From positions 744,001 to 808,000 of the forward strand of contig NZ_FOFI01000001.1 of the NCBI RefSeq assembly GCF_900110605.1: DNA of 64,000 nucleotides, in the 5' to 3' direction. Position numbers and translations under genes: made by a program. The notes below the pieces were generated by a model. The model worked only from the letters and a program-made list of their open reading frames with translations. It had not been told where the DNA came from and searched no databases. Position 1 is the first letter of the stretch. Each line of letters starts with the position of its first letter. Shown in pieces: positions 1 through 64,000 of this stretch. The DNA is from Epilithonimonas lactis. Lineage in GTDB: Bacteria; Bacteroidota; Bacteroidia; Flavobacteriales; Weeksellaceae.

Positions 1-1002
1 TTGCTTTTGGGATGGCTTTTCGTTCAAGCACACAAACTGCTCCCAACCGATGCACCTTCCGACATTGCTTTGACGATTATCGAACCATACTTGATGTATT
101 GGTTCGCAGAACAGCTCCATAGTTCAGGTGTTTTGGCTGTGGTTGCCGGTGGACTTTTTATGTCAGCAAGACGATTGAAATTTCTCAATAGTACCAGTAG
201 GATCCATGCATACAGTGTTTGGGAAAGTTTGATATTTATTTTAAATGGGATTGTCTTTTTGATCATCGGATTGGAACTTCCTGAGATCGTGGACGGACTT
301 CGGGACGATCACATTCCGTTGGAAACAGCCATCGGTTATGGGGTTCTGGTGACCGCTATTTTGATTGCTGCCAGAATGATCAGTTCGTATGCGGCGCTTA
401 TTGCTACAATCATTTTCCGACCTAGCGTTCAGCCTCATCCCTCTTCCAGAACACGAAGATGGATGATGCCTCTTTTATTGGGTTGGACAGGCATGCGTGG
501 CGTGGTTTCCCTGGCTGCAGCTTTGGCAATTCCGGTAACTCTGGGCAATGGTGAGGCGTTTCCACATAGGAATTTGATATTATTCATCACCTTTGTTGTG
601 ATCCTCTTGACGCTTTTGGTACAAGGTCTTACGTTGCCCTACATCATTAGAAGGACTGGCTTTTTCGATGGCATTTTCGCTGAAGAAAGTGAGCAGTCAA
701 CCAAGCAGAAGATTAAAAAGGAACTAAAACAACATGTTTATCAATTTCTAAAATCCAAATATGAAAACGAATTGAAAGACCACGCAGGACTGGAAATGTT
801 CCTGAAACATTGGGAAGAGCGTACCAAAGCGACAGACGACAGTTGGATGAATGAAAAAACTAAAGTCATTTTTGTGGAAATGTTGGAAATACAGAGAGAA
901 TATTTGTCAGAACTGAACAAAGATCCTAAGATCAACGAGGAGATCATCCGCCAGCAATTGTTCCAAATTGATCTGGAGGAAGAGCGACTAAAGATGATCT
1001 AA
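1..1002 (+). CDS. Na+/H+ antiporter, CPA1 (NhaP/YjcE-like), 5'-truncated by window
   Basis: Inner-membrane cation/proton exchanger of the monovalent cation:proton antiporter-1 family. Only the C-terminal 333 residues are in the window, so the first codon is not the true start. Visible are several hydrophobic segments (about residues 41-55, 73-92, 110-135, 155-178 and 190-215), the family-typical stretch WTGMRGVVSLAAALA at about residues 162-176, and a charged, helical cytoplasmic tail of about 110 residues that would carry regulation. The WTGMRG motif near the last membrane segments is characteristic of bacterial CPA1 proteins. The next gene starts 33 bp downstream and may be co-transcribed. 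Ion specificity (Na+ or K+) cannot be read from the sequence. Confidence 0.85.
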   Translation: MLLGWLFVQAHKLLPTDAPSDIALTIIEPYLMYWFAEQLHSSGVLAVVAGGLFMSARRLKFLNSTSRIHAYSVWESLIFILNGIVFLIIGLELPEIVDGLRDDHIPLETAIGYGVLVTAILIAARMISSYAALIATIIFRPSVQPHPSSRTRRWMMPLLLGWTGMRGVVSLAAALAIPVTLGNGEAFPHRNLILFITFVVILLTLLVQGLTLPYIIRRTGFFDGIFAEESEQSTKQKIKKELKQHVYQFLKSKYENELKDHAGLEMFLKHWEERTKATDDSWMNEKTKVIFVEMLEIQREYLSELNKDPKINEEIIRQQLFQIDLEEERLKMI

Positions 1003-1035
1003 TTAAGTAAATCTATTAGAATTAATTGACTGATT

Positions 1036-1485
1036 ATGGAGAGATTAAGTAAAGATAAGATTGTGAGATTCCTGAGACAAATTCTTTTTGTAGCAGCAAT
1101 TATTTTTGCAGCTTCATTTTTACAATTTTATTGGTCGATGGGACATTTGTCGGAAAGGATGTCTAGTTCCTGTCTGGAATGTTGGTTTGTAGAAGATGCT
1201 TTTTATATGTCTTCGATAACTGCTGTTTTGTTGGCAATCATCTTTAGGTTTTTAAATAAAATCAGAAGCAAAATTTTCATAATTGTCATTCAGTTTTTGC
1301 TTTTGATCACCATTTGGTCTTTCTGGGATTACTCTGTTTTTGTGGATAGAGAATCATCCTGGAGCACTTATCTATTTAATGAAGAACTATATTATGTTGG
1401 TACTTATTCGATTCTTCCAATTTTGATCTTGTCCTTTTTATCCATATTTTTAATTAATTATAAATTGTTTATCAAGACTAAGTAA
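1036..1485 (+). CDS. small membrane protein of unknown function
   Basis: A 149-residue protein that I do not recognise. It has four likely membrane-spanning segments (about residues 13-30, 54-70, 79-98 and 121-143). The first external loop carries an SSSCLEC motif with two cysteines. It follows the antiporter by 33 bp on the same strand and is closed by a strong terminator, so it is probably the last gene of the antiporter transcript. No enzymatic motif is visible, and a functional link to the antiporter is only positional. Confidence 0.6.
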   Translation: MERLSKDKIVRFLRQILFVAAIIFAASFLQFYWSMGHLSERMSSSCLECWFVEDAFYMSSITAVLLAIIFRFLNKIRSKIFIIVIQFLLLITIWSFWDYSVFVDRESSWSTYLFNEELYYVGTYSILPILILSFLSIFLINYKLFIKTK

Positions 1486-1489
1486 AAAA

Positions 1490-1521
1490 CAAAAAACCAC
1501 CGATGATACGGTGGTTTTTTT
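1490..1521. terminator. bidirectional Rho-independent terminator
   Basis: The arms AAAACCACCG and CGGTGGTTTT flank the short loop ATGATA, with an A-run before and a T-run after. It lies between two convergent genes (membrane protein on +, sugar transporter on -) and can serve both. Confidence 0.85.
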
Positions 1522-1544
1522 ATCTTAAAAATTAAATTCAAACT

Positions 1545-2966
1545 TTATTTTTCCCAAACCTTCTCAATCTCCTCAAGAGATTTTCCTTTGGTCTCAGGAA
1601 CCCATTTCCAAACGAAGAACAGGGACAGAACACTCATCACACCGTAAAATCCGTATGTGAAAGCACCACTGAATTCCATCATAAAAGGATAGGTAGATGA
1701 AATTAAATAATTTGCTGCCCACTGAGCCGCAACAGCAATCGCAATCGCACTTCCTCGTATTTTATTAGGGAATATTTCTGAGATCAAAACCCAACAAATC
1801 GGTCCCCAGGACATCATAAATGACGCGGTGTAAACAATGATAAAGAACAAAGTGGCAATTCCGATGATCTGATAATATGATAATATTGCAATCGCAAACA
1901 TTCCAATTGCCATTCCTACTGAACCTGTGATTAATAAAGGCTTTCTTCCCCATTTATCCACCGTGAAAATGGCGATAACAGTAAATACAACGTTCACCAA
2001 TCCCATCACCACAGTTTGCAGCATCGATGAATCTTTTTGAACACCCATACTTTCAAAAATCCTTGGAGCGTAGTATAAAGCCACGTTAATTCCCACAAAC
2101 TGCTGGAAAACAGAAAGTAAAATTCCAATCAAAATCACGGTTTTCCCGAATGCGAAAATTTCACTTTTATGTTCAACAACGGTGCTTTTTATCTCGGAGA
2201 AAATTTCTTTTCCACGCGCTTCACCATTGATTTTAGTTAAAATTTTCAGCGCTTCTGCATCTTTGTTAACGAACGTCAGATAGCGCGGTGTTTCAGGAAC
2301 GAAAAATAAAAGGATACCGAATAGGGCAGAAGGAATCGTCAGTGACAAAAACATATATCGCCATCCGATTTCGTTGATCCATTCTACGGTTTGTCCGCTT
2401 GCGATGCCCCAGTTCACAAAGTAAACCACGAGCATCCCGAAAATAATGGCAAACTGATTCAGTGATACCAGTTTACCACGTATTTCGGCAGGTGCAATCT
2501 CGCCAATGTACATCGGGCAGACCGCCGAAGCCAGTCCCACACCGATTCCACCAATGATCCTATAAAAATTAAATGCCAGCAAAACACCCATGGAGTGTTC
2601 GCCGTGTTTGAAGAATAAAAATTCAGGATACGCCGCTCCCAAAGCACTGATGAAGAACAGAAATGCAGAAAGCATTAATGATTTTTTTCTTCCCAGCTTC
2701 GTGGAGATCATCCCGGAAATAGCGCCACCGATGATACATCCAATCAATGCACTCGAGATGGTCGCTCCGTGTGCCAGTGAGCTCAATCCTAGTGGAATGA
2801 TCAGATATTCCTGAATCGATTTCTCGGCTCCTGAAATTACGGCCGTGTCGTATCCAAACAAAAGCCCTCCCAAAGTGGCGACCAACGTGAGTACAGTAAC
2901 GTACAGCATGTTGATCTGCGCCTTTGTTCCTGAAGAATATTTAGGACCGGAATCTATTATTTGCAT
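1545..2966 (-). CDS. MFS sugar:proton symporter (xylose transporter-like)
   Basis: Twelve-helix inner-membrane transporter of the major facilitator sugar porter family, 473 residues, the usual length. Family signatures are visible: GRKKSLML after helix 2, RIIGGIGVGLASAVCPMYIG in the first half, PETPRYL at the end of the first half, DKWGRKPLL in the second half, and the terminal PETKGKSLEEIE. It is the last gene of the xylB-xylA-transporter operon, 127 bp after xylA, and therefore most likely imports D-xylose with protons. The gap to xylA holds a palindromic repeat. Specificity for xylose is inferred from the operon; related porters carry glucose, arabinose or inositol. Confidence 0.9.
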   Translation of the reverse strand: MQIIDSGPKYSSGTKAQINMLYVTVLTLVATLGGLLFGYDTAVISGAEKSIQEYLIIPLGLSSLAHGATISSALIGCIIGGAISGMISTKLGRKKSLMLSAFLFFISALGAAYPEFLFFKHGEHSMGVLLAFNFYRIIGGIGVGLASAVCPMYIGEIAPAEIRGKLVSLNQFAIIFGMLVVYFVNWGIASGQTVEWINEIGWRYMFLSLTIPSALFGILLFFVPETPRYLTFVNKDAEALKILTKINGEARGKEIFSEIKSTVVEHKSEIFAFGKTVILIGILLSVFQQFVGINVALYYAPRIFESMGVQKDSSMLQTVVMGLVNVVFTVIAIFTVDKWGRKPLLITGSVGMAIGMFAIAILSYYQIIGIATLFFIIVYTASFMMSWGPICWVLISEIFPNKIRGSAIAIAVAAQWAANYLISSTYPFMMEFSGAFTYGFYGVMSVLSLFFVWKWVPETKGKSLEEIEKVWEK

Positions 2967-3010
2967 AGCTTGATTTAGTTTTAAATGTTAAAAGTTTTAT
3001 TTAAACACAA

Positions 3011-3080
3011 ATTGCACAAATGTCTTCACTAATTTCACAAATCAGCTTATCGTGCTATTTGTGAAAATTATTCGTGCAAT
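3011..3080. repeat. nested palindromic intergenic repeat between xylA and the transporter gene
   Basis: Outer arms ATTGCACAAA (3011-3020) and TTCGTGCAAT (3071-3080) pair with one mismatch. Inner arms TTTCACAAAT (3033-3042) and ATTTGTGAAA (3057-3066) pair perfectly. It sits inside the xyl operon and could form a hairpin in the mRNA that separates transporter output from enzyme output. No T-run follows on the coding strand, so it is not a simple terminator. Confidence 0.6.
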
Positions 3081-3093
3081 TCGCAGTTAAAAA

Positions 3094-4422
3094 TTATAAA
3101 TACTGATTAATAATACTCTCAAGATATTCCTGCTTTCCGCTCTCTCTTCCAACTTCACCTAATCCTTGAGCATAAGTGGCAAGATCTGTTAAAGATAAGC
3201 TTCCGTTTTCGAAATCTTTACCTTTTCCAGAATCAAACGAAGAATATCTGTTGGTTCTGATCTCAGAATATTTTGATTTTTCTAAAATTTTATCAGCAGC
3301 CAGGAACGATCTTGCAAAATTGTCCATTCCGCTGATGTGAGCGATGAAAATATCTTCCAGGTCGGTTGAGTTTCTTCTGATTTTTGCATCAAAGTTAACA
3401 CCTCCGCCCTGGAAACCTCCAGCCTGGATAATCACCAACATCGCCTGAGTCATTTCGTACAAATCAACCGGGAACTGATCTGTATCCCAACCGTTTTGAT
3501 AATCTCCTCTGTTCGCATCAATGCTTCCCAAAACATTGTTATCTGCAGCTACCTGAAGTTCGTGCTCGAAAGTATGTTGAGCCAAAGTAGCGTGATTAAC
3601 TTCAAGATTTAATTTAAAATCATTCAATAAATCGTACTGACGAAGGAAATTTAAACAAGTCGCAGCATCGAAGTCGTACTGGTGTTTTGTAGGCTCCATC
3701 GGTTTTGGCTCGATGAAGAAAGTTCCTTTGAATCCCTGAGCTCTTGCGTAATCTTTAGCCAAATGTAAAAACTTCGCCATGTGCTCTTGCTCACGCTTCA
3801 TATTCGTGTTTAATAAAGACATATAACCTTCACGGCCGCCCCAGAATACATAGTTTTCGCCACCTAATTTTATCGTAGCATCTAAAGCATTTTTCACCTG
3901 TCCACCTGCGTACGCCAAAACGTCAAATGAAGGATTGGTTGCCGCACCGTTCATAAATCTTGGGTTTGAGAAACAGTTGGAAGTTCCCCAAAGCAGTTTC
4001 ACACCAGAAGCAGCCTGCTTTCCTTTAGCGTAATCAGTAATAAATTCCAGTCTTTTGGTAGATTCTGTAAAGTTATCTGCCTCGTCAATCAAATCGTAAT
4101 CGTGGAAACAGTAGTAAGGAACACCTAATTTGGTGAAAAATTCGAAAGCGGCATCCATTTTTTCTGTTGCTCTCTGTTTTGCATCAGAAGCCGTTAACCA
4201 GTCAAATTGCTGAGTTCCTGCACCAAACGGGTCTCCACCAGTTGCGCAGAATGTATGCCAGTAAGCAGATGCAAACTTGAAATATTCTTTCATCGTTTTT
4301 CCACGAACGACCAAATTCTCATCGTAAAATTTGAATGCCAACGGATTATCTGATTCTCTTCCCTCAAACTTGATTTTTTCTATTCCTTTAAAGTACTCTT
4401 TGTTTCCTGTCGTAATTGCCAT
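3094..4422 (-). CDS. xylA: xylose isomerase
   Basis: Interconverts D-xylose and D-xylulose in the cytoplasm; it is the first step of bacterial xylose catabolism. The 442-residue length is that of the long (class II) isomerases. Visible active-site elements are His107 in CFHDYD, the VFWGGREGY signature at about 192-200, the metal-binding Glu238 with Lys240 in [13 protein letters not shown], Glu274 and His277 in LEVNHATL, Asp302 in DANRGD, and Asp313/Asp315 in GWDTDQFP. All needed residues are present. It is preceded in the operon by xylB (194 bp gap containing a REP-like repeat) and followed by the transporter gene. The start ATG is the only good candidate, giving [11 protein letters not shown] as in related enzymes. 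Confidence 0.97.
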
Positions 4423-4475
4423 TATTTTGATTTTATATTTTATTGATTCTTAAAATTTGTCTAACATTTTTATTT

Positions 4476-4575
4476 GGGCAGCTTTATCCGCCTTCCACTC
4501 CCGCTTTTTTCTGAAAAAACCAGCGCATTTCCCATCCATTTTTTCAGAAAAAGTGCTCCGTTCAAGTCGGGCTGC
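4476..4575. repeat. REP-like structured repeat, copy A
   Basis: First of four related elements (also 15907-15993, 34060-34173 and 39209-39292), all in the same orientation. It begins GGGCAGC and ends CGGGCTGC, so that GCAGC can pair with GCTGC. An inner stem joins CTGAAAAAA to TTTTTTCAG. Shared blocks are CCGCCTTCCACTCCCGC near the left end and GCTCCGTTCAAGTCGGGC at the right end. It lies inside the xyl operon between xylB and xylA, where the hairpin would be transcribed. Confidence 0.75.
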
Positions 4576-4616
4576 AACTTTGTCTTTCAAAATGAACTTT
4601 AACCATTAAATCGAGA

Positions 4617-6107
4617 CTAAGTCGTGCTTATCACTTGTTCCAATTTATGTTTCCACTTCCCATAACTTTCTCTGTACTGATCCATATTTTTAAAATCAGG
4701 AATGTACGTTGTGGTAATATCTTTTTCGGTTAAAATATCCGTTAAGGTTTCAAATGCTCCCGCTCCGATTGCCGCTGCTCTTGCTGCTCCTGTGGAACCA
4801 GTCGTATCGAAAATTCTAATCTCCGTATCTAACAAGGTTGCAATCGATTGCGCGAATAGAGATGAACGGAATAAATTGTCTCCACCGGCTTTGATAATTC
4901 CTTTCTGTAAACCGTCATTCATCAGAATTTCAGTGCCGTAAACGAAAGAGTAGGCGATGCCTTCCAATCCAGCTCTGAATAAATGAACACTTTTGTGACG
5001 GTTAAAATTCACATTATAAGTAGACGAACCGATGTCTTTATTTTTTAAAACTCTTTCCGCACCATTTCCGAATGGTAGAACGATGATTCCGTCTGATCCG
5101 ATTGGGATTTGTGAAGCCAGATCATTCAGTTCCTGATAAGAATGTCTTTTCTGATCCACCTGGTGACGCAACCAGCTGTACTGAATTCCCGCGCCATTTA
5201 AACAAAGCATTTTCCCAATTCTCGGTTGCTCTTTCGTATGATTAATGTGCGCAAAATTGTTTACACGCACAGATTCTTTAGAATGAATATTGTCTGTCAC
5301 ACCATAAACAACGCCTGAAGTTCCACCTGTAGCAGCGATTTCTCCGGGATTCATAACGTTTAATGATAATGCATTATTCGGCTGATCTCCGGCTCTGTAC
5401 AAAACAGGAATTCCTTCAGGCAAACCACTTTCTTCAGCACCTTGTTTTGAAACTACACATTGCTCCGTAAAATTGTCTACCACTGTTGAAACCAAAGATT
5501 CATCAATTCCCCAATGATTCAATAAGGTTTTTGAAGCCTGATGTTTCTGGAAATCCCAAAGCACGCCTTCTGAAAGTCCGGTAACGGTTGTTGTTGCTTC
5601 ACCGCTTAATTTTAAAGCGATAAAATCTCCCGGAAGCATAAACTTCCAGATTTTTTCATAGACTTCCGGCTCATTTTCTTTGACCCATTTTAATTTCGAA
5701 GCGGTGAAATTTCCCGGTGAATTCAAAAGTTTATTCATACAGACTTCTTCACCCAAATCATCAAAAGCTTTGTCGCCGGTTTCTACCGCACGGCTGTCAC
5801 ACCAGATGATGGACGGACGCAAAACTTCTTTATCTTTTCCCACCAAAACCAAACCGTGCATCTGATAAGAAATCCCGATGCCTTTGATCTCGTTTTTGTC
5901 GATGTGGCTTTCTGCAATTATTTTTTGAGTCAGAATTCTAAGATTTTGCCACCATTGTTCCGGGTCTTGTTCTGCCCAGCCGATCTTTGGAGAATCAATA
6001 GCCATCTCACTTTCAGGATATTTCGCGTGAGCGATCACTTTTCCGTTTTCATCTACGATGGATGCTTTTATCGATGAGCTTCCGACATCATATCCTATGA
6101 ACTTCAT
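4617..6107 (-). CDS. xylB: xylulokinase (FGGY family)
   Basis: Phosphorylates D-xylulose with ATP to xylulose 5-phosphate, which feeds the pentose phosphate pathway. The protein has 496 residues, the normal FGGY kinase length. The N-terminal phosphate loop GYDVGSSSIKASI lies at residues 5-17, SYQMHGLVLV at about 85-95 matches the substrate-binding region of xylulokinases, and the second domain shows GGTSGVVYG and KAGGDNLFRSSLFAQ as ATP-site elements. It is the first gene of the minus-strand operon xylB-xylA-transporter, and a Nudix-type regulator is encoded divergently 467 bp away. Other sugar kinases share this fold, but adjacency to xylA makes xylulose the likely substrate. Confidence 0.95.
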   Translation of the reverse strand: MKFIGYDVGSSSIKASIVDENGKVIAHAKYPESEMAIDSPKIGWAEQDPEQWWQNLRILTQKIIAESHIDKNEIKGIGISYQMHGLVLVGKDKEVLRPSIIWCDSRAVETGDKAFDDLGEEVCMNKLLNSPGNFTASKLKWVKENEPEVYEKIWKFMLPGDFIALKLSGEATTTVTGLSEGVLWDFQKHQASKTLLNHWGIDESLVSTVVDNFTEQCVVSKQGAEESGLPEGIPVLYRAGDQPNNALSLNVMNPGEIAATGGTSGVVYGVTDNIHSKESVRVNNFAHINHTKEQPRIGKMLCLNGAGIQYSWLRHQVDQKRHSYQELNDLASQIPIGSDGIIVLPFGNGAERVLKNKDIGSSTYNVNFNRHKSVHLFRAGLEGIAYSFVYGTEILMNDGLQKGIIKAGGDNLFRSSLFAQSIATLLDTEIRIFDTTGSTGAARAAAIGAGAFETLTDILTEKDITTTYIPDFKNMDQYRESYGKWKHKLEQVISTT

Positions 6108-6574
6108 GATTGTAAATTCTTTTGTAAAATCATGGGTTTAATATAGAATTATTCTTAATTGACAGGTTGTTTTTATGGAATTAAATTTTATTTCATGTTA
6201 AGGTATTGTATTGTTGACTTAACAATGCATTATTAAATGAGAAATCGTGAAATGTCATCAATTCTGAACTTATTCGGAAAAGTATGATAAGGTAGGCTGT
6301 TTTTGGCTTGTCGTGGTGCTTTTTCTCACTTTTAATTAACCAAAATCTTGTCGGCGCAAGGAGAATTTTATTAAACAAGAAAAAATGAGGAGAAATCGTT
6401 CAGAAATCGAGGCGACATTTTAATATCATAAAAATTACAGTAAGCTTATCATTTAATGTATTCCATTAATATTATTGTAATGGTATAATATGCTGTTTTT
6501 TAGTTAATTAAATTGAGTACTGCGTATTGAAAGTAATAGTTATATTTGTTAATCACTTAAATCCTGCTATTAAA
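6108..6574. promoter_or_regulatory. divergent xyl control region with candidate operators
   Basis: This 467-bp gap lies between xylB (-) and the regulator gene (+). It holds no credible gene. Two inverted repeats stand out. ATTGTT-GACTT-AACAAT at 6210-6226 overlaps a wider GTTAAG/CTTAAC pair, and TATTCCATTA (6459-6468) faces TAATGGTATA (6478-6487) across 9 bp with one mismatch. The first is about 105 bp upstream of xylB and the second about 90 bp upstream of the regulator start. They are candidate binding sites for the regulator. Which of them it binds cannot be told from sequence. Confidence 0.5.
6541..6548 (+). promoter_or_regulatory. -7 promoter box TATATTTG for the Nudix regulator
   Basis: TATATTTG matches the Bacteroidota -7 consensus TAnnTTTG and lies 26 bp before the ATG at 6575. 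It argues against an upstream TTG start at 6527, which would lie before the transcription start. Confidence 0.55.
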
Positions 6575-7300
6575 ATGAATTATAATTTTATTCACACATA
6601 CGTTTCTGTAGATTGTGTCGTCTTCGGCTTCGACAAAGAGAACAGACTGAATATCCTCTTGGTCCTAAAAAACCGCGATAAGGCTCAGATGGAAAAACAG
6701 AGACGATTGCCAGGAAGCCTGATCTTAAGTGATGAAGATGTGGATGATGCGGCGCAAAGGGTATTGCATGAGATCACGGGGATCAAAAAGATGGTTCTCA
6801 AACAATTCAGGTGTTTTGCGGATCCGAACCGCGCCAGCGATCCGGAAGATGCGAAATGGATGGAGGAAGAATATAAATCAAGCATCGATAGAATTATCAC
6901 AGTTGCTTATCTGTCGCTTTGCAGGATCGATCAAAAGATGAACAGTACAAAGTATGATACGGTGGATTGGTTTCCGATTGATAAAATCCCAAATTTACCC
7001 TTTGACCACAATCTGATCGTGAAAGAATCTTTGATCGAAATCAGAAAATGGATCGAGTCCGATTTCACGATCATCTTCGAATTGTTGCCCAAAAAATTCA
7101 CGATCAGGCAACTTTATCAACTGTACAACGATCTAAGTGAGCGATACATTGATATCAAAAATTTCCACAAGAAGATCGCTTCTTTTAATTATATCATTCC
7201 GCTGGATGAGATGGAAACCAATGTTTCGCACAGAGCGGCAAGATATTACAAGTTCGATGCAAAAGTTTATAAGAAAAACAATACTAAGCTGATCAAATGA
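6575..7300 (+). CDS. Nudix-domain transcriptional regulator, probable xylose operon regulator
   Basis: A 241-residue protein with an N-terminal Nudix fold (about residues 5-140) and a C-terminal winged-helix-like domain (about 150-235, starting near FTIRQLYQLYNDL). This is the layout of the NrtR/AraR-type Nudix regulators that control sugar genes in Bacteroidota. The Nudix box is degenerate: around RVLHEITGI the first and last catalytic glutamates are replaced by Val and Ile, so hydrolysis is unlikely and ligand sensing is the expected role. It is divergent from xylB-xylA-transporter, which suggests it controls that operon with a pentose-derived effector. I chose the ATG at 6575 because it gives MNYNFIHTYVSVDCVVFGF and follows a good -7 box; a TTG at 6527 would add 16 residues. 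Confidence 0.8.
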   Translation: MNYNFIHTYVSVDCVVFGFDKENRLNILLVLKNRDKAQMEKQRRLPGSLILSDEDVDDAAQRVLHEITGIKKMVLKQFRCFADPNRASDPEDAKWMEEEYKSSIDRIITVAYLSLCRIDQKMNSTKYDTVDWFPIDKIPNLPFDHNLIVKESLIEIRKWIESDFTIIFELLPKKFTIRQLYQLYNDLSERYIDIKNFHKKIASFNYIIPLDEMETNVSHRAARYYKFDAKVYKKNNTKLIK

Positions 7301-7330
7301 TAAGCGAAAAAACCACTAAAAGAACTCATC

Positions 7331-7717
7331 CTATGCGAATGTATGGTCTTTCCTTATTCCCAACACGAACTCTCCATCCTCGATGACATAGATAGGTTCT
7401 CCTTCTATGATATTTTCGAATCTCTCACTCTTCATCGCAAAATAGGTGATGGCCCGATAAAGTGCGATGATTGAAATGAATACGATCACGGAGGGAAGGA
7501 TCGGGGTCTCCTTGCTAAACATAGGGTCTCCTGCTGCAGAACCGAGTGCGATGATGATGGCGACCTCGAACAGGGACAATTGTCGCACGCCTTTCTTTCC
7601 AGATAACCTTAAAATCAGCAATACCATACTGAACATGATAAGTGTTCGTACGACTATTTCCAACGCAAAGCTGAAATTAAGGTCACCAACGAAAATTTTG
7701 CTCCAATTCTGGTCCAT
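7331..7717 (-). CDS. DUF421/YetF-like membrane protein, probably C-terminally truncated
   Basis: A 128-residue protein with three hydrophobic segments (about residues 18-40, 48-62 and 73-93), followed by the start of the cytoplasmic domain, EGEPIYVIEDGEFVLG. These are features of DUF421 (YetF-like) membrane proteins, many of which are near 160-230 residues. Here the frame stops at a TAG directly after HTFA. The next codons would read DEFF and then hit another TAG, close to what the family would show before homology is lost. The stop lies only 30 bp from the convergent regulator gene, so a small deletion or rearrangement may have removed the C-terminus. It may be a decaying gene or a natural short form. 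Confidence 0.6.
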   Translation of the reverse strand: MDQNWSKIFVGDLNFSFALEIVVRTLIMFSMVLLILRLSGKKGVRQLSLFEVAIIIALGSAAGDPMFSKETPILPSVIVFISIIALYRAITYFAMKSERFENIIEGEPIYVIEDGEFVLGIRKDHTFA

Positions 7718-8199
7718 ATTTCTTTTTTTTATTAATAATTGACTGTAATAACAAGTTTACCGCCATTACCATTCGTAAAACAGCACGCCTTCTCAGAAAG
7801 TCACAACATCTGTACAAGGAAAAATGAGTAATTTTAGACTTTATTCAACTAGATATTTTCCCACGAGGTCAGTGAAAGGTTTCAATAAATTTTTACATCT
7901 AAAGCCGATTTTCCATTTATTTCAAAATGAGAAAAAAAAACTAAAATAATGTTCTTTTTCGAAGTATTATTCTTTTGTTCAAAATAAAAATTTTCTAGTA
8001 TTATAGCTTATTTATGTAATAGTTTTCTGGTCGAATTACTACTATATTTGAGATGAATAATCATCATTTTTAAGTAAGATTGATAAATAATAAGTGGTGT
8101 TTTGTGGGAGTTTTTGGAAACCTTGATCATTAAAAAATAGCATAGGCGATTTGCTTATGTTATTAAGAAAAAAAAATTACTTAATTAAAATGAAAGACG
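7718..8199. other. intergenic region, 482 bp
   Basis: AT-rich, with no credible gene. The only signal seen is TATATTTG at 8043-8050, a good -7 promoter box on the plus strand, which would give the following gene a 5' leader of about 145 nt. No clear leader structure was recognised. Confidence 0.4.
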
Positions 8200-8715
8200 A
8201 TGAAACTTTTAAATAAAATAAGATTATCCGCTATGTTGATTCTTTCGGCGTACGTGATGTATGCTCAGGGAAATGCGAAAGGTAATGACCATAAAATAAT
8301 AGATTCCAATCCTATTCATACCATATCAGGAAATGGAATTTTAAATGTCGGGACCAATGGAAAACTTTCTTTTTCGGGAGCAGAAAGTAACTCCGATTTT
8401 GAGATGACTGACAGTGCAATCAAAGCGAAGAAAGACGGTATTTACAGATTTACTTTAAATACAAATTTGGCTACAACGGAGAGAAAGCAAAAGGATTTAA
8501 GTTATTATGTGAACTTAAATGGTAAAGAAGCTTTTAGTAAAAACCAACGTGATTTCCCTTCCAATGGCGAATTCTATTTTCAAATACAATTGAAAGCCAA
8601 TGATCTGATCACCTTTAATGTTAAAGGAAGTGAAGAGATAAACAGTGCGAAGCTTCAAAATACTTTAAAGGTGGAGTTCACCGATCCTCAACTTATGAGA
8701 ACTGAAGAAGAATAA
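8200..8715 (+). CDS. secreted protein with possible C1q/TNF-like jelly-roll domain
   Basis: A 171-residue protein with an N-terminal signal peptide (about residues 1-22, ending near MYAQ). The mature part is beta-rich. The stretch AKKDGIYRFTLNTNL at about 75-89, then a polar core and a hydrophobic strand (FYFQIQLKANDLITFNVKG), resembles the C1q-like domain, where a conserved DGxYxF strand occurs. That assignment is tentative. The gene stands alone, with long intergenic regions on both sides and its own probable promoter at 8043. No sorting domain for type IX secretion is seen, so it is probably periplasmic. Confidence 0.55.
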   Translation: MKLLNKIRLSAMLILSAYVMYAQGNAKGNDHKIIDSNPIHTISGNGILNVGTNGKLSFSGAESNSDFEMTDSAIKAKKDGIYRFTLNTNLATTERKQKDLSYYVNLNGKEAFSKNQRDFPSNGEFYFQIQLKANDLITFNVKGSEEINSAKLQNTLKVEFTDPQLMRTEEE

Positions 8716-8934
8716 CGGTCAAGATTTAAATTGAATATTAATAATGATTTGCCTTTGGAGATGTTCATCAGTAATCATTAAAATGAAAGAATGTTCGTGG
8801 AAGTAGATGGATTGAATAATAGCTTAATTGGTTCGAGATTCCTATAAAAAAAATTAGAACTTTTTGCAAATCGTCACGAACAGCTAGATATACTACTCCA
8901 TTATATCAAATAAATAATGAGTTAGGAGCCAAAA

Positions 8935-8975
8935 AAAACCGGAGAGAAAGTGAATTATCACCTTTTTCCGGTTTT
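8935..8975 (-). terminator. terminator of tRNA-Leu
   Basis: The arms AAAACCGGA (8935-8943) and TCCGGTTTT (8967-8975) form a hairpin. On the minus strand it is followed by an eight-T run. It begins 2 nt after the tRNA 3' end. Confidence 0.8.
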
Positions 8976-8976
8976 G

Positions 8977-9058
8977 TACCCAGTGCCGGAATCGAACCGG
9001 CACATCTTTCGATACTAGAGTTTGAGTCTAGCGCGTCTACCAATTCCGCCAACTGGGC
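8977..9058 (-). tRNA. tRNA-Leu (anticodon CAA)
   Basis: About 82 nt. The acceptor arms GCCCAGT and ACTGGGT pair with one G-U at the end. The D-arm region, the anticodon stem CTAGA/TCTAG with loop CTCAAAC (anticodon CAA, reading UUG), a long variable arm as in class II tRNAs, and the T-arm GCCGG-TTCGATT-CCGGC are all visible on the minus strand. The CCA end is not encoded: after discriminator A the DNA reads CAA. This fits the presence of a CCA-adding-type nucleotidyltransferase gene at 44368-45792. Confidence 0.95.
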
Positions 9059-9175
9059 TGATGTTTGTTTTAAATTGGTGTGCAAATATAGGATTATTTT
9101 TGACCCGATAAAAATGATTCACAAATAATTTTACATTTATTTTTTAACGAACTGTAAATCAAAAATATATTTTTT

Positions 9176-9943
9176 CTAAAATTCGATTTCCAGACCATCA
9201 AAAGCCAGATGAACGTTCTCGGGAAGCTCATTTTCCACTTCATCATGGAATCCCAAATGATGACTGATGTGAATGAGATAGGTTTTTTTAGGTTTAAGTT
9301 CATCCACCAACGCCAAAACTTGTGGCAAAATGAAATGTGAATGATGTGGTTCCGTCTTCCTAAGACAATTGATAATGAAAAAATCAAGATTCTTCAATTT
9401 CTCTTTTTCCTTATCATCAATTTTACTGGCATCCGTAATGTAAGCGAGATCCTTAAATTTAAAACCTAGAATATTGATCTCTGAATGAATGATATCGATT
9501 GGTTGAACTTCCACTTCTTCAAATAGTTTAAATTCTTTCTCGATTTCATAAAGGTCAAAGCTTGGTGCGCCTGGATATTTTTGTTCTGAGAAAGCATATG
9601 GAAATCTGTCTTTGATCTCAACGGCAACCCGCGAATTACAATAGATGGGCATCGAGCTTTTATTTTTAAAGATCAAAGGTCGAAGGTCATCCAAACCGAT
9701 AATATGGTCGTTGTGTTCGTGTGTGATGAGAACTGCATCGATCTGTTCCTCAATATTCGTCAACATTTGCTGACGAAAATCGGGGCCGCAGTCAATTAAT
9801 ATTTTCTTTCCAGAATCCGAAGTTACAAGGGCAGAAGTGCGTAAACGTTTGTCTTTTTGGTTGGTAGAAAGGCAGACCGGATGATGGCTGCCAATAACAG
9901 GAATGCCTTGCGAGGTACCGGTTCCTAAAAATTTTAAAAGCAT
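9176..9943 (-). CDS. MBL-fold metal-dependent hydrolase (PhnP-like)
   Basis: A cytoplasmic metallo-beta-lactamase-fold hydrolase of 255 residues. The zinc motif THEHNDH is at residues 74-80. The N-terminus LKFLGTGTSQGIP, then C24 and further metal-site residues (Asp51-Cys52-Gly53, Asp172 in YITDAS, and a late HISHHLGFHDE segment), resemble the PhnP phosphodiesterase/RNase Z-like branch. Such proteins cleave cyclic or small phosphodiesters, but the substrate here is not determinable. The gene is alone on its strand and shares a short divergent promoter region with the gene at 9995. ATG start as given; upstream sequence holds stops. Confidence 0.85.
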   Translation of the reverse strand: MLLKFLGTGTSQGIPVIGSHHPVCLSTNQKDKRLRTSALVTSDSGKKILIDCGPDFRQQMLTNIEEQIDAVLITHEHNDHIIGLDDLRPLIFKNKSSMPIYCNSRVAVEIKDRFPYAFSEQKYPGAPSFDLYEIEKEFKLFEEVEVQPIDIIHSEINILGFKFKDLAYITDASKIDDKEKEKLKNLDFFIINCLRKTEPHHSHFILPQVLALVDELKPKKTYLIHISHHLGFHDEVENELPENVHLAFDGLEIEF

Positions 9944-9994
9944 TTTTATTTTTGCTGTTATTTTGGTAAATTTACAAAATAAATCTAATTCTTC
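9944..9994. promoter_or_regulatory. short divergent promoter region
   Basis: The 51-bp gap between divergent genes contains an almost symmetrical sequence at about 9958-9984: TTATTTTG, then GTAAATTTAC, then CAAAATAA. Each half resembles a Bacteroidota -7 box on its own strand, so both genes are probably driven from here by overlapping promoters. Confidence 0.45.
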
Positions 9995-11422
9995 GTGATA
10001 AAGCCAAAACTTACCCCTAAGCAGAAAGCATTAGCCATCAATCTGGATTCATCCATCTACGGAACTTTTGCGGAGATTGGAGCAGGTCAGGAAACTGTGA
10101 GACATTTTTTCCGTGCTGGAGGTGCTTCTCAGACGATTGCAAAAGCGATGTCTGCTTATGATAAGGATTTCAGTGATGCCATCTACGGTACCGAAAACAA
10201 AAACCGATATGTTACGCAAAACCGTCTCAGAAAGATGTTACGCTACGAAATGGCGCTTATCGAAGAAAGAATTCCGAGAGAGAAAAATCCAGGAAAAAAA
10301 TTCTTTTCCTACGCCAATACCGTAACGACCATCAATTTTGATAAAACCTCCAAAGGCCACGGCTGGGTGGGAATCAGATATCAAAACTCTGAAAGCGAGG
10401 AATATAACGAGATCGTGATCCACGTCAAATTCAAAGAGACCAATCCAACTTTGCAGCAGGAAACTCTGGGAAGTTTGGGTGTTAATTTGATCTACGGCGC
10501 TTATTTCTATATCGATAATCCAAGAGTTTTGGTTGAATCTTTATATGATGATCTTTCACTTGACCGTTTGGAAATTGATATGATCGACTTCAGCGGACCG
10601 GCTTTCCAATATGTGGACAATCGTCTGATGAGTCTTCAGTTGGTGAAATTGGGAATGACAGACGCGGTGATCTTTAACTCCAAAGGAAGCAATATGTTGC
10701 CTGCGGATATCCTTTACAAGAAAAATATTTTTGCCGTGAGAGGAAGTTTCCGTCCTGTAACTCGCGTGAATATTGATATGTTCGAGCATGGTTTGGATCT
10801 ATTCAATCAGGATAATGCCTGCGATAGTGAGAATACGCAGATTCTATTTGAAATTACCATTTCGAATCTGAGAGCGGCCGGTGATATCGATGAGCGTGAT
10901 TTCCTTGATAGGGTTGATATTCTTGGAACTTTAGGCTACACGGTGATGATCTCCAACTTCTCAGAATATTACAGGATGGTGGATTATTTCTCATCGTTTA
11001 CCAATCAACACATCGGCGTTGCAATGGGCGTTAACAACCTGTTGGATGTTTTTGATGAGGAATATTACAAGAATCTTCCAGGTGGAATTTTGGAAGCCTT
11101 CGGTAAGTTCTTCAAAAAGGATATGCGCGTTTACTTGTATCCTTACAAAGACCCTGAGAATGGCGAATTGCTGACGTCAGAGAACCTAAAAGTTCACGAT
11201 AACCTGAAAGAATTATACAAGTACTTCAAGCTCAACAAGAGAATTGTTGACATCGAAAAATATAATCCAAAATTCCTGGAGATCTATTCCAGAGAGATCC
11301 TGAAAAAGATTATGGCCCACGATCTGGGTTGGGAAGATGAATTGCCGAAGAGTGTGGCACAAATGATAAAAGACCGAGGAATGTTCGGATATAAAGAATT
11401 AACTTTCGAAGGATTAAAATAA
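9995..11422 (+). CDS. conserved cytoplasmic protein of unknown function
   Basis: A 475-residue protein starting with GTG (MIKPKLTPKQKALAINLD). I know the type from Bacteroidota genomes but not its function. I believe database names such as TonB-dependent receptor are used for such proteins; the sequence does not support that, since there is no signal peptide, plug or barrel pattern. It is soluble and mixed alpha/beta, with conserved-looking segments GTFAEIGAGQETVRHFFRAGG (residues 22-42) and MISNFSEYYRMVDYFSS further on. The downstream GAF-domain gene begins 4 bp after its stop, so the two form an operon. No catalytic motif was recognised. Confidence 0.8.
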   Translation: MIKPKLTPKQKALAINLDSSIYGTFAEIGAGQETVRHFFRAGGASQTIAKAMSAYDKDFSDAIYGTENKNRYVTQNRLRKMLRYEMALIEERIPREKNPGKKFFSYANTVTTINFDKTSKGHGWVGIRYQNSESEEYNEIVIHVKFKETNPTLQQETLGSLGVNLIYGAYFYIDNPRVLVESLYDDLSLDRLEIDMIDFSGPAFQYVDNRLMSLQLVKLGMTDAVIFNSKGSNMLPADILYKKNIFAVRGSFRPVTRVNIDMFEHGLDLFNQDNACDSENTQILFEITISNLRAAGDIDERDFLDRVDILGTLGYTVMISNFSEYYRMVDYFSSFTNQHIGVAMGVNNLLDVFDEEYYKNLPGGILEAFGKFFKKDMRVYLYPYKDPENGELLTSENLKVHDNLKELYKYFKLNKRIVDIEKYNPKFLEIYSREILKKIMAHDLGWEDELPKSVAQMIKDRGMFGYKELTFEGLK

Positions 11423-11426
11423 AAAA

Positions 11427-11873
11427 ATGGTAGAGCTAAAAAAACGACTTTCAGTAATTTTGGAAAGTCCACAAGATACAAATGTGAAACTTCTGAAAGT
11501 TTGTCAGCTTTTGGATAGAGAGATCTCTTATTACAACTGGACAGGTTTCTATTTCAAAAACGGCGACAAGGACGAGTTGGCTCTTGGGCCTTATGTTGGT
11601 GCGGTGACGGATCACGTAATCATTCCATTTGGAAAAGGAATTTGCGGTCAGGTAGCGGTTTCTGGAGAGACTTTCGTGGTGCCAGATGTTCACGCTCAGG
11701 ATAATTATCTTTCTTGTTCCATTGATACAAAAGCGGAAATCGTGGTTCCAATCTTCAAAGACGGTGAAAACATCGGTCAAATCGACATCGACAGTCATTC
11801 TATTGACCCATTCACCAAGGAAGACGAGGAGTTGCTGAACTGGCTTTGCGAGGAGGTTGCGAAGGTTTTGTAA
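11427..11873 (+). CDS. GAF-domain protein, free methionine-(R)-sulfoxide reductase-like
   Basis: A single GAF domain of 148 residues, the size and pattern of fRMsr (MsrC/YebR) enzymes that reduce free methionine-R-sulfoxide in the cytoplasm. Family-typical blocks are YNWTGFYF near residue 37, LALGPYVG, GKGICGQVA with a cysteine, DVHAQDNYLSCS with a second cysteine, and EIVVPIFKDGENIGQIDIDS. The two visible cysteines match positions that form the redox site in this family. It follows the 9995 gene by 4 bp and is closed by a terminator shared with the convergent gene. Activity rests on family resemblance; some single-GAF proteins only bind ligands. Confidence 0.8.
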   Translation: MVELKKRLSVILESPQDTNVKLLKVCQLLDREISYYNWTGFYFKNGDKDELALGPYVGAVTDHVIIPFGKGICGQVAVSGETFVVPDVHAQDNYLSCSIDTKAEIVVPIFKDGENIGQIDIDSHSIDPFTKEDEELLNWLCEEVAKVL

Positions 11874-11900
11874 AATATTAAAATCAGAATTAAAGATATA

Positions 11901-11930
11901 AAGTCGTAAATTTATTTTGCGACTTTTTTT
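11901..11930. terminator. bidirectional terminator
   Basis: AAGTCG (11901-11906) pairs with CGACTT (11920-11925), followed by a long T-run. It lies between convergent genes. Confidence 0.7.
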
Positions 11931-11940
11931 TATAATTTAA

Positions 11941-12666
11941 TTAATTAATTTCCTCCAACAGCTTCCGATAATATTCCCCACACTTAGCCAAGTGCGATCC
12001 ATACCAAGAAAAAGCTTCTCCATCCACAATCATAATTTTCTGATTAATACAGACATTCTGGATCTCCGCAATATGTTTTTCTTTAAAAGGAAAAGGCTCT
12101 GACGAAAGGAAAATCAAATCTGCTTCTTTCAAATCTTCCAATTGAACTTCGGGATAACGTTTTTGGTCTTTAAACAAATTTTCAAATCCCAATTCTTCCA
12201 AAATCCTCGAAATAAAAGTGTCGCTACCAACCGTCATATAGGGATCTTTCCAAATCAGATAAGCAACTTTCAATTTATTTTCAGACTTCGGAATATCAAA
12301 AGCTTCATAAGTTTTCAGATTGAACAATTGCGCTTTTTCTTCCTTCCCAAATAGGTGTCCAAGTTGTTTGATCAAATAATAATTGTCTTCCAAAGTCTCC
12401 ACATTCGTCAACAAAACTTTGAAGTCTTTCATCAATTCTTCAACCTGTTCTTTCACGTTTTCCTCCTTGTTGGCAATGATGAGGTCTGGTTTTAAAGCTT
12501 TGATCTTTTCAATATTAAGGTTCTTCGTTCCGCCAATGATCTCGACATCTTTTACCAATTCTTTCGGATGAATGCAGAATTTTGTCCTTCCAACAATTTC
12601 ACTGGAAGTCAAACCTAAATCGAACAATGTTTCCGTAATGGATGGAACAAGCGAAACAACTTTCAT
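11941..12666 (-). CDS. helical-backbone metal receptor (BtuF/TroA-like)
   Basis: A 241-residue protein of the periplasmic-binding family that binds cobalamin or iron chelates. Typical elements are VSLVPSITETLFDLGL at the N-terminus, VEIIGGTKNLNIEKIKALKPDLIIANKEEN, and the late SSEPFPFKEKH segment. Unlike true BtuF there is no signal peptide or lipobox, so it would be cytoplasmic; short leaderless relatives are common in Bacteroidota. No ABC permease or ATPase lies next to it. A trafficking or sensing role for a metal chelate is possible, but the ligand is unknown. Confidence 0.75.
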   Translation of the reverse strand: MKVVSLVPSITETLFDLGLTSSEIVGRTKFCIHPKELVKDVEIIGGTKNLNIEKIKALKPDLIIANKEENVKEQVEELMKDFKVLLTNVETLEDNYYLIKQLGHLFGKEEKAQLFNLKTYEAFDIPKSENKLKVAYLIWKDPYMTVGSDTFISRILEELGFENLFKDQKRYPEVQLEDLKEADLIFLSSEPFPFKEKHIAEIQNVCINQKIMIVDGEAFSWYGSHLAKCGEYYRKLLEEIN

Positions 12667-12730
12667 TAATGATTTGATTTAATAATAATTATTTTCAATG
12701 ATGTCGGTCTAAGTCATTAAGACTTAAAAC

Positions 12731-12770
12731 AAAAAAAACTCTCTCAAAAATAAACATTTCTGAGAGAGTT
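12731..12770 (-). terminator. terminator of the DUF5606 gene/operon
   Basis: AACTCTCTCA (12737-12746) and TGAGAGAGTT (12761-12770) form a 10-bp stem. On the minus strand it is followed by an eight-T run. Confidence 0.8.
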
Positions 12771-12793
12771 TTATGAATTGAAACTAAAAAACA

Positions 12794-12826
12794 ATTTTCC
12801 TCCCTTTAGGGTCGGGGAAGGAAAAT
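12794..12826. repeat. conserved-core hairpin repeat, copy 1
   Basis: The core CTCCCTTTAGGGTCGGGG is flanked by the self-complementary arms ATTTTCCT (12794-12801) and AGGAAAAT (12819-12826). The same core, with quite different arms, recurs twice at 25244-25346. It lies 6 bp from the end of the DUF5606 gene. Confidence 0.6.
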
Positions 12827-12831
12827 CTATT

Positions 12832-13410
12832 TTATTGATCTTCTTTTTTAGTCGCTTTCTTAGCTGCTGGCTTTTTAGCTGCCGGTTTTTCTTCAGCTGC
12901 TTCTTCCGTTTTTGGAGCCGCTTTCTTAGCTGCTGGTTTTTTAGCTGCAGGTTTTTTTTCTGCTGCGTCTTCAGTTTTTTCTTCAGCCACTACCACTTCA
13001 GAAGGTGCATCTGTTTTTAAGAAACTTTCAGGCGTGATGTAACCTGCTTTGTGCAAAAGGTTGTACCACTGAGCCAATTTCTTGATGTCTGATTCGTAAA
13101 CTCTTTCCACATCATAGTTTGGAAGAGAAGCAGTCATGAATGCTCTAAGCTCATCGCCAGAGGATTTGTGACTGATGGTCGCTTTGTAATCGTAGTTTTT
13201 TGCAACATTTTCAAAAACTTCGAACAATGGAACTTCTTTGTCAAAAGTGAACATCGCGATATTGTCCAACAAACTTACTTGGCTGGAGTTTGAGATGCTC
13301 GTTTTCTTTTTAGTTGAGATATCCTCAACGATAAATCCGTTCTTTAGTTGAGAAACCAATTTGAAAAGTCCCGGTTTTCCGGAGATTGAAATAATTTTTT
13401 CTAACTGCAT
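12832..13410 (-). CDS. DUF5606 protein with Lys/Ala/Pro-rich tail
   Basis: A 192-residue cytoplasmic protein. Residues 1-135 form the compact DUF5606 region (MQLEKIISISGKPGLFKLVSQ, YDVERVYESDIKKLAQWYNLL), a family I know mainly from Bacteroidota and of unknown function. Residues 140-192 are a low-complexity tail of repeated AAKKPAAKK units that resembles histone H1-like or nucleic-acid-binding tails. It is last in a minus-strand group with ruvX and def, 108 bp after def. The beginning GKPGLF resembles a small SH3-like beta barrel, and the basic tail suggests nucleic acid binding, but both points are inference. Confidence 0.8.
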   Translation of the reverse strand: MQLEKIISISGKPGLFKLVSQLKNGFIVEDISTKKKTSISNSSQVSLLDNIAMFTFDKEVPLFEVFENVAKNYDYKATISHKSSGDELRAFMTASLPNYDVERVYESDIKKLAQWYNLLHKAGYITPESFLKTDAPSEVVVAEEKTEDAAEKKPAAKKPAAKKAAPKTEEAAEEKPAAKKPAAKKATKKEDQ

Positions 13411-13518
13411 TTTAGTATGTTTTCTTTAATCTATTTTAACTTAGTTGATAGTTGTCTGTTGATGGTTGATTGATTTGGATTGAGAAAACTTCCATCTTCC
13501 CGCATCCAACTTCCATCT

Positions 13519-14091
13519 CTACTTCGGAAACCTCATTTTGTAATTCACGCTCACGTCGCCGTTTGCTATCTTTTGAAGTTTTCCCTTCACGATTTTTTTC
13601 TTCAAAGCGCTCAAATGGTCAGTGAATAAGATTCCCTCGATATGGTCGTACTCATGCTGAATGACTCTCGCTCTGATGTCCTGAAAAGTATCGGTATGTT
13701 TAACGAAATTTTCGTCGTAATATTCTATTTTGATGGTCGATTTGCGCTTCACATCTTCACGAACTTCCGGAATGCTGAGACAACCTTCGTTGAATTTCCA
13801 TTCCTCGCCAGACTCTTCCAATATTTTTGCATTGATGAACACTTTTTTGAAGTCTTTCAATTCGTCCGCAATATCTTCATAATCCTCGTCATCCGCAAGA
13901 GGCGAAACATCGATGATGAAAAGACGAATATCCAAACCAATCTGTGGCGCTGCCAAACCAATTCCGTTGGCACCATTCATCGTATCGAACATATTTTCGA
14001 TTAGCTTTTTCAGCTCAGGATAATCTTTGTCTATTTCCTGTGCTTTTCTTCTTAAAACCGCGTCGCCAAAGGCTCTAATTGGTAAAATCAT
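13519..14091 (-). CDS. def: peptide deformylase
   Basis: Removes the formyl group from the N-terminal methionine of new proteins. It has 190 residues with all three class motifs: GIGLAAPQ at 43-50, EGCLS at 102-106 (metal Cys104), and HEYDH at 146-150 (metal histidines and catalytic Glu147). The insert DDEDYEDIADELKDF (about 68-82) between motifs 1 and 2 is acidic. Its ATG overlaps the stop of ruvX by 4 bp, so the two are translationally coupled. Confidence 0.97.
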   Translation of the reverse strand: MILPIRAFGDAVLRRKAQEIDKDYPELKKLIENMFDTMNGANGIGLAAPQIGLDIRLFIIDVSPLADDEDYEDIADELKDFKKVFINAKILEESGEEWKFNEGCLSIPEVREDVKRKSTIKIEYYDENFVKHTDTFQDIRARVIQHEYDHIEGILFTDHLSALKKKIVKGKLQKIANGDVSVNYKMRFPK

Positions 14092-14501
14092 CTTTTTTGT
14101 TCTAAAAAATTCTGCAATATGATCGTTGCACTCACTTTGTCGATCAATCCTTTTTCCTGTCTTTGTTTCTTGTTCTTTCCGCTTTGGCTAATGAAAAACG
14201 AAGCCATTTTGGAAGTGAAACGCTCATCCAGACGATTGATCTTTTTATCTGGAAATTCCTTTTCGAAGTTTGAAATAAATTTCTGAATTTCAGTTTCGAT
14301 GTCGGACATATTTCCTTTCAGATCGGTGGGAAGTCCAACAACAATTTCATCGACTTGGTTCTCGGAAAAATATTTTTTCAGAAAATCCATTAGCTTTAGT
14401 GTTTCCACCGTTGTCAGTCCGCTTGCAATGATCTGCATATCGTCTGTTACGGCGATTCCCGTTCTTGCTTTTCCGTAGTCAATTGCCAGGATCTGTCCCA
14501 T
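14088..14501 (-). CDS. ruvX: Holliday junction resolvase-like protein RuvX/YqgF
   Basis: An RNase H-fold protein of 137 residues. The YqgF family acts in 16S rRNA 5' processing and is proposed to act on Holliday junctions. The N-terminal motif ILAIDYGKARTGIAV carries the catalytic Asp8, EIVVGLPTDLKG is the second motif, and RLDERFTSKMA the third, with acidic residues retained. It is the first gene of the ruvX-def pair (4-bp overlap). The start follows directly after a short AT-rich gap. Confidence 0.93.
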   Translation of the reverse strand: MGQILAIDYGKARTGIAVTDDMQIIASGLTTVETLKLMDFLKKYFSENQVDEIVVGLPTDLKGNMSDIETEIQKFISNFEKEFPDKKINRLDERFTSKMASFFISQSGKNKKQRQEKGLIDKVSATIILQNFLEQKR

Positions 14502-14560
14502 AAGTTCGCAAATTTACAAAAATTTTCAGCTTATGAAAATCAGATGCTTATTAATAAAAA

Positions 14561-14590
14561 TAAAAAGCCGCAAACTTTTGAATTTGCGAC
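14561..14590 (-). terminator. terminator of the sigma-factor partner gene
   Basis: GCCGCAAA (14567-14574) pairs with TTTGCGAC (14583-14590) with one mismatch. On the minus strand it is followed by a T-rich run. Confidence 0.7.
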
Positions 14591-14617
14591 CTGAATATTG
14601 ATAATCTCAGCCTAATG

Positions 14618-15211
14618 CTACTTTTTCATCTCCTCAACCAAAATCTCGATTTTCTCAATATATTTACCATAGAAATGTTTGAACCACCAATTTCCAATGA
14701 AATATATTGTTGACAATCCGAACACAACCGAACCGATGAAAACCAAGGTCAAATAGCCGTTCGTGTACTGATGCGTGTGCGGAATAGACTCAATAACAAT
14801 GATCATCTCACAGACAAAGAACGGAACGAAACTTAGATAAAATGAGAGGTAATATTGCTTATTGAGATCAAATTGATGAAGCAGATCCTTCAACGAGTCC
14901 AAAGTTCCCAAAGCAGGATTGCTAATTTCTTTATAAAGTTTGAAAAATTTACTAAAGAAAAATGCTGTTACCAAAGTCATACAAATGACCAAAATTTCGA
15001 TGTAAAGATTGAATCTGAAAGGTAACGGAAAAAACCAGATTCCAATTAAAATAAAAGGCATCAGAATCACCGTTGACCAAAATTCATAGCGCATATTTTT
15101 CCTGATCCTTTCCAGAGGATGATGCAGTTGCCTCTGCTTCTCAGGCGAGATCTCCGGCGTTTCGGAAACATCTTCCTTATTCCAAAGTGATTTAAGATTA
15201 TCGAGTTCCAT
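14618..15211 (-). CDS. membrane protein downstream of ECF sigma factor
   Basis: A 197-residue protein with a soluble N-terminus (MELDNLKSLWNKEDV, about 38 residues) and four membrane segments as two hairpins (about 43-62, 68-88, 119-139 and 150-172). It follows the ECF sigma gene on the same strand after 94 bp. A short cytoplasmic N-terminal domain before membrane helices, next to an ECF sigma factor, is the arrangement of an anti-sigma factor, but I see no zinc-binding anti-sigma motif. The start codon comes 6 bp after six AACTATC heptamers (coding-strand reading), so repeat number could affect its expression. Confidence 0.7.
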   Translation of the reverse strand: MELDNLKSLWNKEDVSETPEISPEKQRQLHHPLERIRKNMRYEFWSTVILMPFILIGIWFFPLPFRFNLYIEILVICMTLVTAFFFSKFFKLYKEISNPALGTLDSLKDLLHQFDLNKQYYLSFYLSFVPFFVCEMIIVIESIPHTHQYTNGYLTLVFIGSVVFGLSTIYFIGNWWFKHFYGKYIEKIEILVEEMKK

Positions 15212-15217
15212 ATTTTT

Positions 15218-15259
15218 GATAGTTGATAGTTGATAGTTGATAGTTGATAGTTGATAGTT
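15218..15259 (-). repeat. heptamer array AACTATC x6 next to a start codon
   Basis: Six perfect copies of GATAGTT on the plus strand (AACTATC on the minus strand). They end 6 bp before the ATG of the membrane protein at 15211. The same heptamer occurs in 11 copies before pepE at 54912-54988, also directly before the start codon and in the same sense relative to the gene. Confidence 0.9.
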
Positions 15260-15305
15260 TGTGTAGTCTGGAGAAAGGTTGTCAGGCTGAGGTTCTCGAA
15301 GCCCG

Positions 15306-15791
15306 CTATAAAATTAATTCCTTCAGTTTCTCCTTTGCTCTATTTAGTTTCACCCGCGCATTTCCCTCCGAGATTCCCAATTGTTCCGCCATTTCTTTTC
15401 CTGAAAAATCTTCGAGATAATAGAAAATCAAGGCTTTGTCAATGGGATTCAATTTTTGGATGGCTTCATACATTTGCTTCAGTTTCAGCTCATCTTCCAG
15501 GTTGTAATCTTCCTCTTTGATTTTATAAACCGAAACATCATCGTTTTGAATGAAGCTCCGTCGCTTTTCCGATTTTAGGAAAATTATCGCCGTATTCAAT
15601 GCAATTCTGTAAAGCCAAGTTGAGAATTCAGACTTTCCTTCGAAGCTCGAAAAAGACTTCCAAACCTGATAAACAATCTCCTGAAAGAGGTCATTTTGGT
15701 CGTCACGGTTGTCCATATACATTTTGGAGATTTTAAAAATAATCCCTTTATGTTTTTCGATTTTCTCTAAAAATTCCTTCTCAGAATCCAT
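15306..15791 (-). CDS. ECF-type RNA polymerase sigma-70 factor
   Basis: A 161-residue extracytoplasmic-function sigma factor that would direct RNA polymerase to a small regulon. Region 2 is visible at about residues 10-80 (DDQNDLFQEIVYQVWKSF, STWLYRIALNTA). Region 4 is at about 105-158, with the helix-turn-helix GKEMAEQLGISEGNARVKLNRAKEKLKE. The gene for a membrane protein follows and may encode its regulator. No TonB or polysaccharide-utilisation genes are adjacent, so its target is unknown. Confidence 0.92.
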   Translation of the reverse strand: MDSEKEFLEKIEKHKGIIFKISKMYMDNRDDQNDLFQEIVYQVWKSFSSFEGKSEFSTWLYRIALNTAIIFLKSEKRRSFIQNDDVSVYKIKEEDYNLEDELKLKQMYEAIQKLNPIDKALIFYYLEDFSGKEMAEQLGISEGNARVKLNRAKEKLKELIL

Positions 15792-15906
15792 TCCTTGCTT
15801 TAACTCTATTCGGTTAGTAGAAATAAAAATTATTTGTTACAAAAAAAATGGAAGCCATAAGAACGAAAGCAAAAGAATTAAACGCTCCAACTCTCAAACC
15901 CAATTT

Positions 15907-15993
15907 GGGCGCCTTTTTCCGCCTTCCGTTCCCGCTTTTTTTTGCCAAAGCTTTTCCCTCAGCAAAAAAAGAGCTCCACTCAAGTCGGGGCGC
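15907..15993. repeat. REP-like structured repeat, copy B
   Basis: It begins GGGCGCC and ends GGGGCGC. Relative to copies A, C and D both ends have changed together (GCAGC to GCGCC, GCTGC to GGCGC), so the end pairing is kept. The central stem uses a run of T and its A-rich complement. It is the first element of a composite repeat block before the ABC ATPase gene. Confidence 0.75.
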
Positions 15994-16048
15994 GCTTTGC
16001 ATAATTTGAACATTTGTCAATAAATCAACATTTTTTATATCTACACTA

Positions 16049-16099
16049 TTTGTCATTCTGTAGGAATCTAGACTGGTGAGATTCCTACGGAATGACAAA
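16049..16099. repeat. long palindromic repeat (GTCATTCYGTAGGAATCT), copy 1
   Basis: Arms of 21 bp (16049-16069 and 16079-16099) match with one mismatch around a 9-nt loop. The same arms recur at 26726-26791 around an unrelated 25-nt loop. The region between the sigma factor and ABC ATPase genes (15792-16272) is filled by this and two other repeats. Confidence 0.85.
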
Positions 16100-16124
16100 C
16101 TGAATGTTTTAACACTTTTGCTTT

Positions 16125-16203
16125 GATGAGTTTTACGCCTTTGCGAACCTTAAAAATATTTTCAATGATGTAAAAAAATCTTAGTGGACTTTGCGTTCAA
16201 AAA
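16125..16203 (+). repeat. 78-bp dispersed gene-upstream element, copy 1
   Basis: Shares the core TTAAAAATATTTTCAAT (16150-16166) and flanking TTTGCGAAC and CTTTGCGTT blocks with copies at 17731-17808 and 26855-26933. All three lie on the plus strand and end shortly before a plus-strand gene, here 70 bp before the ABC ATPase start. Confidence 0.8.
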
Positions 16204-16220
16204 GATGCAGTAATTTTTCA

Positions 16221-16228
16221 TAATTTTG
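16221..16228 (+). promoter_or_regulatory. -7 promoter box TAATTTTG for the ABC ATPase gene
   Basis: TAATTTTG matches TAnnTTTG and lies 44 bp before the ATG, just after the 78-bp repeat. Confidence 0.5.
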
Positions 16229-16272
16229 TAAATCATTCATAATTCATCACTCATCATTTATAAAAATAATAG

Positions 16273-16968
16273 ATGTCTTTAAAAATTTCAGGACTCACAA
16301 AAAAATTCGGAGAGCAAACTGCGCTCAACGATATCAACATAAGCATTTCAAATAATGAAATCATCGGACTTCTCGGCCCAAACGGCGCTGGAAAATCCAC
16401 CTTGATGAAATCCATCACAGGCGTCCTGAAAATTGACGAAGGCGAAATTTTGTTTAATGACAAAAACATCAAAGAAAACGAAATCGAATCCAAAAAGAAA
16501 ATCGGTTTCCTGCCGGAGAACAATCCGCTTTACAATGAGATGTACGTGAAAGAATATCTGCAATTCGTAGCCAATCTTCACAACATCAAAAAAGAAAGAG
16601 TAGAAGAAGTGATAGAATTGGTCGGGATCACGCCAGAAAAGTCCAAGCAAATCTCGCAACTTTCCAAAGGTTACAAACAACGTGTCGGACTCGCTCAAGC
16701 CATTCTCCACGAACCGGATTTGTTAATCCTCGACGAACCAACCAACGGCCTCGACCCCAATCAAATCGTCGAAATTAGAAACGTCATCAAAGAAATCGGG
16801 AAAGAAAAAACCGTGATTCTTTCCACGCATATTATGCAGGAAGTGGAAGCGCTTTGTTCACGTGTGATTTTGATTCATCAGGGAAACATCATCCAGGATT
16901 CGCCAATTTCTGAGTTCAAAGGAAAATTTGGAAGTTTGGAGGAAGCGTTCCAGAGTTATACGGTTTAA
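16273..16968 (+). CDS. ABC transporter ATP-binding protein (GldA-like)
   Basis: A 231-residue ATPase subunit. Walker A GPNGAGKST lies at 35-43, the signature LSKGYKQ at about 130-136, Walker B LLILDEP at 150-156, and the switch histidine is His186 in STHIMQE. It resembles GldA, the ATPase of the gliding-motility GldA-F-G exporter, and the C-terminus ends LEEAFQSYTV. GldA is longer in my memory (near 300 residues), and no GldF or GldG permease gene is nearby, so the motility assignment is uncertain. A lipoprotein gene follows after 21 bp. Confidence 0.85.
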   Translation: MSLKISGLTKKFGEQTALNDINISISNNEIIGLLGPNGAGKSTLMKSITGVLKIDEGEILFNDKNIKENEIESKKKIGFLPENNPLYNEMYVKEYLQFVANLHNIKKERVEEVIELVGITPEKSKQISQLSKGYKQRVGLAQAILHEPDLLILDEPTNGLDPNQIVEIRNVIKEIGKEKTVILSTHIMQEVEALCSRVILIHQGNIIQDSPISEFKGKFGSLEEAFQSYTV

Positions 16969-16989
16969 TTATAAACGATTTACTTTCTA

Positions 16990-17685
16990 ATGAAAAGAAT
17001 TATTTTCTTATTTCTTGTGCTAACTTTAATTAATTGTAATGCACAAGAAATTTCTATAAAAGATACAAACTTGAAATTTGAGTTATTAAAGCAATTGGAC
17101 AATAATAAAAATGGAAAATTAGATATTTTTGAAGTTGAAAATGTTACAAAGCTGAAATTAGATGAAAAAAATATTATTGATTTAAGCGGAATTGAACACT
17201 TCAAAAACTTAAGAGAGTTAAATCTGAGAAAAAATAGAATTTCAGATTTTTCGGTTTTAAATAAGCTTGTAAATTTAGAAGACCTATATATTGGCGATAA
17301 TGAAAAAGTTAACGAATTGAACCTAAATAAACTTGTAAAATTAAAAGGTATATACGCGTTTAGATTAGGTCTGAGTAAAATAAAAATTAATTCGAAAAAC
17401 ATTCAATTTATCTACCTGCAGGATAATTTATTTACAGATTTTAATACAACTAATTTTCCGAAATTACATACTTTGAATCTTGATGGTTGTAAACCGCTGA
17501 GAAAATTAAATCTATCCACTAATACTGAATTGGTTCAATTGTATTTAAACGGAACTTCTATTGAGAAACTTAATGTTTCAAACAACAAATTTTTAAAAAC
17601 TATGTATGTTGAAAATTCTGTAGAATTGATAAAAGGTTCCGATCAAGAAAATCTCAAACCAGCTCCAATAATTAGAGTTAAATAA
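16990..17685 (+). CDS. leucine-rich repeat lipoprotein
   Basis: A 231-residue secreted lipoprotein. The signal peptide ends in the lipobox LINC, giving lipidated Cys17. The mature protein begins with an EF-hand-like stretch DNNKNGKLDIFEVENV (about 36-51), then about seven leucine-rich repeat turns (LRELNLRKNRISDF, LEDLYIGDNEKV, LHTLNLDGCKPL and others). It probably sits on the outer or inner membrane and binds protein partners. It is clearly more AT-rich than neighbouring core genes and may be lineage-specific. It starts 21 bp after the ABC ATPase gene and probably shares its transcript, but a shared function is not shown. Confidence 0.8.
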   Translation: MKRIIFLFLVLTLINCNAQEISIKDTNLKFELLKQLDNNKNGKLDIFEVENVTKLKLDEKNIIDLSGIEHFKNLRELNLRKNRISDFSVLNKLVNLEDLYIGDNEKVNELNLNKLVKLKGIYAFRLGLSKIKINSKNIQFIYLQDNLFTDFNTTNFPKLHTLNLDGCKPLRKLNLSTNTELVQLYLNGTSIEKLNVSNNKFLKTMYVENSVELIKGSDQENLKPAPIIRVK

Positions 17686-17730
17686 AAAATTAAAACGTAC
17701 TCAGTTATTGAGTATAATCTTTAGTTCTCT

Positions 17731-17808
17731 GCTGAGTTTTACGACTTTGCGAACATTAAAAATATTTTCAATAATTTCAAAAAATCTTTGCGCGCTTTGC
17801 GTTTAAAA
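17731..17808 (+). repeat. 78-bp dispersed gene-upstream element, copy 2
   Basis: Same family as 16125-16203 and 26855-26933, with the core TTAAAAATATTTTCAAT at 17756-17772. It ends only 7 bp before the TTG start of priA, so it supplies the whole immediate leader of that gene. Confidence 0.8.
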
Positions 17809-17815
17809 TAACAAC

Positions 17816-20263
17816 TTGAACTTCGCCCAAATTATCCTTCCGCTCAATCTCAAAGGAACTTTCACCTACAAAGTTCCAGAAGATTTTTTGGATAAAATTG
17901 AAGTTGGAATGCGGGTTCTGATTCCGTTTGGCGGAAAGAAAATCTACACTGGAATTGTTGCCGAATTATTTGATGATTTTGAGGACAGTTTTGTTCCGAA
18001 AGAAATTATCAATTTGCTTGACAATCAACCGATTGTTCCGAAACAACAATTGGAATTCTGGAATTGGATGAGTTCGTATTATCTGTGCAATCTCGGCGAA
18101 ATCTACCGTTTTGCTTTTCCATCTTCGCTAAAATTGGAAAGCGAAACTTATGTCCGATTATTATCAGAAAGAACAATCGATTGGCAAAATCTGGATGCGA
18201 ATGAGACTTATTTGTTGCAAGCTTTAGAAGTGCGTCAAATGTTGAACTTGCAGGAAATCGAAGCCTTCATTCCAAAAAAAGAAATCATCAAAACCATCAA
18301 TGCTTTGATTGATGAACGATATATTTCGGTCGACGAAAAAATCACGGAGAAATATAAGGCCAAGGAAATCGCTTACGTGAAAGTGAATGATGAAGCTTTG
18401 GTTTCGGAAAATCTGGCGAAGATTCTTTTGAAATTGGACAAAGCCAAGAAACAGAAAGATTTATTCCTCAATATTTTATCTAAACAAATTGATGAACCCA
18501 AAACGCCGATTCGGAAATCTTTGGTTTTTGATGAGGGAAATTTTGTGAATCAACAACTCAAATCTTTGATAGAAAAAGGTTGGGTTTCAGAATATTATCT
18601 CGAGAAAGACAGAATCGATTCTTACGAAGGCGAGTTGGAGGAAATTGAGCAATTGACTGATAATCAAAAGTTAGCAGTTTCGGAAATTAACAAAGCCTTC
18701 GAAGAAGACAAAAATGTTTTGCTCCACGGCATCACGTCCTCCGGAAAAACGCATATCTATTTAGAAAAAATAGAAGACTGCGTCAATTCAGGAAAAAATG
18801 TGCTTTTGCTTTTGCCAGAAATTGCGTTGACAAAACAAATCACCATTCGTCTTGAAAAAAAATACGGTAAAAAACTCGGATTTTATCATAATAAATTAAC
18901 GGATTTTGAACGAGTAGAAGTTTGGCGGAAAATCAAAAAAAATGAACTTCAAATCCTGATTGGAACTCGGAATTCTTTATTTCTTCCGTTTGAAAATTTA
19001 GGATTGATAATCGTTGATGAAGAACACGATTCTGCCTATAAATCCAGAGATTCCAATTTCTTTTTCAATGGGAAAGATTCGGCGATGATGTTGGCGGAAT
19101 TTTACAACGCAAAACTGATTCTAGGTTCAGCGACGCCATCGTTGGAAAGCTATGATTTGGCGATGAAAGACAAACTACGCTATGTGCCTTTGAATGAGAG
19201 ATTTGGAAATGTGGCTGTGCCCAAATTTGAAATCATCGATGTTAAGGAAGCGCAGAGTCAGAAGAAAATTATAGGTAATTTCAGCCAAAAAATGGTTGAC
19301 GAAATCAATCTTCAGTTAAAACACAAAAAGCAAAGCATCATTCTCCACAACCGCCGTGGATACGCCAATGTTATCGAGTGTGAAACCTGTGGACACGTGA
19401 CTTATTGTAGCAATTGCGACGTCGTGATGACCTATCACAAATCTGCGAATGAACTGAAATGCCATTATTGCGGACACAGAGCCGGAAAACCGACGGCTTG
19501 CCCGAGTTGTCACGGTACCAATCTGAACACAAAAGGTGTTGGCGTGGAGCAAATCGAAGAGGAAACTCAAAAGATTTTTTCCGACGCCGAAGTTGACCGA
19601 ATGGATGTAGATGCGATGCGCAAGAAGTTTGCGTACGAAAAACTCTACGAAAAACTGGAAAATGGCGAAACCGATATTTTGGTCGGAACGCAGATGATTT
19701 CCAAAGGTTTGGATTTCGAAAACATAGAATTGGTCGTGATTCCAAAAGCAGACGCATTGATTTATGTCCAGGATTTTCGGGCTGAGGAAAGAGCTTACCA
19801 ATTGATTACGCAAGTTGCAGGAAGAGCCGGAAGAGTTTCAGGCGAAGGAAAAATTTTAATCCAAACCTACAATCCGTCGCACTCGATTTTTGAATTGATT
19901 AAGAATCAAAATGTTAAAGAGATTTACGATTATTTTCTTGATGAAAGAAAGAAATTTCTCTATCCTCCATTTGTGAAATTGATAATGATTGAGCTGAAAC
20001 ACAGAAAAGAAGACAAATTGAACAGAGCTTCGCAATTTCTGGGTTCGGTTTTGAGAAAATATATTCCTGAAGAATGTATTCTCGGACCCGAAAAATCGCC
20101 GATTGCCCGAATCAACAATCTTTATCAATATCAGATTCTATTGAAGTTTCCGAAGAATAAAAACTACAAAATCTACAAAGAATTGCTTGCAAAATCATTG
20201 GAAGAATTTGATGAAATTACCGCATATAAATCTATCAAAAAAGATTTCTTAGTTGATTTTTAA
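17816..20263 (+). CDS. priA: primosomal protein N' (replication restart helicase PriA)
   Basis: A DNA helicase that reloads the replisome at stalled forks; 815 residues. The N-terminal 3' DNA-binding domain begins NFAQIILPLNLKGTFTYKVP. The helicase core shows Walker A GITSSGKT at 305-312, DEEH in IIVDEEHDSAYK, and GSATPSLES. Eight zinc-binding cysteines in CxxC pairs follow at about 522-570 (CETCG, CSNCD, CHYCG, CPSCH). The end of the helicase domain shows VAGRAGR. The start is a TTG; no in-frame ATG lies nearby, and the residues after it match the usual PriA beginning. The codon follows closely on a dispersed repeat element. Confidence 0.96.
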   Translation: MNFAQIILPLNLKGTFTYKVPEDFLDKIEVGMRVLIPFGGKKIYTGIVAELFDDFEDSFVPKEIINLLDNQPIVPKQQLEFWNWMSSYYLCNLGEIYRFAFPSSLKLESETYVRLLSERTIDWQNLDANETYLLQALEVRQMLNLQEIEAFIPKKEIIKTINALIDERYISVDEKITEKYKAKEIAYVKVNDEALVSENLAKILLKLDKAKKQKDLFLNILSKQIDEPKTPIRKSLVFDEGNFVNQQLKSLIEKGWVSEYYLEKDRIDSYEGELEEIEQLTDNQKLAVSEINKAFEEDKNVLLHGITSSGKTHIYLEKIEDCVNSGKNVLLLLPEIALTKQITIRLEKKYGKKLGFYHNKLTDFERVEVWRKIKKNELQILIGTRNSLFLPFENLGLIIVDEEHDSAYKSRDSNFFFNGKDSAMMLAEFYNAKLILGSATPSLESYDLAMKDKLRYVPLNERFGNVAVPKFEIIDVKEAQSQKKIIGNFSQKMVDEINLQLKHKKQSIILHNRRGYANVIECETCGHVTYCSNCDVVMTYHKSANELKCHYCGHRAGKPTACPSCHGTNLNTKGVGVEQIEEETQKIFSDAEVDRMDVDAMRKKFAYEKLYEKLENGETDILVGTQMISKGLDFENIELVVIPKADALIYVQDFRAEERAYQLITQVAGRAGRVSGEGKILIQTYNPSHSIFELIKNQNVKEIYDYFLDERKKFLYPPFVKLIMIELKHRKEDKLNRASQFLGSVLRKYIPEECILGPEKSPIARINNLYQYQILLKFPKNKNYKIYKELLAKSLEEFDEITAYKSIKKDFLVDF

Positions 20264-20411
20264 CTATAATTAACAAAATTTTGAATCTTTTATTACGGGT
20301 TCCCGTAACTACCTTGGCAATATTCTCTAAATTTACTACGTTTTGAAATTAGATTAATTTCTTCAAAATCTTAATTAAAAATAATTCAATAAAAATGTAA
20401 TTCTTTTGAGA

Positions 20412-21863
20412 ATGAATAAATTCAAAAATTATTTTTCGATTTTAGGCTTAGGGCTTTCCTCTTTTATTTTTTCACAAGGCACATCTGCAGGAACTTTGCC
20501 TCAGGTTGCAGACCAACAGCTTCTCGTAAAAGACATCACCGCGGAGAAAGCGTTGTTGTCTCCAAAAGAGCAAATCGAATTCAACATCAACAAAATGTTC
20601 ACCGACCCGGTTCTCCGAAATGCGAATTGGGGATTTGTGGTTTATGATACGAAAACTGGAAAAATTGTCACTTCTTATAACGAAAATGCACCATTGGTTC
20701 CAGCTTCAACCACAAAACTGTTGACCACAGAGACTGCTTTTGCATTGTTGGGAACCAAATACAGATGGAACACGCAGTTGGAATATTCTGGAAGCATCGA
20801 TGCGGAAGGCGTTTTGACCGGAAATCTTTACATCGTCGGTAGTGGTGACCCGTCTTTGGGTGGAAACAGAGGTGGCGCATCGAGTTACGGACAAATCGTG
20901 AATCAATATTTGGACGCGATAAGAGATAAAGGAATCAAGAAAATCACGGGCGACATCATAATCCAAACAGCGATTTTCAAAGAAAATAAAACCGACCTTC
21001 CGCAGAACATCGTTTGGTTGGAACAAGCCAATTATTTCCTGCCAGTCGGCACTACGAAGGACATCAATCCAAGAAATGAAAAACTGATTGTAAGCCAATC
21101 CAACAATCCTTTCAATCAGGTTAAAAAGTATTTTTACGTTTCGCCTTACTCCAACAAGATGGTTTTTGCAGACCAGTTTGATGGCGCTTGGGTGACGACG
21201 AAAGTCGCAGAACCACCTGCTTTTTTGGCTAACAAATTAAGAGAAGGTTTGGTAAGAAGTAAAATTTCAATCGCTGGAAAAGTAACGCCGAAAATCGTTG
21301 ATAGAGAACCAGAACCAAGAGAAATTCTGACGACTTACAAATCGCCAACTTTAGCAGAAATCGTGAACTATACGAATCAGAGAAGTGACAACGGTTACGC
21401 AGAAGCTATTTTGAAATCGAACGGTTTTATGAAATTGGGCGACCAAACCACAGAATCTGGCAGAATCGTTGTGACAGACCATTTGAAAGACATTAATTTC
21501 GATACCGTTGGACTCAATTATATGGATGGAAGCGGACTTTCCAAAGCACATACGGTGACGCCAATTTCTCAGGTCAAATTTTTAACGGCATTAATGAAAG
21601 CGCCTTATTACAAGGAATATATGGAATCTTTGCCAATCGCGGGACAGACCGGAACATTGAAACATATGTTTTTGGTCAACTCCAATGGACAGATTTTCGC
21701 GAAAACTGGAACTTTGAACGGGGTAAAATGTTTGGCTGGCTACATCAAAACCAGAAGCAACAGAACGCTGGCTTTTTCTCTTTTAATTAATAGATTCTCA
21801 GGTTCCGTAGCGCAGGTGAAAGACAGAATGGAACAATTGCTGGACCCGACCTTAGATTTGTAA
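20412..21863 (+). CDS. dacB: D-alanyl-D-alanine carboxypeptidase/endopeptidase (PBP4 type)
   Basis: A periplasmic peptidoglycan hydrolase of 483 residues that trims or cleaves peptide cross-links. It has a signal peptide (about 1-22). The penicillin-binding motifs are present: SxxK in PASTTKLLT near residue 99, an SxN-type motif in QRSDNGYAEAI, and KTG in FAKTGTLNG near 431. The large insert between SxxK and SxN is typical of class C PBPs. I chose the ATG at 20412 rather than a TTG two codons upstream. The preceding gap has a small palindrome, TTACGGG-TT-CCCGTAA, at 20293-20308. Confidence 0.93.
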   Translation: MNKFKNYFSILGLGLSSFIFSQGTSAGTLPQVADQQLLVKDITAEKALLSPKEQIEFNINKMFTDPVLRNANWGFVVYDTKTGKIVTSYNENAPLVPASTTKLLTTETAFALLGTKYRWNTQLEYSGSIDAEGVLTGNLYIVGSGDPSLGGNRGGASSYGQIVNQYLDAIRDKGIKKITGDIIIQTAIFKENKTDLPQNIVWLEQANYFLPVGTTKDINPRNEKLIVSQSNNPFNQVKKYFYVSPYSNKMVFADQFDGAWVTTKVAEPPAFLANKLREGLVRSKISIAGKVTPKIVDREPEPREILTTYKSPTLAEIVNYTNQRSDNGYAEAILKSNGFMKLGDQTTESGRIVVTDHLKDINFDTVGLNYMDGSGLSKAHTVTPISQVKFLTALMKAPYYKEYMESLPIAGQTGTLKHMFLVNSNGQIFAKTGTLNGVKCLAGYIKTRSNRTLAFSLLINRFSGSVAQVKDRMEQLLDPTLDL

Positions 21864-21887
21864 CAATCAACATCTTATAAAATTTTA

Positions 21888-21914
21888 AACTCACAATTTC
21901 TTGTGAGTTTTTTT
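21888..21914 (+). terminator. terminator of dacB
   Basis: AACTCACAA and TTGTGAGTT form a 9-bp stem around a 4-nt loop, followed by a seven-T run. The next gene's -7 box starts two bases later. Confidence 0.8.
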
Positions 21915-21915
21915 G

Positions 21916-21923
21916 TAGCTTTG
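21916..21923 (+). promoter_or_regulatory. -7 promoter box TAGCTTTG
   Basis: Matches TAnnTTTG, 20 bp before the ATG of the M1 peptidase gene and directly after the dacB terminator. Confidence 0.55.
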
Positions 21924-21943
21924 ATTTAAATAATTCTGAGGTT

Positions 21944-23875
21944 ATGAAAAATTTTTACACATTAATCATAGTTTTTTTAGCGGTCAATTCCTTGTTTGGA
22001 CAATTCCATAATATCGACAAAAAAGGATTGATAGAAGCTGAGAAGAATAGAGCTTCGCGAGGAATTTTGGACGTGAATGTGAATCCAAATACACTTAATT
22101 ATGATTTGACTTATGTCAGATTGGAATTGGACCTCGACCCAAACCAGCAATACGTTTCCGGAACGGTGACCTCGCATTTCAAAATGTTGCAGAATTCCAG
22201 TAATATTTATTTTGATTTGGCCGATAATCTCACCGTTTCAAATGTAAAATACCACGGTCAGGATTTGACTTTTCAACAATTGAATACAGATGAAATTAAA
22301 ATCAATTTTCCCGCTTCTGTTTTAGCTCAAGTCACAGATTCTCTATCCATCACGTACAGCGGAATTCCGGATGGAAGTGCCAATGCTTTTGTCGCAAGCC
22401 AGACACAAGCTGGAAATCCTGTTTTGGTGACTTTGTCAGAACCATTTGGCGCCAAAGAGTGGTGGCCGACCAAGCAAAGCCTTAATGACAAAATTGAGAA
22501 ATTAGATATTAAAATCACAACGCCAGCGCAATATACAGTCGGTTCAAACGGAAAACTAATGTCTGAGACCACTCTTGGAAACGGAAAAAAACTCACGTAT
22601 TGGCAAACCAATTATGCAATTCCGGCTTATCTTTTTGCTCTAGGAATTTCAAATTATGTTAAATTAAATTCAATGATTACCACCGCTGGAAGTTCTTTTC
22701 CATTTCTCAATTATGTTTATCCATCGTCGGCCAACGCAAGTGTACAAGCCAATTTGGATTGGACGGCGACCAATATGCAAACCTTTGAAGACCACTTCGG
22801 TTTGTATCCGTACAGAAACGAAAAATATGGGCATATGCAATCCAACTGGGGTGGCGGAATGGAGCACGCAACGATGTCTACAATGGGCTATTTCGCGCAG
22901 GATTTGATTGCCCACGAGTTGGCGCACCAATGGTTTGGCGACAAGCTGACTTGTGGCGCCTGGAACGACATTTGGCTCAACGAAGGCTTTGCGACAATGG
23001 GCGAATATGTGGCTTATGAAAAATTGTTGATGAGTCCGTCGCAGTTTCAAAATTATCTGCAAACCGAGATGGACCAAATCACAAGCTTGCCTGGAGGAAG
23101 CGTTTATATTCCCGACAGTCAGTTGAGTTTCAATCGGATTTTTGATGGCAGATTATCTTACACCAAAGGCGGTTACGTACTTCGAATGATAAAATGGATT
23201 CTTGGTGATACGCAGTTTTATGCAATGTTGAAGGCTTATCAAGACAATCCTGCTTTTGCTTACAATTATGTGAAAACCTCAGATTTTCAGAGCTTTTTGA
23301 GCAGTTTTACAGGAAGAGATTTCACGGAATTTTTCAACGATTGGATTTATGGCGAAGGTTATCCAACCTATCAAATCAAATGGACTCAAAATCCTACAAC
23401 AAACAAACTCACATTTCAAGTGGGGCAAACCACAAGTCATTCGAGCGTCAATTTCTTCGAAATGCCGTTGCCAATCAAGATTTCAGGCTCTGGTGGTCAA
23501 ACGGCTAATTTGGTTCTCAATCATAATTCAAACAACCAATATTTTGTGGAAGATGTTGGTTTTGAAGTGACGAATGTTGCATTTAATGACGAAAAGCAAA
23601 TCATTACAAAAGGTTCAAACGTTGTTAGAGATAACAGTTTAGGAGTCAATAATATTAATAAAGAAAAATTAAATGTCTATCCAAATCCCGCAAAATCCTT
23701 CATTAAAATTGCAGGCTTAGAAAAATCTTCAGAGTATGAAATTTTCTCTGTCGATGGAAAATTAATTAAAGAAGGGAAAGCTAATCCAAACTCTGAAATC
23801 AATATTTCTACTTTGGTGAAAGGAAATTATATTTTGAAATTTAATAATCAATCGATTAAAGTGATTAAGGAATAA
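21944..23875 (+). CDS. M1-family zinc aminopeptidase with T9SS sorting domain
   Basis: A secreted metallopeptidase of 643 residues. It has a signal peptide (about 1-19), an M1 N-terminal beta domain, and the zinc motif HELAHQWFG at 324-332 with the third ligand Glu347 in NEGFATMGEY. The substrate-site GxMEN-type loop is replaced by GGMEHATM. From about residue 573 the type A T9SS sorting domain (LNVYPNPAKSFIKI to the terminal SIKVIKE) marks it for export across the outer membrane and surface attachment or release. It probably feeds on external peptides. It has its own promoter and ends in a palindromic terminator. Confidence 0.92.
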   Translation: MKNFYTLIIVFLAVNSLFGQFHNIDKKGLIEAEKNRASRGILDVNVNPNTLNYDLTYVRLELDLDPNQQYVSGTVTSHFKMLQNSSNIYFDLADNLTVSNVKYHGQDLTFQQLNTDEIKINFPASVLAQVTDSLSITYSGIPDGSANAFVASQTQAGNPVLVTLSEPFGAKEWWPTKQSLNDKIEKLDIKITTPAQYTVGSNGKLMSETTLGNGKKLTYWQTNYAIPAYLFALGISNYVKLNSMITTAGSSFPFLNYVYPSSANASVQANLDWTATNMQTFEDHFGLYPYRNEKYGHMQSNWGGGMEHATMSTMGYFAQDLIAHELAHQWFGDKLTCGAWNDIWLNEGFATMGEYVAYEKLLMSPSQFQNYLQTEMDQITSLPGGSVYIPDSQLSFNRIFDGRLSYTKGGYVLRMIKWILGDTQFYAMLKAYQDNPAFAYNYVKTSDFQSFLSSFTGRDFTEFFNDWIYGEGYPTYQIKWTQNPTTNKLTFQVGQTTSHSSVNFFEMPLPIKISGSGGQTANLVLNHNSNNQYFVEDVGFEVTNVAFNDEKQIITKGSNVVRDNSLGVNNINKEKLNVYPNPAKSFIKIAGLEKSSEYEIFSVDGKLIKEGKANPNSEINISTLVKGNYILKFNNQSIKVIKE

Positions 23876-23883
23876 ATAGAATA

Positions 23884-23916
23884 AACCCCTTCAGAGTTTC
23901 AAACTCTGAAGGGGTT
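23884..23916. terminator. long palindrome, probable terminator of the M1 peptidase gene
   Basis: AACCCCTTCAGAGTTT faces its perfect complement across a single C (16-bp arms). It comes 8 bp after the stop codon. The T-run after it is weak, so it may also be a dispersed palindromic repeat reused as a transcript end. Confidence 0.7.
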
Positions 23917-23972
23917 AAGTTTTCAAATATTTGCGTTTATATTTTAATTTTCCCAAACGTTAAAACATCACA

Positions 23973-24008
23973 AAAAAGCACACAATTGAAGTGCTTTTTT
24001 TATTTTTG
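23973..24008 (+). promoter_or_regulatory. hairpin and -7 box before kbl
   Basis: AAAAGCAC and GTGCTTTT form a terminator-like hairpin with a T-run. The -7 box TATTTTTG (24001-24008) follows at once, 22 bp before the kbl ATG, so a transcript end and start abut here. Confidence 0.45.
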
Positions 24009-24030
24009 TTAAAATCGAAAATCAATAAAA

Positions 24031-25227
24031 ATGATATCACAAAAATTCCTCGAGAACATTACCAATGAGCTAACTAATATAGAAAATGACGGTCTTTACA
24101 AAAAAGAAAGAATTATCACTTCCCAACAAAGTGCGGAGATAGAAGTTGGTGGCAAGCGATTACTGAACTTTTGTGCGAACAATTATCTGGGATTATCCAA
24201 CAATCCAGAAGTGATGAAAGCTTCCAAAGATGCAATCGATTCTCACGGTTATGGGATGTCATCGGTTCGTTTCATTTGCGGAACTCAGGATATTCACAAA
24301 GATTTGGAAGCCAAGATTTCCAAGTTCTTAGGAATGGAAGATACCATTTTATACGCCGCGTGCTTTGATGCAAATGGAGGCGTTTTCGAACCTTTATTTT
24401 CAGATGAAGATGCAATTATCTCAGACGAACTCAATCACGCTTCAATTATTGATGGTGTAAGATTGTGTAAATCTGCTAGATACCGTTACAAAAACAACAA
24501 TATGGAAGATTTGGAATCACAGTTGATTGCCGCTTCCGAAAAAAATCACCGTTTCAAAATTATCGTTACTGACGGCGTTTTCTCGATGGACGGAATTGTG
24601 GCTGACCTAAAAGGCGTTTGCGATTTGGCAGACAAATATGATGCGTTGGTAATGGTAGATGATTCTCACGCCACCGGATTTATCGGAAAAACTGGACGTG
24701 GAACGCACGAAGCAAATGATGTGATTGGAAGAGTCGATATCATTACGTCAACGCTTGGAAAAGCGTTAGGTGGCGCTTTAGGCGGATTTACTTCTGGAAA
24801 AAAAGAAATCATCGATATGTTGAGACAACGTTCTCGTCCTTATTTATTCTCAAATTCATTAGCACCAGGAATTGTAGGCGCAGCGTCCAAAGTTTTGGAT
24901 ATGATTTCCGAAGATACTTCGTTGAGAGACAAAGTAATGGAAAACGCAGCATACTTCCGAAAAGAAATGAAAGCCAAAGGTTTCGATATTCCGGACGGTG
25001 ACGCAGCAATCGTTCCTGTGATGTTGTATGATGCAAAATTAGCTCAGGAAATGGCAGAAAAACTTTTATCAGAAGGAATTTATGTGATTGGATTCTTCTA
25101 TCCGGTGGTTCCAAAAGGAAAAGCTAGAATCAGAGTTCAGTTGTCTGCAGCACATTCCAGAGAAAATCTTGACAAAGCGATTGCAGGCTTCGAAAAAGTA
25201 GGGAAGGAGCTAGGTGTAATTTCTTAA
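24031..25227 (+). CDS. kbl: glycine C-acetyltransferase (2-amino-3-ketobutyrate CoA ligase)
   Basis: A PLP enzyme of threonine breakdown that converts 2-amino-3-oxobutyrate and CoA to glycine and acetyl-CoA. It has 398 residues, as for KBL. Visible are [11 protein letters not shown] near residue 51, [28 protein letters not shown] with the PLP-binding Asp, and the Schiff-base Lys244 in STLGKALGG. Related alpha-oxoamine synthases (serine palmitoyltransferase, BioF) share the fold, but the [10 protein letters not shown] and C-terminal patterns fit KBL best. No threonine dehydrogenase gene is adjacent. Confidence 0.93.
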
Positions 25228-25243
25228 TTCAAAATAAGTTCTA

Positions 25244-25346
25244 AAAATTTCATCAAAATTATTTCCCCAGCCATAAAGGGAGTAATTTTGATGAAATTTT
25301 AAATAAATTCTGCTCCCTTTAGGGTTGGGGCAAACAGAATTTATTT
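25244..25346. repeat. two adjacent conserved-core hairpins in opposite orientation
   Basis: The first hairpin has perfect 18-bp arms (25244-25261 and 25283-25300) around the core CCCCAGCCATAAAGGGAG. The second has 12-bp arms AAATAAATTCTG and CAGAATTTATTT (25301-25312 and 25335-25346) around CTCCCTTTAGGGTTGGGG. The two cores are inverted copies of each other (16 of 18 identical), yet the arms are unrelated. A third copy is at 12794-12826. One of them may serve as the kbl terminator. Confidence 0.8.
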
Positions 25347-25360
25347 GAAATTCAACAAAC

Positions 25361-25391
25361 AAAAAGACCAGCAAAAAATGCTGGTCTTTTA
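25361..25391 (-). terminator. rplS terminator
   Basis: AAAAGACCAGCA and TGCTGGTCTTTT form a 12-bp stem with a short A-rich loop. A T-run follows on the minus strand, 25 bp after the rplS stop. Confidence 0.85.
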
Positions 25392-25415
25392 TATTTCAAG
25401 AAGAAAATCTCGGGA

Positions 25416-25775
25416 TTATTTTTTACCTCCGTAAGACTTGTCTTTGATTCTTGCTTTTTTACCTCTAAGGTCTCTGAAGTAGTAGATTCTAGCTCTTCTA
25501 ACTCTACCTTGTCTGTTAACTTCGATTTTTTGAAGGGCAGGCATATTGATAGGGAAAACTCTTTCTACACCTACATCACCAGACATTTTTCTGATAGTGA
25601 AAGTCTTAGTAAGACCAGTTCCTCTCAATTGGATTACAGTACCTTTGAAGAACTGAGTTCTTGTTTTAGCACCCTCTTTAATCTCGTAATACACAGTGAT
25701 GGTGTCACCGGCTTTGAATTCTGGGAATTCTTTTTTCGTAATGTACTTATCTTGTACGTATTTTACTAAATCCAT
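25416..25775 (-). CDS. rplS: 50S ribosomal protein L19
   Basis: Large-subunit ribosomal protein bL19, 119 residues from the ATG at 25775. It shows the family sequence FKAGDTITVYYEIKEGAKTR, FKGTVIQLRGTG, FTIRKMSGDVGVERVFPINMP and VRRARIYYFRDLRGKKARIK. The frame stays open upstream to 25853, but that extension overlaps a -7 promoter box and would add 26 residues not found in L19, so I use MDLVKYVQDKY as the start. The 5' leader is about 70 nt; I saw no clear structured leader in it. It has its own terminator and is a single-gene transcript. Confidence 0.97.
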   Translation of the reverse strand: MDLVKYVQDKYITKKEFPEFKAGDTITVYYEIKEGAKTRTQFFKGTVIQLRGTGLTKTFTIRKMSGDVGVERVFPINMPALQKIEVNRQGRVRRARIYYFRDLRGKKARIKDKSYGGKK

Positions 25776-25850
25776 TTTTTGTAATAAAAAATTTGTTTTG
25801 TCAAGCCAAGCAACATTCACGTCCTTCGTCAGAGGTTGATTAACAGGTTG

Positions 25851-25858
25851 CAAAAATA
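25851..25858 (-). promoter_or_regulatory. -7 promoter box TATTTTTG of rplS
   Basis: TATTTTTG on the minus strand, matching TAnnTTTG. It places transcription start near 25846 and excludes the longer L19 frame. Confidence 0.55.
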
Positions 25859-25965
25859 AAAATAATTTTTAAAACAACAAAGATTAATTTGAATTAAATC
25901 ATAACTTTTTCCAAGCCGAAAATCTTTCACTCAGAAATGCTATCGCATTGACATTAAAGCAAATA

Positions 25966-25993
25966 GCCAAAAGCCAACCGCCAAAAGCCAATT
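25966..25993. repeat. heptamer array GCCAAnn x4
   Basis: Four consecutive 7-bp units: GCCAAAA, GCCAACC, GCCAAAA, GCCAATT. They end 1 bp before the stop codon of the FKBP gene. A longer array of the same kind is at 27433-27488. Confidence 0.7.
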
Positions 25994-25994
25994 A

Positions 25995-26429
25995 CTATTT
26001 GATTTCCAACAGTTCCACATCAAAAACCAATGTGCTGTTTGGTCCAATTTCTTTGCTCACTTCCTGCTCACCATAAGCCAAATGTGGCGGAATCGTAAAT
26101 CTGAATTTACTACCAACAGACATCAATTGCAAACCTTCTGTCCAACCTTTGATGACCCTGTTCAATGGAAAAGAAGCTGGTTTTCCGCGCTTTACAGAGC
26201 TGTCAAAAACTTTGCTCGTAATCGTAGTTCCGTGATAATGGCATTTCACAGTACTTTTCGCTGTCGGTTTTGGGCCTTCCGTTTCCACCAGGATTTCATA
26301 TTGCAAACCACTTGGCAAAATAGTCACGCTTTCTCTTTTCCCGTTTTCAACCATATAATCCTGGCCACTTCTCAGGTTTTTCTCAGCCAGTTCCTTTTTT
26401 CTTTTGAATAACAAATCCGCTACGCCCAT
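25995..26429 (-). CDS. FKBP-type peptidyl-prolyl cis-trans isomerase
   Basis: A 144-residue proline isomerase and folding helper. After a charged N-terminal helix (FKRKKELAEKNLRSG) comes a complete FKBP domain: VKCHYHGTTITSKVFDSSVKRGKPASFPL, VIKGWTEGLQLMSVGSKFRFTIPPHLAYGEQ, and the closing STLVFDVELLEIK. It resembles the C-terminal domain of FklB/FkpA. No signal peptide is visible, so it is probably cytoplasmic. It is a single gene; a repeat array touches its 3' end. Confidence 0.93.
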   Translation of the reverse strand: MGVADLLFKRKKELAEKNLRSGQDYMVENGKRESVTILPSGLQYEILVETEGPKPTAKSTVKCHYHGTTITSKVFDSSVKRGKPASFPLNRVIKGWTEGLQLMSVGSKFRFTIPPHLAYGEQEVSKEIGPNSTLVFDVELLEIK

Positions 26430-26532
26430 ATCAAAATTTTTTTCAAAGGTATTTATTATCCGCTAATTCATCAAAAATTCCCACTTATTTCCCTTAACTT
26501 TGATAGAATAAATTAAGATAAGACAATTGATT

Positions 26533-26648
26533 AGGAGCTTAATCTCGCTGTCCACTATATCTTTTTTATTTTTTTACACATTTCGTTTTCCAAATCAAGC
26601 GAAGCACAAAAAAAATAAAAAAGGATGCCGTTCCCATCGGGGCTAGGG
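26533..26648. repeat. REP-like hairpin element of a second type
   Basis: A 15-bp stem of C-T6-A-T7 (26561-26575) and its complement (26609-26623) is embedded between TCGCTGTCCACTATATC on the left and GGATGCCGTTCCCATCGGGG on the right. It holds the same position in the composite block before the Fur gene as REP copy B before the ABC ATPase gene. Its end sequences differ from copies A-D. Confidence 0.6.
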
Positions 26649-26725
26649 ATTTCGTCTATACAATCACGTTTTGTCATCAAAATTTAAGATTTGTCAAAAA
26701 TTGAAAAATGCACCGAAACACACAG

Positions 26726-26791
26726 TTTGTCATTCCGTAGGAATCTCAACACACCATTAATAAATAGGTTTAGATTCCTACGGAATGACAA
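26726..26791. repeat. long palindromic repeat (GTCATTCCGTAGGAATCT), copy 2
   Basis: Arms 26726-26746 and 26772-26791 are nearly identical to those at 16049-16099, but the 25-nt loop is unrelated. It is the middle element of the composite block before the Fur gene. Confidence 0.85.
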
Positions 26792-26854
26792 TATTGCGTT
26801 TTAAAATCTGCAAAATCCGCCCAATCTGCGAGAAGTAAATTTCATTATTTCATA

Positions 26855-26933
26855 GCTGAGCGTAAGCGCCTTTGTGACCCTTAAAAATATTTTCAATACA
26901 GTAAAGAAAATCTTTGTGCACTTTGTGTTAAAA
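26855..26933 (+). repeat. 78-bp dispersed gene-upstream element, copy 3
   Basis: Same family as 16125-16203 and 17731-17808, with the core TTAAAAATATTTTCAAT at 26881-26897. It ends 24 bp before the Fur start. Its sequence happens to keep an open frame into the gene, so an over-long protein starting at 26874 can be predicted falsely. Confidence 0.8.
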
Positions 26934-26957
26934 ATTCCCCTATTTAAGAGAAAAATT

Positions 26958-27383
26958 ATGAACAAAGAAATCGAAAACAAACTCATCCACAAAAATACCA
27001 AACCAACAAGTATGAGAATCTTGGTCTACGATTTCTTGAGCTCACAACAAGTCGCCACCTCCTTATCCGAAATCGAAAACCACTTCGACAACGCCGACCG
27101 AACCACAATCTACCGAACCCTAAAAACCTTCGAAGAAAAAGGAATTGTCCACAGCATTCAGGAAAACACAACCACCAAATACAAATTATGCCACAACGAT
27201 TGCGACGAAAAAACGCACAAAGACTGGCATCTCCATTTCTACTGCAAAATCTGCAAACAAACCACCTGCAAAGAAGACATCTCGTTCCCCGAAAGTATGA
27301 AAACCAATTTCAGAATCGATGAAATCAAACTTTTCGCCAAAGGAATCTGTGAAAACTGCCTAGAAGAAAATTTTAATAATTAA
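26958..27383 (+). CDS. Fur-family transcriptional repressor
   Basis: A 141-residue metal-responsive repressor. A winged-helix DNA-binding domain (about 1-85, with ADRTTIYRTLKTFEEKGIVHSI as recognition region) is followed by a metal/dimer domain containing HKDWHLHFYCKICKQTTC and a late CENC pair, which together provide the structural zinc site. It lies 163 bp before a metal-exporting P-type ATPase with a His-rich N-terminus, so a zinc (Zur-like) or other transition-metal signal is more likely than iron. I chose the ATG at 26958; the frame upstream is repeat DNA. Confidence 0.88.
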   Translation: MNKEIENKLIHKNTKPTSMRILVYDFLSSQQVATSLSEIENHFDNADRTTIYRTLKTFEEKGIVHSIQENTTTKYKLCHNDCDEKTHKDWHLHFYCKICKQTTCKEDISFPESMKTNFRIDEIKLFAKGICENCLEENFNN

Positions 27384-27432
27384 AATAACCACTTTTGTCA
27401 GTCTGAGGCTCTCGAAGACTTTAAACATTTAA

Positions 27433-27488
27433 GCCAATTGCCAATTGCCAAAAGCCAATCGCTAACCGCCATTTGCCATCAGCCAACA
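27433..27488. repeat. heptamer array GCCAAnn x8
   Basis: Eight consecutive 7-bp units: GCCAATT twice, GCCAAAA, GCCAATC, GCTAACC, GCCATTT, GCCATCA, GCCAACA. They are less uniform than the AACTATC arrays but in strict 7-bp register. They lie between the Fur gene and the P-type ATPase gene. Confidence 0.75.
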
Positions 27489-27546
27489 TCACTTTGCAAT
27501 AGCATTGCATTCCCAATACCGCTACATTTGTTAAAAATTATTTGAT

Positions 27547-29478
27547 ATGGAAGAATGTTGCGGTACAAAACCAAAAAAAGAACACAACCACGAAGGTCAC
27601 GACCATAGCGACCACGACCATTCTCATAGCAATTCCAAACTTGGATTAATCATAAGTCTGGTTATCTTTTTTTCTGGATTAATATTAGATTTTTGGATTA
27701 AGGCAGATTGGTTTACAGAAAATGTTTGGCTAAGATTCAGCTGGTATTTTGTGTCTTACGTTTTGGTGGCATTTTCGGTGTTCAAAGATGCGTTTCAATT
27801 GGCCAAAAGTTTTGATTTCTTCAATGAGTTTTCTTTGATGGGAATCGCAACCATCGGTGCTTTTGCCATTGGCGAATTTCCGGAAGGTGTAGCGGTAATG
27901 TTATTTTATACGATTGGCGAAATGTTCCAAGAATCCGCCGTGAATAAAGCCAAAAATAATATCAAAGCCTTGTTGGATGTTCGTCCAAAAGAAGCGACAG
28001 TTTTCCAAAATGATAAATGGGAAACGATTGCGCCAAATGAAGTGAAAGTTGGCGAAAAGATTCAAATTAAAGTGGGCGAGAAAGTGCCTTTGGACGGAAT
28101 TTTAATCTCAGAAAAAGGAAGTCTCGACACTTCAGCTTTGACGGGCGAAAGCAAACCTTCATCCATCAAAAAATCAGAAACTGTTCTTGCCGGAATGTTG
28201 AATCTTGACCAAGTCATCGAAGTTGAAACCACCAAATTGTTCGAGAACAGTTCTATCGTCAGAATCTTAGAAATGGTTCAGGAAGCGAGTTCCAGAAAAG
28301 CAAAAACGGAGTTGTTTATTAGAAAATTTGCAAAAGTTTACACGCCAATCGTTTTTGTTTTGGCTTTGTTAATAACATTCATTCCTTACTTTTTTGTCGA
28401 TGATTATATTTTTAGAGACTGGCTTTACCGAGGTTTGGTTTTCCTTGTGATTTCCTGTCCTTGCGCTTTGGTAATCTCAATTCCATTAGGATATTTCGGT
28501 GGAATAGGTGCGGCTTCCCGAAACGGAATTTTGTTCAAAAGTTCCAATTTCCTGGATTTAATTGCAAACGTGACAACCGTTGTAATGGACAAAACCGGAA
28601 CCTTAACAAAAGGTGTTTTCAAAGTTCAAAAAGTGGTAACAAATGACATTTCTGAATCCGAATTTCTATCAATTTTATCATCAGTAGAAAGTCATTCAAC
28701 ACATCCGATTGCAAAAGCGATTTCGCAATTTCATCCATCAGACCAAACTCCTAAATCAATAGAAGAAATTTCTGGAAAAGGCATTAAAGCTGTCATTAAT
28801 CAAAAACAAATTCTCGCAGGAAATACACAATTACTGAAAAGTTTTGATATCAATTATCCTTCGGAATTAGACCAGATTGTAGAAACAACCGTAGTTTTAG
28901 CAATCGATAATCATTATAAAGGTTACGTTGTGATTTCGGATGAAGTGAAAGAAGATTCAGAATTGGCAATCAAAAATCTGAAAAATGCAGGCGTCAAAAC
29001 GATGATGCTGAGTGGCGATAAAGATGCATTGACTCAAAACATCGCCAAAAAATTAGGAATCGATTCTGCATTTGGAGGTTTGCTTCCGGAAGGAAAAGTG
29101 GAGAAATTACAAAACCTTAAAAATAATCCGAAGGAAATCGTTGCATTCGTTGGTGATGGAATCAATGATGCTCCAGTTCTAGCCTTGAGTGATGTCGGAA
29201 TTGCAATGGGCGGATTGGGTTCCGATGTTGCGATTGAAACCGCTGACGTCATCATCCAAACCGACCAACCTTCGAAGATTTCTACCGCAATTAAAATCGG
29301 AAAGGCGACGAAGAAAATTGTCTATCAAAATATTGCTTTAGCTTTCGGAGTTAAAATAATTGTATTGATTTTAGGCGCTGGTGGATTGGCTAATATGTGG
29401 GAAGCGGTTTTCGCAGATGTTGGCGTCGCTTTGTTGGCAATTTTGAACGCTGTCCGAATCCAGAATATGAAATTTTAA
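27547..29478 (+). CDS. heavy-metal-translocating P1B-type ATPase (Zn/Cd/Co exporter type)
   Basis: An inner-membrane metal pump of 643 residues. The N-terminus lacks a ferredoxin-like metal domain. Instead it has MEECCGTK and a His/Asp-rich stretch, EHNHEGHDHSDHDHSHS, suited to binding zinc. The actuator TGES lies in SALTGESKP, the membrane CPC at 304-306 (ISCPCALVIS), the phosphorylation motif DKTGTLT from Asp348, the HP pair in SHSTHPIAKAI, and the hinge GDGINDAPVLA. CPC with a His-rich tail fits a ZntA/CadA-type exporter rather than a copper pump. The Fur-family gene just upstream probably regulates it. The symbol zntA or cadA would be a guess. Confidence 0.92.
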   Translation: MEECCGTKPKKEHNHEGHDHSDHDHSHSNSKLGLIISLVIFFSGLILDFWIKADWFTENVWLRFSWYFVSYVLVAFSVFKDAFQLAKSFDFFNEFSLMGIATIGAFAIGEFPEGVAVMLFYTIGEMFQESAVNKAKNNIKALLDVRPKEATVFQNDKWETIAPNEVKVGEKIQIKVGEKVPLDGILISEKGSLDTSALTGESKPSSIKKSETVLAGMLNLDQVIEVETTKLFENSSIVRILEMVQEASSRKAKTELFIRKFAKVYTPIVFVLALLITFIPYFFVDDYIFRDWLYRGLVFLVISCPCALVISIPLGYFGGIGAASRNGILFKSSNFLDLIANVTTVVMDKTGTLTKGVFKVQKVVTNDISESEFLSILSSVESHSTHPIAKAISQFHPSDQTPKSIEEISGKGIKAVINQKQILAGNTQLLKSFDINYPSELDQIVETTVVLAIDNHYKGYVVISDEVKEDSELAIKNLKNAGVKTMMLSGDKDALTQNIAKKLGIDSAFGGLLPEGKVEKLQNLKNNPKEIVAFVGDGINDAPVLALSDVGIAMGGLGSDVAIETADVIIQTDQPSKISTAIKIGKATKKIVYQNIALAFGVKIIVLILGAGGLANMWEAVFADVGVALLAILNAVRIQNMKF

Positions 29479-29483
29479 GATTA

Positions 29484-29608
29484 AACCACAAAAGTCACAA
29501 AAGAAAAAATGATAAAAAATTCTTTCTAAGAAGAGCAAAAAGAAATTTGAAGAGATTATTATGTTGTTCTCAAATATAAGGCACTTAACTTTTGTGCCTT
29601 TTGTGGTT
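29484..29608. repeat. 125-bp element with 20-bp inverted ends
   Basis: AACCACAAAAGTCACAAAAG (29484-29503) and CTTTTGTGCCTTTTGTGGTT (29589-29608) are complementary at 19 of 20 positions. They enclose 85 bp of AT-rich DNA without a gene. It begins 5 bp after the ATPase stop. It has the form of a small non-autonomous palindromic element. Confidence 0.7.
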
Positions 29609-29712
29609 GAAAGGTAGCAGTCCTTTTTTAATAAAATGTGTTGTGGATTTTAAAGTTATCCAAATTCCTTTTCCGATAGAAAAATAATATTATCTTTATC
29701 AAAATCAAAATT

Positions 29713-31446
29713 ATGAAGAGACTTGTATTTTTTTCTGCACTTTTATTGTCTCAATTCGGGACAGCTCAAGGTTTTTTAAAGACTCAAGGTCAGGAAATTG
29801 TAGATTCAAAAGGTGAGAATGTTTATTTGAAAGGCCTCGGATTGGGCGGCTGGATGCTTCAGGAAGGTTATATGCTGAAGACCGATGACTTTGCTGGACC
29901 TCAATTCAAAATCAAAGAAAAGATTGAAGAAGTCGTAGGTGAAGATGGCAAAAATGAATTTTACAAAGCCTATCTCAAAAATGGAATCACCAAAAAAGAC
30001 ATCGATTCCTTGGCAAAATGGGGATTCAATTCCATCAGATTGCCGATGCATTACGACCTTTATACGTTGCCCATCGAGAAAGAAAAAGTGAAAGGCGAAA
30101 ATACTTGGTTGGAAGAAGGTTTCAAAATGACAGACGACCTTCTACAATGGTGCGAGAACAACAAAATCTATTTGATATTGGACCTTCACGCTGCGCCAGG
30201 CGGACAAGGCAACGACGCGAATATCTCTGATAACGACAAATCAAAACCGAATCTTTGGGAAAGCGAGGAGAATCAGAAAAAGACCATCGCACTCTGGAAA
30301 AAACTTGCAGAACGCTACAAAGACAAAGAATGGATTGCGGGTTACGACCTTATCAACGAACCAAATTATCCCTTCACTGGCAAAAATCCTAACGGAACCG
30401 ACGAGATGTCCAATGCGCCGCTTTGGAAACTTCAAAAAGATATTTCTGACGCCATCAGACAAGTGGACAAAAACCACATCATCATCCTTGAAGGAAATGG
30501 TTGGGGAAATAATTACAACGGTTTGCCGAAACTTTGGGACGACAACTTGGTCTTGAGTTTTCACAAATATTGGACGACCAATGCGCCAGAATCTATTCAG
30601 AATATTGTAGATATGCGTCAAAAGCTGGATGTTCCGGTTTGGTTGGGCGAGACTGGGGAAAATTCCAACGTTTGGTTTACGGAACTTAATCAGTTATTAT
30701 TGAAAAACAACATCGGTTATGCTTATTGGCCAATGAAAAAGATTGATAATATTGCGGGCGTGACGAATGTAAAAATCACTCCAGATTATCAAAAATTACT
30801 GAACTATTGGAAAAATGGCGGACAGAAACCAACGAAGGAATTTGCTAGAAAAACCTTAATGAAAATCGCCGACAACTACAAAATGGAAAATGTGGAAGTC
30901 AAAAAAGATGTCATCGATGCGATGTTTCGACAAGTGAATGATGAAAGTACAAAACCTTACAAAAAGCACGTTGCGCCGGGAAGAATCTTTGCAACAGACT
31001 ATGACTTGGGAAGATTCGGAAGTGCTTATTCAGACAATGATTTCCAAAATGTTTGGGTGTCAACCGGCAATCGTACGGAATGGAACTCAGGAAACAAAAT
31101 GAGGAACGACGGCGTTGATATTTACCTTTGCAAAGATAAAATCACCAACAAATATTTCGTCGGGAAAACTGAAAAAGGCGAGTGGCTGCAATATACTGTG
31201 AGAAGTTCTGCGGCAAGAAAGTACAAAGCCAGTATTCGCTACAATAATGAAACAAGTCAAGCTTCTGAATTGGTCATCAAAACTGAAGATGGTGACGACC
31301 TGGGAACCATCAAATTACCACCGACAGGCAAAGGAATCTGGAAAACGGTTTCTGTAAATAACGTGGCTCTAGTAAAAGGCGAAAACAAGTTAAGATTGTA
31401 CTTCGAAGCTGGAAATGCTAACCTCAATTACTTCGAACTGAATTAA
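29713..31446 (+). CDS. secreted GH5 beta-glucanase/cellulase with C-terminal carbohydrate-binding domain
   Basis: A secreted glycoside hydrolase family 5 enzyme, 577 residues, with a signal peptide of about 19 residues. The catalytic TIM barrel runs to about 380: acid/base Glu216 in DLINEPNYPF and nucleophile Glu313 in LGETGENS. FHKYW and SIRLPMHYDL are further family features. Residues about 415-577 form a beta-sandwich resembling CBM6/35 (GRIFATDYDLG, EWLQYTV, KLRLYFEAGNANLNYFELN). The likely substrate is a beta-1,3/1,4-glucan or cellulose-like polymer; exact specificity is not readable. No T9SS sorting domain is present, so it is periplasmic or uses another export route. Confidence 0.9.
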   Translation: MKRLVFFSALLLSQFGTAQGFLKTQGQEIVDSKGENVYLKGLGLGGWMLQEGYMLKTDDFAGPQFKIKEKIEEVVGEDGKNEFYKAYLKNGITKKDIDSLAKWGFNSIRLPMHYDLYTLPIEKEKVKGENTWLEEGFKMTDDLLQWCENNKIYLILDLHAAPGGQGNDANISDNDKSKPNLWESEENQKKTIALWKKLAERYKDKEWIAGYDLINEPNYPFTGKNPNGTDEMSNAPLWKLQKDISDAIRQVDKNHIIILEGNGWGNNYNGLPKLWDDNLVLSFHKYWTTNAPESIQNIVDMRQKLDVPVWLGETGENSNVWFTELNQLLLKNNIGYAYWPMKKIDNIAGVTNVKITPDYQKLLNYWKNGGQKPTKEFARKTLMKIADNYKMENVEVKKDVIDAMFRQVNDESTKPYKKHVAPGRIFATDYDLGRFGSAYSDNDFQNVWVSTGNRTEWNSGNKMRNDGVDIYLCKDKITNKYFVGKTEKGEWLQYTVRSSAARKYKASIRYNNETSQASELVIKTEDGDDLGTIKLPPTGKGIWKTVSVNNVALVKGENKLRLYFEAGNANLNYFELN

Positions 31447-31469
31447 TAAAATTGTCAATAAACTATTCG

Positions 31470-31503
31470 AAACATCTCATATTATCTGTGAGATGTTTTT
31501 TAT
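31470..31503 (+). terminator. terminator of the GH5 gene
   Basis: AACATCTCA (31471-31479) and TGAGATGTT (31489-31497) form a stem followed by a T-run. Confidence 0.8.
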
Positions 31504-31582
31504 TTTCATAAATTTAAATGTTTGGCTGATAAATTGCCTACAGCTTAAGGTTAAACCTAATTTAAAAAAATAATTTAAAAAT

Positions 31583-34051
31583 ATGATGAAATCGCTTTAC
31601 CTGCTTTTTTTCTCAATTTCCTTCTCGATGCTGTATTCGCAAAGCACACTTACCGTTACGAGGTCGGACAATCAAAAGCCCATCAAAGGTGCGGCTGTTT
31701 CTTGCAACGGCAGAGTTTTGGGCAGGACCAATGACAAGGGAATCGTCACTTTTACGACCAAATGTCCAAAGGTGGATGTAGAGATAGACAACTTTATCGG
31801 CGATGAAGTCGTGGTGGATAAAGTGATGGAACTGACGCTGGACCGCGATAACATCAAATCAAATCAAATACAAGGCGTCACGCTTTCCAACGAAAGTGAC
31901 CCGCGCGCCTTGGCAATCATCGAACAAACTTTTAAAAGATTCAAGGACAATTCTCCGAATGCTTTGGACTCATATTCCTACAAATCCTATGAGAAAATGT
32001 CATTCGATTTGGATGAAGACAGCATCAAAGATTATTCGAGATTTGTGGAGGCAAGGAAAGATTCGCTTTCCAGAGCGACCAACAGATTGCTTCCGAAAAA
32101 GGAAAAAGACAAAAAAGATTCTATCGAAGGCGAGCAGATGATGTCTGTTGCCAAAGACAGCAAATTGTTTTTATGGGAACGCGCGATGGAATTTCTTTAT
32201 TCCAAAAAGTACGGCGAAAAAGTTAACATTCTTGATAACAGAATCTCAGGTTTAAAAAATCCGGTTTACGAAATGCTTGCTCTAAGGTCCAACAGAGATA
32301 AAATTCCAAGAGAGATTCTTCCGGAAAATAAAAGCCTTTACAGGTATTTCCTGACAGATTCCATCGAAATCGAAGGGCGAATGAACTACGTCATCAGATT
32401 CCGACAAGTGGATTACAAAGTTCCCATTAACAGGAGGAAATACAACGGTTACCTGTACATCGACAAAGATTCCTACGCCATTAAAAAGATTGACAGCAAC
32501 AGCAAAGTGAAGTCGGATGGAAACATAACCTCAGTTTGGGTACCTATTAATGATAAATGGTTTTTGAAGACTGAAAATCTTAAAATAAAAATGGGCGTTT
32601 CAGAATTCAATACCGTTCAGAAAAAGGAAAACGAAACGGCTGAAGAGAAAAAGGTGAGACTCGAAAGTGTCAAAAAATTTGGGAACTACGCCTATATGAA
32701 AGCGGATTATTTCGACTTCAAAACGCCTGTGGAACTGAAGCCTTCGCAATTTAATGGTTATACGATGAGTGTTGAAAATACAGATGGAACATTGTTGAAT
32801 CAATACAGAACAGACAGCCTTTCTGCAAGGGAAAAGCTCACCTATGTGAAGATTGACAGTTTGGGAAAAAAATACACTTTGGACAGAAAAGTAAAGGTTC
32901 TAACGGGATTGTTAAGAGCTAAATTTACTGTCGGAATGGTAGATATCAATCCTTTACAAACCAGATACAACCGATATGAAGGTTTCCGATTGGGTGCCGG
33001 TTTCAAATTGAATGAGAAATTCAACAGATACATTTCGCCTGATGTTTATTTGGCTTATGGTTTCAAAGACCGTGGTTTCAAATATGGCGCAGGTGTGGAC
33101 GTGAAAACCACCTTGGCAAGAAATTCATTTTTCCGTTTTGAATATTTTAATGATGTTGCAGCTTCCGGACGATTCAGCCAAAATCTTTGGAGCGCGAAAA
33201 TGGCCATCAACAATAGTGGAATGACCATCCGAAATGACAAATATTACAAATACGATGGTTTCAGATTTGGCTATCAGGTAGACCTTACGAACTCTTTGAC
33301 CTTGGATGTTTCCGGGAAAAAGCAGAACGAGGAATCTGGGATTCCGTACGAGTTTATGGGAATGTCCAGAAAATTTGAGAACTTTAGCTCTACAGCGACA
33401 ATCAAGTTTTCTCCAAACAGTAGAAACATTATGACGCCTTACGGCAAATATACCTACGAACAGAACTTCCCAGAGGCTTTTCTTAATTATGAGCAAGGCT
33501 ACAAAAGCTTAGGCGGTGAGTTCAATTACAGCAGATTCGATGCTTTGATTACGCACCAATTCCGCAGCTCTTGGGGAACAACATTGGCCCGAGTTTATGG
33601 TGGCTATTATGTTGGGAAAGCACCAATGTGGCACCTGTTCGAGATGGGCGGTCTGGATGCCAACAGCGGAACCGGAATCTTATCTAATTTCTCTTTAACC
33701 AGTTATCTAGGATTTGCGACGATGACGTCTGGGAAATATTTCAATGACAAATTTGCAGGCTATTATGTTTCGCACCGTATTCCGTGGTATTTCAAAAGTT
33801 TTGGAAAAAATACGAGTAGTTTCGACATCATTGCCAGAGGTATCATTGGTGATTTGAAGAATCCAGAGTATCATACCGTAGAGAACTTCTCCCCGCTAAA
33901 TCATCTATATCAGGAAATCGGATTTGAATACAACAACTTCCTAAGTTCAAGGTTCAATCTGGCGTTTTTCTACAGAGTGGGACATTACAATACCACCAAA
34001 TTCAATGATAACTTCGGTGTTCAGTTGAAGTTCAAGTTGCTAGAGTTTTAA
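31583..34051 (+). CDS. DUF5686 outer-membrane protein with carboxypeptidase-like regulatory domain
   Basis: An 822-residue protein with a signal peptide (about 1-20). A carboxypeptidase D regulatory-like domain follows (STLTVTRSDNQKPIKGAAV, about 22-90), then the DUF5686 region: a long soluble part (SYSYKSYEKMSFDLDED, YKVPINRRKYNGYLYID) and a C-terminal beta-barrel-like half rich in alternating aromatic strands, ending NFGVQLKFKLLEF, the aromatic C-terminus expected of a barrel. Such proteins are widespread in Bacteroidota; function unknown, outer membrane location inferred. It is a single gene between the GH5 gene and a REP-like repeat. Confidence 0.88.
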   Translation: MMKSLYLLFFSISFSMLYSQSTLTVTRSDNQKPIKGAAVSCNGRVLGRTNDKGIVTFTTKCPKVDVEIDNFIGDEVVVDKVMELTLDRDNIKSNQIQGVTLSNESDPRALAIIEQTFKRFKDNSPNALDSYSYKSYEKMSFDLDEDSIKDYSRFVEARKDSLSRATNRLLPKKEKDKKDSIEGEQMMSVAKDSKLFLWERAMEFLYSKKYGEKVNILDNRISGLKNPVYEMLALRSNRDKIPREILPENKSLYRYFLTDSIEIEGRMNYVIRFRQVDYKVPINRRKYNGYLYIDKDSYAIKKIDSNSKVKSDGNITSVWVPINDKWFLKTENLKIKMGVSEFNTVQKKENETAEEKKVRLESVKKFGNYAYMKADYFDFKTPVELKPSQFNGYTMSVENTDGTLLNQYRTDSLSAREKLTYVKIDSLGKKYTLDRKVKVLTGLLRAKFTVGMVDINPLQTRYNRYEGFRLGAGFKLNEKFNRYISPDVYLAYGFKDRGFKYGAGVDVKTTLARNSFFRFEYFNDVAASGRFSQNLWSAKMAINNSGMTIRNDKYYKYDGFRFGYQVDLTNSLTLDVSGKKQNEESGIPYEFMGMSRKFENFSSTATIKFSPNSRNIMTPYGKYTYEQNFPEAFLNYEQGYKSLGGEFNYSRFDALITHQFRSSWGTTLARVYGGYYVGKAPMWHLFEMGGLDANSGTGILSNFSLTSYLGFATMTSGKYFNDKFAGYYVSHRIPWYFKSFGKNTSSFDIIARGIIGDLKNPEYHTVENFSPLNHLYQEIGFEYNNFLSSRFNLAFFYRVGHYNTTKFNDNFGVQLKFKLLEF

Positions 34052-34059
34052 TATTTTTT

Positions 34060-34173
34060 GGGCAGCTATATCCGTCTTCCGTTCCCAAACCTAACGAAGT
34101 GGTTCGACGAAGTCAATCTTTTTGCCTTCGCTTTTCCAGCTGCAAAAAAGGATTTCCACTCAAGCCGGGCTGC
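34060..34173. repeat. REP-like structured repeat, copy C
   Basis: Begins GGGCAGC and ends CCGGGCTGC, with GCAGC/GCTGC pairing. It is longer than the other copies because about 30 bp are inserted after the left block. The inner stem uses TTTTTGCC and its A-rich partner GCAAAAAAGG. It starts 8 bp after the DUF5686 stop. Confidence 0.75.
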
Positions 34174-34233
34174 AGAGATTCAGTGTATAGAAAAAGTCAG
34201 TGTCAAATTAATTTGATTAACTTTAAATAAAAA

Positions 34234-34533
34234 ATGAACGACCTCTTCAAACAACAGGTTTATGAGATCACGAGACTCATTCCAAAAGGACGGGTTTCCA
34301 CTTATGGCGCAGTGGCAAAGGCGGTTGGCTATCCCAATCATTCCCGCCACGTTGGCAATGCAATGGGCAGTTGTCCGGCAGATGTTCCAGCACATCGCGT
34401 CATCAGTAGTTCAGGAAAATTATCGGTGCCAGCATTCCGAGAGCGTTTAGAAAAAGAAAATGTGGTCGTACAGGAAAATTGGAAGATCAAGGATTTTAAA
34501 ACACTTTTTTGGGACCCTTTGAAAGAATTATAA
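34234..34533 (+). CDS. alkyltransferase-like protein (MGMT family, no active-site cysteine)
   Basis: A 99-residue protein matching the DNA-binding domain of O6-methylguanine-DNA methyltransferase: IPKGRVSTYGAVAKAVGYPNHSRHVGNAM carries the helix-turn-helix and arginine finger. The catalytic PCHR motif is PAHR here (residues 52-55), so alkyl transfer is impossible. This is the alkyltransferase-like (ATL) class, which binds alkylated guanines and flags them for nucleotide excision repair. It is a single gene closed by a terminator shared with the convergent M1 peptidase gene. Confidence 0.92.
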   Translation: MNDLFKQQVYEITRLIPKGRVSTYGAVAKAVGYPNHSRHVGNAMGSCPADVPAHRVISSSGKLSVPAFRERLEKENVVVQENWKIKDFKTLFWDPLKEL

Positions 34534-34561
34534 AACAGTAGGAGACTGCTGAAAAACAAAT

Positions 34562-34596
34562 AAAAAAAACCATCTCATTTGAGATGGTTTTTTTTA
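34562..34596. terminator. bidirectional terminator
   Basis: AAAACCATCTCA and TGAGATGGTTTT form a 12-bp stem with a 2-nt loop, and A- and T-runs flank it. It serves the alkyltransferase-like gene (+) and the M1 peptidase gene (-). Confidence 0.9.
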
Positions 34597-34645
34597 TTTG
34601 TTGCCTTATTTAAATGATGTTAGAAATAAATGCATCATCTAACTT

Positions 34646-37156
34646 CTATTTATAAGCTTCCAAAGCTTTGTTGATTGCATCTACCTGTTGGTGGATGGTC
34701 GGGCTGTTTGGATTTGCTTTCAGGACTTCCATTTTCTTGGCAAGTCCATCTTTTAACATTTGTACGATCATCATCTTCACTTGTGGATTGTCCGGGATCT
34801 GGGATTTGGCCTGAACCAATACTTTGGTCACTTTCTCCGTCGCTTTCAAATTGTCGGAGCTCATGATCCAGTTGTAACCTTCCTCAGCAGATTTTCCCAA
34901 TACAGGATCTTGGAACTTGATGAAAGGGTAGAACGCCACAGATTGCCCGATTGCTGGCATGTGTTTCTCAATTTTGTTCTTGACGATGATCGGAAGCAGT
35001 TTTGTGATAAGGTCTTCCGAAGCTTTGTCTAGGTCGATCTTGTCTGCCAAAGCCGCTACTTTTGTTGGGTCGAGGTCAGCAATTCCTGCCAGTGATGCAC
35101 CTTTCACAGCATTAGAAACTGCCGTCATCCCTTTCTCATATAGTGAAGCGTATTTTGCATTTTTGGTCTTTGTCAAAGCTGAAATAGCAGCCGCCTGAAC
35201 CAAGGTTTTCGGGTCATTGGAAGCTAATTTCTCAACTTCTGCTGTCAAAGCTTTTGCCTGGTCCGCATTGGAAAGGTCCATTTGTTCCAGAGCCTGCTCT
35301 CTCAATCGGAAGAAAGGATCTTTAAGTGCCGCCGTCAACAATTTGATGACCGCCGGATTCTTAGCATCTGCTTCTTTGATGGATGATAAAGCTCTGTATC
35401 TGTTTAGGAATTCTTTTGAATTGGTGAACTGTAATAAGTTTTGCTCTGGTGTCTTGGTTTCTGTGATCTCGGAAAGTAAGATTCCATCGGCATTGATGTT
35501 GATAAGGTCAGGCGTTTTGGAGGAATCAAATGTAAAGGTATTCTTCGCCTTTGCATTCACCCAAACATTGGTACGTTTTGGTTTTCCGTTGTCATAAACA
35601 TCGATGGCTAGAGGAAATTCAAATGGTGTTTCCTGAGATTGGTTGATGACCACCGTCACTTGTTTTTTCACAGGCTCATAGGTAGATGTGTAGCTCAACT
35701 TCGGATTCCCGCTACCGAAATACCATTGGTTGAAGAACCAGTTCAGGTCTTTCCCAGACACTTTCTCAAAGGATAATCTTAATTGATGCGCTTCTCCGTT
35801 TTGATACTCATTGGTTTTAAGATAATCTGTCAAACCAGCGAAGAAAGCGTCGTCTCCAAGGTAATTTCTCAACATATGAAGTATTCCGCCACCTTTGTTG
35901 TAAGTGATCGCATCGAAGACATCTTCACGGGAAGCATAATCAAATCTCACCAGATCTTTTTTGAATAAGCCTGGATTGTGAATGTAGGCCGAAAGGTCGC
36001 TCATCAAATGGTGGTCAGCATTGTCTTTCCCATATTTATGCTCCTGCCAAAGATATTCTGAATAGTTGGCGAAAGATTCATTGACCGTCAAATTGCTCCA
36101 ACTCTCAGCTGTAACCAAGTCACCAAACCAATGGTGGAAAAGTTCGTGCGCGATGGTATTTTCCCATTTGTTCTCATCGATGAGGTCGCCAGGTTTTTGC
36201 TGCGCAGATTCCTGATGAAGTGTGGCAGTCGTGTTTTCCATAGCGCCAGAAACATAGTCTCTACCTGTGATCTGTGCATATTTGGACCAAGGATAATCGT
36301 AGCCCAATCTTTTGGAATAGAACTCCATCATCTCTGGCGTCAATCCAAAAATTTGTTTTGCGTAAGGCTCATATTCTTTCTCCACATAATAATCGACGTC
36401 GATGTTTCTCCATTTGTCTTTCACCACAGCGAAGTCTCCCACGCCCATAAAGAATAGGTAGGTAGAATGTCTTTTGTCCATCACCCAATGGTCTGTTCTA
36501 AGGTTTCCAGATTCTTTTTTGGAATCTTTTAGAAGACCGTTGGAAAGTGTCACATATTGGTCAGGAACGGTCATATAGATTTCCTGAGTGGTTTTTTGAT
36601 TGGATTTATCGATGGTTGGGAACCAGGCAGATGAAGATTCGGTTTCACCTTGCGTCCAGATTTGAGTCGGCTTGTCTTTGTCCTTGCCTTGTGCATTGAT
36701 GAAATAAAGACCTTTCGCATCATTGATAGCCGCGCTTCCTTCCTGTTTCACTTCATTTGGACGTGCTGTATATTTGATGTAAACGGTGTAATCCTGATTT
36801 TTTTGATAAGTTTTATCCAGCGTGATTTTCAGGACATCATTTTTATAATCAAACTTCAAAGGCGACTTGGAACCGTTTTTGTCCAAAGCCACTTCGTGGA
36901 TCAGCATTCCTTTGGCGTCAAGTGTCAATTCGTTTGTCGCATAGAAATAAGGACTTGCGGTCAGCCATTCTTCACCATTCATCTGTTCTTTTTGATAATC
37001 AAAATTGACTTTCAGTTTGGTATGTTTTAGCTCTGTAACTTTGGTATGTGTTGCTCTGTAAACTGGATTTCTACCAGAAGTTTCCGTTTGAGCAAAGATG
37101 GTATTTGAATTAAATATAGCACCCAGAAAAAGTGCAGCAATGAATATTTTCTTCAT
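34646..37156 (-). CDS. M1-family zinc aminopeptidase, long form
   Basis: An 836-residue peptidase with a signal peptide ending near FAQ (residue 23). Zinc motif HELFHHWFG at 337-345 with the third ligand in NESFANYSEYLW (about Glu360), and the substrate motif GAMENTTA about 30 residues before. The C-terminal 270 residues are helical repeats (LREQALEQMDLSNADQAKAL), as in ERAP/LTA4H-type C-terminal domains. Unlike the M1 enzyme at 21944 it has no T9SS sorting domain, so it is probably periplasmic and acts after the surface enzyme. It is a single gene with ATG start. Confidence 0.93.
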   Translation of the reverse strand: MKKIFIAALFLGAIFNSNTIFAQTETSGRNPVYRATHTKVTELKHTKLKVNFDYQKEQMNGEEWLTASPYFYATNELTLDAKGMLIHEVALDKNGSKSPLKFDYKNDVLKITLDKTYQKNQDYTVYIKYTARPNEVKQEGSAAINDAKGLYFINAQGKDKDKPTQIWTQGETESSSAWFPTIDKSNQKTTQEIYMTVPDQYVTLSNGLLKDSKKESGNLRTDHWVMDKRHSTYLFFMGVGDFAVVKDKWRNIDVDYYVEKEYEPYAKQIFGLTPEMMEFYSKRLGYDYPWSKYAQITGRDYVSGAMENTTATLHQESAQQKPGDLIDENKWENTIAHELFHHWFGDLVTAESWSNLTVNESFANYSEYLWQEHKYGKDNADHHLMSDLSAYIHNPGLFKKDLVRFDYASREDVFDAITYNKGGGILHMLRNYLGDDAFFAGLTDYLKTNEYQNGEAHQLRLSFEKVSGKDLNWFFNQWYFGSGNPKLSYTSTYEPVKKQVTVVINQSQETPFEFPLAIDVYDNGKPKRTNVWVNAKAKNTFTFDSSKTPDLININADGILLSEITETKTPEQNLLQFTNSKEFLNRYRALSSIKEADAKNPAVIKLLTAALKDPFFRLREQALEQMDLSNADQAKALTAEVEKLASNDPKTLVQAAAISALTKTKNAKYASLYEKGMTAVSNAVKGASLAGIADLDPTKVAALADKIDLDKASEDLITKLLPIIVKNKIEKHMPAIGQSVAFYPFIKFQDPVLGKSAEEGYNWIMSSDNLKATEKVTKVLVQAKSQIPDNPQVKMMIVQMLKDGLAKKMEVLKANPNSPTIHQQVDAINKALEAYK

Positions 37157-37221
37157 TTTATGAAATTATATCGTTGATTTATTTTAAAAGAGATAAGTGT
37201 TGATTTTTAGGAAAATGTTAC

Positions 37222-37245
37222 AAAAAAAGCGGGAAATTCCCGCCT
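37222..37245 (-). terminator. thyA terminator
   Basis: GCGGGAA and TTCCCGC pair across a single base; a seven-T run follows on the minus strand. It lies directly after the thyA stop. Confidence 0.8.
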
Positions 37246-37248
37246 AAT

Positions 37249-38043
37249 TTATATCGCCACCGGCGCCTTGATTCCCGGATGCGGGTCATAATTTTCCAAA
37301 GTGAAATCATCAAAATCAAAATCAAAAATATCTTTGATTTCAGGATTTAGTTTCATTGTTGGTAACGGTCTGGTTTCTCGGGAAAGCTGTCTGTTCACCT
37401 GTTCAAAATGATTGTTGTAAATATGAACGTCACCAAACGTGTGCACGTAATCGCCAACTTCAAGTCCGGTAACCTGTGCCACCATCATCAACAAAAGTGC
37501 ATAACTCGCAATATTGAACGGAACGCCCAGAAAAACATCCGCACTTCTCTGGTATAACTGAAGTGACAATTTCCCATCCGCTACATAGAATTGAAATAAA
37601 GCGTGACAAGGTGCCAAAGCCATATTCGGGATTTCTGCAACATTCCAGGCGGAAACAATCAATCGTCTGGAATCCGGATTTTTTTTGATTTGCTCAATCA
37701 CTTCCGAGAACTGGTCAACCACTTTTCCGTCAGCACCGCTCCAACTTCTCCATTGTGCGCCATAAACAGGACCTAAATCTCCATTTTCATCAGCCCATTC
37801 GTTCCAGATGGAAACGCCGTTGTCCGTCAGGTATTTGGTATTCGTATCACCTTTGATGAACCAAAGCAATTCATAGATTATCGATTTCAAATGTACCTTT
37901 TTCGTCGTCACCAAAGGAAAACCTTTCGACAAATCGTAACGCAATTGGTAACCGAAAACGCTTCGGGTTCCAGTTCCGGTTCTGTCGGTTTTATCGGTTC
38001 CGTTATCTATAATATGCTGAAGTAAATCGAGGTAGTTTTGCAT
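37249..38043 (-). CDS. thyA: thymidylate synthase
   Basis: Converts dUMP and methylene-tetrahydrofolate to dTMP and dihydrofolate. It has 264 residues, the classic ThyA length. Catalytic Cys146 lies in [12 protein letters not shown], the phosphate-binding arginines in [12 protein letters not shown] and [11 protein letters not shown], and FNIASYALL and YNNHFEQV follow as expected. The terminal PVAI matches the conserved ThyA C-terminus. Downstream terminator; no dihydrofolate reductase gene follows within the window. Confidence 0.98.
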
Positions 38044-38123
38044 TTTTGAGGCTAATAATTAGGAGTACAAAATAAAGAATTTTTAATTTAAAAATCATTC
38101 AAAAACACAAATATTAGTGATAG

Positions 38124-38151
38124 AAAAAAAGCATCCACAAATTGTGAATGC
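38124..38151 (-). terminator. terminator of the SDR gene
   Basis: GCATCCACAA (38131-38140) and TTGTGAATGC (38142-38151) form a stem with one mismatch. A seven-T run follows on the minus strand. Confidence 0.75.
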
Positions 38152-38176
38152 CTTAATTTTTTTATGCCTCGAAATC

Positions 38177-38926
38177 TTAAACTGCCGTGTAACCGCCATC
38201 TACAAGATAATAGCCACCAGTCATAAAAGATGATTTTTCTGAACTAAGAAAAAGAACCAATTCCGCAACTTCTTCCGATTTTCCTAATCTTCCCATCGGA
38301 TGTTTTGCAATCAAAGCTTCTTTCATATCGCCGCTTGCTCTTTCCAACAAAGGCGTTTCAATGTAAGCTGGCCCAACAGCATTGCAACGTATATTTTTTT
38401 GGCCATATTCAACACCAATGTTTTTCGTAAGACCCACAACCGCGTGTTTAGAAGTTGTATAAGCTGAGGAAAGTGGCGCAGCAACCGTTCCGTGGATGGA
38501 TGCGATGTTGACGATAACGCCGCCACCATTTTTCTCCATTTGACTCAATTGATATTTGCAGCCATAGAAAACGCCATCAAGATTTACATTCAGAACTTTT
38601 TTCCAACTGTCTATGCTGTAATCTCCTGTTGTGGCTTGTTCACCGCCAATTCCCGCATTGTTGCAGGCAATGTCCAATCTGCCATAAGCGTCAACGGTTG
38701 CTTTTATCAAGGCTTCAACCTGTTCCGGATTTGATGTGTCGGCTTTTACGAAAGTCGCTTCTCCGCCAGTTGACTTTATGTCTTCAACGGCTGATTTTCC
38801 GTGTTCTTCATTGATGTCTGATACAATTACTTTTGCACCTTCTTTTGCGTATAATTTTGCGATGGCAAGCCCGATTCCGGAACCTGCACCTGTAACCAAA
38901 GCTACTTTATTGTCAAGAATTTTCAT
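38177..38926 (-). CDS. short-chain dehydrogenase/reductase
   Basis: A 249-residue NAD(P)-dependent oxidoreductase of the classical SDR family. Cofactor motif TGAGSGIG at 12-19, NNAG at 89-92, and catalytic Ser143, Tyr156 and Lys160 (YTTSK). Asp37 in VSDINEEH at the end of the second strand favours NAD over NADP. It resembles glucose 1-dehydrogenase-like and 3-ketoacyl reductase-like members; substrate cannot be named. The upstream region contains a symmetrical TGATTCAT palindrome that may be its operator. Confidence 0.9.
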   Translation of the reverse strand: MKILDNKVALVTGAGSGIGLAIAKLYAKEGAKVIVSDINEEHGKSAVEDIKSTGGEATFVKADTSNPEQVEALIKATVDAYGRLDIACNNAGIGGEQATTGDYSIDSWKKVLNVNLDGVFYGCKYQLSQMEKNGGGVIVNIASIHGTVAAPLSSAYTTSKHAVVGLTKNIGVEYGQKNIRCNAVGPAYIETPLLERASGDMKEALIAKHPMGRLGKSEEVAELVLFLSSEKSSFMTGGYYLVDGGYTAV

Positions 38927-38946
38927 AATAACTGAATTGTTTAATT

Positions 38947-39130
38947 ATGAATCACATGCAACAATAAATATGCAAATCGCAATCTACAAAAGTTAATAAT
39001 TTCATAAATGATTCATTATGAATCAATGGCGAAATTTTCCATCGATACAATCTTTGTATTCGTCTATGAAAATCCTTTGCTTGTCTATTAGATTTGATTT
39101 TAAATTTTCTCCGACGCAATTTTGATTCAT
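38947..39130. promoter_or_regulatory. TGATTCAT operator-like sites between SDR and dipeptidase genes
   Basis: A perfect 17-bp palindrome, TGATTCAT-T-ATGAATCA, is at 39009-39025. Single half-sites lie at 38947-38954 (ATGAATCA) and 39123-39130 (TGATTCAT). They lie upstream of the SDR start at 38926. The set looks like a dimeric repressor or activator site with flanking half-sites. The bound protein is unknown. The rest of the 425-bp gap holds REP copy D. Confidence 0.5.
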
Positions 39131-39208
39131 ATAACAGAAAAGGAAATCCTTAATAATTTTTTAATATCAAAAGAATAATTGACGACATAAGAAAGCATTT
39201 ATAGATTT

Positions 39209-39292
39209 GGGCAGCTTTTCCGCCTTCCACTCCCGCTATTTTTGCCGACGCTAAACCCACGCAAAAAATGAGCTCCGTTCAAGTCGGGCTGC
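39209..39292. repeat. REP-like structured repeat, copy D
   Basis: Begins GGGCAGC and ends TCGGGCTGC. It shares CCGCCTTCCACTCCCGC and AGCTCCGTTCAAGTCGGG with copy A. The inner stem is ATTTTTGC/GCAAAAAAT. Confidence 0.75.
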
Positions 39293-39351
39293 GAAAGATT
39301 CACTGATATCTTTTAGCTTAAATTTATACCATTAAAAAACTTTTATAAAAA

Positions 39352-40563
39352 ATGGAATACACTCAAAATAACTGGTCAAGACGAAAATTCATATTTACAA
39401 TGGGTGGCGCAGGCGCATTTGTTCTCATCAATCCTTTTTCTTCCTGGACTTTCGCAAACAACTCGGAGGACGAAGTTGCGAAGATAGTGGCCAGAACATT
39501 CGGAATTGACACCCACAATCATATTGATGTTCCACTGAATCTGGCAGAACTTCCCGGTCCAAAACTCGACCTGATGGGAGAAATCAAAAAGTCAGGATTG
39601 TCCGGTATGGTGATGACTTTTGCGGTAGATTATCAGAAGCTGACCAGAGAAGGCGAAGCTTACGAAAGATTTTTAAACGGCCTTACAGCAATGGACAATG
39701 TCTTGGAAAGCAACGCGATGAAAAGAGCTTTGAATCTAGCCGACCTGCAAGCGGCTAAAAAATCAAAGAAACCCATCGTCATTCAATCCGTGGAAGGCGG
39801 TCATTTTTTAGAAGGCAAAATTGAACGTTTGGAAGTGGCTTACAAGCGTGGTTTGAGACATTTGGGTTTGCTGCACGACAATGACGCTTCTGTTCCACTG
39901 GGCGATGTTTTTACCAATCCTCCAAAATGGGGCGGACTGACGACTTTTGGTGCAGACGTCGTGAAAGAATGTGAACGGCTCGGCATTTTGGTAGACCTTT
40001 CACATTGCGATGACAATACCATCAACGGCGCACTCAAGATAGCTACAAAACCAGTTCTTGTCTCTCACACCGGACTCAACACACGTTTGGGGAATAATGA
40101 ATTGATGTCCAAAATGATGCGGCCAAGATTAATCAGTGAAGCACAAGCGAAAATCGTTGCAGAAAAAGGTGGCGTGATTGGCGTCTGGACACACCTCGCC
40201 GAATCACCGACAGAGTTTGCCGCTAACATAAAAGCAATGGTAGACATCGTTGGGATAGACCACGTGGCCATTGGTACAGATACGAAGATGACGCCGGCTT
40301 ACCATTCACCAAACGACAATTGGGGACAAAATCAGGCAAAACCAAAGTCGGAAGGAAATGTCAATACTGATAATAATCGCAAGCAAGAAAATAAACAACA
40401 CACAGAAAAAACCACCAATACCAATTGGGAAAATCAGAAGCGTGGATTCTACTACAGTATTGTTGAAGCCTTATTGAAAGCTGGTTTCAATGAAAAGGAA
40501 ATTGGAAAAATAGGAGGCGGAAACTATTGCAGAATTTTTGATGAAGCAACTAAAGGACATTAA
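39352..40563 (+). CDS. Tat-exported membrane dipeptidase (M19 family)
   Basis: A 403-residue zinc dipeptidase. The N-terminus has a twin-arginine signal, SRRKF at residues 9-13, followed by a hydrophobic segment to about 36, so the folded enzyme is exported by Tat. Metal-site residues are visible: HNH at 55-57 (THNHID), Glu in QSVEGGHFLEG, and His in LVDLSHCDD and VLVSHTGLN; the last acidic ligand region reads IGTDTKMTP instead of the common GSDFDG. Before the C-terminal helices lies an Asn/Lys/Gln-rich insert (about 325-365) that looks unstructured. Possible substrates are dipeptides or beta-lactam-like rings. Confidence 0.88.
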   Translation: MEYTQNNWSRRKFIFTMGGAGAFVLINPFSSWTFANNSEDEVAKIVARTFGIDTHNHIDVPLNLAELPGPKLDLMGEIKKSGLSGMVMTFAVDYQKLTREGEAYERFLNGLTAMDNVLESNAMKRALNLADLQAAKKSKKPIVIQSVEGGHFLEGKIERLEVAYKRGLRHLGLLHDNDASVPLGDVFTNPPKWGGLTTFGADVVKECERLGILVDLSHCDDNTINGALKIATKPVLVSHTGLNTRLGNNELMSKMMRPRLISEAQAKIVAEKGGVIGVWTHLAESPTEFAANIKAMVDIVGIDHVAIGTDTKMTPAYHSPNDNWGQNQAKPKSEGNVNTDNNRKQENKQHTEKTTNTNWENQKRGFYYSIVEALLKAGFNEKEIGKIGGGNYCRIFDEATKGH

Positions 40564-40619
40564 TTAAACTTGTTCAAGAATATTTTAAAAAATCCCAATG
40601 ATGATGAATTAATGAAGTG

Positions 40620-40698
40620 AACTTTTTGCAAAACCAAATGCAGCTGCGATGAAGAGCGAAAATGAAAAGACAATGAAGAAGCGGTTTTGTAAAAAGTT
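40620..40698. repeat. 79-bp inverted-repeat element
   Basis: AACTTTTTGCAAAACC (40620-40635) and GGTTTTGTAAAAAGTT (40683-40698) are complementary at 15 of 16 positions. They enclose 47 bp. The 341-bp gap between the dipeptidase and sensor kinase genes contains this, a second hairpin at 40865 and no credible gene. Confidence 0.65.
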
Positions 40699-40864
40699 TT
40701 TATTAAAAATAGCTTGTTAATAATTTCAGATAAATCGTCTGAATCTTTAGAGAAGTTAAATTAAAATGAATGAACGATGCTGGAAAAAATCTTAAATTCA
40801 CTGCTTGAAAATTTTCACAAAACCAATATTTTCAGGAACTTAAACAAATTCAAATTTTAAAAAA

Positions 40865-40892
40865 GACTTGAAATTATAAATCATTTCAAGTC
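40865..40892. other. hairpin just upstream of the sensor kinase gene
   Basis: GACTTGAAAT (40865-40874) and ATTTCAAGTC (40883-40892) form a perfect 10-bp stem with an 8-nt loop, 12 bp before the ATG at 40905. No T-run follows. It could hide the ribosome-binding region in the mRNA or bind a dimeric regulator on DNA, for example the LytTR response regulator of the same operon. Confidence 0.5.
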
Positions 40893-40904
40893 CATAATAT
40901 ATAA

Positions 40905-41930
40905 ATGATAAAAATCAAAAATAAAAACCTCGAAATCAGCCTTCATCTTTTGATTTGGCTGGTTTTGTTTTTTCTTCCTGCGGCATTTACCATTGGTTCG
41001 GCGACCGATTGGAGCGGGATTTTCAGGCATTTTTGGTTGCAGTTGGTTTTCCTTGCTATCATATTTTATGTCAATAATTTCGTTCTCGTAAAATGGCTTT
41101 TTGATGGCAAGAAAATTTGGTTTTACGTCTCAAACGCCGCGCTTCTGATTTTTTTGATTTTCATTAAAAGTCAAATTTTCGAATGGCTGGAACCACAAAA
41201 GCCAAGAATGTTCGGCAGACGGCCACCAGATGGAATACGGTATTTTTTCGACTTCCTGATTTATCTGATTCCTGTTGCATTTTCAATCGCCATCAACGCC
41301 AGCAAAAGAATGAAGAAAGCAGAAGAAATGAAAATCGAAGCCGATAATATCAAACTGCAATCCGAACTCAAACATCTGAAGTACCAGTTGCAGCCGCACT
41401 TCTTCTTTAATTCTCTCAATAATATTTATTCCTTGATTGATTTTGATTCCGAGAAGGCAAAACAGAGTGTTCACAGCCTGAGCAAACTGATGCGTCATCT
41501 TCTGTACAAAACCGATGTTGATAAAATCAGCCTTTCCGAAGAAGTCGAATTCCTGAATAAATATATCGATTTGATGTCCGTGCGATTGAATGATAAAACC
41601 AAGGTCTACACCAATTTTCCAACAAGCATTCCCAATCTCGAAATTGCGCCTTTACTTTTCATTTCGATTGTTGAAAACGCTTTTAAACACGGCGTTTCTG
41701 CCACGCAACATTCGGATATTAGTTTTAAAATGGAAATTATTGAAGACGAAATTCACTTCACAGCTTCAAATTCCAATTTTCCAAAAACCGATACGGACAA
41801 AAGCGGTTCCGGAATTGGCGTAGAAAATCTGCAAAAAAGACTTAACTTGCTTTATCCCGAAAAACACGAGTTTCATTCCTGTTTGAATGACGGAATGTAC
41901 ATCGCGGAAGTGAAATTGAAAACGAAGTAA
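40905..41930 (+). CDS. LytS/YehU-type sensor histidine kinase
   Basis: A 341-residue membrane kinase. Four membrane segments occupy about residues 10-135, then a coiled linker, then the His-kinase domain with phospho-acceptor His165 in QLQPHFFFNSLNNI, and an ATPase domain with APLLFISIVENAFKHG (N-box) and GSGIGVENLQKRL (G-box). There is no large extracellular sensing domain. It is the first gene of a three-gene operon with a lipoprotein and a LytTR response regulator, which is its expected partner. Confidence 0.93.
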   Translation: MIKIKNKNLEISLHLLIWLVLFFLPAAFTIGSATDWSGIFRHFWLQLVFLAIIFYVNNFVLVKWLFDGKKIWFYVSNAALLIFLIFIKSQIFEWLEPQKPRMFGRRPPDGIRYFFDFLIYLIPVAFSIAINASKRMKKAEEMKIEADNIKLQSELKHLKYQLQPHFFFNSLNNIYSLIDFDSEKAKQSVHSLSKLMRHLLYKTDVDKISLSEEVEFLNKYIDLMSVRLNDKTKVYTNFPTSIPNLEIAPLLFISIVENAFKHGVSATQHSDISFKMEIIEDEIHFTASNSNFPKTDTDKSGSGIGVENLQKRLNLLYPEKHEFHSCLNDGMYIAEVKLKTK

Positions 41931-41940
41931 GATTCAATCT

Positions 41941-42534
41941 ATGAAAAAACTTTTGCCATTATTTTTATTATTGATTTTGATTGGCTGTTCAAAATCTAAA
42001 TTTGATATTGAAGAAAGAAACGAAGATATAAGCTCGATTATAAAAACAGTTATTGAAACAGATAGCCTCAATGTTTCGAAAAATAATCCTGAAAATAACA
42101 AAATTTTGCAGTTTCTAAAAAAGGTAAAAGTTGTTCTTCCCAATCCTGATAAAAATATAATTAGTCCTCCAAATAGAGATGCTAAAGAATTAGATGAAAT
42201 ATATAATTCCAAATCTGAACGAGTTTTCAGCAAAAATGATTCACTTTATTTACTGTCTCAAAATACCAATCCAGATAGTTTAGAGATTAGCAATAAGCTA
42301 AAAGAAAAATATAATTATTCTCAACTTTCTAAAATTTTAAAGGATAGAGATAATGGAAATTATTATCAATATTATGAATTTGAAATTCCTCTCTTTTCAA
42401 AGGATAATAAAACCGCTTACATTGAATTGAATTGTCATTCTAAAGGTTATTTTGGAAAAGGAATTGCCTACATTCTTAAAAAGGAAAATGATAAATGGAA
42501 AGTGGTTGATAGAGCATTAACTTGGATAAACTAA
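41941..42534 (+). CDS. lipoprotein of unknown function inside a two-component operon
   Basis: A 197-residue lipoprotein with lipobox LIGC (Cys at residue 16). The mature part is charged, with a beta-rich end (KTAYIELNCHSKGYFGKGIAYILKKENDKWKVVDRALTWI) that resembles small NTF2-like or DUF4440-like folds seen in secreted proteins; that comparison is weak. It lies 10 bp after the sensor kinase and 12 bp before the response regulator, so it is translated from their mRNA. Its base composition is lower in GC than both neighbours, which suggests a later insertion. It could act as an accessory sensor for the kinase. Confidence 0.75.
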   Translation: MKKLLPLFLLLILIGCSKSKFDIEERNEDISSIIKTVIETDSLNVSKNNPENNKILQFLKKVKVVLPNPDKNIISPPNRDAKELDEIYNSKSERVFSKNDSLYLLSQNTNPDSLEISNKLKEKYNYSQLSKILKDRDNGNYYQYYEFEIPLFSKDNKTAYIELNCHSKGYFGKGIAYILKKENDKWKVVDRALTWIN

Positions 42535-42546
42535 AAAACATAGATA

Positions 42547-43272
42547 ATGAAGAAAATAACCTGCCTCATCGCCGACGACGAACCAATGGCTCTCAGCTTA
42601 ATCGAAAGTTATGTCCTGAAAACGCCGTTTCTGGAACTGAAAGCCAAATGCAACAACGCCATCGAGGCAATGCAGGTTTTGGAAGAAGATAATGACATCG
42701 AGTTGTTCTTCCTTGATATTCAAATGCCGGATTTATCTGGTCTGGAATTTTCAAAACTTGTTCCGCAAAACAGCAGAGTCATTTTCACAACCGCCTTTGA
42801 CCAATATGCGATTGATGGTTATAAAGTCAACGCTTTGGATTATCTGTTGAAACCTTTTGATTACAATGAGTTTCTGAGTGCAGCCACAAAAGCCAGGAAT
42901 TATTTTGAATCACAACAACCAGGTTCAGTATCAAAGCCAGAAAAAAAACAGGAATTTTTCTTCATAAAATCAGAGTACAAGCAAATCAAAATCAACTTTT
43001 CAGAAATCCTCTACATCGAAGGTTTGAAAGATTATGCCAAAATTCATTTAAAGGATAATCCAAAACCAATTCTCACTTTAATGAGCCTGAAAAAGCTGGA
43101 AGAAGAATTGCCTTCTGACAATTTTATGAGAATCCATCGGTCTTTCATCATCGGTTTGGATAAAATTGAGGCCATCGAAAGAAATCACATCGTCATAGGA
43201 AAAGAGCAAATCGCGATTGCGCCAAACTACAAAGATGCGTTGATGGAATATATTGGCGGAAAGAGTTTGTGA
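42547..43272 (+). CDS. LytTR-family response regulator
   Basis: A 241-residue regulator. The receiver domain has acidic pocket Asp10/Asp11 (IADDEPMAL), phospho-acceptor Asp57 in FFLDIQMPDLSG and Lys107 in LLKPFDYNEF. The LytTR DNA-binding domain starts near residue 140 (FFIKSEYKQIKINFSEILYIEG, FMRIHRSFIIGLDKI). LytTR regulators bind pairs of about 9-bp direct or inverted repeats. Cognate kinase upstream in the operon. Its stop is immediately adjacent to the stop of the convergent GreA-like gene. Confidence 0.94.
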   Translation: MKKITCLIADDEPMALSLIESYVLKTPFLELKAKCNNAIEAMQVLEEDNDIELFFLDIQMPDLSGLEFSKLVPQNSRVIFTTAFDQYAIDGYKVNALDYLLKPFDYNEFLSAATKARNYFESQQPGSVSKPEKKQEFFFIKSEYKQIKINFSEILYIEGLKDYAKIHLKDNPKPILTLMSLKKLEEELPSDNFMRIHRSFIIGLDKIEAIERNHIVIGKEQIAIAPNYKDALMEYIGGKSL

Positions 43273-43713
43273 TTATTCAATCTCAATAATCTTCTGGCTC
43301 ATATTATTCAGAGAAAAAGTATCACCTTTCTGTTTGCCATTCATCGCTTTTGCCAAAGGAGATTCCGGCGAAATACAAATGATTTTCTCATTATCAATTT
43401 TAATCTCACCTAAGGAAACCGAAATGAAAAACAAACCTTTTTCAGTTTTTACAATGGCACCTTTTTCAGCTTTGTCATTTGGTTTGGGCAAAACAGCTTT
43501 GAGGAAATCCTTTTGTTTCAAAATCTCATTCAGCTGAACTTGCAGGTTGTTGATTTCCTGCTGCAGCATTTCTCTTCCCGTTTCATATTTGTCGCCCATC
43601 GAGCTTTTGGTATCGTTGCTTGATGCGCGGGTTTCTGAAATCAGTTTCTCGAAATTCTCGATTTTTTCGGAGAGTTTTTCTCTTGTCAAAGTAAGGAGAG
43701 ATGCTTTGTCCAT
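43273..43713 (-). CDS. GreA/GreB-like protein
   Basis: A 146-residue protein with an N-terminal coiled coil (about 1-70, MDKASLLTLTREKLSEKIENFEKL, EMLQQEINNLQVQLNEILKQK) and a C-terminal FKBP-like Gre domain (ISPESPLAKAMNGKQKGDTFSL, as in GreA C-termini). GreA/B enter the RNA polymerase secondary channel and rescue backtracked complexes. The tip acidic residues typical of GreA are not obvious here, so it may act as an antagonist or in another way. Database names such as 3-oxoacyl-ACP synthase used for such proteins are not supported. It starts directly after the stop of the preceding gene. Confidence 0.7.
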   Translation of the reverse strand: MDKASLLTLTREKLSEKIENFEKLISETRASSNDTKSSMGDKYETGREMLQQEINNLQVQLNEILKQKDFLKAVLPKPNDKAEKGAIVKTEKGLFFISVSLGEIKIDNEKIICISPESPLAKAMNGKQKGDTFSLNNMSQKIIEIE

Positions 43714-44364
43714 TTATTTTAAAGTGATTTTAACGTTCGGATTTTTCCCATTGATAGATTTCAATTTTCCACTTGTAGATTTATCAAAAGTGTCATCCCA
43801 ATATTCAAAGGTCGTATTTCCGATTTGTTTGATTTGCTCGTATTTATTGGCATCAAAAACGAAATTATCTCTGTAAGAGACAACGATGTTTCCTATTTTT
43901 CTGATTTTCCCATAATTGTGTTTATCAGAAAATTCATCATCAAAATAGTCGATTTTAATCGTACCAATATTTTTCAGTTTTTTGAATTTAATTCTATCAA
44001 AAGTTTCATCTCGCCAATAATCCAGGTCAATATCTGCGATAGACTTGGGCTTGCCATATTTTACACCATCAAAATTATAATCATCCCAATAGATTATTTT
44101 TTTCGTGCCTTGTGTTTTAAGTTTTCCGAACGTTCCATCATTTTTGAAGTCATCATAATAAGTGAAATTTCCCTCGCTATTTTCGAGATAAAATCCCAGA
44201 TAATCTCCAGCTTCACTGATTTGGAAATGAACGTCATTGATTTGAATTTCGTAATACAAAAGTCGCGAATTTGATTTTCCAATTACAGCTGTCAAAGCTT
44301 TTTTTTGAGAAAACAATGTTTGAAAACTACACAGTAATATAAGGAGTAAAAATATTTTCTTCAT
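43714..44364 (-). CDS. secreted repeat protein of unknown function
   Basis: A 216-residue protein with a signal peptide (about 1-20, ending LFSQ). The mature part is made of about five repeats of 33-36 residues with the pattern KxIGxxxIxYxDDxFxxxxYGKxK (for example KIIYWDDYNF, LDYWRDETF, IDYFDDEFS, VSYRDNFVF, FEYWDDTFD), which predicts a repetitive beta-structure. I do not recognise a family. It is the middle gene of a minus-strand unit: pcnB ends just before it and the GreA-like gene starts at its stop, both with no gap. ATG at 44364 chosen; a TTG codon precedes it. Confidence 0.75.
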   Translation of the reverse strand: MKKIFLLLILLCSFQTLFSQKKALTAVIGKSNSRLLYYEIQINDVHFQISEAGDYLGFYLENSEGNFTYYDDFKNDGTFGKLKTQGTKKIIYWDDYNFDGVKYGKPKSIADIDLDYWRDETFDRIKFKKLKNIGTIKIDYFDDEFSDKHNYGKIRKIGNIVVSYRDNFVFDANKYEQIKQIGNTTFEYWDDTFDKSTSGKLKSINGKNPNVKITLK

Positions 44365-44367
44365 CAA

Positions 44368-45792
44368 TTATTTTATTAAAGTCAATCCCAATTTCTCAGC
44401 TTCATTGATTACAAATTCTCTGGCTTCAACCTTGTCATTTTGAATTTCGCCTTCCAGAATTGCTTCCTTCACTTTTTCTTTTAGAATTCCGATTTCTCTG
44501 CCAGGATTCAAACCAAAAAGTTCCATAATTTCTTCCCCAGAAATTGGCGGTTGAAAGTTTCGAACCTGGTCTTTTTCCTCAACTTCTTTGATTTTATGTG
44601 CAACGTATTCAAAATTCTTTTTGAATTTGGCTTGCTTAGAATAATTCTTGGTCGTGATGTCGGACTTACAAAGTGTGAACAAGTCTTCCAAATCTTCTCC
44701 GGAATCGAAAAGCAAACGTCGCAACGCAGAATCCGAAGCGTCATCGGTTATCAGCGCAATTGGTCTGGCGTGCATTCTCACGAGTTTTTCCACATATTTT
44801 TGTTCCTGTCCAAGTGGAAGTTTCAACCGTTTGAAAATCGATTTTGTCATCTTCGAGCCTAGAAATTCGTGACCGTGAAAAGTCCAGCCGATTCCTTCGA
44901 CAAACTTTTTCGTTGGTGCTTTCCCGATGTCGTGGAGTAGCGCTGACCAACGCAACCAAAGTTTATCTGTGTTTTCAGAAATATTATCTACGACTGCTAA
45001 AGTGTGATAGAAATTATCTTTATGCGTTTGTCCGTCTATATCTTCGATGCCTTTTAGTGCGGTAAGTTCTGGGAGAATGTATTTTAGAAGTGAAGTTTCT
45101 TCTAGCAATTTCAAACCTTTTGAAGGTCTGTCGGAAAGCATTATTTTGTTGAATTCCACCATAATTCTTTCCATAGAGACAATTTTCATTCGCTCCGCTT
45201 CGTCTTTGATGGCTTTCAAAGAATTTTCTTCGATTTTGAAATCCAAAGTTGTCGCAAAACGAATGGCCCGCATCATTCTGAGTGGATCGTCGGAATAGGT
45301 TTGATGCGGTTCTAGTGGCGTTCTCAGGATTTTTTTGTTCAAATCCTGAAGTCCGTCAAAAGGGTCGATGAGTTCGCCAAAATTTTCTTTGTTCAATGAA
45401 ATCGCCATTGCATTGATGGTAAAATCTCTGCGTTTCTGGTCATCCTCAATGGTTCCAATTTCTACGGATGGTTTTCTCGAATCCTCGCTATAGCTTTCTT
45501 TTCGCGCGCCAACAAATTCCAGTTCCAAATCCTTGTATCTGAACATCGCTGTTCCATAGGTTTTGAAAACGGCGACCTTGGTTTTTGGGTCGATCTCTTT
45601 AGCGATTCTTTCTGCTAATTCGATTCCGCTGGATTCTGTGACGAAATCTATATCTGTAGAGGCTTTTCTTTTCATTATCAAATCACGAACGAATCCGCCA
45701 ACAGCGTAAACGGTTTGTCCGTTTCTGGAAGCGACTTCAGAAATGATTTTGAAAAGTTTGAGGTTTTTATTTTGAGCTAAGTTGATAATCAT
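44368..45792 (-). CDS. tRNA nucleotidyltransferase / poly(A) polymerase family protein with HD domain
   Basis: A 474-residue class II nucleotidyltransferase. The head has GGFVRDLIM (about 31-39) and the metal-binding DxD in STDIDFVTE. DFTINAMAI and RMMRAIRFA are CCA-adding-enzyme motifs for nucleotide binding. An HD domain follows (DNFYHTLAVVDN, LLHDIGKAPTKK). With no CCA encoded in tRNA-Leu of this window, CCA addition is the most probable job. It is the first gene of a gapless three-gene unit with a secreted repeat protein and a GreA-like protein. Poly(A) polymerase and CCA enzymes are hard to separate by sequence alone. Confidence 0.93.
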   Translation of the reverse strand: MIINLAQNKNLKLFKIISEVASRNGQTVYAVGGFVRDLIMKRKASTDIDFVTESSGIELAERIAKEIDPKTKVAVFKTYGTAMFRYKDLELEFVGARKESYSEDSRKPSVEIGTIEDDQKRRDFTINAMAISLNKENFGELIDPFDGLQDLNKKILRTPLEPHQTYSDDPLRMMRAIRFATTLDFKIEENSLKAIKDEAERMKIVSMERIMVEFNKIMLSDRPSKGLKLLEETSLLKYILPELTALKGIEDIDGQTHKDNFYHTLAVVDNISENTDKLWLRWSALLHDIGKAPTKKFVEGIGWTFHGHEFLGSKMTKSIFKRLKLPLGQEQKYVEKLVRMHARPIALITDDASDSALRRLLFDSGEDLEDLFTLCKSDITTKNYSKQAKFKKNFEYVAHKIKEVEEKDQVRNFQPPISGEEIMELFGLNPGREIGILKEKVKEAILEGEIQNDKVEAREFVINEAEKLGLTLIK

Positions 45793-45878
45793 CGGAAAAT
45801 AAAATATTAGGTCATTGTGATCATTAATCGTTTATCAATTATGATAATGGGCAAAGATAATTCTTTTGGGAAAAGTTC

Positions 45879-46015
45879 CTACTATGCGAAGCTGCGTAAG
45901 CGATAGTAGCGGTTATCCTTTCTTATGGGCTTGCCAGCCCATAAGAAAGATAATAGCGGATAGCGCGGTCTCCCTATTTTTTGCGTGGGCCTTAGCTTTG
46001 GGAAAAATTGGGAGA
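45879..46015. repeat. block of three consecutive hairpins (REP-like)
   Basis: CTACTAT (45879-45885) pairs with ATAGTAG (45903-45909). A 14-bp perfect stem CTTTCTTATGGGCT/AGCCCATAAGAAAG (about 45918-45948) extends with one bulge. Then TCTCCC (45969-45974) pairs with GGGAGA (46010-46015) around a T-rich/A-rich inner stem. The gap 45793-46289 contains this block, a plus-strand terminator and a promoter, but no credible gene; the open frame across it is composed of the hairpins. Confidence 0.65.
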
Positions 46016-46165
46016 TACGCCCAAACTGTTATGAATCAGGACATTTTGACTTTTAATTTGAGGTCGAAATCTGAAATCGAGAAATTCTGTCCGCAAAAAT
46101 CTTTCGGTATTTCTTTTGCGATAAGAGTAAATACAAAAAGTAGTTTTTTTTCATAGTTTATTTTT

Positions 46166-46204
46166 CCGGCGGATGATCTTGCGAGAGGTCATCCGCTGGT
46201 TTTT
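46166..46204 (+). terminator. orphan plus-strand terminator
   Basis: CCGGCGGATGATC pairs with GGTCATCCGCTGG (G-U pairs included) around an 8-nt loop, then a five-T run on the plus strand. No credible plus-strand protein gene lies between the end of pcnB and this hairpin, so it may end a non-coding transcript. Confidence 0.6.
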
Positions 46205-46268
46205 AAAGTGCTCATTAATTAATTTTTATATATCTCTCTGGCTATTCTTTTTGTCATTAAAAAAAAAT

Positions 46269-46276
46269 TAGTTTTG
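46269..46276 (+). promoter_or_regulatory. -7 promoter box TAGTTTTG
   Basis: Matches TAnnTTTG, 13 bp before the ATG of the BNR-repeat gene. A TTTTTG block at 46248-46253 is close to the right distance for a -33 element. The 5' leader would be very short. Confidence 0.5.
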
Positions 46277-46289
46277 TAAAAAATTAGCC

Positions 46290-48866
46290 ATGAAAAAAAA
46301 CTATCTTCTCTTTTTACTTTTATTTTCACAGATTTTATTTTCCCAATGCCAGCAATTTCCCCAAATGCTGACAGATCCAATGTACAATCTTACTTTTTTT
46401 GATAAGAATCACATCGTAGGAATGGGAGGTACAACTGTTCTGAATACCGAAAATGAAGGTGGAAAATGGAATCTGTTACCTTATCCAATAGAAAATAGAT
46501 ATTATCAGCTTTATGATTCTGAAAAGATCAATGACTCTACCGCTATCTTGGTAGGTTTTCACGGGAAAATATTAAAAACTACAAATAAAGGTGTCACCTG
46601 GGACAGCCAGTCTTTAGCATTTAATGGTGATGAGTATCTGCAGTCTGTAGATTTTGTAAATGATAGCGTGGGATATATTTTCGGAGATTACAAATATTTT
46701 GAACCCAATTACTTCAGCAGAATATTTTATAAGACGACGAACGGCGGAAAAAAATGGAAAAAAGTGGAGTCCAATATCAATTCTGTTTTCAGTGATGATG
46801 TTTCTGCAGCGCAAATAAAATTTCTAAATGAAGATATTGGTTTTCTATATAATCGGTACTATTTGTACAGAACATTAGATGGCGGAAAAAATTGGAAAGA
46901 GGTAAAGGGATATTCTGATTTCAATAATATCGGCGTTATTAATAGTTTGGAAGCTTTGGATGACAATACTCTGGTAATTTCCCTAGGCGGGAATATTTAT
47001 ACATCCAAAGATTTGGGGCAAACTTTTCAGAATATACCTGAACTACAATATCCGAATAATATCTATTTATCTTATAAAATAGTGGTTAAAGACCGAATTT
47101 TGTATGGACTAAGTAATCAAAATTTACTTAGATATAATTTTGATACTAAGACAATAACACAGAAACCGATAGTTGATATAGACTCCAAAGATTACGGTTA
47201 CCAAACTATGTTCGCAATAGATGTACTTGATGATGATAACATCATTTTATCATTCATTGCATCTACAGGAAATTCCGGAAAAAAAGTAGTGAAAACAAAT
47301 AACGGAGGACAAAGTTGGGAGACCATCTTGGATGTAAGCGCATCTTATGGCGATAATTACAAAATTGTGAATGACGGACAAAACATGTTTATGAGTAAGA
47401 TTGGATATCACGGCACGTTTGATTCTTCTTACTTACTATATGTTTCGAATGACAGCGGTTTGAGTTGGAAAGAAATTAGAAAAGAATATAGTTATGATTC
47501 AGGACCTTGGGTGGGAAATGTGAGTGTTATCAGTATTAAAGACAATTATTTAAGCTACGGTTTTACACAGACAGATATCGTAAATAATTTGCAGACGCCT
47601 CCAAAATATTTTTTCAATGAATCACTGGATAAAGGCATTACCTGGACAAAGAGACAGATGAATGTTCCGCAAAATTTTAATTTTTCCTCAAATTACATCA
47701 TTCAAATAGATGAGAATACGCTCTTTTACTCAAACAATTATAATGGTGGGGCCATAAGTTTTAATAAAGGCGTCGTCTGGAAACAGATAAAAGCACCGGT
47801 AATACCAAATTTTTCTTTTTATGGAATGAAGTACATAAAAAATGATGAGATTTACACGTGGGGAAGATATCAGTCGTTCCCGACTGTGTACGATTATTCA
47901 TTATATAAAACCACAAACCAAGGAGATAGCTGGGAGAAAGTACTTACAATTCCTGATAATGATGGCAATGATATGGGCTATGTATCAGAATTCACCGTGT
48001 TCGGATCCAATTATGCATTCGTATCGACGGGTGGGAAAAAATTCTTTAAAATAGATTTAACCACAAGAGAATATTCTTTATTTGATGGAACTATTCCCGG
48101 CGATCCAATATATACAAACAGCTTAAAAATCTTAAAAGATGACTTCTGGTACCATCCGGGAAATTCGAATTATTATAGTGACGGGACTTATTATTATTCC
48201 CGAGACAAAGGCAAAACCTGGAAACAACAATCATGTTTTATCTGTACCGGAAATGTGTATTTAAATTCAGATACAGAAGAGGTAGTGATTGCGAACAGTG
48301 ATTTCAAAATGGAAAAAATTCATAATTATGAATTAAATTCTGCTCCAAAAATCTTTGGTAGTACCGAGGTAGATGTCAATTCAAACGAAGAATATTTCAT
48401 AGCGCAGGATTTATTTTCAGAGACCGAGTGGACTTTGGAATCCGGAGGTATTATGACTTTTGAACCTTCCACCAAGTTCTACAAAATAAAAATAAACTGG
48501 AAAGATGAAGGCGACCACATCATCAAAGTCAGAAAAGTAAATTCTTGTGCTTCATCACCTTATTACAGCTTAAATGTAACTGTGAAACCAAAACTATCAA
48601 GCAATGAAACTGATCATCCGAAAGGATTAGTTATTTCTCCAAACCCTTTCACAAACAAAATTCAGATTTCGGGGTTGAATAAAAATGAAAAATTAAAAGT
48701 TAATTTTTATGACGCTTCCGGTAAAAATGTCCTTACTAAAAGTGAAGGTGACATCAAAGAAAATAATTACACCTTAAATAATTTAGGTCATCTCGTGAAA
48801 GGCATTTATTTCATAGAAATTATCCAGGGAGGAAAATCTACGATGAAGAAAATCCTCAGAGAATAG
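46290..48866 (+). CDS. BNR/YCF48-like repeat protein with T9SS sorting domain
   Basis: A secreted 858-residue protein with a signal peptide (about 1-19). At least nine Asp-box/BNR motifs (pattern TxxGGxxW) repeat along it: TTNKGVTWDS, TTNGGKKWKKV, TLDGGKNWKEV, SKDLGQTFQNI, TNNGGQSWETI, SNDSGLSWKEI, SLDKGITWTKR, TTNQGDSWEKV, SRDKGKTWKQQ. These build beta-propeller blades as in YCF48-like proteins. Residues from about 780 are the type A T9SS sorting domain (LVISPNPFTNKIQISGL to MKKILRE). Sialidase activity is not implied, as no catalytic arginine triad was recognised. Probably a surface binding protein. Confidence 0.87.
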   Translation: MKKNYLLFLLLFSQILFSQCQQFPQMLTDPMYNLTFFDKNHIVGMGGTTVLNTENEGGKWNLLPYPIENRYYQLYDSEKINDSTAILVGFHGKILKTTNKGVTWDSQSLAFNGDEYLQSVDFVNDSVGYIFGDYKYFEPNYFSRIFYKTTNGGKKWKKVESNINSVFSDDVSAAQIKFLNEDIGFLYNRYYLYRTLDGGKNWKEVKGYSDFNNIGVINSLEALDDNTLVISLGGNIYTSKDLGQTFQNIPELQYPNNIYLSYKIVVKDRILYGLSNQNLLRYNFDTKTITQKPIVDIDSKDYGYQTMFAIDVLDDDNIILSFIASTGNSGKKVVKTNNGGQSWETILDVSASYGDNYKIVNDGQNMFMSKIGYHGTFDSSYLLYVSNDSGLSWKEIRKEYSYDSGPWVGNVSVISIKDNYLSYGFTQTDIVNNLQTPPKYFFNESLDKGITWTKRQMNVPQNFNFSSNYIIQIDENTLFYSNNYNGGAISFNKGVVWKQIKAPVIPNFSFYGMKYIKNDEIYTWGRYQSFPTVYDYSLYKTTNQGDSWEKVLTIPDNDGNDMGYVSEFTVFGSNYAFVSTGGKKFFKIDLTTREYSLFDGTIPGDPIYTNSLKILKDDFWYHPGNSNYYSDGTYYYSRDKGKTWKQQSCFICTGNVYLNSDTEEVVIANSDFKMEKIHNYELNSAPKIFGSTEVDVNSNEEYFIAQDLFSETEWTLESGGIMTFEPSTKFYKIKINWKDEGDHIIKVRKVNSCASSPYYSLNVTVKPKLSSNETDHPKGLVISPNPFTNKIQISGLNKNEKLKVNFYDASGKNVLTKSEGDIKENNYTLNNLGHLVKGIYFIEIIQGGKSTMKKILRE

Positions 48867-48868
48867 AG

Positions 48869-49423
48869 CTATTGTCTAAGGATTTTGATCTGGCTGTTGT
48901 TCCAGATCTTGATAACGGACGAGCCGGGATATTCCGAAACCTTGTCGTGAAATTCCTCTACTATATAATCCACCGAATCTTTGATCTCGTCGGAAATATC
49001 AGAAAACTTCAAAGGTGATCTTTGTCCGCTCAGGTTTGCGGAGGTGGAGACCAAAGGTTTGTTGAGTTTTGTAATAAGCTTTTTGCAGAAATCATTTTTC
49101 ACCAAACGGATTCCGATGCTTCCATCTTCTGCCAACAGTTCTGTCGGGAGATTCTTTGGATTTTCATAGACGATGGTCACGGGTTTTTCGCTGACGTCCA
49201 TTATTTGCCAAGCCATCTCCGGAACATCTACCAGATCTTGCAGCCGTTTCTCGGACTCGACCAAGATGATGAGTGATTTGTTGGCTTCACGTTTTTTGAT
49301 ATCGAAGATCTTTTGGATGGCTTCTATATTGGTAGCGTCGCAGCCGATTCCCCAGATTGTGTCTGTTGGGTAAAGGATGGTTCCGCCGGATTGCAAGGTT
49401 TCTAGAGCTTTGGTAAAATCCAT
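48869..49423 (-). CDS. tsaC: L-threonylcarbamoyladenylate synthase (Sua5/YrdC/YciO family)
   Basis: Makes threonylcarbamoyl-AMP for the t6A37 modification of tRNAs. It has 184 residues from the ATG at 49423, the short TsaC form without the Sua5 C-terminal domain. Family motifs: GGTILYPTDTIWGIGCDATN near the N-terminus, KKREANKSLIILV with the KRxxxKxL pattern, and PLVSTSANLSGQ. The frame is open for 11 more residues to a start at 49456, but MDFTKALETLQSGG is the better start by family resemblance. YciO-like paralogues share the fold, so the exact role is probable rather than certain. Confidence 0.9.
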   Translation of the reverse strand: MDFTKALETLQSGGTILYPTDTIWGIGCDATNIEAIQKIFDIKKREANKSLIILVESEKRLQDLVDVPEMAWQIMDVSEKPVTIVYENPKNLPTELLAEDGSIGIRLVKNDFCKKLITKLNKPLVSTSANLSGQRSPLKFSDISDEIKDSVDYIVEEFHDKVSEYPGSSVIKIWNNSQIKILRQ

Positions 49424-49671
49424 ATTGAAAATTGTATTGATTCTGATCAGCTGCAAATTTACTAATTATAGAAAGATGATTGTCCTTTTAAATATAGACT
49501 CAAAAATGCTGTGTTGATAAGAATTTGAATTGTTGGAAAATGCAATTATAAATTGTTGATAATGAATTAATAATCGAATTAATTTGTTAAAAAATCAATC
49601 ATAATCGGTATTTGGATGATGTTTGGTTTAAAAATTGTTGCTGTTCGAACTTTAAATCAAACAAAAATATT

Positions 49672-50148
49672 ATGAAAAATTTGAAGAAATTAGTTTGGGT
49701 ATTGTTACCTATCCTCACCTTGTCGGTGGTATTGTCGTGTTCTAATGATGACGACGATTATGATGATGCTAATGAGAATAGTAAGAATATCAAATTCACG
49801 GTCACTGCAACGGACGTGGAGGATCAGGATTATGTTTCCTTTGTTTTCGTAGGCGCAGACCTAAACAATTCCAACACGGTTTGGAAAGTGAATGGCGTGA
49901 CAAAAAATAACGAAACCGCAATTTCTTTGGGTAAAAATGATTTTCTAGGAAGCACCAAAACCTATGTCATAGAAAGTACGACGCCTTTGAGATTGGTAAC
50001 CACAAGCTCACAATGTCTGAATCCAGGTGCTGACAATCCTCCATTCAAAGTGAGTTTCAAAGCTGAGGTGAATGGAAAAGTGGTGACGAATGACGAGAAT
50101 TTCACAGTGACCTCCACGTCAGACTATTCTCATAAATATGATTATTAA
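49672..50148 (+). CDS. lipoprotein of unknown function
   Basis: A 158-residue lipoprotein with lipobox VLSC (lipidated Cys near residue 23), directly followed by an acidic stretch SNDDDDYDDANEN. Acidic residues just after the lipidated cysteine are part of the signal that sends lipoproteins to the cell surface in Bacteroidota. The rest is beta-rich. ATG at 49672 chosen; the upstream frame to 49612 lacks a signal sequence. A single gene with its own terminator. Confidence 0.8.
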   Translation: MKNLKKLVWVLLPILTLSVVLSCSNDDDDYDDANENSKNIKFTVTATDVEDQDYVSFVFVGADLNNSNTVWKVNGVTKNNETAISLGKNDFLGSTKTYVIESTTPLRLVTTSSQCLNPGADNPPFKVSFKAEVNGKVVTNDENFTVTSTSDYSHKYDY

Positions 50149-50172
50149 ATAGAGATACGATCCAATTATAAT

Positions 50173-50206
50173 AAAAAAAGACGCTTTTTAAAGTGTCTTT
50201 TTTTTG
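50173..50206 (+). terminator. terminator of the lipoprotein gene
   Basis: AAAAGACGCTT (50176-50186) and AAGTGTCTTTT (50191-50201) form a stem with a G-U pair, followed by a T-run. Confidence 0.75.
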
Positions 50207-50315
50207 TTTGGCTCTTCCCGAAAATAGAATTTTTGATGGTCACTGAACTGGAGTGCAAAGTTTTTAAAACATTTGGAAACCACAAACGACTGCAATTTTC
50301 GGGAATTTCTGAATG

Positions 50316-50492
50316 TTAACATATTTTTAAAAATTCAAACCACTCATTTTTAGTGCTTTAAATAGTTTAAGGATTTTTTGCAGTCAAAATTATCTGCTTC
50401 AAATTTAACAAATGGTGAACAGACTTTTAAATAGCCTTAACCTGTTAACCTGGATTTAACATAATCTTGATTTTCGTAACAGGATGTTAAAA
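50316..50492 (+). promoter_or_regulatory. 11-bp-phased TTAACA direct repeats upstream of the TonB receptor gene
   Basis: Hexamers close to TTAACA recur at exact 11-bp steps: 50316/50327; 50405, 50416, 50427; 50445, 50456, 50467; and 50476/50487 (TTAACA, TGAACA, TTAAAT, TTAACC, TTGATT, GTAACA, TTAAAA variants). Direct repeats with an 11-bp step are what OmpR/PhoB-family response regulators bind, and TTAACA is the Gram-positive PhoP hexamer. The nearest site ends about 80 bp before the ATG at 50571. Role in activation is inferred. The rest of the gap 50149-50570 shows only the terminator. Confidence 0.55.
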
Positions 50493-50570
50493 AATAGTTG
50501 TTAATTCTTATACATTCGGATTGCTTTCCAAAGCATTTCTTTGGCAACGAAGAAAAAAGGAAAGAAAAAA

Positions 50571-53120
50571 ATGAAAGCAAAAACAATAGGCATTAGTGCT
50601 TTGTTTCTTTGTATGTCAACCACAATGTTGTTGGCACAAACTACACAGGATACGCTGAAAGGCGAGAAGAAGATCGATGAGGTGAAGATCATCGGCAACA
50701 CGAAAAAGGGGAGCGAATCAAATCTCATCTCCACCCAAAGAAAATCTGCGGAGATCATAGAAAGAGTGGGCGCGGTCCAACTTTCTAAGCAAGGTATTGG
50801 CGACGTGGCCACTGCTGTTACAAAAGCTACCGGAACTGTAAAGCAGGAAGGCGGAAACACGATCTCGGTTCGAGGTTTGTTGGACCGCTACAACGCTACC
50901 ACTATGAATGGCCTGCCAATTCCGTCGGATGATCCCGAAAACAAAAACATCGACCTATCATTACTCAAAACAGATATCATAGATTACATCTCTCTGGAGA
51001 AGGTTTTCAATCCAAGATTGATGGGAGATTTTGGAGGTGCCAATATCAACATCGTCTCCAAAGAGTATTCTGGTAAAGGTTTTATCACTTTAGGAATGGA
51101 TAGCGGTTACAACCTTCAAAATTCCAAAACAGATAAATTCTATCTGCAGGACGGTCCCAACTTTTTCGGAACCAAAGTTCAGAAGGCACCTGCAAATCCG
51201 CTTTCTGCCTACAACTATCAGACGAGCTGGAATTTCAAAGATGCCTTTGGCCCATCGATGTTGATGCCTATCAATTCAGGCATGAATATCCAAGCTGGAA
51301 AATCTTTTAAAATTGGAGCGCAAGGTCGACTTAACACTTACGCTTATGCTGGTTTCAATAATGATTTCACATACCGTGAAGGATCAGAGGGACAGTTCGG
51401 GAAAGAAACAATGTTCAAAGATTTCGACAAGGTTCAAAAATATTCATATAACACAAACTCAACGGGATTATTAAATCTATTCTACAGGATCAATCCAAAC
51501 CACCAGTTGAAGTTGATCACCAACTATATCCATTCCACCAACCAGGAAGCCAAGATCTTCGAAGGTGCGATCAGGGATTATGCGGAAACAGGTGGTGCTT
51601 ATGTTAGAAGAGCAGATTACAAGGTAACCAATACATTGGTCAATCAATTGGGTGGTGATCACAAATTCGGGGACAAATTCTCTATCAACTGGATCGCGGG
51701 TTACAACTATCTTAATAGCCAAAGGCCAGACAGGATCACCAATACTTTAGTCAGCAACAACGATGCAGAAGGCACGTACTCTGTAACCAGAGAGGCGGGA
51801 CTCAACAACCGTTATTATGATAATCTGGATGATAAGGAATATACAGGTAACCTAACTTTCAACTACAATTTGAAAGACCAGTCCAAAGTGGCCTTCGGTT
51901 ATCAAGGGAGATTCAAAAAGAGATCATTCTTATCCAAGCAGATGGACTTCAAATGGAACAATGACAATTCCAATCCGATCAGAATTACAGACCCTAATAA
52001 TGTAGATGCGGTTTTCAACGCCTACAATTATGCCAAGGGATTCTTTGATATCACGAGTAACTTTGGTCCCGCAGATGTTTTGCAACCGATCATCTACAAT
52101 GGGGATCAGGATATCAACTCAGGTTTTGCAAACGTGGATTACAAATTCTCGGACAAGTTTATGGCCCAGCTGGGTGTGAGGTACGATCGTATAAGACAAT
52201 TTGTGGAATGGAGTGTCAACTTCTACACACCAATCACCGAGATCGAAAAAGTGTATAACAAATTCCTGCCGGCTTTCAACTTGAAATATGCCATCAATGA
52301 CAGGCAGAATCTAAGATTGGCCGCTTCCAGAACCTACACGCTTCCACAGCTAAAGGAGATGGCGCCTTACATTTACATAGATGTCACAGAAACGACGCAG
52401 GGGAACTATTATCTCAATCCTTCTGATAATAATAACGTGGACCTCAAGTGGGAGTTTTTCCCGAAAGCAGGAGAAGTGGTCTCATTATCAGCATTCGGAA
52501 AATATATTCAAAATCCGATCTCAAGAGCTTTTATCAATTCATCTGATCCTTACTTCTCTTACCTCAATGCAGGAGATTGGGCTTATGTTTATGGTATCGA
52601 AGCCGAGGTGAGAAAAGACCTTTTTAGTTTTGGTAATGGATCCAAACTCTACACATTTGTGAATGCGACCTACATGGATTCCAAAGCGGAATTGGATGGA
52701 GAGAAAGTGAAAAAGGACACGTATGATGCGCTTTCACAGGCAAGTCTTTTCGCGGTTAGTTTTGATGTGAAAGAAGATAGACTTCAAGGTGCGGCAGATT
52801 TTGTGGCCAATGCCAATCTTGGGTTCAACCACAAGTGGAATGGCGGAAACGAGTTGGACCTGGTGGCTTCATATTCCTACGTTGGAAGTTATCTGTATTC
52901 CATCAGTACAAACCAAATTGGTAACATAGAGCAAAAGCCTGTCAATATGCTGGATCTTACAGCCAAATTCAGATTCCAGAACAACATCGACTTTGGAATT
53001 TCCTTAAAAAACCTACTCAATCCAGAGATCAGAAGAGTACAGTCAAACTCACTCAATTCAGAGACCTATAACTTCAAGAGAGGACAGATCATCGGCGTCA
53101 ACGTAGGCTATAAATTCTAA
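50571..53120 (+). CDS. TonB-dependent outer-membrane receptor
   Basis: An 849-residue outer-membrane transporter from the ATG at 50571 (a TTG at 50541 would add ten mostly basic residues before the signal peptide). Signal peptide to about residue 22. The N-terminal extension TTQDTLKGEKKIDEVKIIGN leads directly into the plug (GDVATAVTKATGTVKQEGGNTISVRGLLDRYNATTMNGLPIPSDDPENKNIDLSLL, about 75-140). The rest is a 22-strand-type barrel, ending IGVNVGYKF with the expected aromatic terminus. No carboxypeptidase-like N-terminal domain precedes the plug, unlike SusC. A lipoprotein gene follows after 39 bp and is likely its partner. Substrate unknown; upstream sites suggest a nutrient-limitation response. 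Confidence 0.92.
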   Translation: MKAKTIGISALFLCMSTTMLLAQTTQDTLKGEKKIDEVKIIGNTKKGSESNLISTQRKSAEIIERVGAVQLSKQGIGDVATAVTKATGTVKQEGGNTISVRGLLDRYNATTMNGLPIPSDDPENKNIDLSLLKTDIIDYISLEKVFNPRLMGDFGGANINIVSKEYSGKGFITLGMDSGYNLQNSKTDKFYLQDGPNFFGTKVQKAPANPLSAYNYQTSWNFKDAFGPSMLMPINSGMNIQAGKSFKIGAQGRLNTYAYAGFNNDFTYREGSEGQFGKETMFKDFDKVQKYSYNTNSTGLLNLFYRINPNHQLKLITNYIHSTNQEAKIFEGAIRDYAETGGAYVRRADYKVTNTLVNQLGGDHKFGDKFSINWIAGYNYLNSQRPDRITNTLVSNNDAEGTYSVTREAGLNNRYYDNLDDKEYTGNLTFNYNLKDQSKVAFGYQGRFKKRSFLSKQMDFKWNNDNSNPIRITDPNNVDAVFNAYNYAKGFFDITSNFGPADVLQPIIYNGDQDINSGFANVDYKFSDKFMAQLGVRYDRIRQFVEWSVNFYTPITEIEKVYNKFLPAFNLKYAINDRQNLRLAASRTYTLPQLKEMAPYIYIDVTETTQGNYYLNPSDNNNVDLKWEFFPKAGEVVSLSAFGKYIQNPISRAFINSSDPYFSYLNAGDWAYVYGIEAEVRKDLFSFGNGSKLYTFVNATYMDSKAELDGEKVKKDTYDALSQASLFAVSFDVKEDRLQGAADFVANANLGFNHKWNGGNELDLVASYSYVGSYLYSISTNQIGNIEQKPVNMLDLTAKFRFQNNIDFGISLKNLLNPEIRRVQSNSLNSETYNFKRGQIIGVNVGYKF

Positions 53121-53159
53121 TTAAATAAAAATAATAAATAAACAAAAAAGTAAATTACA

Positions 53160-54338
53160 ATGAAAAAGTTAATCTCAAGTGCGTTAGTTCTTTGCACACT
53201 ATCTCTTACAACAGTTACAGTTTTCAACTCTTGTTCTTCTGATGATGACACGACTATCACACCAAACCCGAGCAATGTAAACATTGACCCAAACAATTTC
53301 AAAATTGCACTTAACTCTGGAGATAAGTTGGTTCTTGATGCAAACGTAACTTACACTATGACTGGACCTGTCATCGTAAACAACGGTGCAGAGATCACAA
53401 TTCCTGCAGGTACGAAAATCAACTGTACAGGCGGAACCAATACTTATCTTGCAGTAGCACAAGGTGGTAAGATATTTTCAAACGGTACAGCTGCCAATCC
53501 TGTGATCTTCACTTCTACTACAGCCAAGAAGTCAGATTGGGGTGGTATCGTAATCTGTGGTAAAGCACCTATCAACGCTGGTGAAACGGCCGTGTCAGAG
53601 GTTGCAACTTTGCCTTACGGTGGTAACATTGCTAATGACAACAGTGGATCGATCACATATACGCAGATCAGATATGCTGGAGCAAGATTCAACGCTTCCA
53701 AAGAGTACAACGGCCTTTCTCTTTTCGGAGTTGGTAACGGAACCAAGATCGACGGTGTTTCTGTGATCGATGGTGCAGATGATGGTATCGAGTTCTTCGG
53801 AGGTACAGTGAATGTTAGCAACATTGTTTCTGTAAACAATGATGATGATGCTTTTGACTGGACAGAGGGATGGAACGGAACTGCTACAAACGTTTTCACA
53901 AAAAGAACGGGAGCTACTGTTGGTAACAGAGGGATCGAAGGTGATAACAACGCAAACAACAGATCAAAAGAGCCAAGATCGAATCCGACCATCAAAAATG
54001 CAACTTTCATAGGTTTTACGACTAGTGATACAGAAGGTGTAGGAACAAACATTTTCAGAGAGGGAACTAGCGCAACGTTAGACAATATCGTATTCTCAGG
54101 ATGGGAGAGAGCGATCACAATTCAGCACGATGAATCTGTAACGCTTCTTAATGGGAAAAACAAATTCACAAACATCAAATTTGACAATGTGACCACAAAA
54201 GCTGTCACTATCGCTTCTGCCACTGGTTCTCTACCAGTACCTGCAGCAGATGGGACTTATTCAGAAAATGCCAATGCAGTAGGTGCTGGCAACGGAACAG
54301 CCAATCCTACTTGGGCTTCTGGTTGGGCAGGATTATAA
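53160..54338 (+). CDS. surface lipoprotein, beta-helix-like, partner of the TonB receptor
   Basis: A 392-residue lipoprotein: lipobox FNSC (Cys near residue 24), then SSDDDTTIT, an acidic surface-export-type signal. The mature part is rich in short beta turns of beta-helix type (TYTMTGPVIVNNGAEITIPAGTKI, GGKIFSNGTAANPVIFTS, KIDGVSVIDGADDGIEFFGGTVNVSNIVSVNNDDDAFDW). The segment GADDGIEFFGGTV and the DDDAFDW motif are striking acidic clusters that may bind cations. It is 39 bp after the receptor gene. Receptor and lipoprotein in one operon recall SusC/SusD, but this lipoprotein is not of the SusD fold. Closed by a terminator. Confidence 0.85.
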   Translation: MKKLISSALVLCTLSLTTVTVFNSCSSDDDTTITPNPSNVNIDPNNFKIALNSGDKLVLDANVTYTMTGPVIVNNGAEITIPAGTKINCTGGTNTYLAVAQGGKIFSNGTAANPVIFTSTTAKKSDWGGIVICGKAPINAGETAVSEVATLPYGGNIANDNSGSITYTQIRYAGARFNASKEYNGLSLFGVGNGTKIDGVSVIDGADDGIEFFGGTVNVSNIVSVNNDDDAFDWTEGWNGTATNVFTKRTGATVGNRGIEGDNNANNRSKEPRSNPTIKNATFIGFTTSDTEGVGTNIFREGTSATLDNIVFSGWERAITIQHDESVTLLNGKNKFTNIKFDNVTTKAVTIASATGSLPVPAADGTYSENANAVGAGNGTANPTWASGWAGL

Positions 54339-54373
54339 TTTCTTTTTTCTTCATATCAAATCAAATTTATTTG

Positions 54374-54402
54374 AGCCCGCAATTCACTGCGGGCTTTTTT
54401 TT
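54374..54402 (+). terminator. terminator of the receptor-lipoprotein operon
   Basis: AGCCCGCA (54374-54381) and TGCGGGCT (54388-54395), then a seven-T run. Confidence 0.88.
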
Positions 54403-54544
54403 GGTTTTACATTTCATAAATATATAATGCTAATAATAAATCGCAGAGCGGAACACTGTTGGTAAAAAAACATCGATCACTAAGAACCAACGCTCCGTAG
54501 AAGCGCCCTGTTAATAGCATAAAGTAGCTTCTTATTAATATTAG

Positions 54545-54859
54545 ACCACCTGTAAACAATTTTCTTGCATCTGCAATTTATATTGGAGCACCTGTAACTT
54601 ATATTCTTGCTCCTGTAAACAATATTCCTGCATCCGGAAGTTATATTGGAGCATCCGGAAACAATATTCTTGCATCCGGAAGTTATATTTGAGCATCCGG
54701 AAAAAATATTCTTGCATCCGGAAGTTATATTTGAGCATCCGGAAACAATATTCTTGCATCCGGAAGTTATATTTGAGCATCCGGAAACAATATTCTTGCA
54801 TCCGGAAGTTATATTGGAGCATCCGGAAACAATATTCTTGCATCCGCAAAATAATTTTA
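54545..54859. repeat. tandem array of fifteen 21-bp units
   Basis: Fifteen consecutive 21-bp units share the core GCATCCGGAA. Two unit types alternate, AGCATCCGGAAACAATATTC-t and TGCATCCGGAAGTTATATTT-g, giving a 42-bp higher period. The central units are almost identical, while the first four and last one are diverged, as expected of an array growing by unequal exchange. 21 bp equals two turns of B-DNA. Frames stay open on both strands because 21 is a multiple of three; I regard those as artefacts. The gap 54396-54991 contains only this array and the heptamer array. Confidence 0.92.
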
Positions 54860-54911
54860 AAAAACTTCAAAGTATTTTCTACCGCCATAAAAAAACATTT
54901 CCCGAAATTTG

Positions 54912-54990
54912 AACTATCAACTATCAACTATCAACTATCAACTATCAACTATCAACTATCAACTATCAACTATCAACTATCAACTATCAA
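54912..54990 (+). repeat. heptamer array AACTATC x11 next to the pepE start
   Basis: Eleven perfect copies of AACTATC (54912-54988) plus AA. The ATG of pepE follows at 54992, so the array fills the ribosome-binding region. The same heptamer precedes the gene at 15211. No Shine-Dalgarno-like sequence is present. Confidence 0.95.
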
Positions 54991-54991
54991 T

Positions 54992-55684
54992 ATGAACATC
55001 ATCCTCGCATCCACTTCCACACTCTTCGGCGGACAATATTTGGAATACCTCAAACCAGAACTCGTCAATTTGTTTGAAGGCATCACAGAGATCATCTTCA
55101 TCCCATTTGCCAGACCAGGCGGCATCTCCCACGATGACTACACGCAGAAAGCCAAAGATTTCTTTTCAACGATTAATATCAATGTCAAAGGCCTTCACGA
55201 GTTCGAGGATAAAATAGAAGCGGTCAATTCTGCGCAGGGATTCTTCACCGGCGGCGGAAACACATTTCTATTAGTAAAGACCTTGCACGAATTAGGATTA
55301 ATGAATGTCTTGAAGCAAAATATAGAATCAGAAAAACCATATCTAGGTTGCAGTGCAGGCAGCAACATCGGCGGCGTCAATATGAAAACCACCAACGATA
55401 TGCCCATCGTCTATCCACCAAGCTTCGATTGTATGGGATTGATTCCTTTTAATATCAACCCACATTACCTGGACCCAAATCCCGAGATCAAACACAACGG
55501 AGAAACCAGAGAAACCAGGATCAAAGAATTCCTGACCCAAAATGACATCAAAGTTGTTGGCCTGAGAGAAGGCAACTGGATCAGAAGAATCGGAAACCGA
55601 GTGACCACAGAAGGCGCAGAATTGACAAGGATCTTCGAAAAAGGAAAAGAACCGTACGAAGTAGATCCCGGAACTGAACTATAA
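54992..55684 (+). CDS. pepE: dipeptidase E (aspartyl dipeptidase, S51 family)
   Basis: A cytoplasmic serine peptidase that cleaves Asp-X dipeptides; 230 residues, as in PepE. The nucleophile is Ser121 in GCSAGSN, the histidine is in FNINPHYLDPNP (His158), and GFFTGGGNTFLLVK matches the family. The frame is open upstream through both repeat arrays, but homology starts at MNIILASTSTLF. The gene downstream begins 14 bp after its stop (HD hydrolase). The heptamer array directly before the start may make translation or transcription variable. Confidence 0.92.
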   Translation: MNIILASTSTLFGGQYLEYLKPELVNLFEGITEIIFIPFARPGGISHDDYTQKAKDFFSTININVKGLHEFEDKIEAVNSAQGFFTGGGNTFLLVKTLHELGLMNVLKQNIESEKPYLGCSAGSNIGGVNMKTTNDMPIVYPPSFDCMGLIPFNINPHYLDPNPEIKHNGETRETRIKEFLTQNDIKVVGLREGNWIRRIGNRVTTEGAELTRIFEKGKEPYEVDPGTEL

Positions 55685-55698
55685 TTAACAAAATAAAA

Positions 55699-56292
55699 AT
55701 GAAGATCCAGAAAGAAATAGACTTCATCCTGGCAATCGATGCTTTGAAGAATGTCAACAGAAGAAATTACAACGCCGACGATTCCCGTAGAGAGAACACA
55801 GCAGAACACAGCTGGCAGATCATCGTTCTGGCACAGATCCTTTATCCTTATGCCAAGGACAATCACAACATCAATTTGTTAAGAGTCATCAGAATGTTGT
55901 CCATCCACGACTTGGTAGAGATCGACGCTGGCGACACTTTCCTTTTTGATGAAGTCGGAATGCAAGGTAAATTCGAACGTGAAAAGATGGCTGCAAAAAG
56001 GATATTTGGAATTTTGGATGAGCCTTTGTCAACAGATTTCTACAACCTTTGGATCGAGTTCGAAGAGGAAAAAACGCCCGATGCGATCTTCGCCTGCGCT
56101 ATTGATAGGATCATGCCATTCATCCTCAACGCCCATACATCTGCAAAGAGCTGGACAGAAGCTGGTGTTACCGAGAAACAGGTGAGAGCAATGTTGGAAA
56201 CCGCCATTTGCAGGTCGTCTGATGATCTGGGAGATTGTTTTAAAACCTTAATGGAAAGATGTTTGGATGATAACAAAATCATTAGAAACTAA
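55699..56292 (+). CDS. HD-domain phosphohydrolase (YfbR/5'-deoxynucleotidase-like)
   Basis: A 197-residue HD-superfamily hydrolase. The metal-binding residues are visible as His36 in NTAEHSWQIIVLA, the HD pair His69-Asp70 in MLSIHDLVEIDAGD, and a late Asp in CAIDRIMPFI. RENTAEHSW and IHDLVEIDAGDT match YfbR/HDDC2-like 5'-deoxynucleotidases, so nucleotide dephosphorylation is the likely activity. It shares a transcript with pepE and ends at a strong terminator. Confidence 0.88.
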   Translation: MKIQKEIDFILAIDALKNVNRRNYNADDSRRENTAEHSWQIIVLAQILYPYAKDNHNINLLRVIRMLSIHDLVEIDAGDTFLFDEVGMQGKFEREKMAAKRIFGILDEPLSTDFYNLWIEFEEEKTPDAIFACAIDRIMPFILNAHTSAKSWTEAGVTEKQVRAMLETAICRSSDDLGDCFKTLMERCLDDNKIIRN

Positions 56293-56310
56293 AAACCGAC
56301 ACAAACAAAA

Positions 56311-56343
56311 ATCGCCTCGAAAATTTTTCGAGGCGATCTTTTA
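56311..56343. terminator. bidirectional terminator
   Basis: ATCGCCTCGAAAA (56311-56323) and TTTTCGAGGCGAT (56325-56337) form a 13-bp stem. It serves the convergent HD hydrolase (+) and secG (-) genes. Confidence 0.9.
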
Positions 56344-56360
56344 TTTTTAGAAATATTCTA

Positions 56361-56702
56361 TTATTTAGTTGCAGGCACTTGCGTCGCTGGAGTATTGTTA
56401 GCTGGTGCTTGATTTACTGGCGCTTCAGATCTCGCTGGTGTTGGCATTGTTGGCGCTACTTGCGATGGTTTTCCCGTAAGGATGATACTTAGGAAGATCA
56501 AAACAACGATAGTTCCTCCCAAGGTCCAAGTTGCTTTCTCCATAAAATCATTGGTTCTTTGTACCCCAAAATTAGTAGCAGATGCACCGCCGAAAGTTCC
56601 AGAAAGTCCGCCTCCTTTCGGATTCTGAGCCATGATGATGATAACTAATAGGATGCTAGCAATGATGATCAAGATCATAAACAGCGTAAATATTGTGCTC
56701 AT
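56361..56702 (-). CDS. secG: protein translocase subunit SecG
   Basis: Small membrane subunit of the SecYEG channel; 113 residues with two membrane helices (about 4-25 and 57-78). The loop between them reads MAQNPKGGGLSGTFGGASATNFGVQRTNDFMEKATW, the SecG signature region. The C-terminus is a Pro/Ala/Thr-rich tail (MPTPARSEAPVNQAPANNTPATQ), common in Bacteroidota SecG. It is a single gene with its own -7 box. Confidence 0.95.
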   Translation of the reverse strand: MSTIFTLFMILIIIASILLVIIIMAQNPKGGGLSGTFGGASATNFGVQRTNDFMEKATWTLGGTIVVLIFLSIILTGKPSQVAPTMPTPARSEAPVNQAPANNTPATQVPATK

Positions 56703-56732
56703 AGTATAGTCTTAGTAATAAATTTTGAAGCG

Positions 56733-56740
56733 CAAATATA
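56733..56740 (-). promoter_or_regulatory. -7 promoter box TATATTTG of secG
   Basis: TATATTTG on the minus strand, 30 bp before the secG ATG. Exact match to TAnnTTTG. Confidence 0.6.
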
Positions 56741-56763
56741 TGGATTTTAATCAATAATAAAAC

Positions 56764-57375
56764 TTATTTCTTGATAAATTTCACAATATTGGTTTCGTTG
56801 TTCAAAGATTTTAATTTAATGAAATAAACGCCTGTTTTCAGATTGCTTATATCGATTTTGCTTCCCTTCATGTCTTTGTTGACAATCAATTTTCCGGATT
56901 CATCCACAATTTCATAAGCAATGAAATTCTTATCTGATTCTATATTTACGAAATCTTGCACCGGATTTGGAAAGATCTTGACCACTGCCACTCTTTTTGA
57001 AGGGTCATTCACAGCTAAAAGACATGCCGGCGGATTGGAAATTGGACCTGCTGAGAAATCGTAGAAGATCGTGTCTTCCGTAATGATAGAAACAGAAATA
57101 TAATCAGGATGAGCGGGAGCGCCGTAAACATACAGACAATTGTTGAAGGTAAACTCTGCCTTGTTAAAAATAGTGCTGTACTTGTACCAGCCTTCGCAAG
57201 TAGCAGTCATTGCCGGCGGTGTAAAAAAATCAACGGTGGAAGGTGGATCTATCACAATGGGCCAGACACAAGCAGAGGTCCAGTTGGAAGGTGGTTTGAA
57301 ATAAGCGGTTTTTGTGGTTTGGCTAGATGCTAATTGGAAAATTACCATCAAAGAAAATAGTAGTAGTTTTTTCAT
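56764..57375 (-). CDS. small secreted protein with T9SS sorting domain
   Basis: A 203-residue secreted protein. Signal peptide about 1-19 (ASSQ). Residues 20-110 hold a short aromatic domain with paired cysteines (SACVWPI, TCEGWYKY, NNCLYVYG) that resembles a starch-binding or similar beta-sandwich (AYFKPPSNWTSACVW; an FKNPxxW-like start is typical of CBM26-type domains). Residues from about 125 are the type A sorting domain (VVKIFPNPVQDFVNIESDK to NIVKFIKK). The carbohydrate-binding idea is tentative. Confidence 0.8.
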   Translation of the reverse strand: MKKLLLFSLMVIFQLASSQTTKTAYFKPPSNWTSACVWPIVIDPPSTVDFFTPPAMTATCEGWYKYSTIFNKAEFTFNNCLYVYGAPAHPDYISVSIITEDTIFYDFSAGPISNPPACLLAVNDPSKRVAVVKIFPNPVQDFVNIESDKNFIAYEIVDESGKLIVNKDMKGSKIDISNLKTGVYFIKLKSLNNETNIVKFIKK

Positions 57376-57401
57376 AGAAATTAGTTTTAAAGGGTTAAAC
57401 C

Positions 57402-57409
57402 CAAATTTA
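57402..57409 (-). promoter_or_regulatory. -7 promoter box TAAATTTG
   Basis: TAAATTTG on the minus strand, 26 bp before the ATG at 57375. Confidence 0.55.
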
Positions 57410-57456
57410 CGTAATATTTTAATAACTTCGTCCGAGTTTTTTTTAAATCAATTTTA

Positions 57457-59451
57457 ATGAAATTCAAACATATCCTCACTGCAATCGCAGCAACACCTTT
57501 TATGATGAATGCACAACAGGTCATGACTGCCGAAACGATGTGGACGCTCAATCGGTTGGGTGTACAGTCTGTTTCGCCGGACCATTCTTCTCTCATTTAC
57601 AAAGTCAGCAAAACAGACCTCAAAACCGAAAAGTCAAACTCCGAAGCTTTTTGGCTGGACCTTTCCGGAAAATCTACCAAAATTGATTTAGGCAGGAAAA
57701 GCCTGATCCAATGGGACAAAAACGGAATTTACGCTCTAGAGAACAACCAAATTTTCTTGTCGAAAGATTCAGGTAAAACTTGGTCAGAATTCTATGCAAT
57801 TGGTGAGGTTGACAATATTGTCATTTCTCCAGACGGGAAAAAAGTGGCTTTCAGCAAAGCCGTTCATATCGAGGATCTTCTGGGGAAGGATAAGTATAAA
57901 GATCTTCCAAAAACGACAGCTCAAATCTATACAGACCTTAATCACAGACATTGGGATGCTTTCAACGAAGGTTCGTACAACCACGTTTTCACAGTGAATA
58001 TTTCTGAGTCTGTGGACAAGGCCAAAGACCTCTTGGAGGGAAAAGCTTACGATTCGCCACAGAAACCATTTGGTGGAGCAGAGGATTTTGTTTGGAGTCC
58101 GGATTCGTCGCAGTTGCTTTACGTTTCCAAGAAAAAAAGCGGCGCAGAATATGCGCAAAGCACGAACACAGATATTTATTGCTATGATCTGGCAAGTGGC
58201 ATTACCAAGAATATTACAGAAGGAATGATGGGTTACGATGTTAATCCAAAATTCAGTCCAGATGGTAAATTTCTCCTTTGGAACTCAATGGAAAGAGACG
58301 GTTTTGAAGCCGATAAGAATGATATTATGATCATGGATTGGAAGGCGATGAAGTCTGAAAATCTTACAAAAGCCTGGGACGAAAGTGTAACTGGCGATGT
58401 TTCCTGGAGTGCAGATGCAAAAGCAATCTATTTCACTTCAGCTTTCCGCGGCACGAAACAATTATTCTCCGTTGATGTTAAAAATAAAACTGTAAAACAA
58501 ATTACGAAAGGCGATTTTGATATCAACGAGATCGTACTCGAAAACAAAGGCAAACTTTGGGTCACCAAAACAGACATCAACCACAATGCAGACCTTTTCG
58601 AAGTAGATTCCAAAGGTGCATTGAAACAGATCACGGACATCAATAAAGATAATTATTCCAAACTGGTTCATGGGAAATCTGAACTGAAAATGGTGAAAAC
58701 GACTGACGGAAAAGAAATGGGCGTTTGGTTCCATTATCCGCCCAACTTCGACCCAAATAAGAAATATCCAACTCTAGTTTATTGCCAAGGAGGACCACAA
58801 TCTGGACTGACGCAGTTCTTCTCCACCAGATGGAACTTCGCTTTGATGGCGGCAAACGGCTACATCGTCGTGGCACCAAACAGAAGAGGAATGCCAGGCT
58901 GGGGCGTAAAATGGAACGAAACGATCAGTGGCGACTGGGGCGGACAACCGATCAAAGATTATTTGTCAGCAACCGACTTCGCTAAAACATTACCTTACGT
59001 AGATGGAAGCAGAGTAGCGGCTGTTGGTGCGAGTTACGGCGGATATTCCGTGTTTATGCTGGCTGGTGTTCACGAGAACAGATTCAAAACATTCATTGCA
59101 CACGATGGATTATTTGATATGAAATCATGGTACGGAACAACTGAGGAACTCTGGTTCGCCAATTGGGACCTAGGTGGAAATTACTGGCAAAAGCCAACAC
59201 CAAAAGCGTATTCAGACTTCAATCCAAGTAATTTTGTGGACAAGTGGAACAAACCGATTATGGTGATCCAAGGTGGAATCGATTTCCGAGTTCCTTACGA
59301 GCAAGGTCAGGAAGCTTTCCAGGCCGCAAAACTGAAAGGTCTGAAAACCAAATTCCTTTATTTCCCGAACGAAAACCATTGGGTGCTTCATCCGCAAAAC
59401 GGTTTGGTTTGGCAAAGAGAATTCTTCGAATGGTTGAAAGAAACACTTTAA
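57457..59451 (+). CDS. S9-family prolyl oligopeptidase-type peptidase
   Basis: A 664-residue serine peptidase with a signal peptide of about 19 residues. The N-terminal part is a seven-bladed beta-propeller (FVWSPDSSQLLYVSKKK, PKFSPDGKFLLWNSME, VSWSADAKAIYFTSAF). The C-terminal alpha/beta hydrolase holds the nucleophile in GASYGGYS, the Asp in IQGGIDFRVPYEQ and the His in NENHWV. This fits the acylaminoacyl/dipeptidyl-peptidase branch. It is probably periplasmic, processing oligopeptides delivered from outside. It begins 81 bp from the divergent T9SS gene. Confidence 0.93.
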   Translation: MKFKHILTAIAATPFMMNAQQVMTAETMWTLNRLGVQSVSPDHSSLIYKVSKTDLKTEKSNSEAFWLDLSGKSTKIDLGRKSLIQWDKNGIYALENNQIFLSKDSGKTWSEFYAIGEVDNIVISPDGKKVAFSKAVHIEDLLGKDKYKDLPKTTAQIYTDLNHRHWDAFNEGSYNHVFTVNISESVDKAKDLLEGKAYDSPQKPFGGAEDFVWSPDSSQLLYVSKKKSGAEYAQSTNTDIYCYDLASGITKNITEGMMGYDVNPKFSPDGKFLLWNSMERDGFEADKNDIMIMDWKAMKSENLTKAWDESVTGDVSWSADAKAIYFTSAFRGTKQLFSVDVKNKTVKQITKGDFDINEIVLENKGKLWVTKTDINHNADLFEVDSKGALKQITDINKDNYSKLVHGKSELKMVKTTDGKEMGVWFHYPPNFDPNKKYPTLVYCQGGPQSGLTQFFSTRWNFALMAANGYIVVAPNRRGMPGWGVKWNETISGDWGGQPIKDYLSATDFAKTLPYVDGSRVAAVGASYGGYSVFMLAGVHENRFKTFIAHDGLFDMKSWYGTTEELWFANWDLGGNYWQKPTPKAYSDFNPSNFVDKWNKPIMVIQGGIDFRVPYEQGQEAFQAAKLKGLKTKFLYFPNENHWVLHPQNGLVWQREFFEWLKETL

Positions 59452-59460
59452 ATTCCCTTC

Positions 59461-59505
59461 CATTGGAGGGGTGTCAAAAATTTTTTAATTTTTGACGGGG
59501 TGGTT
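59461..59505. repeat. hairpin repeat flanked by GGGGTG motifs
   Basis: GTCAAAAATT (59473-59482) and AATTTTTGAC (59487-59496) form a perfect stem, with GGAGGGGT before and GGGGTGG after. It begins 9 bp after the S9 peptidase stop. It looks like a dispersed element and may also act as the transcript end. Confidence 0.55.
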
Positions 59506-59579
59506 TTTAAATAAAAATTAAAATGCAGTTGAATTATCATCTGCATTTTTTTATATTTATCTAAATAAAAAACACGAAT

Positions 59580-60125
59580 ATGAAAATTTTATTACCAATG
59601 CTATTCATCGGAACGATGATGACTGCGCAAGTTTCCAACATCGTAAGGCATCAGGATTCTTACAAAGATTTCCCTTTCGAAGGCGTTAGAATTGTTCAGG
59701 TGGACGAGGTGAATTCGCCGGACAGTGAGGACAATGTCTTTATCTTTTCAAAAATCGAAAAAGGAGCGAAGCCTGATAAAATGACTTTCCAAAGATTTAC
59801 AAAAATCGGTGGAGAATGGAAAGTGAAAGCCAAAAAACAAATCGAGCACGCGGGAATCATTAGTTCTTGGGGACAAAGAAAGTCCTTTGCCGACTACGAT
59901 AAAGACAAAAGCATCGACGCACTTTTCATTTATTCATTGAACGATTATGATTTCAAACAACAATCTGTTCATTTGATTTTCTCAAAAAATGCTGAGTTCT
60001 ACGAAATCTCAACTTCTGCTGAAAGTGGTTATTCGAAAGATGTTTATTCTGATAATTTTAAAAATCTACCAGAGAATATCAAGAATGAGATTTTGGAATA
60101 TTGGAATAAGTTGGATAAAGAATAA
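59580..60125 (+). CDS. secreted protein of unknown function
   Basis: A 181-residue protein with a signal peptide (about 1-17, MMTAQ). The mature protein is mixed alpha/beta with FEGVRIVQVDEVNSPDSEDNVFIFSK and a calcium-loop-like DYDKDKSIDALF (about 107-118), which resembles FG-GAP/VCBS-type or M949_RS01915-like surface polysaccharide proteins of Riemerella. I cannot name a function. It is followed by another secreted protein after 32 bp. Confidence 0.65.
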   Translation: MKILLPMLFIGTMMTAQVSNIVRHQDSYKDFPFEGVRIVQVDEVNSPDSEDNVFIFSKIEKGAKPDKMTFQRFTKIGGEWKVKAKKQIEHAGIISSWGQRKSFADYDKDKSIDALFIYSLNDYDFKQQSVHLIFSKNAEFYEISTSAESGYSKDVYSDNFKNLPENIKNEILEYWNKLDKE

Positions 60126-60157
60126 ATATATTTGCAGAGTTCAATTTATAATTAAAA

Positions 60158-60886
60158 ATGAAAAAAATATTTATACTTGTTATTGCGATTTTATTTTCAA
60201 ATAATATTTTCTCACAAACTTATCAATTTGATTATTTAATTAAATATGCTCTGGCTAATCATAAGAATGGTTATGCAAAATCTAATGACCAATTTGTTAA
60301 TTCTAAAGAATTATTTTATTATGGAAGTTTTTCCCCAACACTTGATAAAAAAGCATATAATCTGATTGTTTATGATTATAAAAGTAGTTTGATGCATACA
60401 TTTCAAATTGCTAAAACAGATTCTCCAAGTGATGGCTCTAAATATGTGTATGTGAATTCAGGTTATCTCCTTCCAAATAAAAAATTAGAAAAAGAACAGA
60501 AAGAACCAGTTTACACACATACTTTTTTGGAAGATATTCCTGGAGGTAAAAGAATGATTTTGAAAAAGTTCAAAAATGCTAAAGCTAAAAAACCAGATGT
60601 AGAAATGACCGCAGATTTTATCAGCATTGATACGGATTTAAGGGCATTTTCTTATGTAGAATTGTTTAGTACACGAGCAGATTTTGTAAAACTTCCGGAT
60701 AATGAAAACTATTATCTTCGTGACGCAAAATGGAAAGTGAAGGATTCTGATGGGGAATTTCATACAAATATTTATAAAATTCCGTTAACACTGACTTTAG
60801 ATCCAAAGAAAATAAAACTTCCAAAAGAAAAACCAAAAAGTGCTGAAGAACAGATTGAAGAATGGAAAAAATCAATTGTTCGATAA
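60158..60886 (+). CDS. secreted protein of unknown function
   Basis: A 242-residue protein with a signal peptide (about 1-20, NIFSQ). The mature part is beta-rich and basic, with QFDYLIKYALANHKNG, a GLxP-like turn, and a lysine-rich end (KKIKLPKEKPKSAEEQIEEWKK). It is not recognised. It is more AT-rich than the peptidase gene before it. It is 32 bp downstream of the preceding secreted protein and probably in its transcript, and it ends at a terminator. Confidence 0.65.
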   Translation: MKKIFILVIAILFSNNIFSQTYQFDYLIKYALANHKNGYAKSNDQFVNSKELFYYGSFSPTLDKKAYNLIVYDYKSSLMHTFQIAKTDSPSDGSKYVYVNSGYLLPNKKLEKEQKEPVYTHTFLEDIPGGKRMILKKFKNAKAKKPDVEMTADFISIDTDLRAFSYVELFSTRADFVKLPDNENYYLRDAKWKVKDSDGEFHTNIYKIPLTLTLDPKKIKLPKEKPKSAEEQIEEWKKSIVR

Positions 60887-60887
60887 C

Positions 60888-60922
60888 AAAAAAGTGTCAG
60901 AAAATCTCTAACACTTTTTTTG
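60888..60922. terminator. bidirectional terminator
   Basis: AAAAAAGTGT (60888-60897) and ACACTTTTTT (60911-60920), lying between convergent genes. Confidence 0.8.
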
Positions 60923-60929
60923 TTTTTAA

Positions 60930-61796
60930 TCACTCAATTTCAACAGCCCAATCACCCTTCCAATCCTCATTCCTTTCCAACTTCAAAATCCCGAATTTCT
61001 CAGTTAATTCCTGGTTGTGGTCTTCGATATCTGCAATGCCTTGCCAAGGTTCCAGGCAAACGAAATCAGCATTTTTTGCCGCCCAAATTCCGAAATATGG
61101 GAAGTTTGAAAAAGTGAAAATCACTTTGTGATTGTTTTGATTGTTTTTCAAAATCAATTCTCTGCTTTTCATCGTGGTCATGACCAACGCATCTTTTGAA
61201 AAGAGTTTATGCGTGAGTGGAAGTGTTTTATTTTCCAGGTTGATGGTCTCGGTTTTTTTGCTAATGAGATTATCGATCAAAGGATGGATTTCCAATTTTT
61301 CATCATCAGAAAAGGCAATCTCGTAATCATCATAATTCAATCCATTCTTCGTGTCAATAGCAAATCCAGGATGTGCACCCAACGAAAAATATAGTTCTCT
61401 TTCCGAAGTGTTTTTTACGTTGTAAGAAACGGTCAACTTGTTTTCAGTCAAAGTATATTTGATCTCCAAATTGAAATCGAAAGGATAGAATTTCAAGGTT
61501 TCTTCATCAGAATTTAATTCAAAAACAACTTCATTTTCAGAAGAATTTTTCACGTCGAAAAACTTTCTTCTGGCAAATCCGTGTCTTGGCATCTCATAAG
61601 TTTCGCCTTTGAAAATATAAGAATCGTCTTTCAAGGCGCCAACAGTCGGGAAAAGGACTGGACTTTGACCGCCCCAAAAATCAGGGTTGCCTTCCCAAAT
61701 GATCTCTTTTCCTGTTTCGAGATTAATTAGCGAAATCAGTTCTGCACCGAGTTCGTTGAAGCTGGCCTTTAGTTTTGTATTTTGAAGTTGGATCAT
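60930..61796 (-). CDS. aldose 1-epimerase-like (galactose mutarotase family) protein
   Basis: A cytoplasmic 288-residue protein of the galactose-mutarotase superfamily. Visible: ELISLINLETGKEIIWEGNPDFWGGQSPVLFPTVGAL, the catalytic-type His in EMPRHGFARRKFF, SLGAHPGFAID with the second conserved His, and CLEPWQGIAD with the conserved Glu. It is the LACX/YeaD-like branch, acting on aldoses or hexose 6-phosphates. A link to the xylose operon 55 kb away is not implied. Single gene with ATG start. Confidence 0.9.
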   Translation of the reverse strand: MIQLQNTKLKASFNELGAELISLINLETGKEIIWEGNPDFWGGQSPVLFPTVGALKDDSYIFKGETYEMPRHGFARRKFFDVKNSSENEVVFELNSDEETLKFYPFDFNLEIKYTLTENKLTVSYNVKNTSERELYFSLGAHPGFAIDTKNGLNYDDYEIAFSDDEKLEIHPLIDNLISKKTETINLENKTLPLTHKLFSKDALVMTTMKSRELILKNNQNNHKVIFTFSNFPYFGIWAAKNADFVCLEPWQGIADIEDHNQELTEKFGILKLERNEDWKGDWAVEIE

Positions 61797-61928
61797 GATT
61801 TTTATTTTGAAATTTATTCGATTACAAATCTAGGATAATCTTTGATTTATTAGTCTATCCTCTAAAAATCTATTGTCTCTAATCTCAATTTTACAATAAA
61901 TTCCTAAATTGCCGTTTTATAAGCAATA

Positions 61929-63095
61929 ATGAAAGGTTTCAATTTTCTTAAAAGGATCAACAGTTGGGTCGTGTACTTTATACTCACGGCGATTGTACTT
62001 GGTATTGCAGTTTCTTCTTTTTTAATTATTGACAATCTTAGGAAGCAGGAGATTCAGAAGATCAATCTGATTGGTACTGCTTTAAAAGCCTATACTGATG
62101 ATGAGATTTCAGCAGATCCTAAGATTCAGGAGTTGTATCTTGCTGTAATGCAGGATAATACCAATCTTCCAATTGTTGTGACAGACAAACATAAAACACC
62201 CATTTTCCAAGCCAACATTCCCGAACACATCGAACAAGATTCCCTCAAACTGAAAAATCTGATTCGAAAAATGGAAAATTCCTACGATCCTTTTGTTGTA
62301 GAATTGCCGTCTGGACAAAATCAATTCATCTATTACGACAACTCCGATCTTCTCAATTATTTCAGGTTCTATCCGTACCTGATCGCTTTGTTCATCGGAG
62401 CTTATCTGATATTTTCCTTTTGGTTCCTGAGAACTCTCAAGAAAACCGACGAAGGCTTTGTTTGGGCTGGTTTGGCTAAGGAAACAGCGCATCAGATCGG
62501 AACGCCATTGTCATCAATGATTGGTTGGGTCGAAATTATGAAACTCGAAGATGAAAATGGATTAGGCGTAAAAGAACTCGAAAAAGATGTTGAAAGACTG
62601 AAAACCATCTCCGAAAGATTCTCGAAGATCGGATCCATTCCTGCGCTTAATGATCTTGATATCAATGAAACCGTTCAGCAGAATTTCGATTATTTGAAAT
62701 CCAGAATTTCTACCAAAGTTGATTTTACTTTAAGAAAAACCTACGAACCAGTTCTGATTCCACATAGTAAAATCCTAATGAGCTGGGTGATCGAAAACCT
62801 GATCAAAAATGCTGTCGATGCGATGAAAGGTGAAGGGAAATTAGAACTTTCACTTTACAAGAAAAACAAGAGTGTCTATATCGACGTGACCGACTCTGGA
62901 AGCGGAATGACAAAACAACAAGTGAGAAATGCCTTCAAACCGGGATTCTCCACCAAAAAACGTGGTTGGGGATTAGGACTTTCATTGACCAAAAGAGTCG
63001 TGACAGAATATCACAGAGGCGAAGTAAAAATTGCCCATTCTGAAGTGGGGAAAGGAACGACTTTTAGGATTGTTTTGAGGGAAGAGCAGAAATAG
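61929..63095 (+). CDS. sensor histidine kinase
   Basis: A 388-residue membrane histidine kinase. First membrane helix about 13-33, an extracytoplasmic sensor of about 105 residues (LKAYTDDEISADPKIQELYLAVMQDNTNLPIVVTDKHKTPIFQAN), second helix about 140-160, then the kinase: phospho-acceptor His188 in KETAHQIGTPLSSMIGW, N-box ENLIKNAVDAM, G1 DSGSGM and G2 KRGWGLGLSL. No HAMP domain is visible. No response regulator is adjacent, so it is an orphan kinase here. The H-box HQIGTPLS is typical of a flavobacterial branch. Confidence 0.93.
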   Translation: MKGFNFLKRINSWVVYFILTAIVLGIAVSSFLIIDNLRKQEIQKINLIGTALKAYTDDEISADPKIQELYLAVMQDNTNLPIVVTDKHKTPIFQANIPEHIEQDSLKLKNLIRKMENSYDPFVVELPSGQNQFIYYDNSDLLNYFRFYPYLIALFIGAYLIFSFWFLRTLKKTDEGFVWAGLAKETAHQIGTPLSSMIGWVEIMKLEDENGLGVKELEKDVERLKTISERFSKIGSIPALNDLDINETVQQNFDYLKSRISTKVDFTLRKTYEPVLIPHSKILMSWVIENLIKNAVDAMKGEGKLELSLYKKNKSVYIDVTDSGSGMTKQQVRNAFKPGFSTKKRGWGLGLSLTKRVVTEYHRGEVKIAHSEVGKGTTFRIVLREEQK

Positions 63096-63148
63096 GTTTT
63101 ACAATTGTCTCCAAAAATCAATAGTTTTCCTCTTGATTTCAAAATCCC

Positions 63149-63156
63149 TATCTTTG
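63149..63156 (+). promoter_or_regulatory. -7 promoter box TATCTTTG
   Basis: Exact match to TAnnTTTG, 90 bp before the helicase ATG. It would give a leader of about 85 nt. Confidence 0.5.
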
Positions 63157-63246
63157 CCGATTGAAACCAAAGAAAATATTGTATCAATTCGTTACAATTT
63201 TAATTTTCTATGTTATTCTTTACCACTTTAAAATAAATTTTCCCAG

Positions 63247-64000
63247 ATGAAAACCACTTTTGCAGACTTCGATTTACCGGAAAAGATTCTGGATGTTCTA
63301 GCCGATCTCAATCTTTTTGAACCAACACCTATTCAGGAAAAAAGTATCGGTCCGATACTTTCCGGACGCGATGTGATGGGAATTGCCCAAACAGGAACAG
63401 GTAAAACTTTGGCCTACACACTTCCAGTCCTCAAAACCTGGAAATACAACAAATCTGGAAATCCAACCGTTTTGGTTTTGGTTCCAACCAGAGAATTGGT
63501 GGTTCAGGTAACCGAAGTGATCACAAAAATGACAGAAAATCTGACCGCAAGAGTAATCGGAATCTACGGTGGAAAAAACATCAATACACAAAAATTATTG
63601 TTCAATGACGGTTGCGACATCTTGGTGGGAACGCCTGGTAGAGTAATGGATCTTGCTATTGACAATGCCATTTCTTTGAAGGAAGTAGGCAAATTGATCA
63701 TCGATGAATTTGATGAAATGTTGAACCTTGGTTTCCGTCCACAGCTCACGCACATCTTCGAAATGATGAAGGAGAAAAGACAAAATATCCTTTTTTCTGC
63801 AACGATGACAGATGCTGTAGATGCTTTGTTGAACGAATATTTCGCTGGCCCAATTGAGATTTCATTGGCAAGATCAGGAACGCCTTTGGAGAAGATTGCT
63901 CAATCTGCAGTTCCGGTGGAGAACTTTAATACCAAATTGAATTTATTAATTCATCTTCTTAAAACAGAAACAGACTTAGAAAAAATTCTGATTTTCGCTA
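63247..64000 (+). CDS. DEAD-box-family RNA helicase (DEFD variant), 3'-truncated by window
   Basis: The first 251 residues of a cytoplasmic ATP-dependent RNA helicase; the gene continues past the window. I translated it by hand and found no stop to position 64000. Q-motif FEPTPIQ (about 24-30), Walker A AQTGTGKT (about 46-53), PTREL, TPGR, motif II IIDEFDEM (about 155-162), and SAT (FSATM) are present. The usual DEAD is DEFD here; D, E and the final D needed for ATP hydrolysis are intact. Such helicases remodel rRNA and mRNA. It starts 151 bp after the histidine kinase stop. Confidence 0.9.
   Translation, partial: MKTTFADFDLPEKILDVLADLNLFEPTPIQEKSIGPILSGRDVMGIAQTGTGKTLAYTLPVLKTWKYNKSGNPTVLVLVPTRELVVQVTEVITKMTENLTARVIGIYGGKNINTQKLLFNDGCDILVGTPGRVMDLAIDNAISLKEVGKLIIDEFDEMLNLGFRPQLTHIFEMMKEKRQNILFSATMTDAVDALLNEYFAGPIEISLARSGTPLEKIAQSAVPVENFNTKLNLLIHLLKTETDLEKILIFA

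Follow-up and report, generated by a model that had tools for sequence, protein, structure and literature searches.

The window, a stretch of 64,000 nucleotides from Epilithonimonas lactis, carries a TonB-dependent receptor operon that is preceded by a row of TTAACA-like hexamers. Which regulator would read these hexamers, and in response to which signal? The preliminary description took them as tandem dimer sites of a PhoB-type, possibly phosphate-starvation, operon. That reading is supported by the pairs of half-sites at an 11-bp step (step 11), by a pattern search and by the induction reported for Flavobacterium johnsoniae in the available text of PMC8115612. We consider it highly probable that a multi-site PhoB operator (Pho box) lies at 50405-50514, with the distal pair at 50316-50332 as an optional part, and that it switches on the operon at phosphate scarcity.

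The operon lies on the forward strand. Its first gene (50571..53120) encodes a TonB-dependent receptor of 849 aa with the Pfam domains TonB_dep_Rec_b-barrel and Plug. The list of open reading frames puts its start at a TTG at 50541, and the ATG at 50571 was taken instead. The nearest named relatives of the receptor (16 loci) come mostly from Epilithonimonas and Chryseobacterium. The second gene (53160..54338) encodes a lipoprotein of 392 aa, predicted to be all beta, which has no Pfam or NCBIfam match. It is homologous to the lipoprotein found with the phoB-linked receptor. Its structural model has a mean pLDDT of 83.9 and is nearly all beta. The PDB matches are mostly beta-helix proteins, none with E <0.001 and with low TM-scores. 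The model agrees with, and does not prove, the beta-helix fold that is a trait of ElpS/FII (pectin-lyase-like, IPR011050). Between the lipoprotein gene and pepE, the segment 54537-54990 contains tandem repeats with a 42-bp unit in 5.5 copies (97% match) as well as a perfect 7-bp unit, AACTATC, in 11.3 copies.

Ten hexamers had been placed in the upstream region on the forward strand, and all of the coordinates and exact 11-bp steps agree with the window sequence. TTAACA at 50316 and TTAAAA at 50327 make up the distal pair (50316..50332), an accessory site present in part of the genus only. TTAACA at 50405, TGAACA at 50416 and a weak TTAAAT at 50427 form the first putative PhoB dimer site (50405..50432). 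TTAACC at 50445 and TTAACA at 50456 form the second (50445..50461), and GTAACA at 50476 and TTAAAA at 50487 the third (50476..50492). The claimed hexamer TTGATT (50467..50472) is not TTAACA-like and probably lies outside the operator. Eight of the ten hexamers match TTAACA at five or more of the six positions; the exceptions are 50427 (4/6) and 50467 (3/6). Therefore, the triples that had been described are pairs with a weak third member. Two further hexamers in register, TTGTTA at 50498 and TATACA at 50509 (50498..50514, forward strand), were absent from the original list. Direct repeats with an 11-bp step, as expected of a Pho box, are present, and only part of the window half-sites are close matches.

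The intergenic region of 422 bp (50149-50570) holds four step-11 pairs of hexamers with at least five matching positions, and no other step from 6 to 30 gives more than one pair there. A comparison with shuffled AT-rich intergenic DNA of the genome had been proposed; dinucleotide shuffling, applied to this region only, failed to reproduce the array: the mean number of step-11 pairs was 0.086, and none of 5000 shuffles reached four. Elsewhere in the window, 36 intergenic regions exceed 80 bp, and each has at most one step-11 pair on either strand. Genome-wide, TTAACA-N5-TTAACA with up to two mismatches gave 718 matches, and the reversed pattern, as control, gave 1443. A single mismatched pair is thus common in this genome, and the signal is carried by clustering, position and conservation.

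Conservation was examined in a promoter alignment of 21 of the 23 genus genomes, from which G002 and G005 were left out. Loss of the spacing upstream of orthologous receptors had been named as an outcome that would speak against the proposal; the 11-bp steps are retained in 21/21 aligned genomes, which is weak evidence on its own because the alignment has almost no gaps. The most constant half-sites are 50405, 50416 and 50456, which match at five or more positions in 19, 20 and 21 of the 21 genomes, respectively. The same level of match is found for 50427 in 11/21 (TTAAAA in 11, TTAAAT in 10), for 50445 and 50476 in 9/21 each and for 50487 in 6/21. The distal half-sites reach it in 9/21 (50316) and 12/21 (50327), and 50467 is TTAACA-like in none of the 21. 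The additional positions 50498 and 50509 keep the 11-bp step in all 21 genomes, with TATACA at 50509 in 19 and TTAAAA at 50498 in 11. Across these 21 genomes, which are not independent owing to their close kinship, conservation is higher in the hexamer columns than in the spacers (0.89 vs 0.74, p 0.0016). The promoter of G002 (L069) is only 67% identical to that of the window and lacks its array. A relaxed expression that was used across the order detected a single pair in the window, and the same-genus loci L076 and L089 had none. Compared with other genera, the array is therefore more degenerate here.

The promoter consensus of Bacteroidota at -7 is TAnnTTTG. A -7-like element, TTTCTTTG (50536..50543, forward strand), is conserved in the genus alignment, and its role is proposed by analogy. 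Another candidate for this box, TACATTCG (50511-50518), departs from TAnnTTTG at a single position, but its final bases are variable among the genus genomes; therefore, TTTCTTTG was preferred. The proximal array position, 50509, ends 21 bp before the putative box, one bp off the 20 bp expected from the register in other genera. Among 30 sequences from other genera, a T[AT]NNTTTG box is present in 22 and absent from eight. In these genera, 32 of 57 TAAC sites precede the -7-like box by 9 modulo 11 bp (9, 20, 31, 42 and so on), where chance would give about five; the sites of one array are not independent of each other. A period of 10.5 gave a little more phase clustering (0.636) than one of 11 (0.571), because the offset between several blocks is about 9 or 20 bp. 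This register puts the proximal half-sites of other genera at the place of the -33 element, which would suit activation by bound PhoB.

Evidence that ties the 11-bp step to phosphate genes came from other genera. A PhoB search (E 1e-70) gave 141 matches in 140 of 196 genomes, while 56 of the 196 were without PhoB at this threshold. A set of 121 phoB loci was assembled from 30 of the matches, 80 further stretches and 11 earlier loci; L278 gave no phoB. From the 120 phoB upstream regions that were parsed, 42 face a receptor gene and 78 do not. The 42 correspond to 41 distinct regions since L077 and L173 hold the same one, and many of the 41 are from close relatives, so that 15 are non-redundant. 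These 15 contain 14 TAAC pairs at step 11 (z 28.5), none at steps 10, 12 or 13 and none at step 11 on the opposite strand. The pairs have echoes at steps 22, 33 and 44 and also at 19-20, 30-31 and 41-42. A strict step-11 pair is found in 23 of the 41 distinct regions and a relaxed one in 39 (13 of the 15 non-redundant regions), compared with 0 to 2 strict and 0 to 6 relaxed for the other steps from 8 to 15. The remaining 78 phoB upstream regions show a strict pair at step 11 in 32 cases, at steps 10 and 12 in one case each and at step 11 on the opposite strand in three.

Upstream of pstS, strict step-11 pairs occur in 13 of 21 regions, with 13 pairs in the 15 non-redundant ones (z 28); four of the 21 overlap phoB upstream regions already counted, and L321 was dropped. 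The tendency is weaker upstream of nptA, where five of 29 regions have a pair and 20 non-redundant regions hold four pairs. As background, a step-11 TAAC pair was found in eight of 176 intergenic regions (35.9 kb), and six of these eight are phoB or receptor-operon regions, that of the window included. The expectation that such pairs would recur in relatives is thus borne out for the phoB-divergent receptor and for pstS, with pairs at steps 10, 12 and 13 absent or rare.

A search that started from the pattern rather than from the genes was carried out in 61 Flavobacterium genomes, using two TAAC cores at step 11 followed by a -7-like box at a gap of 20 or 9. The gap-20 pattern gave 93 matches against 51 for its reversed control, and the same pattern at step 12 gave 31. 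The gap-9 pattern gave 34 matches against 48 for the reversed control; its support therefore rests on the identity of the downstream genes. The loci examined were 30 of the 93, 30 of the 34 and 30 of the 31 step-12 matches. A phosphate gene stands directly downstream in 18/30 gap-20 loci, 22/30 gap-9 loci and 0/30 step-12 controls, leaving 12 gap-20 and 8 gap-9 loci with no recognised phosphate gene. References for DUF47 and PhoA were added after the matches had been seen; if they are left out, 16, 12 and 0 of 30 loci remain. For the receptor and PstS, the references were taken from loci found earlier, and some of the receptor matches have no more than 30-35% identity. The downstream genes encode the receptor, PstS, DUF47 (PhoU_div), an ElpS-like lipoprotein (two loci) and alkaline phosphatase (one locus), with Pfam support for DUF47 and alkaline phosphatase. 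The idea that such sites would fall before pst and phosphatase genes was supported for step 11 with a -7-like box, and the step-12 control found none.

Among the matches listed for triple-TAAC sites, single genes for PitA, an Na/Pi transporter, OprP and GDPD are downstream, and what we take by eye to be PstC and PstB are among the neighbours. The motif is common to several phosphate-acquisition genes of the lineage, as a Pho box should be. Counts of the triple pattern are not above the reversed control (95 vs 122 in the 61 Flavobacterium genomes, 52 vs 95 in 59 relatives). Genome-wide enrichment was dropped as proof because pair and triple counts were below reversed controls, and gene identity, position and step size were used instead. 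The reversed pattern is a poor null since CAAT and TAAC differ in frequency, and the step-12 search is the better control. As a separate observation, a conserved TAAC triplet with 11-bp steps is located near DUF4197-like genes in several Flavobacterium genomes (L114, L118, L121, L122, L125 and L132), with a Pfam match for L125 only. These genes are possibly a further member of the regulon.

The operon itself can be connected with phoB through its homologues. Homologous receptor-lipoprotein pairs were found in nine loci of other genera (L077-L085), with identities of 24-39% for the receptor and 31-48% for the lipoprotein. The receptor gene is divergent from phoB in five of the nine (L077, L079, L080, L082 and L083), and the lipoprotein gene is divergent from phoB in one (L084). 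In this genome, the operon is not beside phoBR, which is on another contig, and phoB is non-adjacent in this genus. The order in L077 is glycosyltransferase, OprP-type porin, PhoR, PhoB, receptor and lipoprotein. This gene order and the Pfam domains are the same as those of Fjoh_0541-0546 as given in the available part of PMC8115612. By way of L077, the window pair appears to correspond to Fjoh_0545/0546. Both of these genes are induced by phosphate depletion in F. johnsoniae (FC 8.02 for Fjoh_0545 and FC 9.91 for Fjoh_0546), according to the same text, in which the lipoproteins FI, FII and FIII are said to resemble a low-phosphate lipoprotein of Caulobacter (PMC8115612). In L084, a step-11 TAAC pair (L084:3621-3801) was also observed upstream of a gene for a secreted protein of 1168 aa adjoining the receptor-lipoprotein operon. 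A protein of L084 looks nuclease-like by eye.

The regulator is available in the genome. PhoB is encoded at L106:6164-6841 with Response_reg and Trans_reg_C domains, and a histidine kinase gene is next to it. A PhoB with an OmpR-type DNA-binding domain, which a Pho box presupposes, is thus encoded. PstS (E 1e-20) and an Na/Pi transporter (E 1e-40) were not found in this genome at these thresholds; therefore, DUF47 was used for the test within the own genome. In 23/23 genus genomes, TTAAT[AG]-N5-TTAA[CT]A stands before the DUF47 gene, and a -7-like box follows it after 30 to 31 bp; this expression was written after the sequences were viewed. Upstream of phoB, TTCACA-N5-TTAACA is present in all six genus genomes examined (G000:C8:15084-15100, L106, in this genome). 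It faces away from phoB, and this orientation speaks against an autoregulation site. It resembles the receptor-facing site of Chryseobacterium-like genomes and may be a relic of a former position of the receptor operon there. The gene beside phoB is one that we take by eye to be glnS-like.

From these patterns we infer that PhoB binds the array in this organism and activates the operon in response to phosphate, and likewise what kind of substrate the receptor takes up. The sensor PhoR would phosphorylate PhoB at low phosphate. PhoB dimers would then occupy the pairs of TTAACA-like half-sites, with their 11-bp step, in head-to-tail arrangement. The proximal sites would be in register with the -7 box and in place of a -33 box, which would allow bound PhoB to recruit RNA polymerase, and the upstream pairs would contribute cooperative binding. 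The operon would supply the outer membrane with a TonB-dependent uptake system, and with a surface lipoprotein, for phosphorus scavenging.

Another OmpR-family regulator could in principle read the same step. At G000:C5:138914-138941 (L112:3334-7838), TTAACC-N5-TTAACC-N5-TTAACA lies between a kinase/response-regulator pair and a gene for an outer-membrane barrel. This array appears to mark a separate OmpR-family regulon. Its regulator (L112:3334-4011, with the kinase at L112:4001-5302) is the likeliest candidate for a competing assignment of the window array, which we regard as unlikely. In favour of this assignment, the system has its own TTAACC-type triplet at 11-bp steps, this triplet recurs between the kinase and barrel genes in at least 14 of the 23 genus genomes (this one and 13 further) and in at least six loci of the Flavobacterium group, and TTAACC-N5-TTAACA at window 50445-50461 looks like it. 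However, the base before each inner TTAAC is A in the triplet and T in the window pair, as compared by eye, and at step 11 the window pair lacks a third close match. Nor does the window array adjoin the G000:C5 system. The homologous receptor of other genera is linked to phoB and not to a system of the G000:C5 type, and step-11 pairs stand before pstS and DUF47 genes, which also argues against such a regulator. On the protein side, the segment RTIDVH[IV]R is constant in the six PhoBs compared, whereas the equivalent of RTIDVHIR differs in the regulator of the TTAACC-type system.

An operator that is ancestral and no longer responsive to phosphate in this genus, the operon now being away from phoBR and answering to another signal, is very unlikely. 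The location of phoB on another contig and the variation of several half-sites between species would fit such a loss. On the other hand, promoter identity is still 77-93% in 32 of 34 genus loci, among them the ones with a receptor body of only 28-51% identity, the recognition segment of PhoB is unchanged and the DUF47 pair is present in 23/23 genomes. Chance clustering in AT-rich intergenic DNA can practically be dismissed: mismatched TTAACA pairs are common genome-wide, but the shuffles never reproduced the array, six of the eight background regions with a pair belong to phoB or the receptor operon, and the step is specific in other genera.

A PhoB operator being the preferred reading, the genes behind it show a further peculiarity. 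In the 34 genus loci compared with the window (some species counted twice, from two collections), promoter identity is 77-93% in 32, 100% in L053 and 67% in L069, and receptor bodies are 28-87% identical. Over all the loci concerned, receptor bodies are 24-87% and lipoproteins 33-85% identical, and the flanking genes of the Weeksellaceae loci are 82-96% (yrdC) and 84-96% (pepE) identical. The loci concerned are window 50571-54338, L031-L040, L044-L046, L048-L065, L069, L072, L076 and L086-L092. L037 is an example: yrdC is 96%, pepE 93% and the promoter 93% identical, yet the receptor is 47% and the lipoprotein 41% identical. The signal peptide is mostly conserved among the genus loci, with L069 and L076 as exceptions. 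The cassette of G002 (L092) is flanked by these two genes as well and stands between them in another orientation. These identities suggest that receptor and lipoprotein are swapped together between members of the genus while the promoter, yrdC and pepE stay. Tentatively, a fixed multi-site PhoB promoter with its leader may drive an exchangeable receptor-lipoprotein cassette of several divergent types, replaced as a unit via recombination. If true, a starvation promoter serves as a socket for swaps of outer-membrane receptors; phages, bacteriocins or changing phosphorus sources may exert the pressure behind them.

The phosphate response of Bacteroidota is described in open-access papers (PMC8115612, PMC3547664, PMC4796936 and PMC9723704, as far as their available text goes). 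Among them, PhoB was studied in B. fragilis (PMC3547664, available part) and promoters of F. psychrophilum were described (PMC9723704, available part). In the open-access literature, as available and with supplements and most subscription journals outside its scope, no printed Pho-box sequence of Flavobacteriales was found, and the terms 'pho box' and 'motif' have no occurrence in the main text of the F. johnsoniae paper as available (PMC8115612). The present analysis provides a testable Flavobacteriales Pho-box sequence and the register that it keeps with the -7 box. This could make it possible to predict phosphate regulons of Bacteroidota from sequence and to propose receptors and lipoproteins that are still unnamed for phosphorus scavenging.

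The PhoP box of Bacillus subtilis is TTAACA-N5-TTAACA. The half-site and the 11-bp step are alike in the candidate operator, whereas the phylum and the promoter type differ. PhoB operators of Escherichia coli and other bacteria consist of tandem 11-nt direct repeats that are bound head to tail before phosphate genes, according to the available text of PMC4415409. The tandem repeats of the PHO box of E. coli are shared, but the putative half-site here is TTAACA-like and not CTGTCAT, and the candidate operator would act together with a -7 box of the Bacteroidota type. The Pho boxes predicted upstream of plcP clusters in marine bacteria, flavobacteria included (PMC4796936, available part), are likewise computational PhoB-site predictions for phosphate-starvation genes. 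ElpS of Caulobacter is a lipoprotein of the phosphate-starvation response, and its homologues are found together with homologues of a TonB-dependent receptor; this association is alike, whereas the Caulobacter receptor partner, Cc0171, is reported as constitutive in the available text (PMC2996285). Finally, the phoBR cluster of F. johnsoniae has the same order of receptor and lipoprotein FII (Fjoh_0546), as given in the available text of PMC8115612, whereas the pair described here lies away from phoBR.
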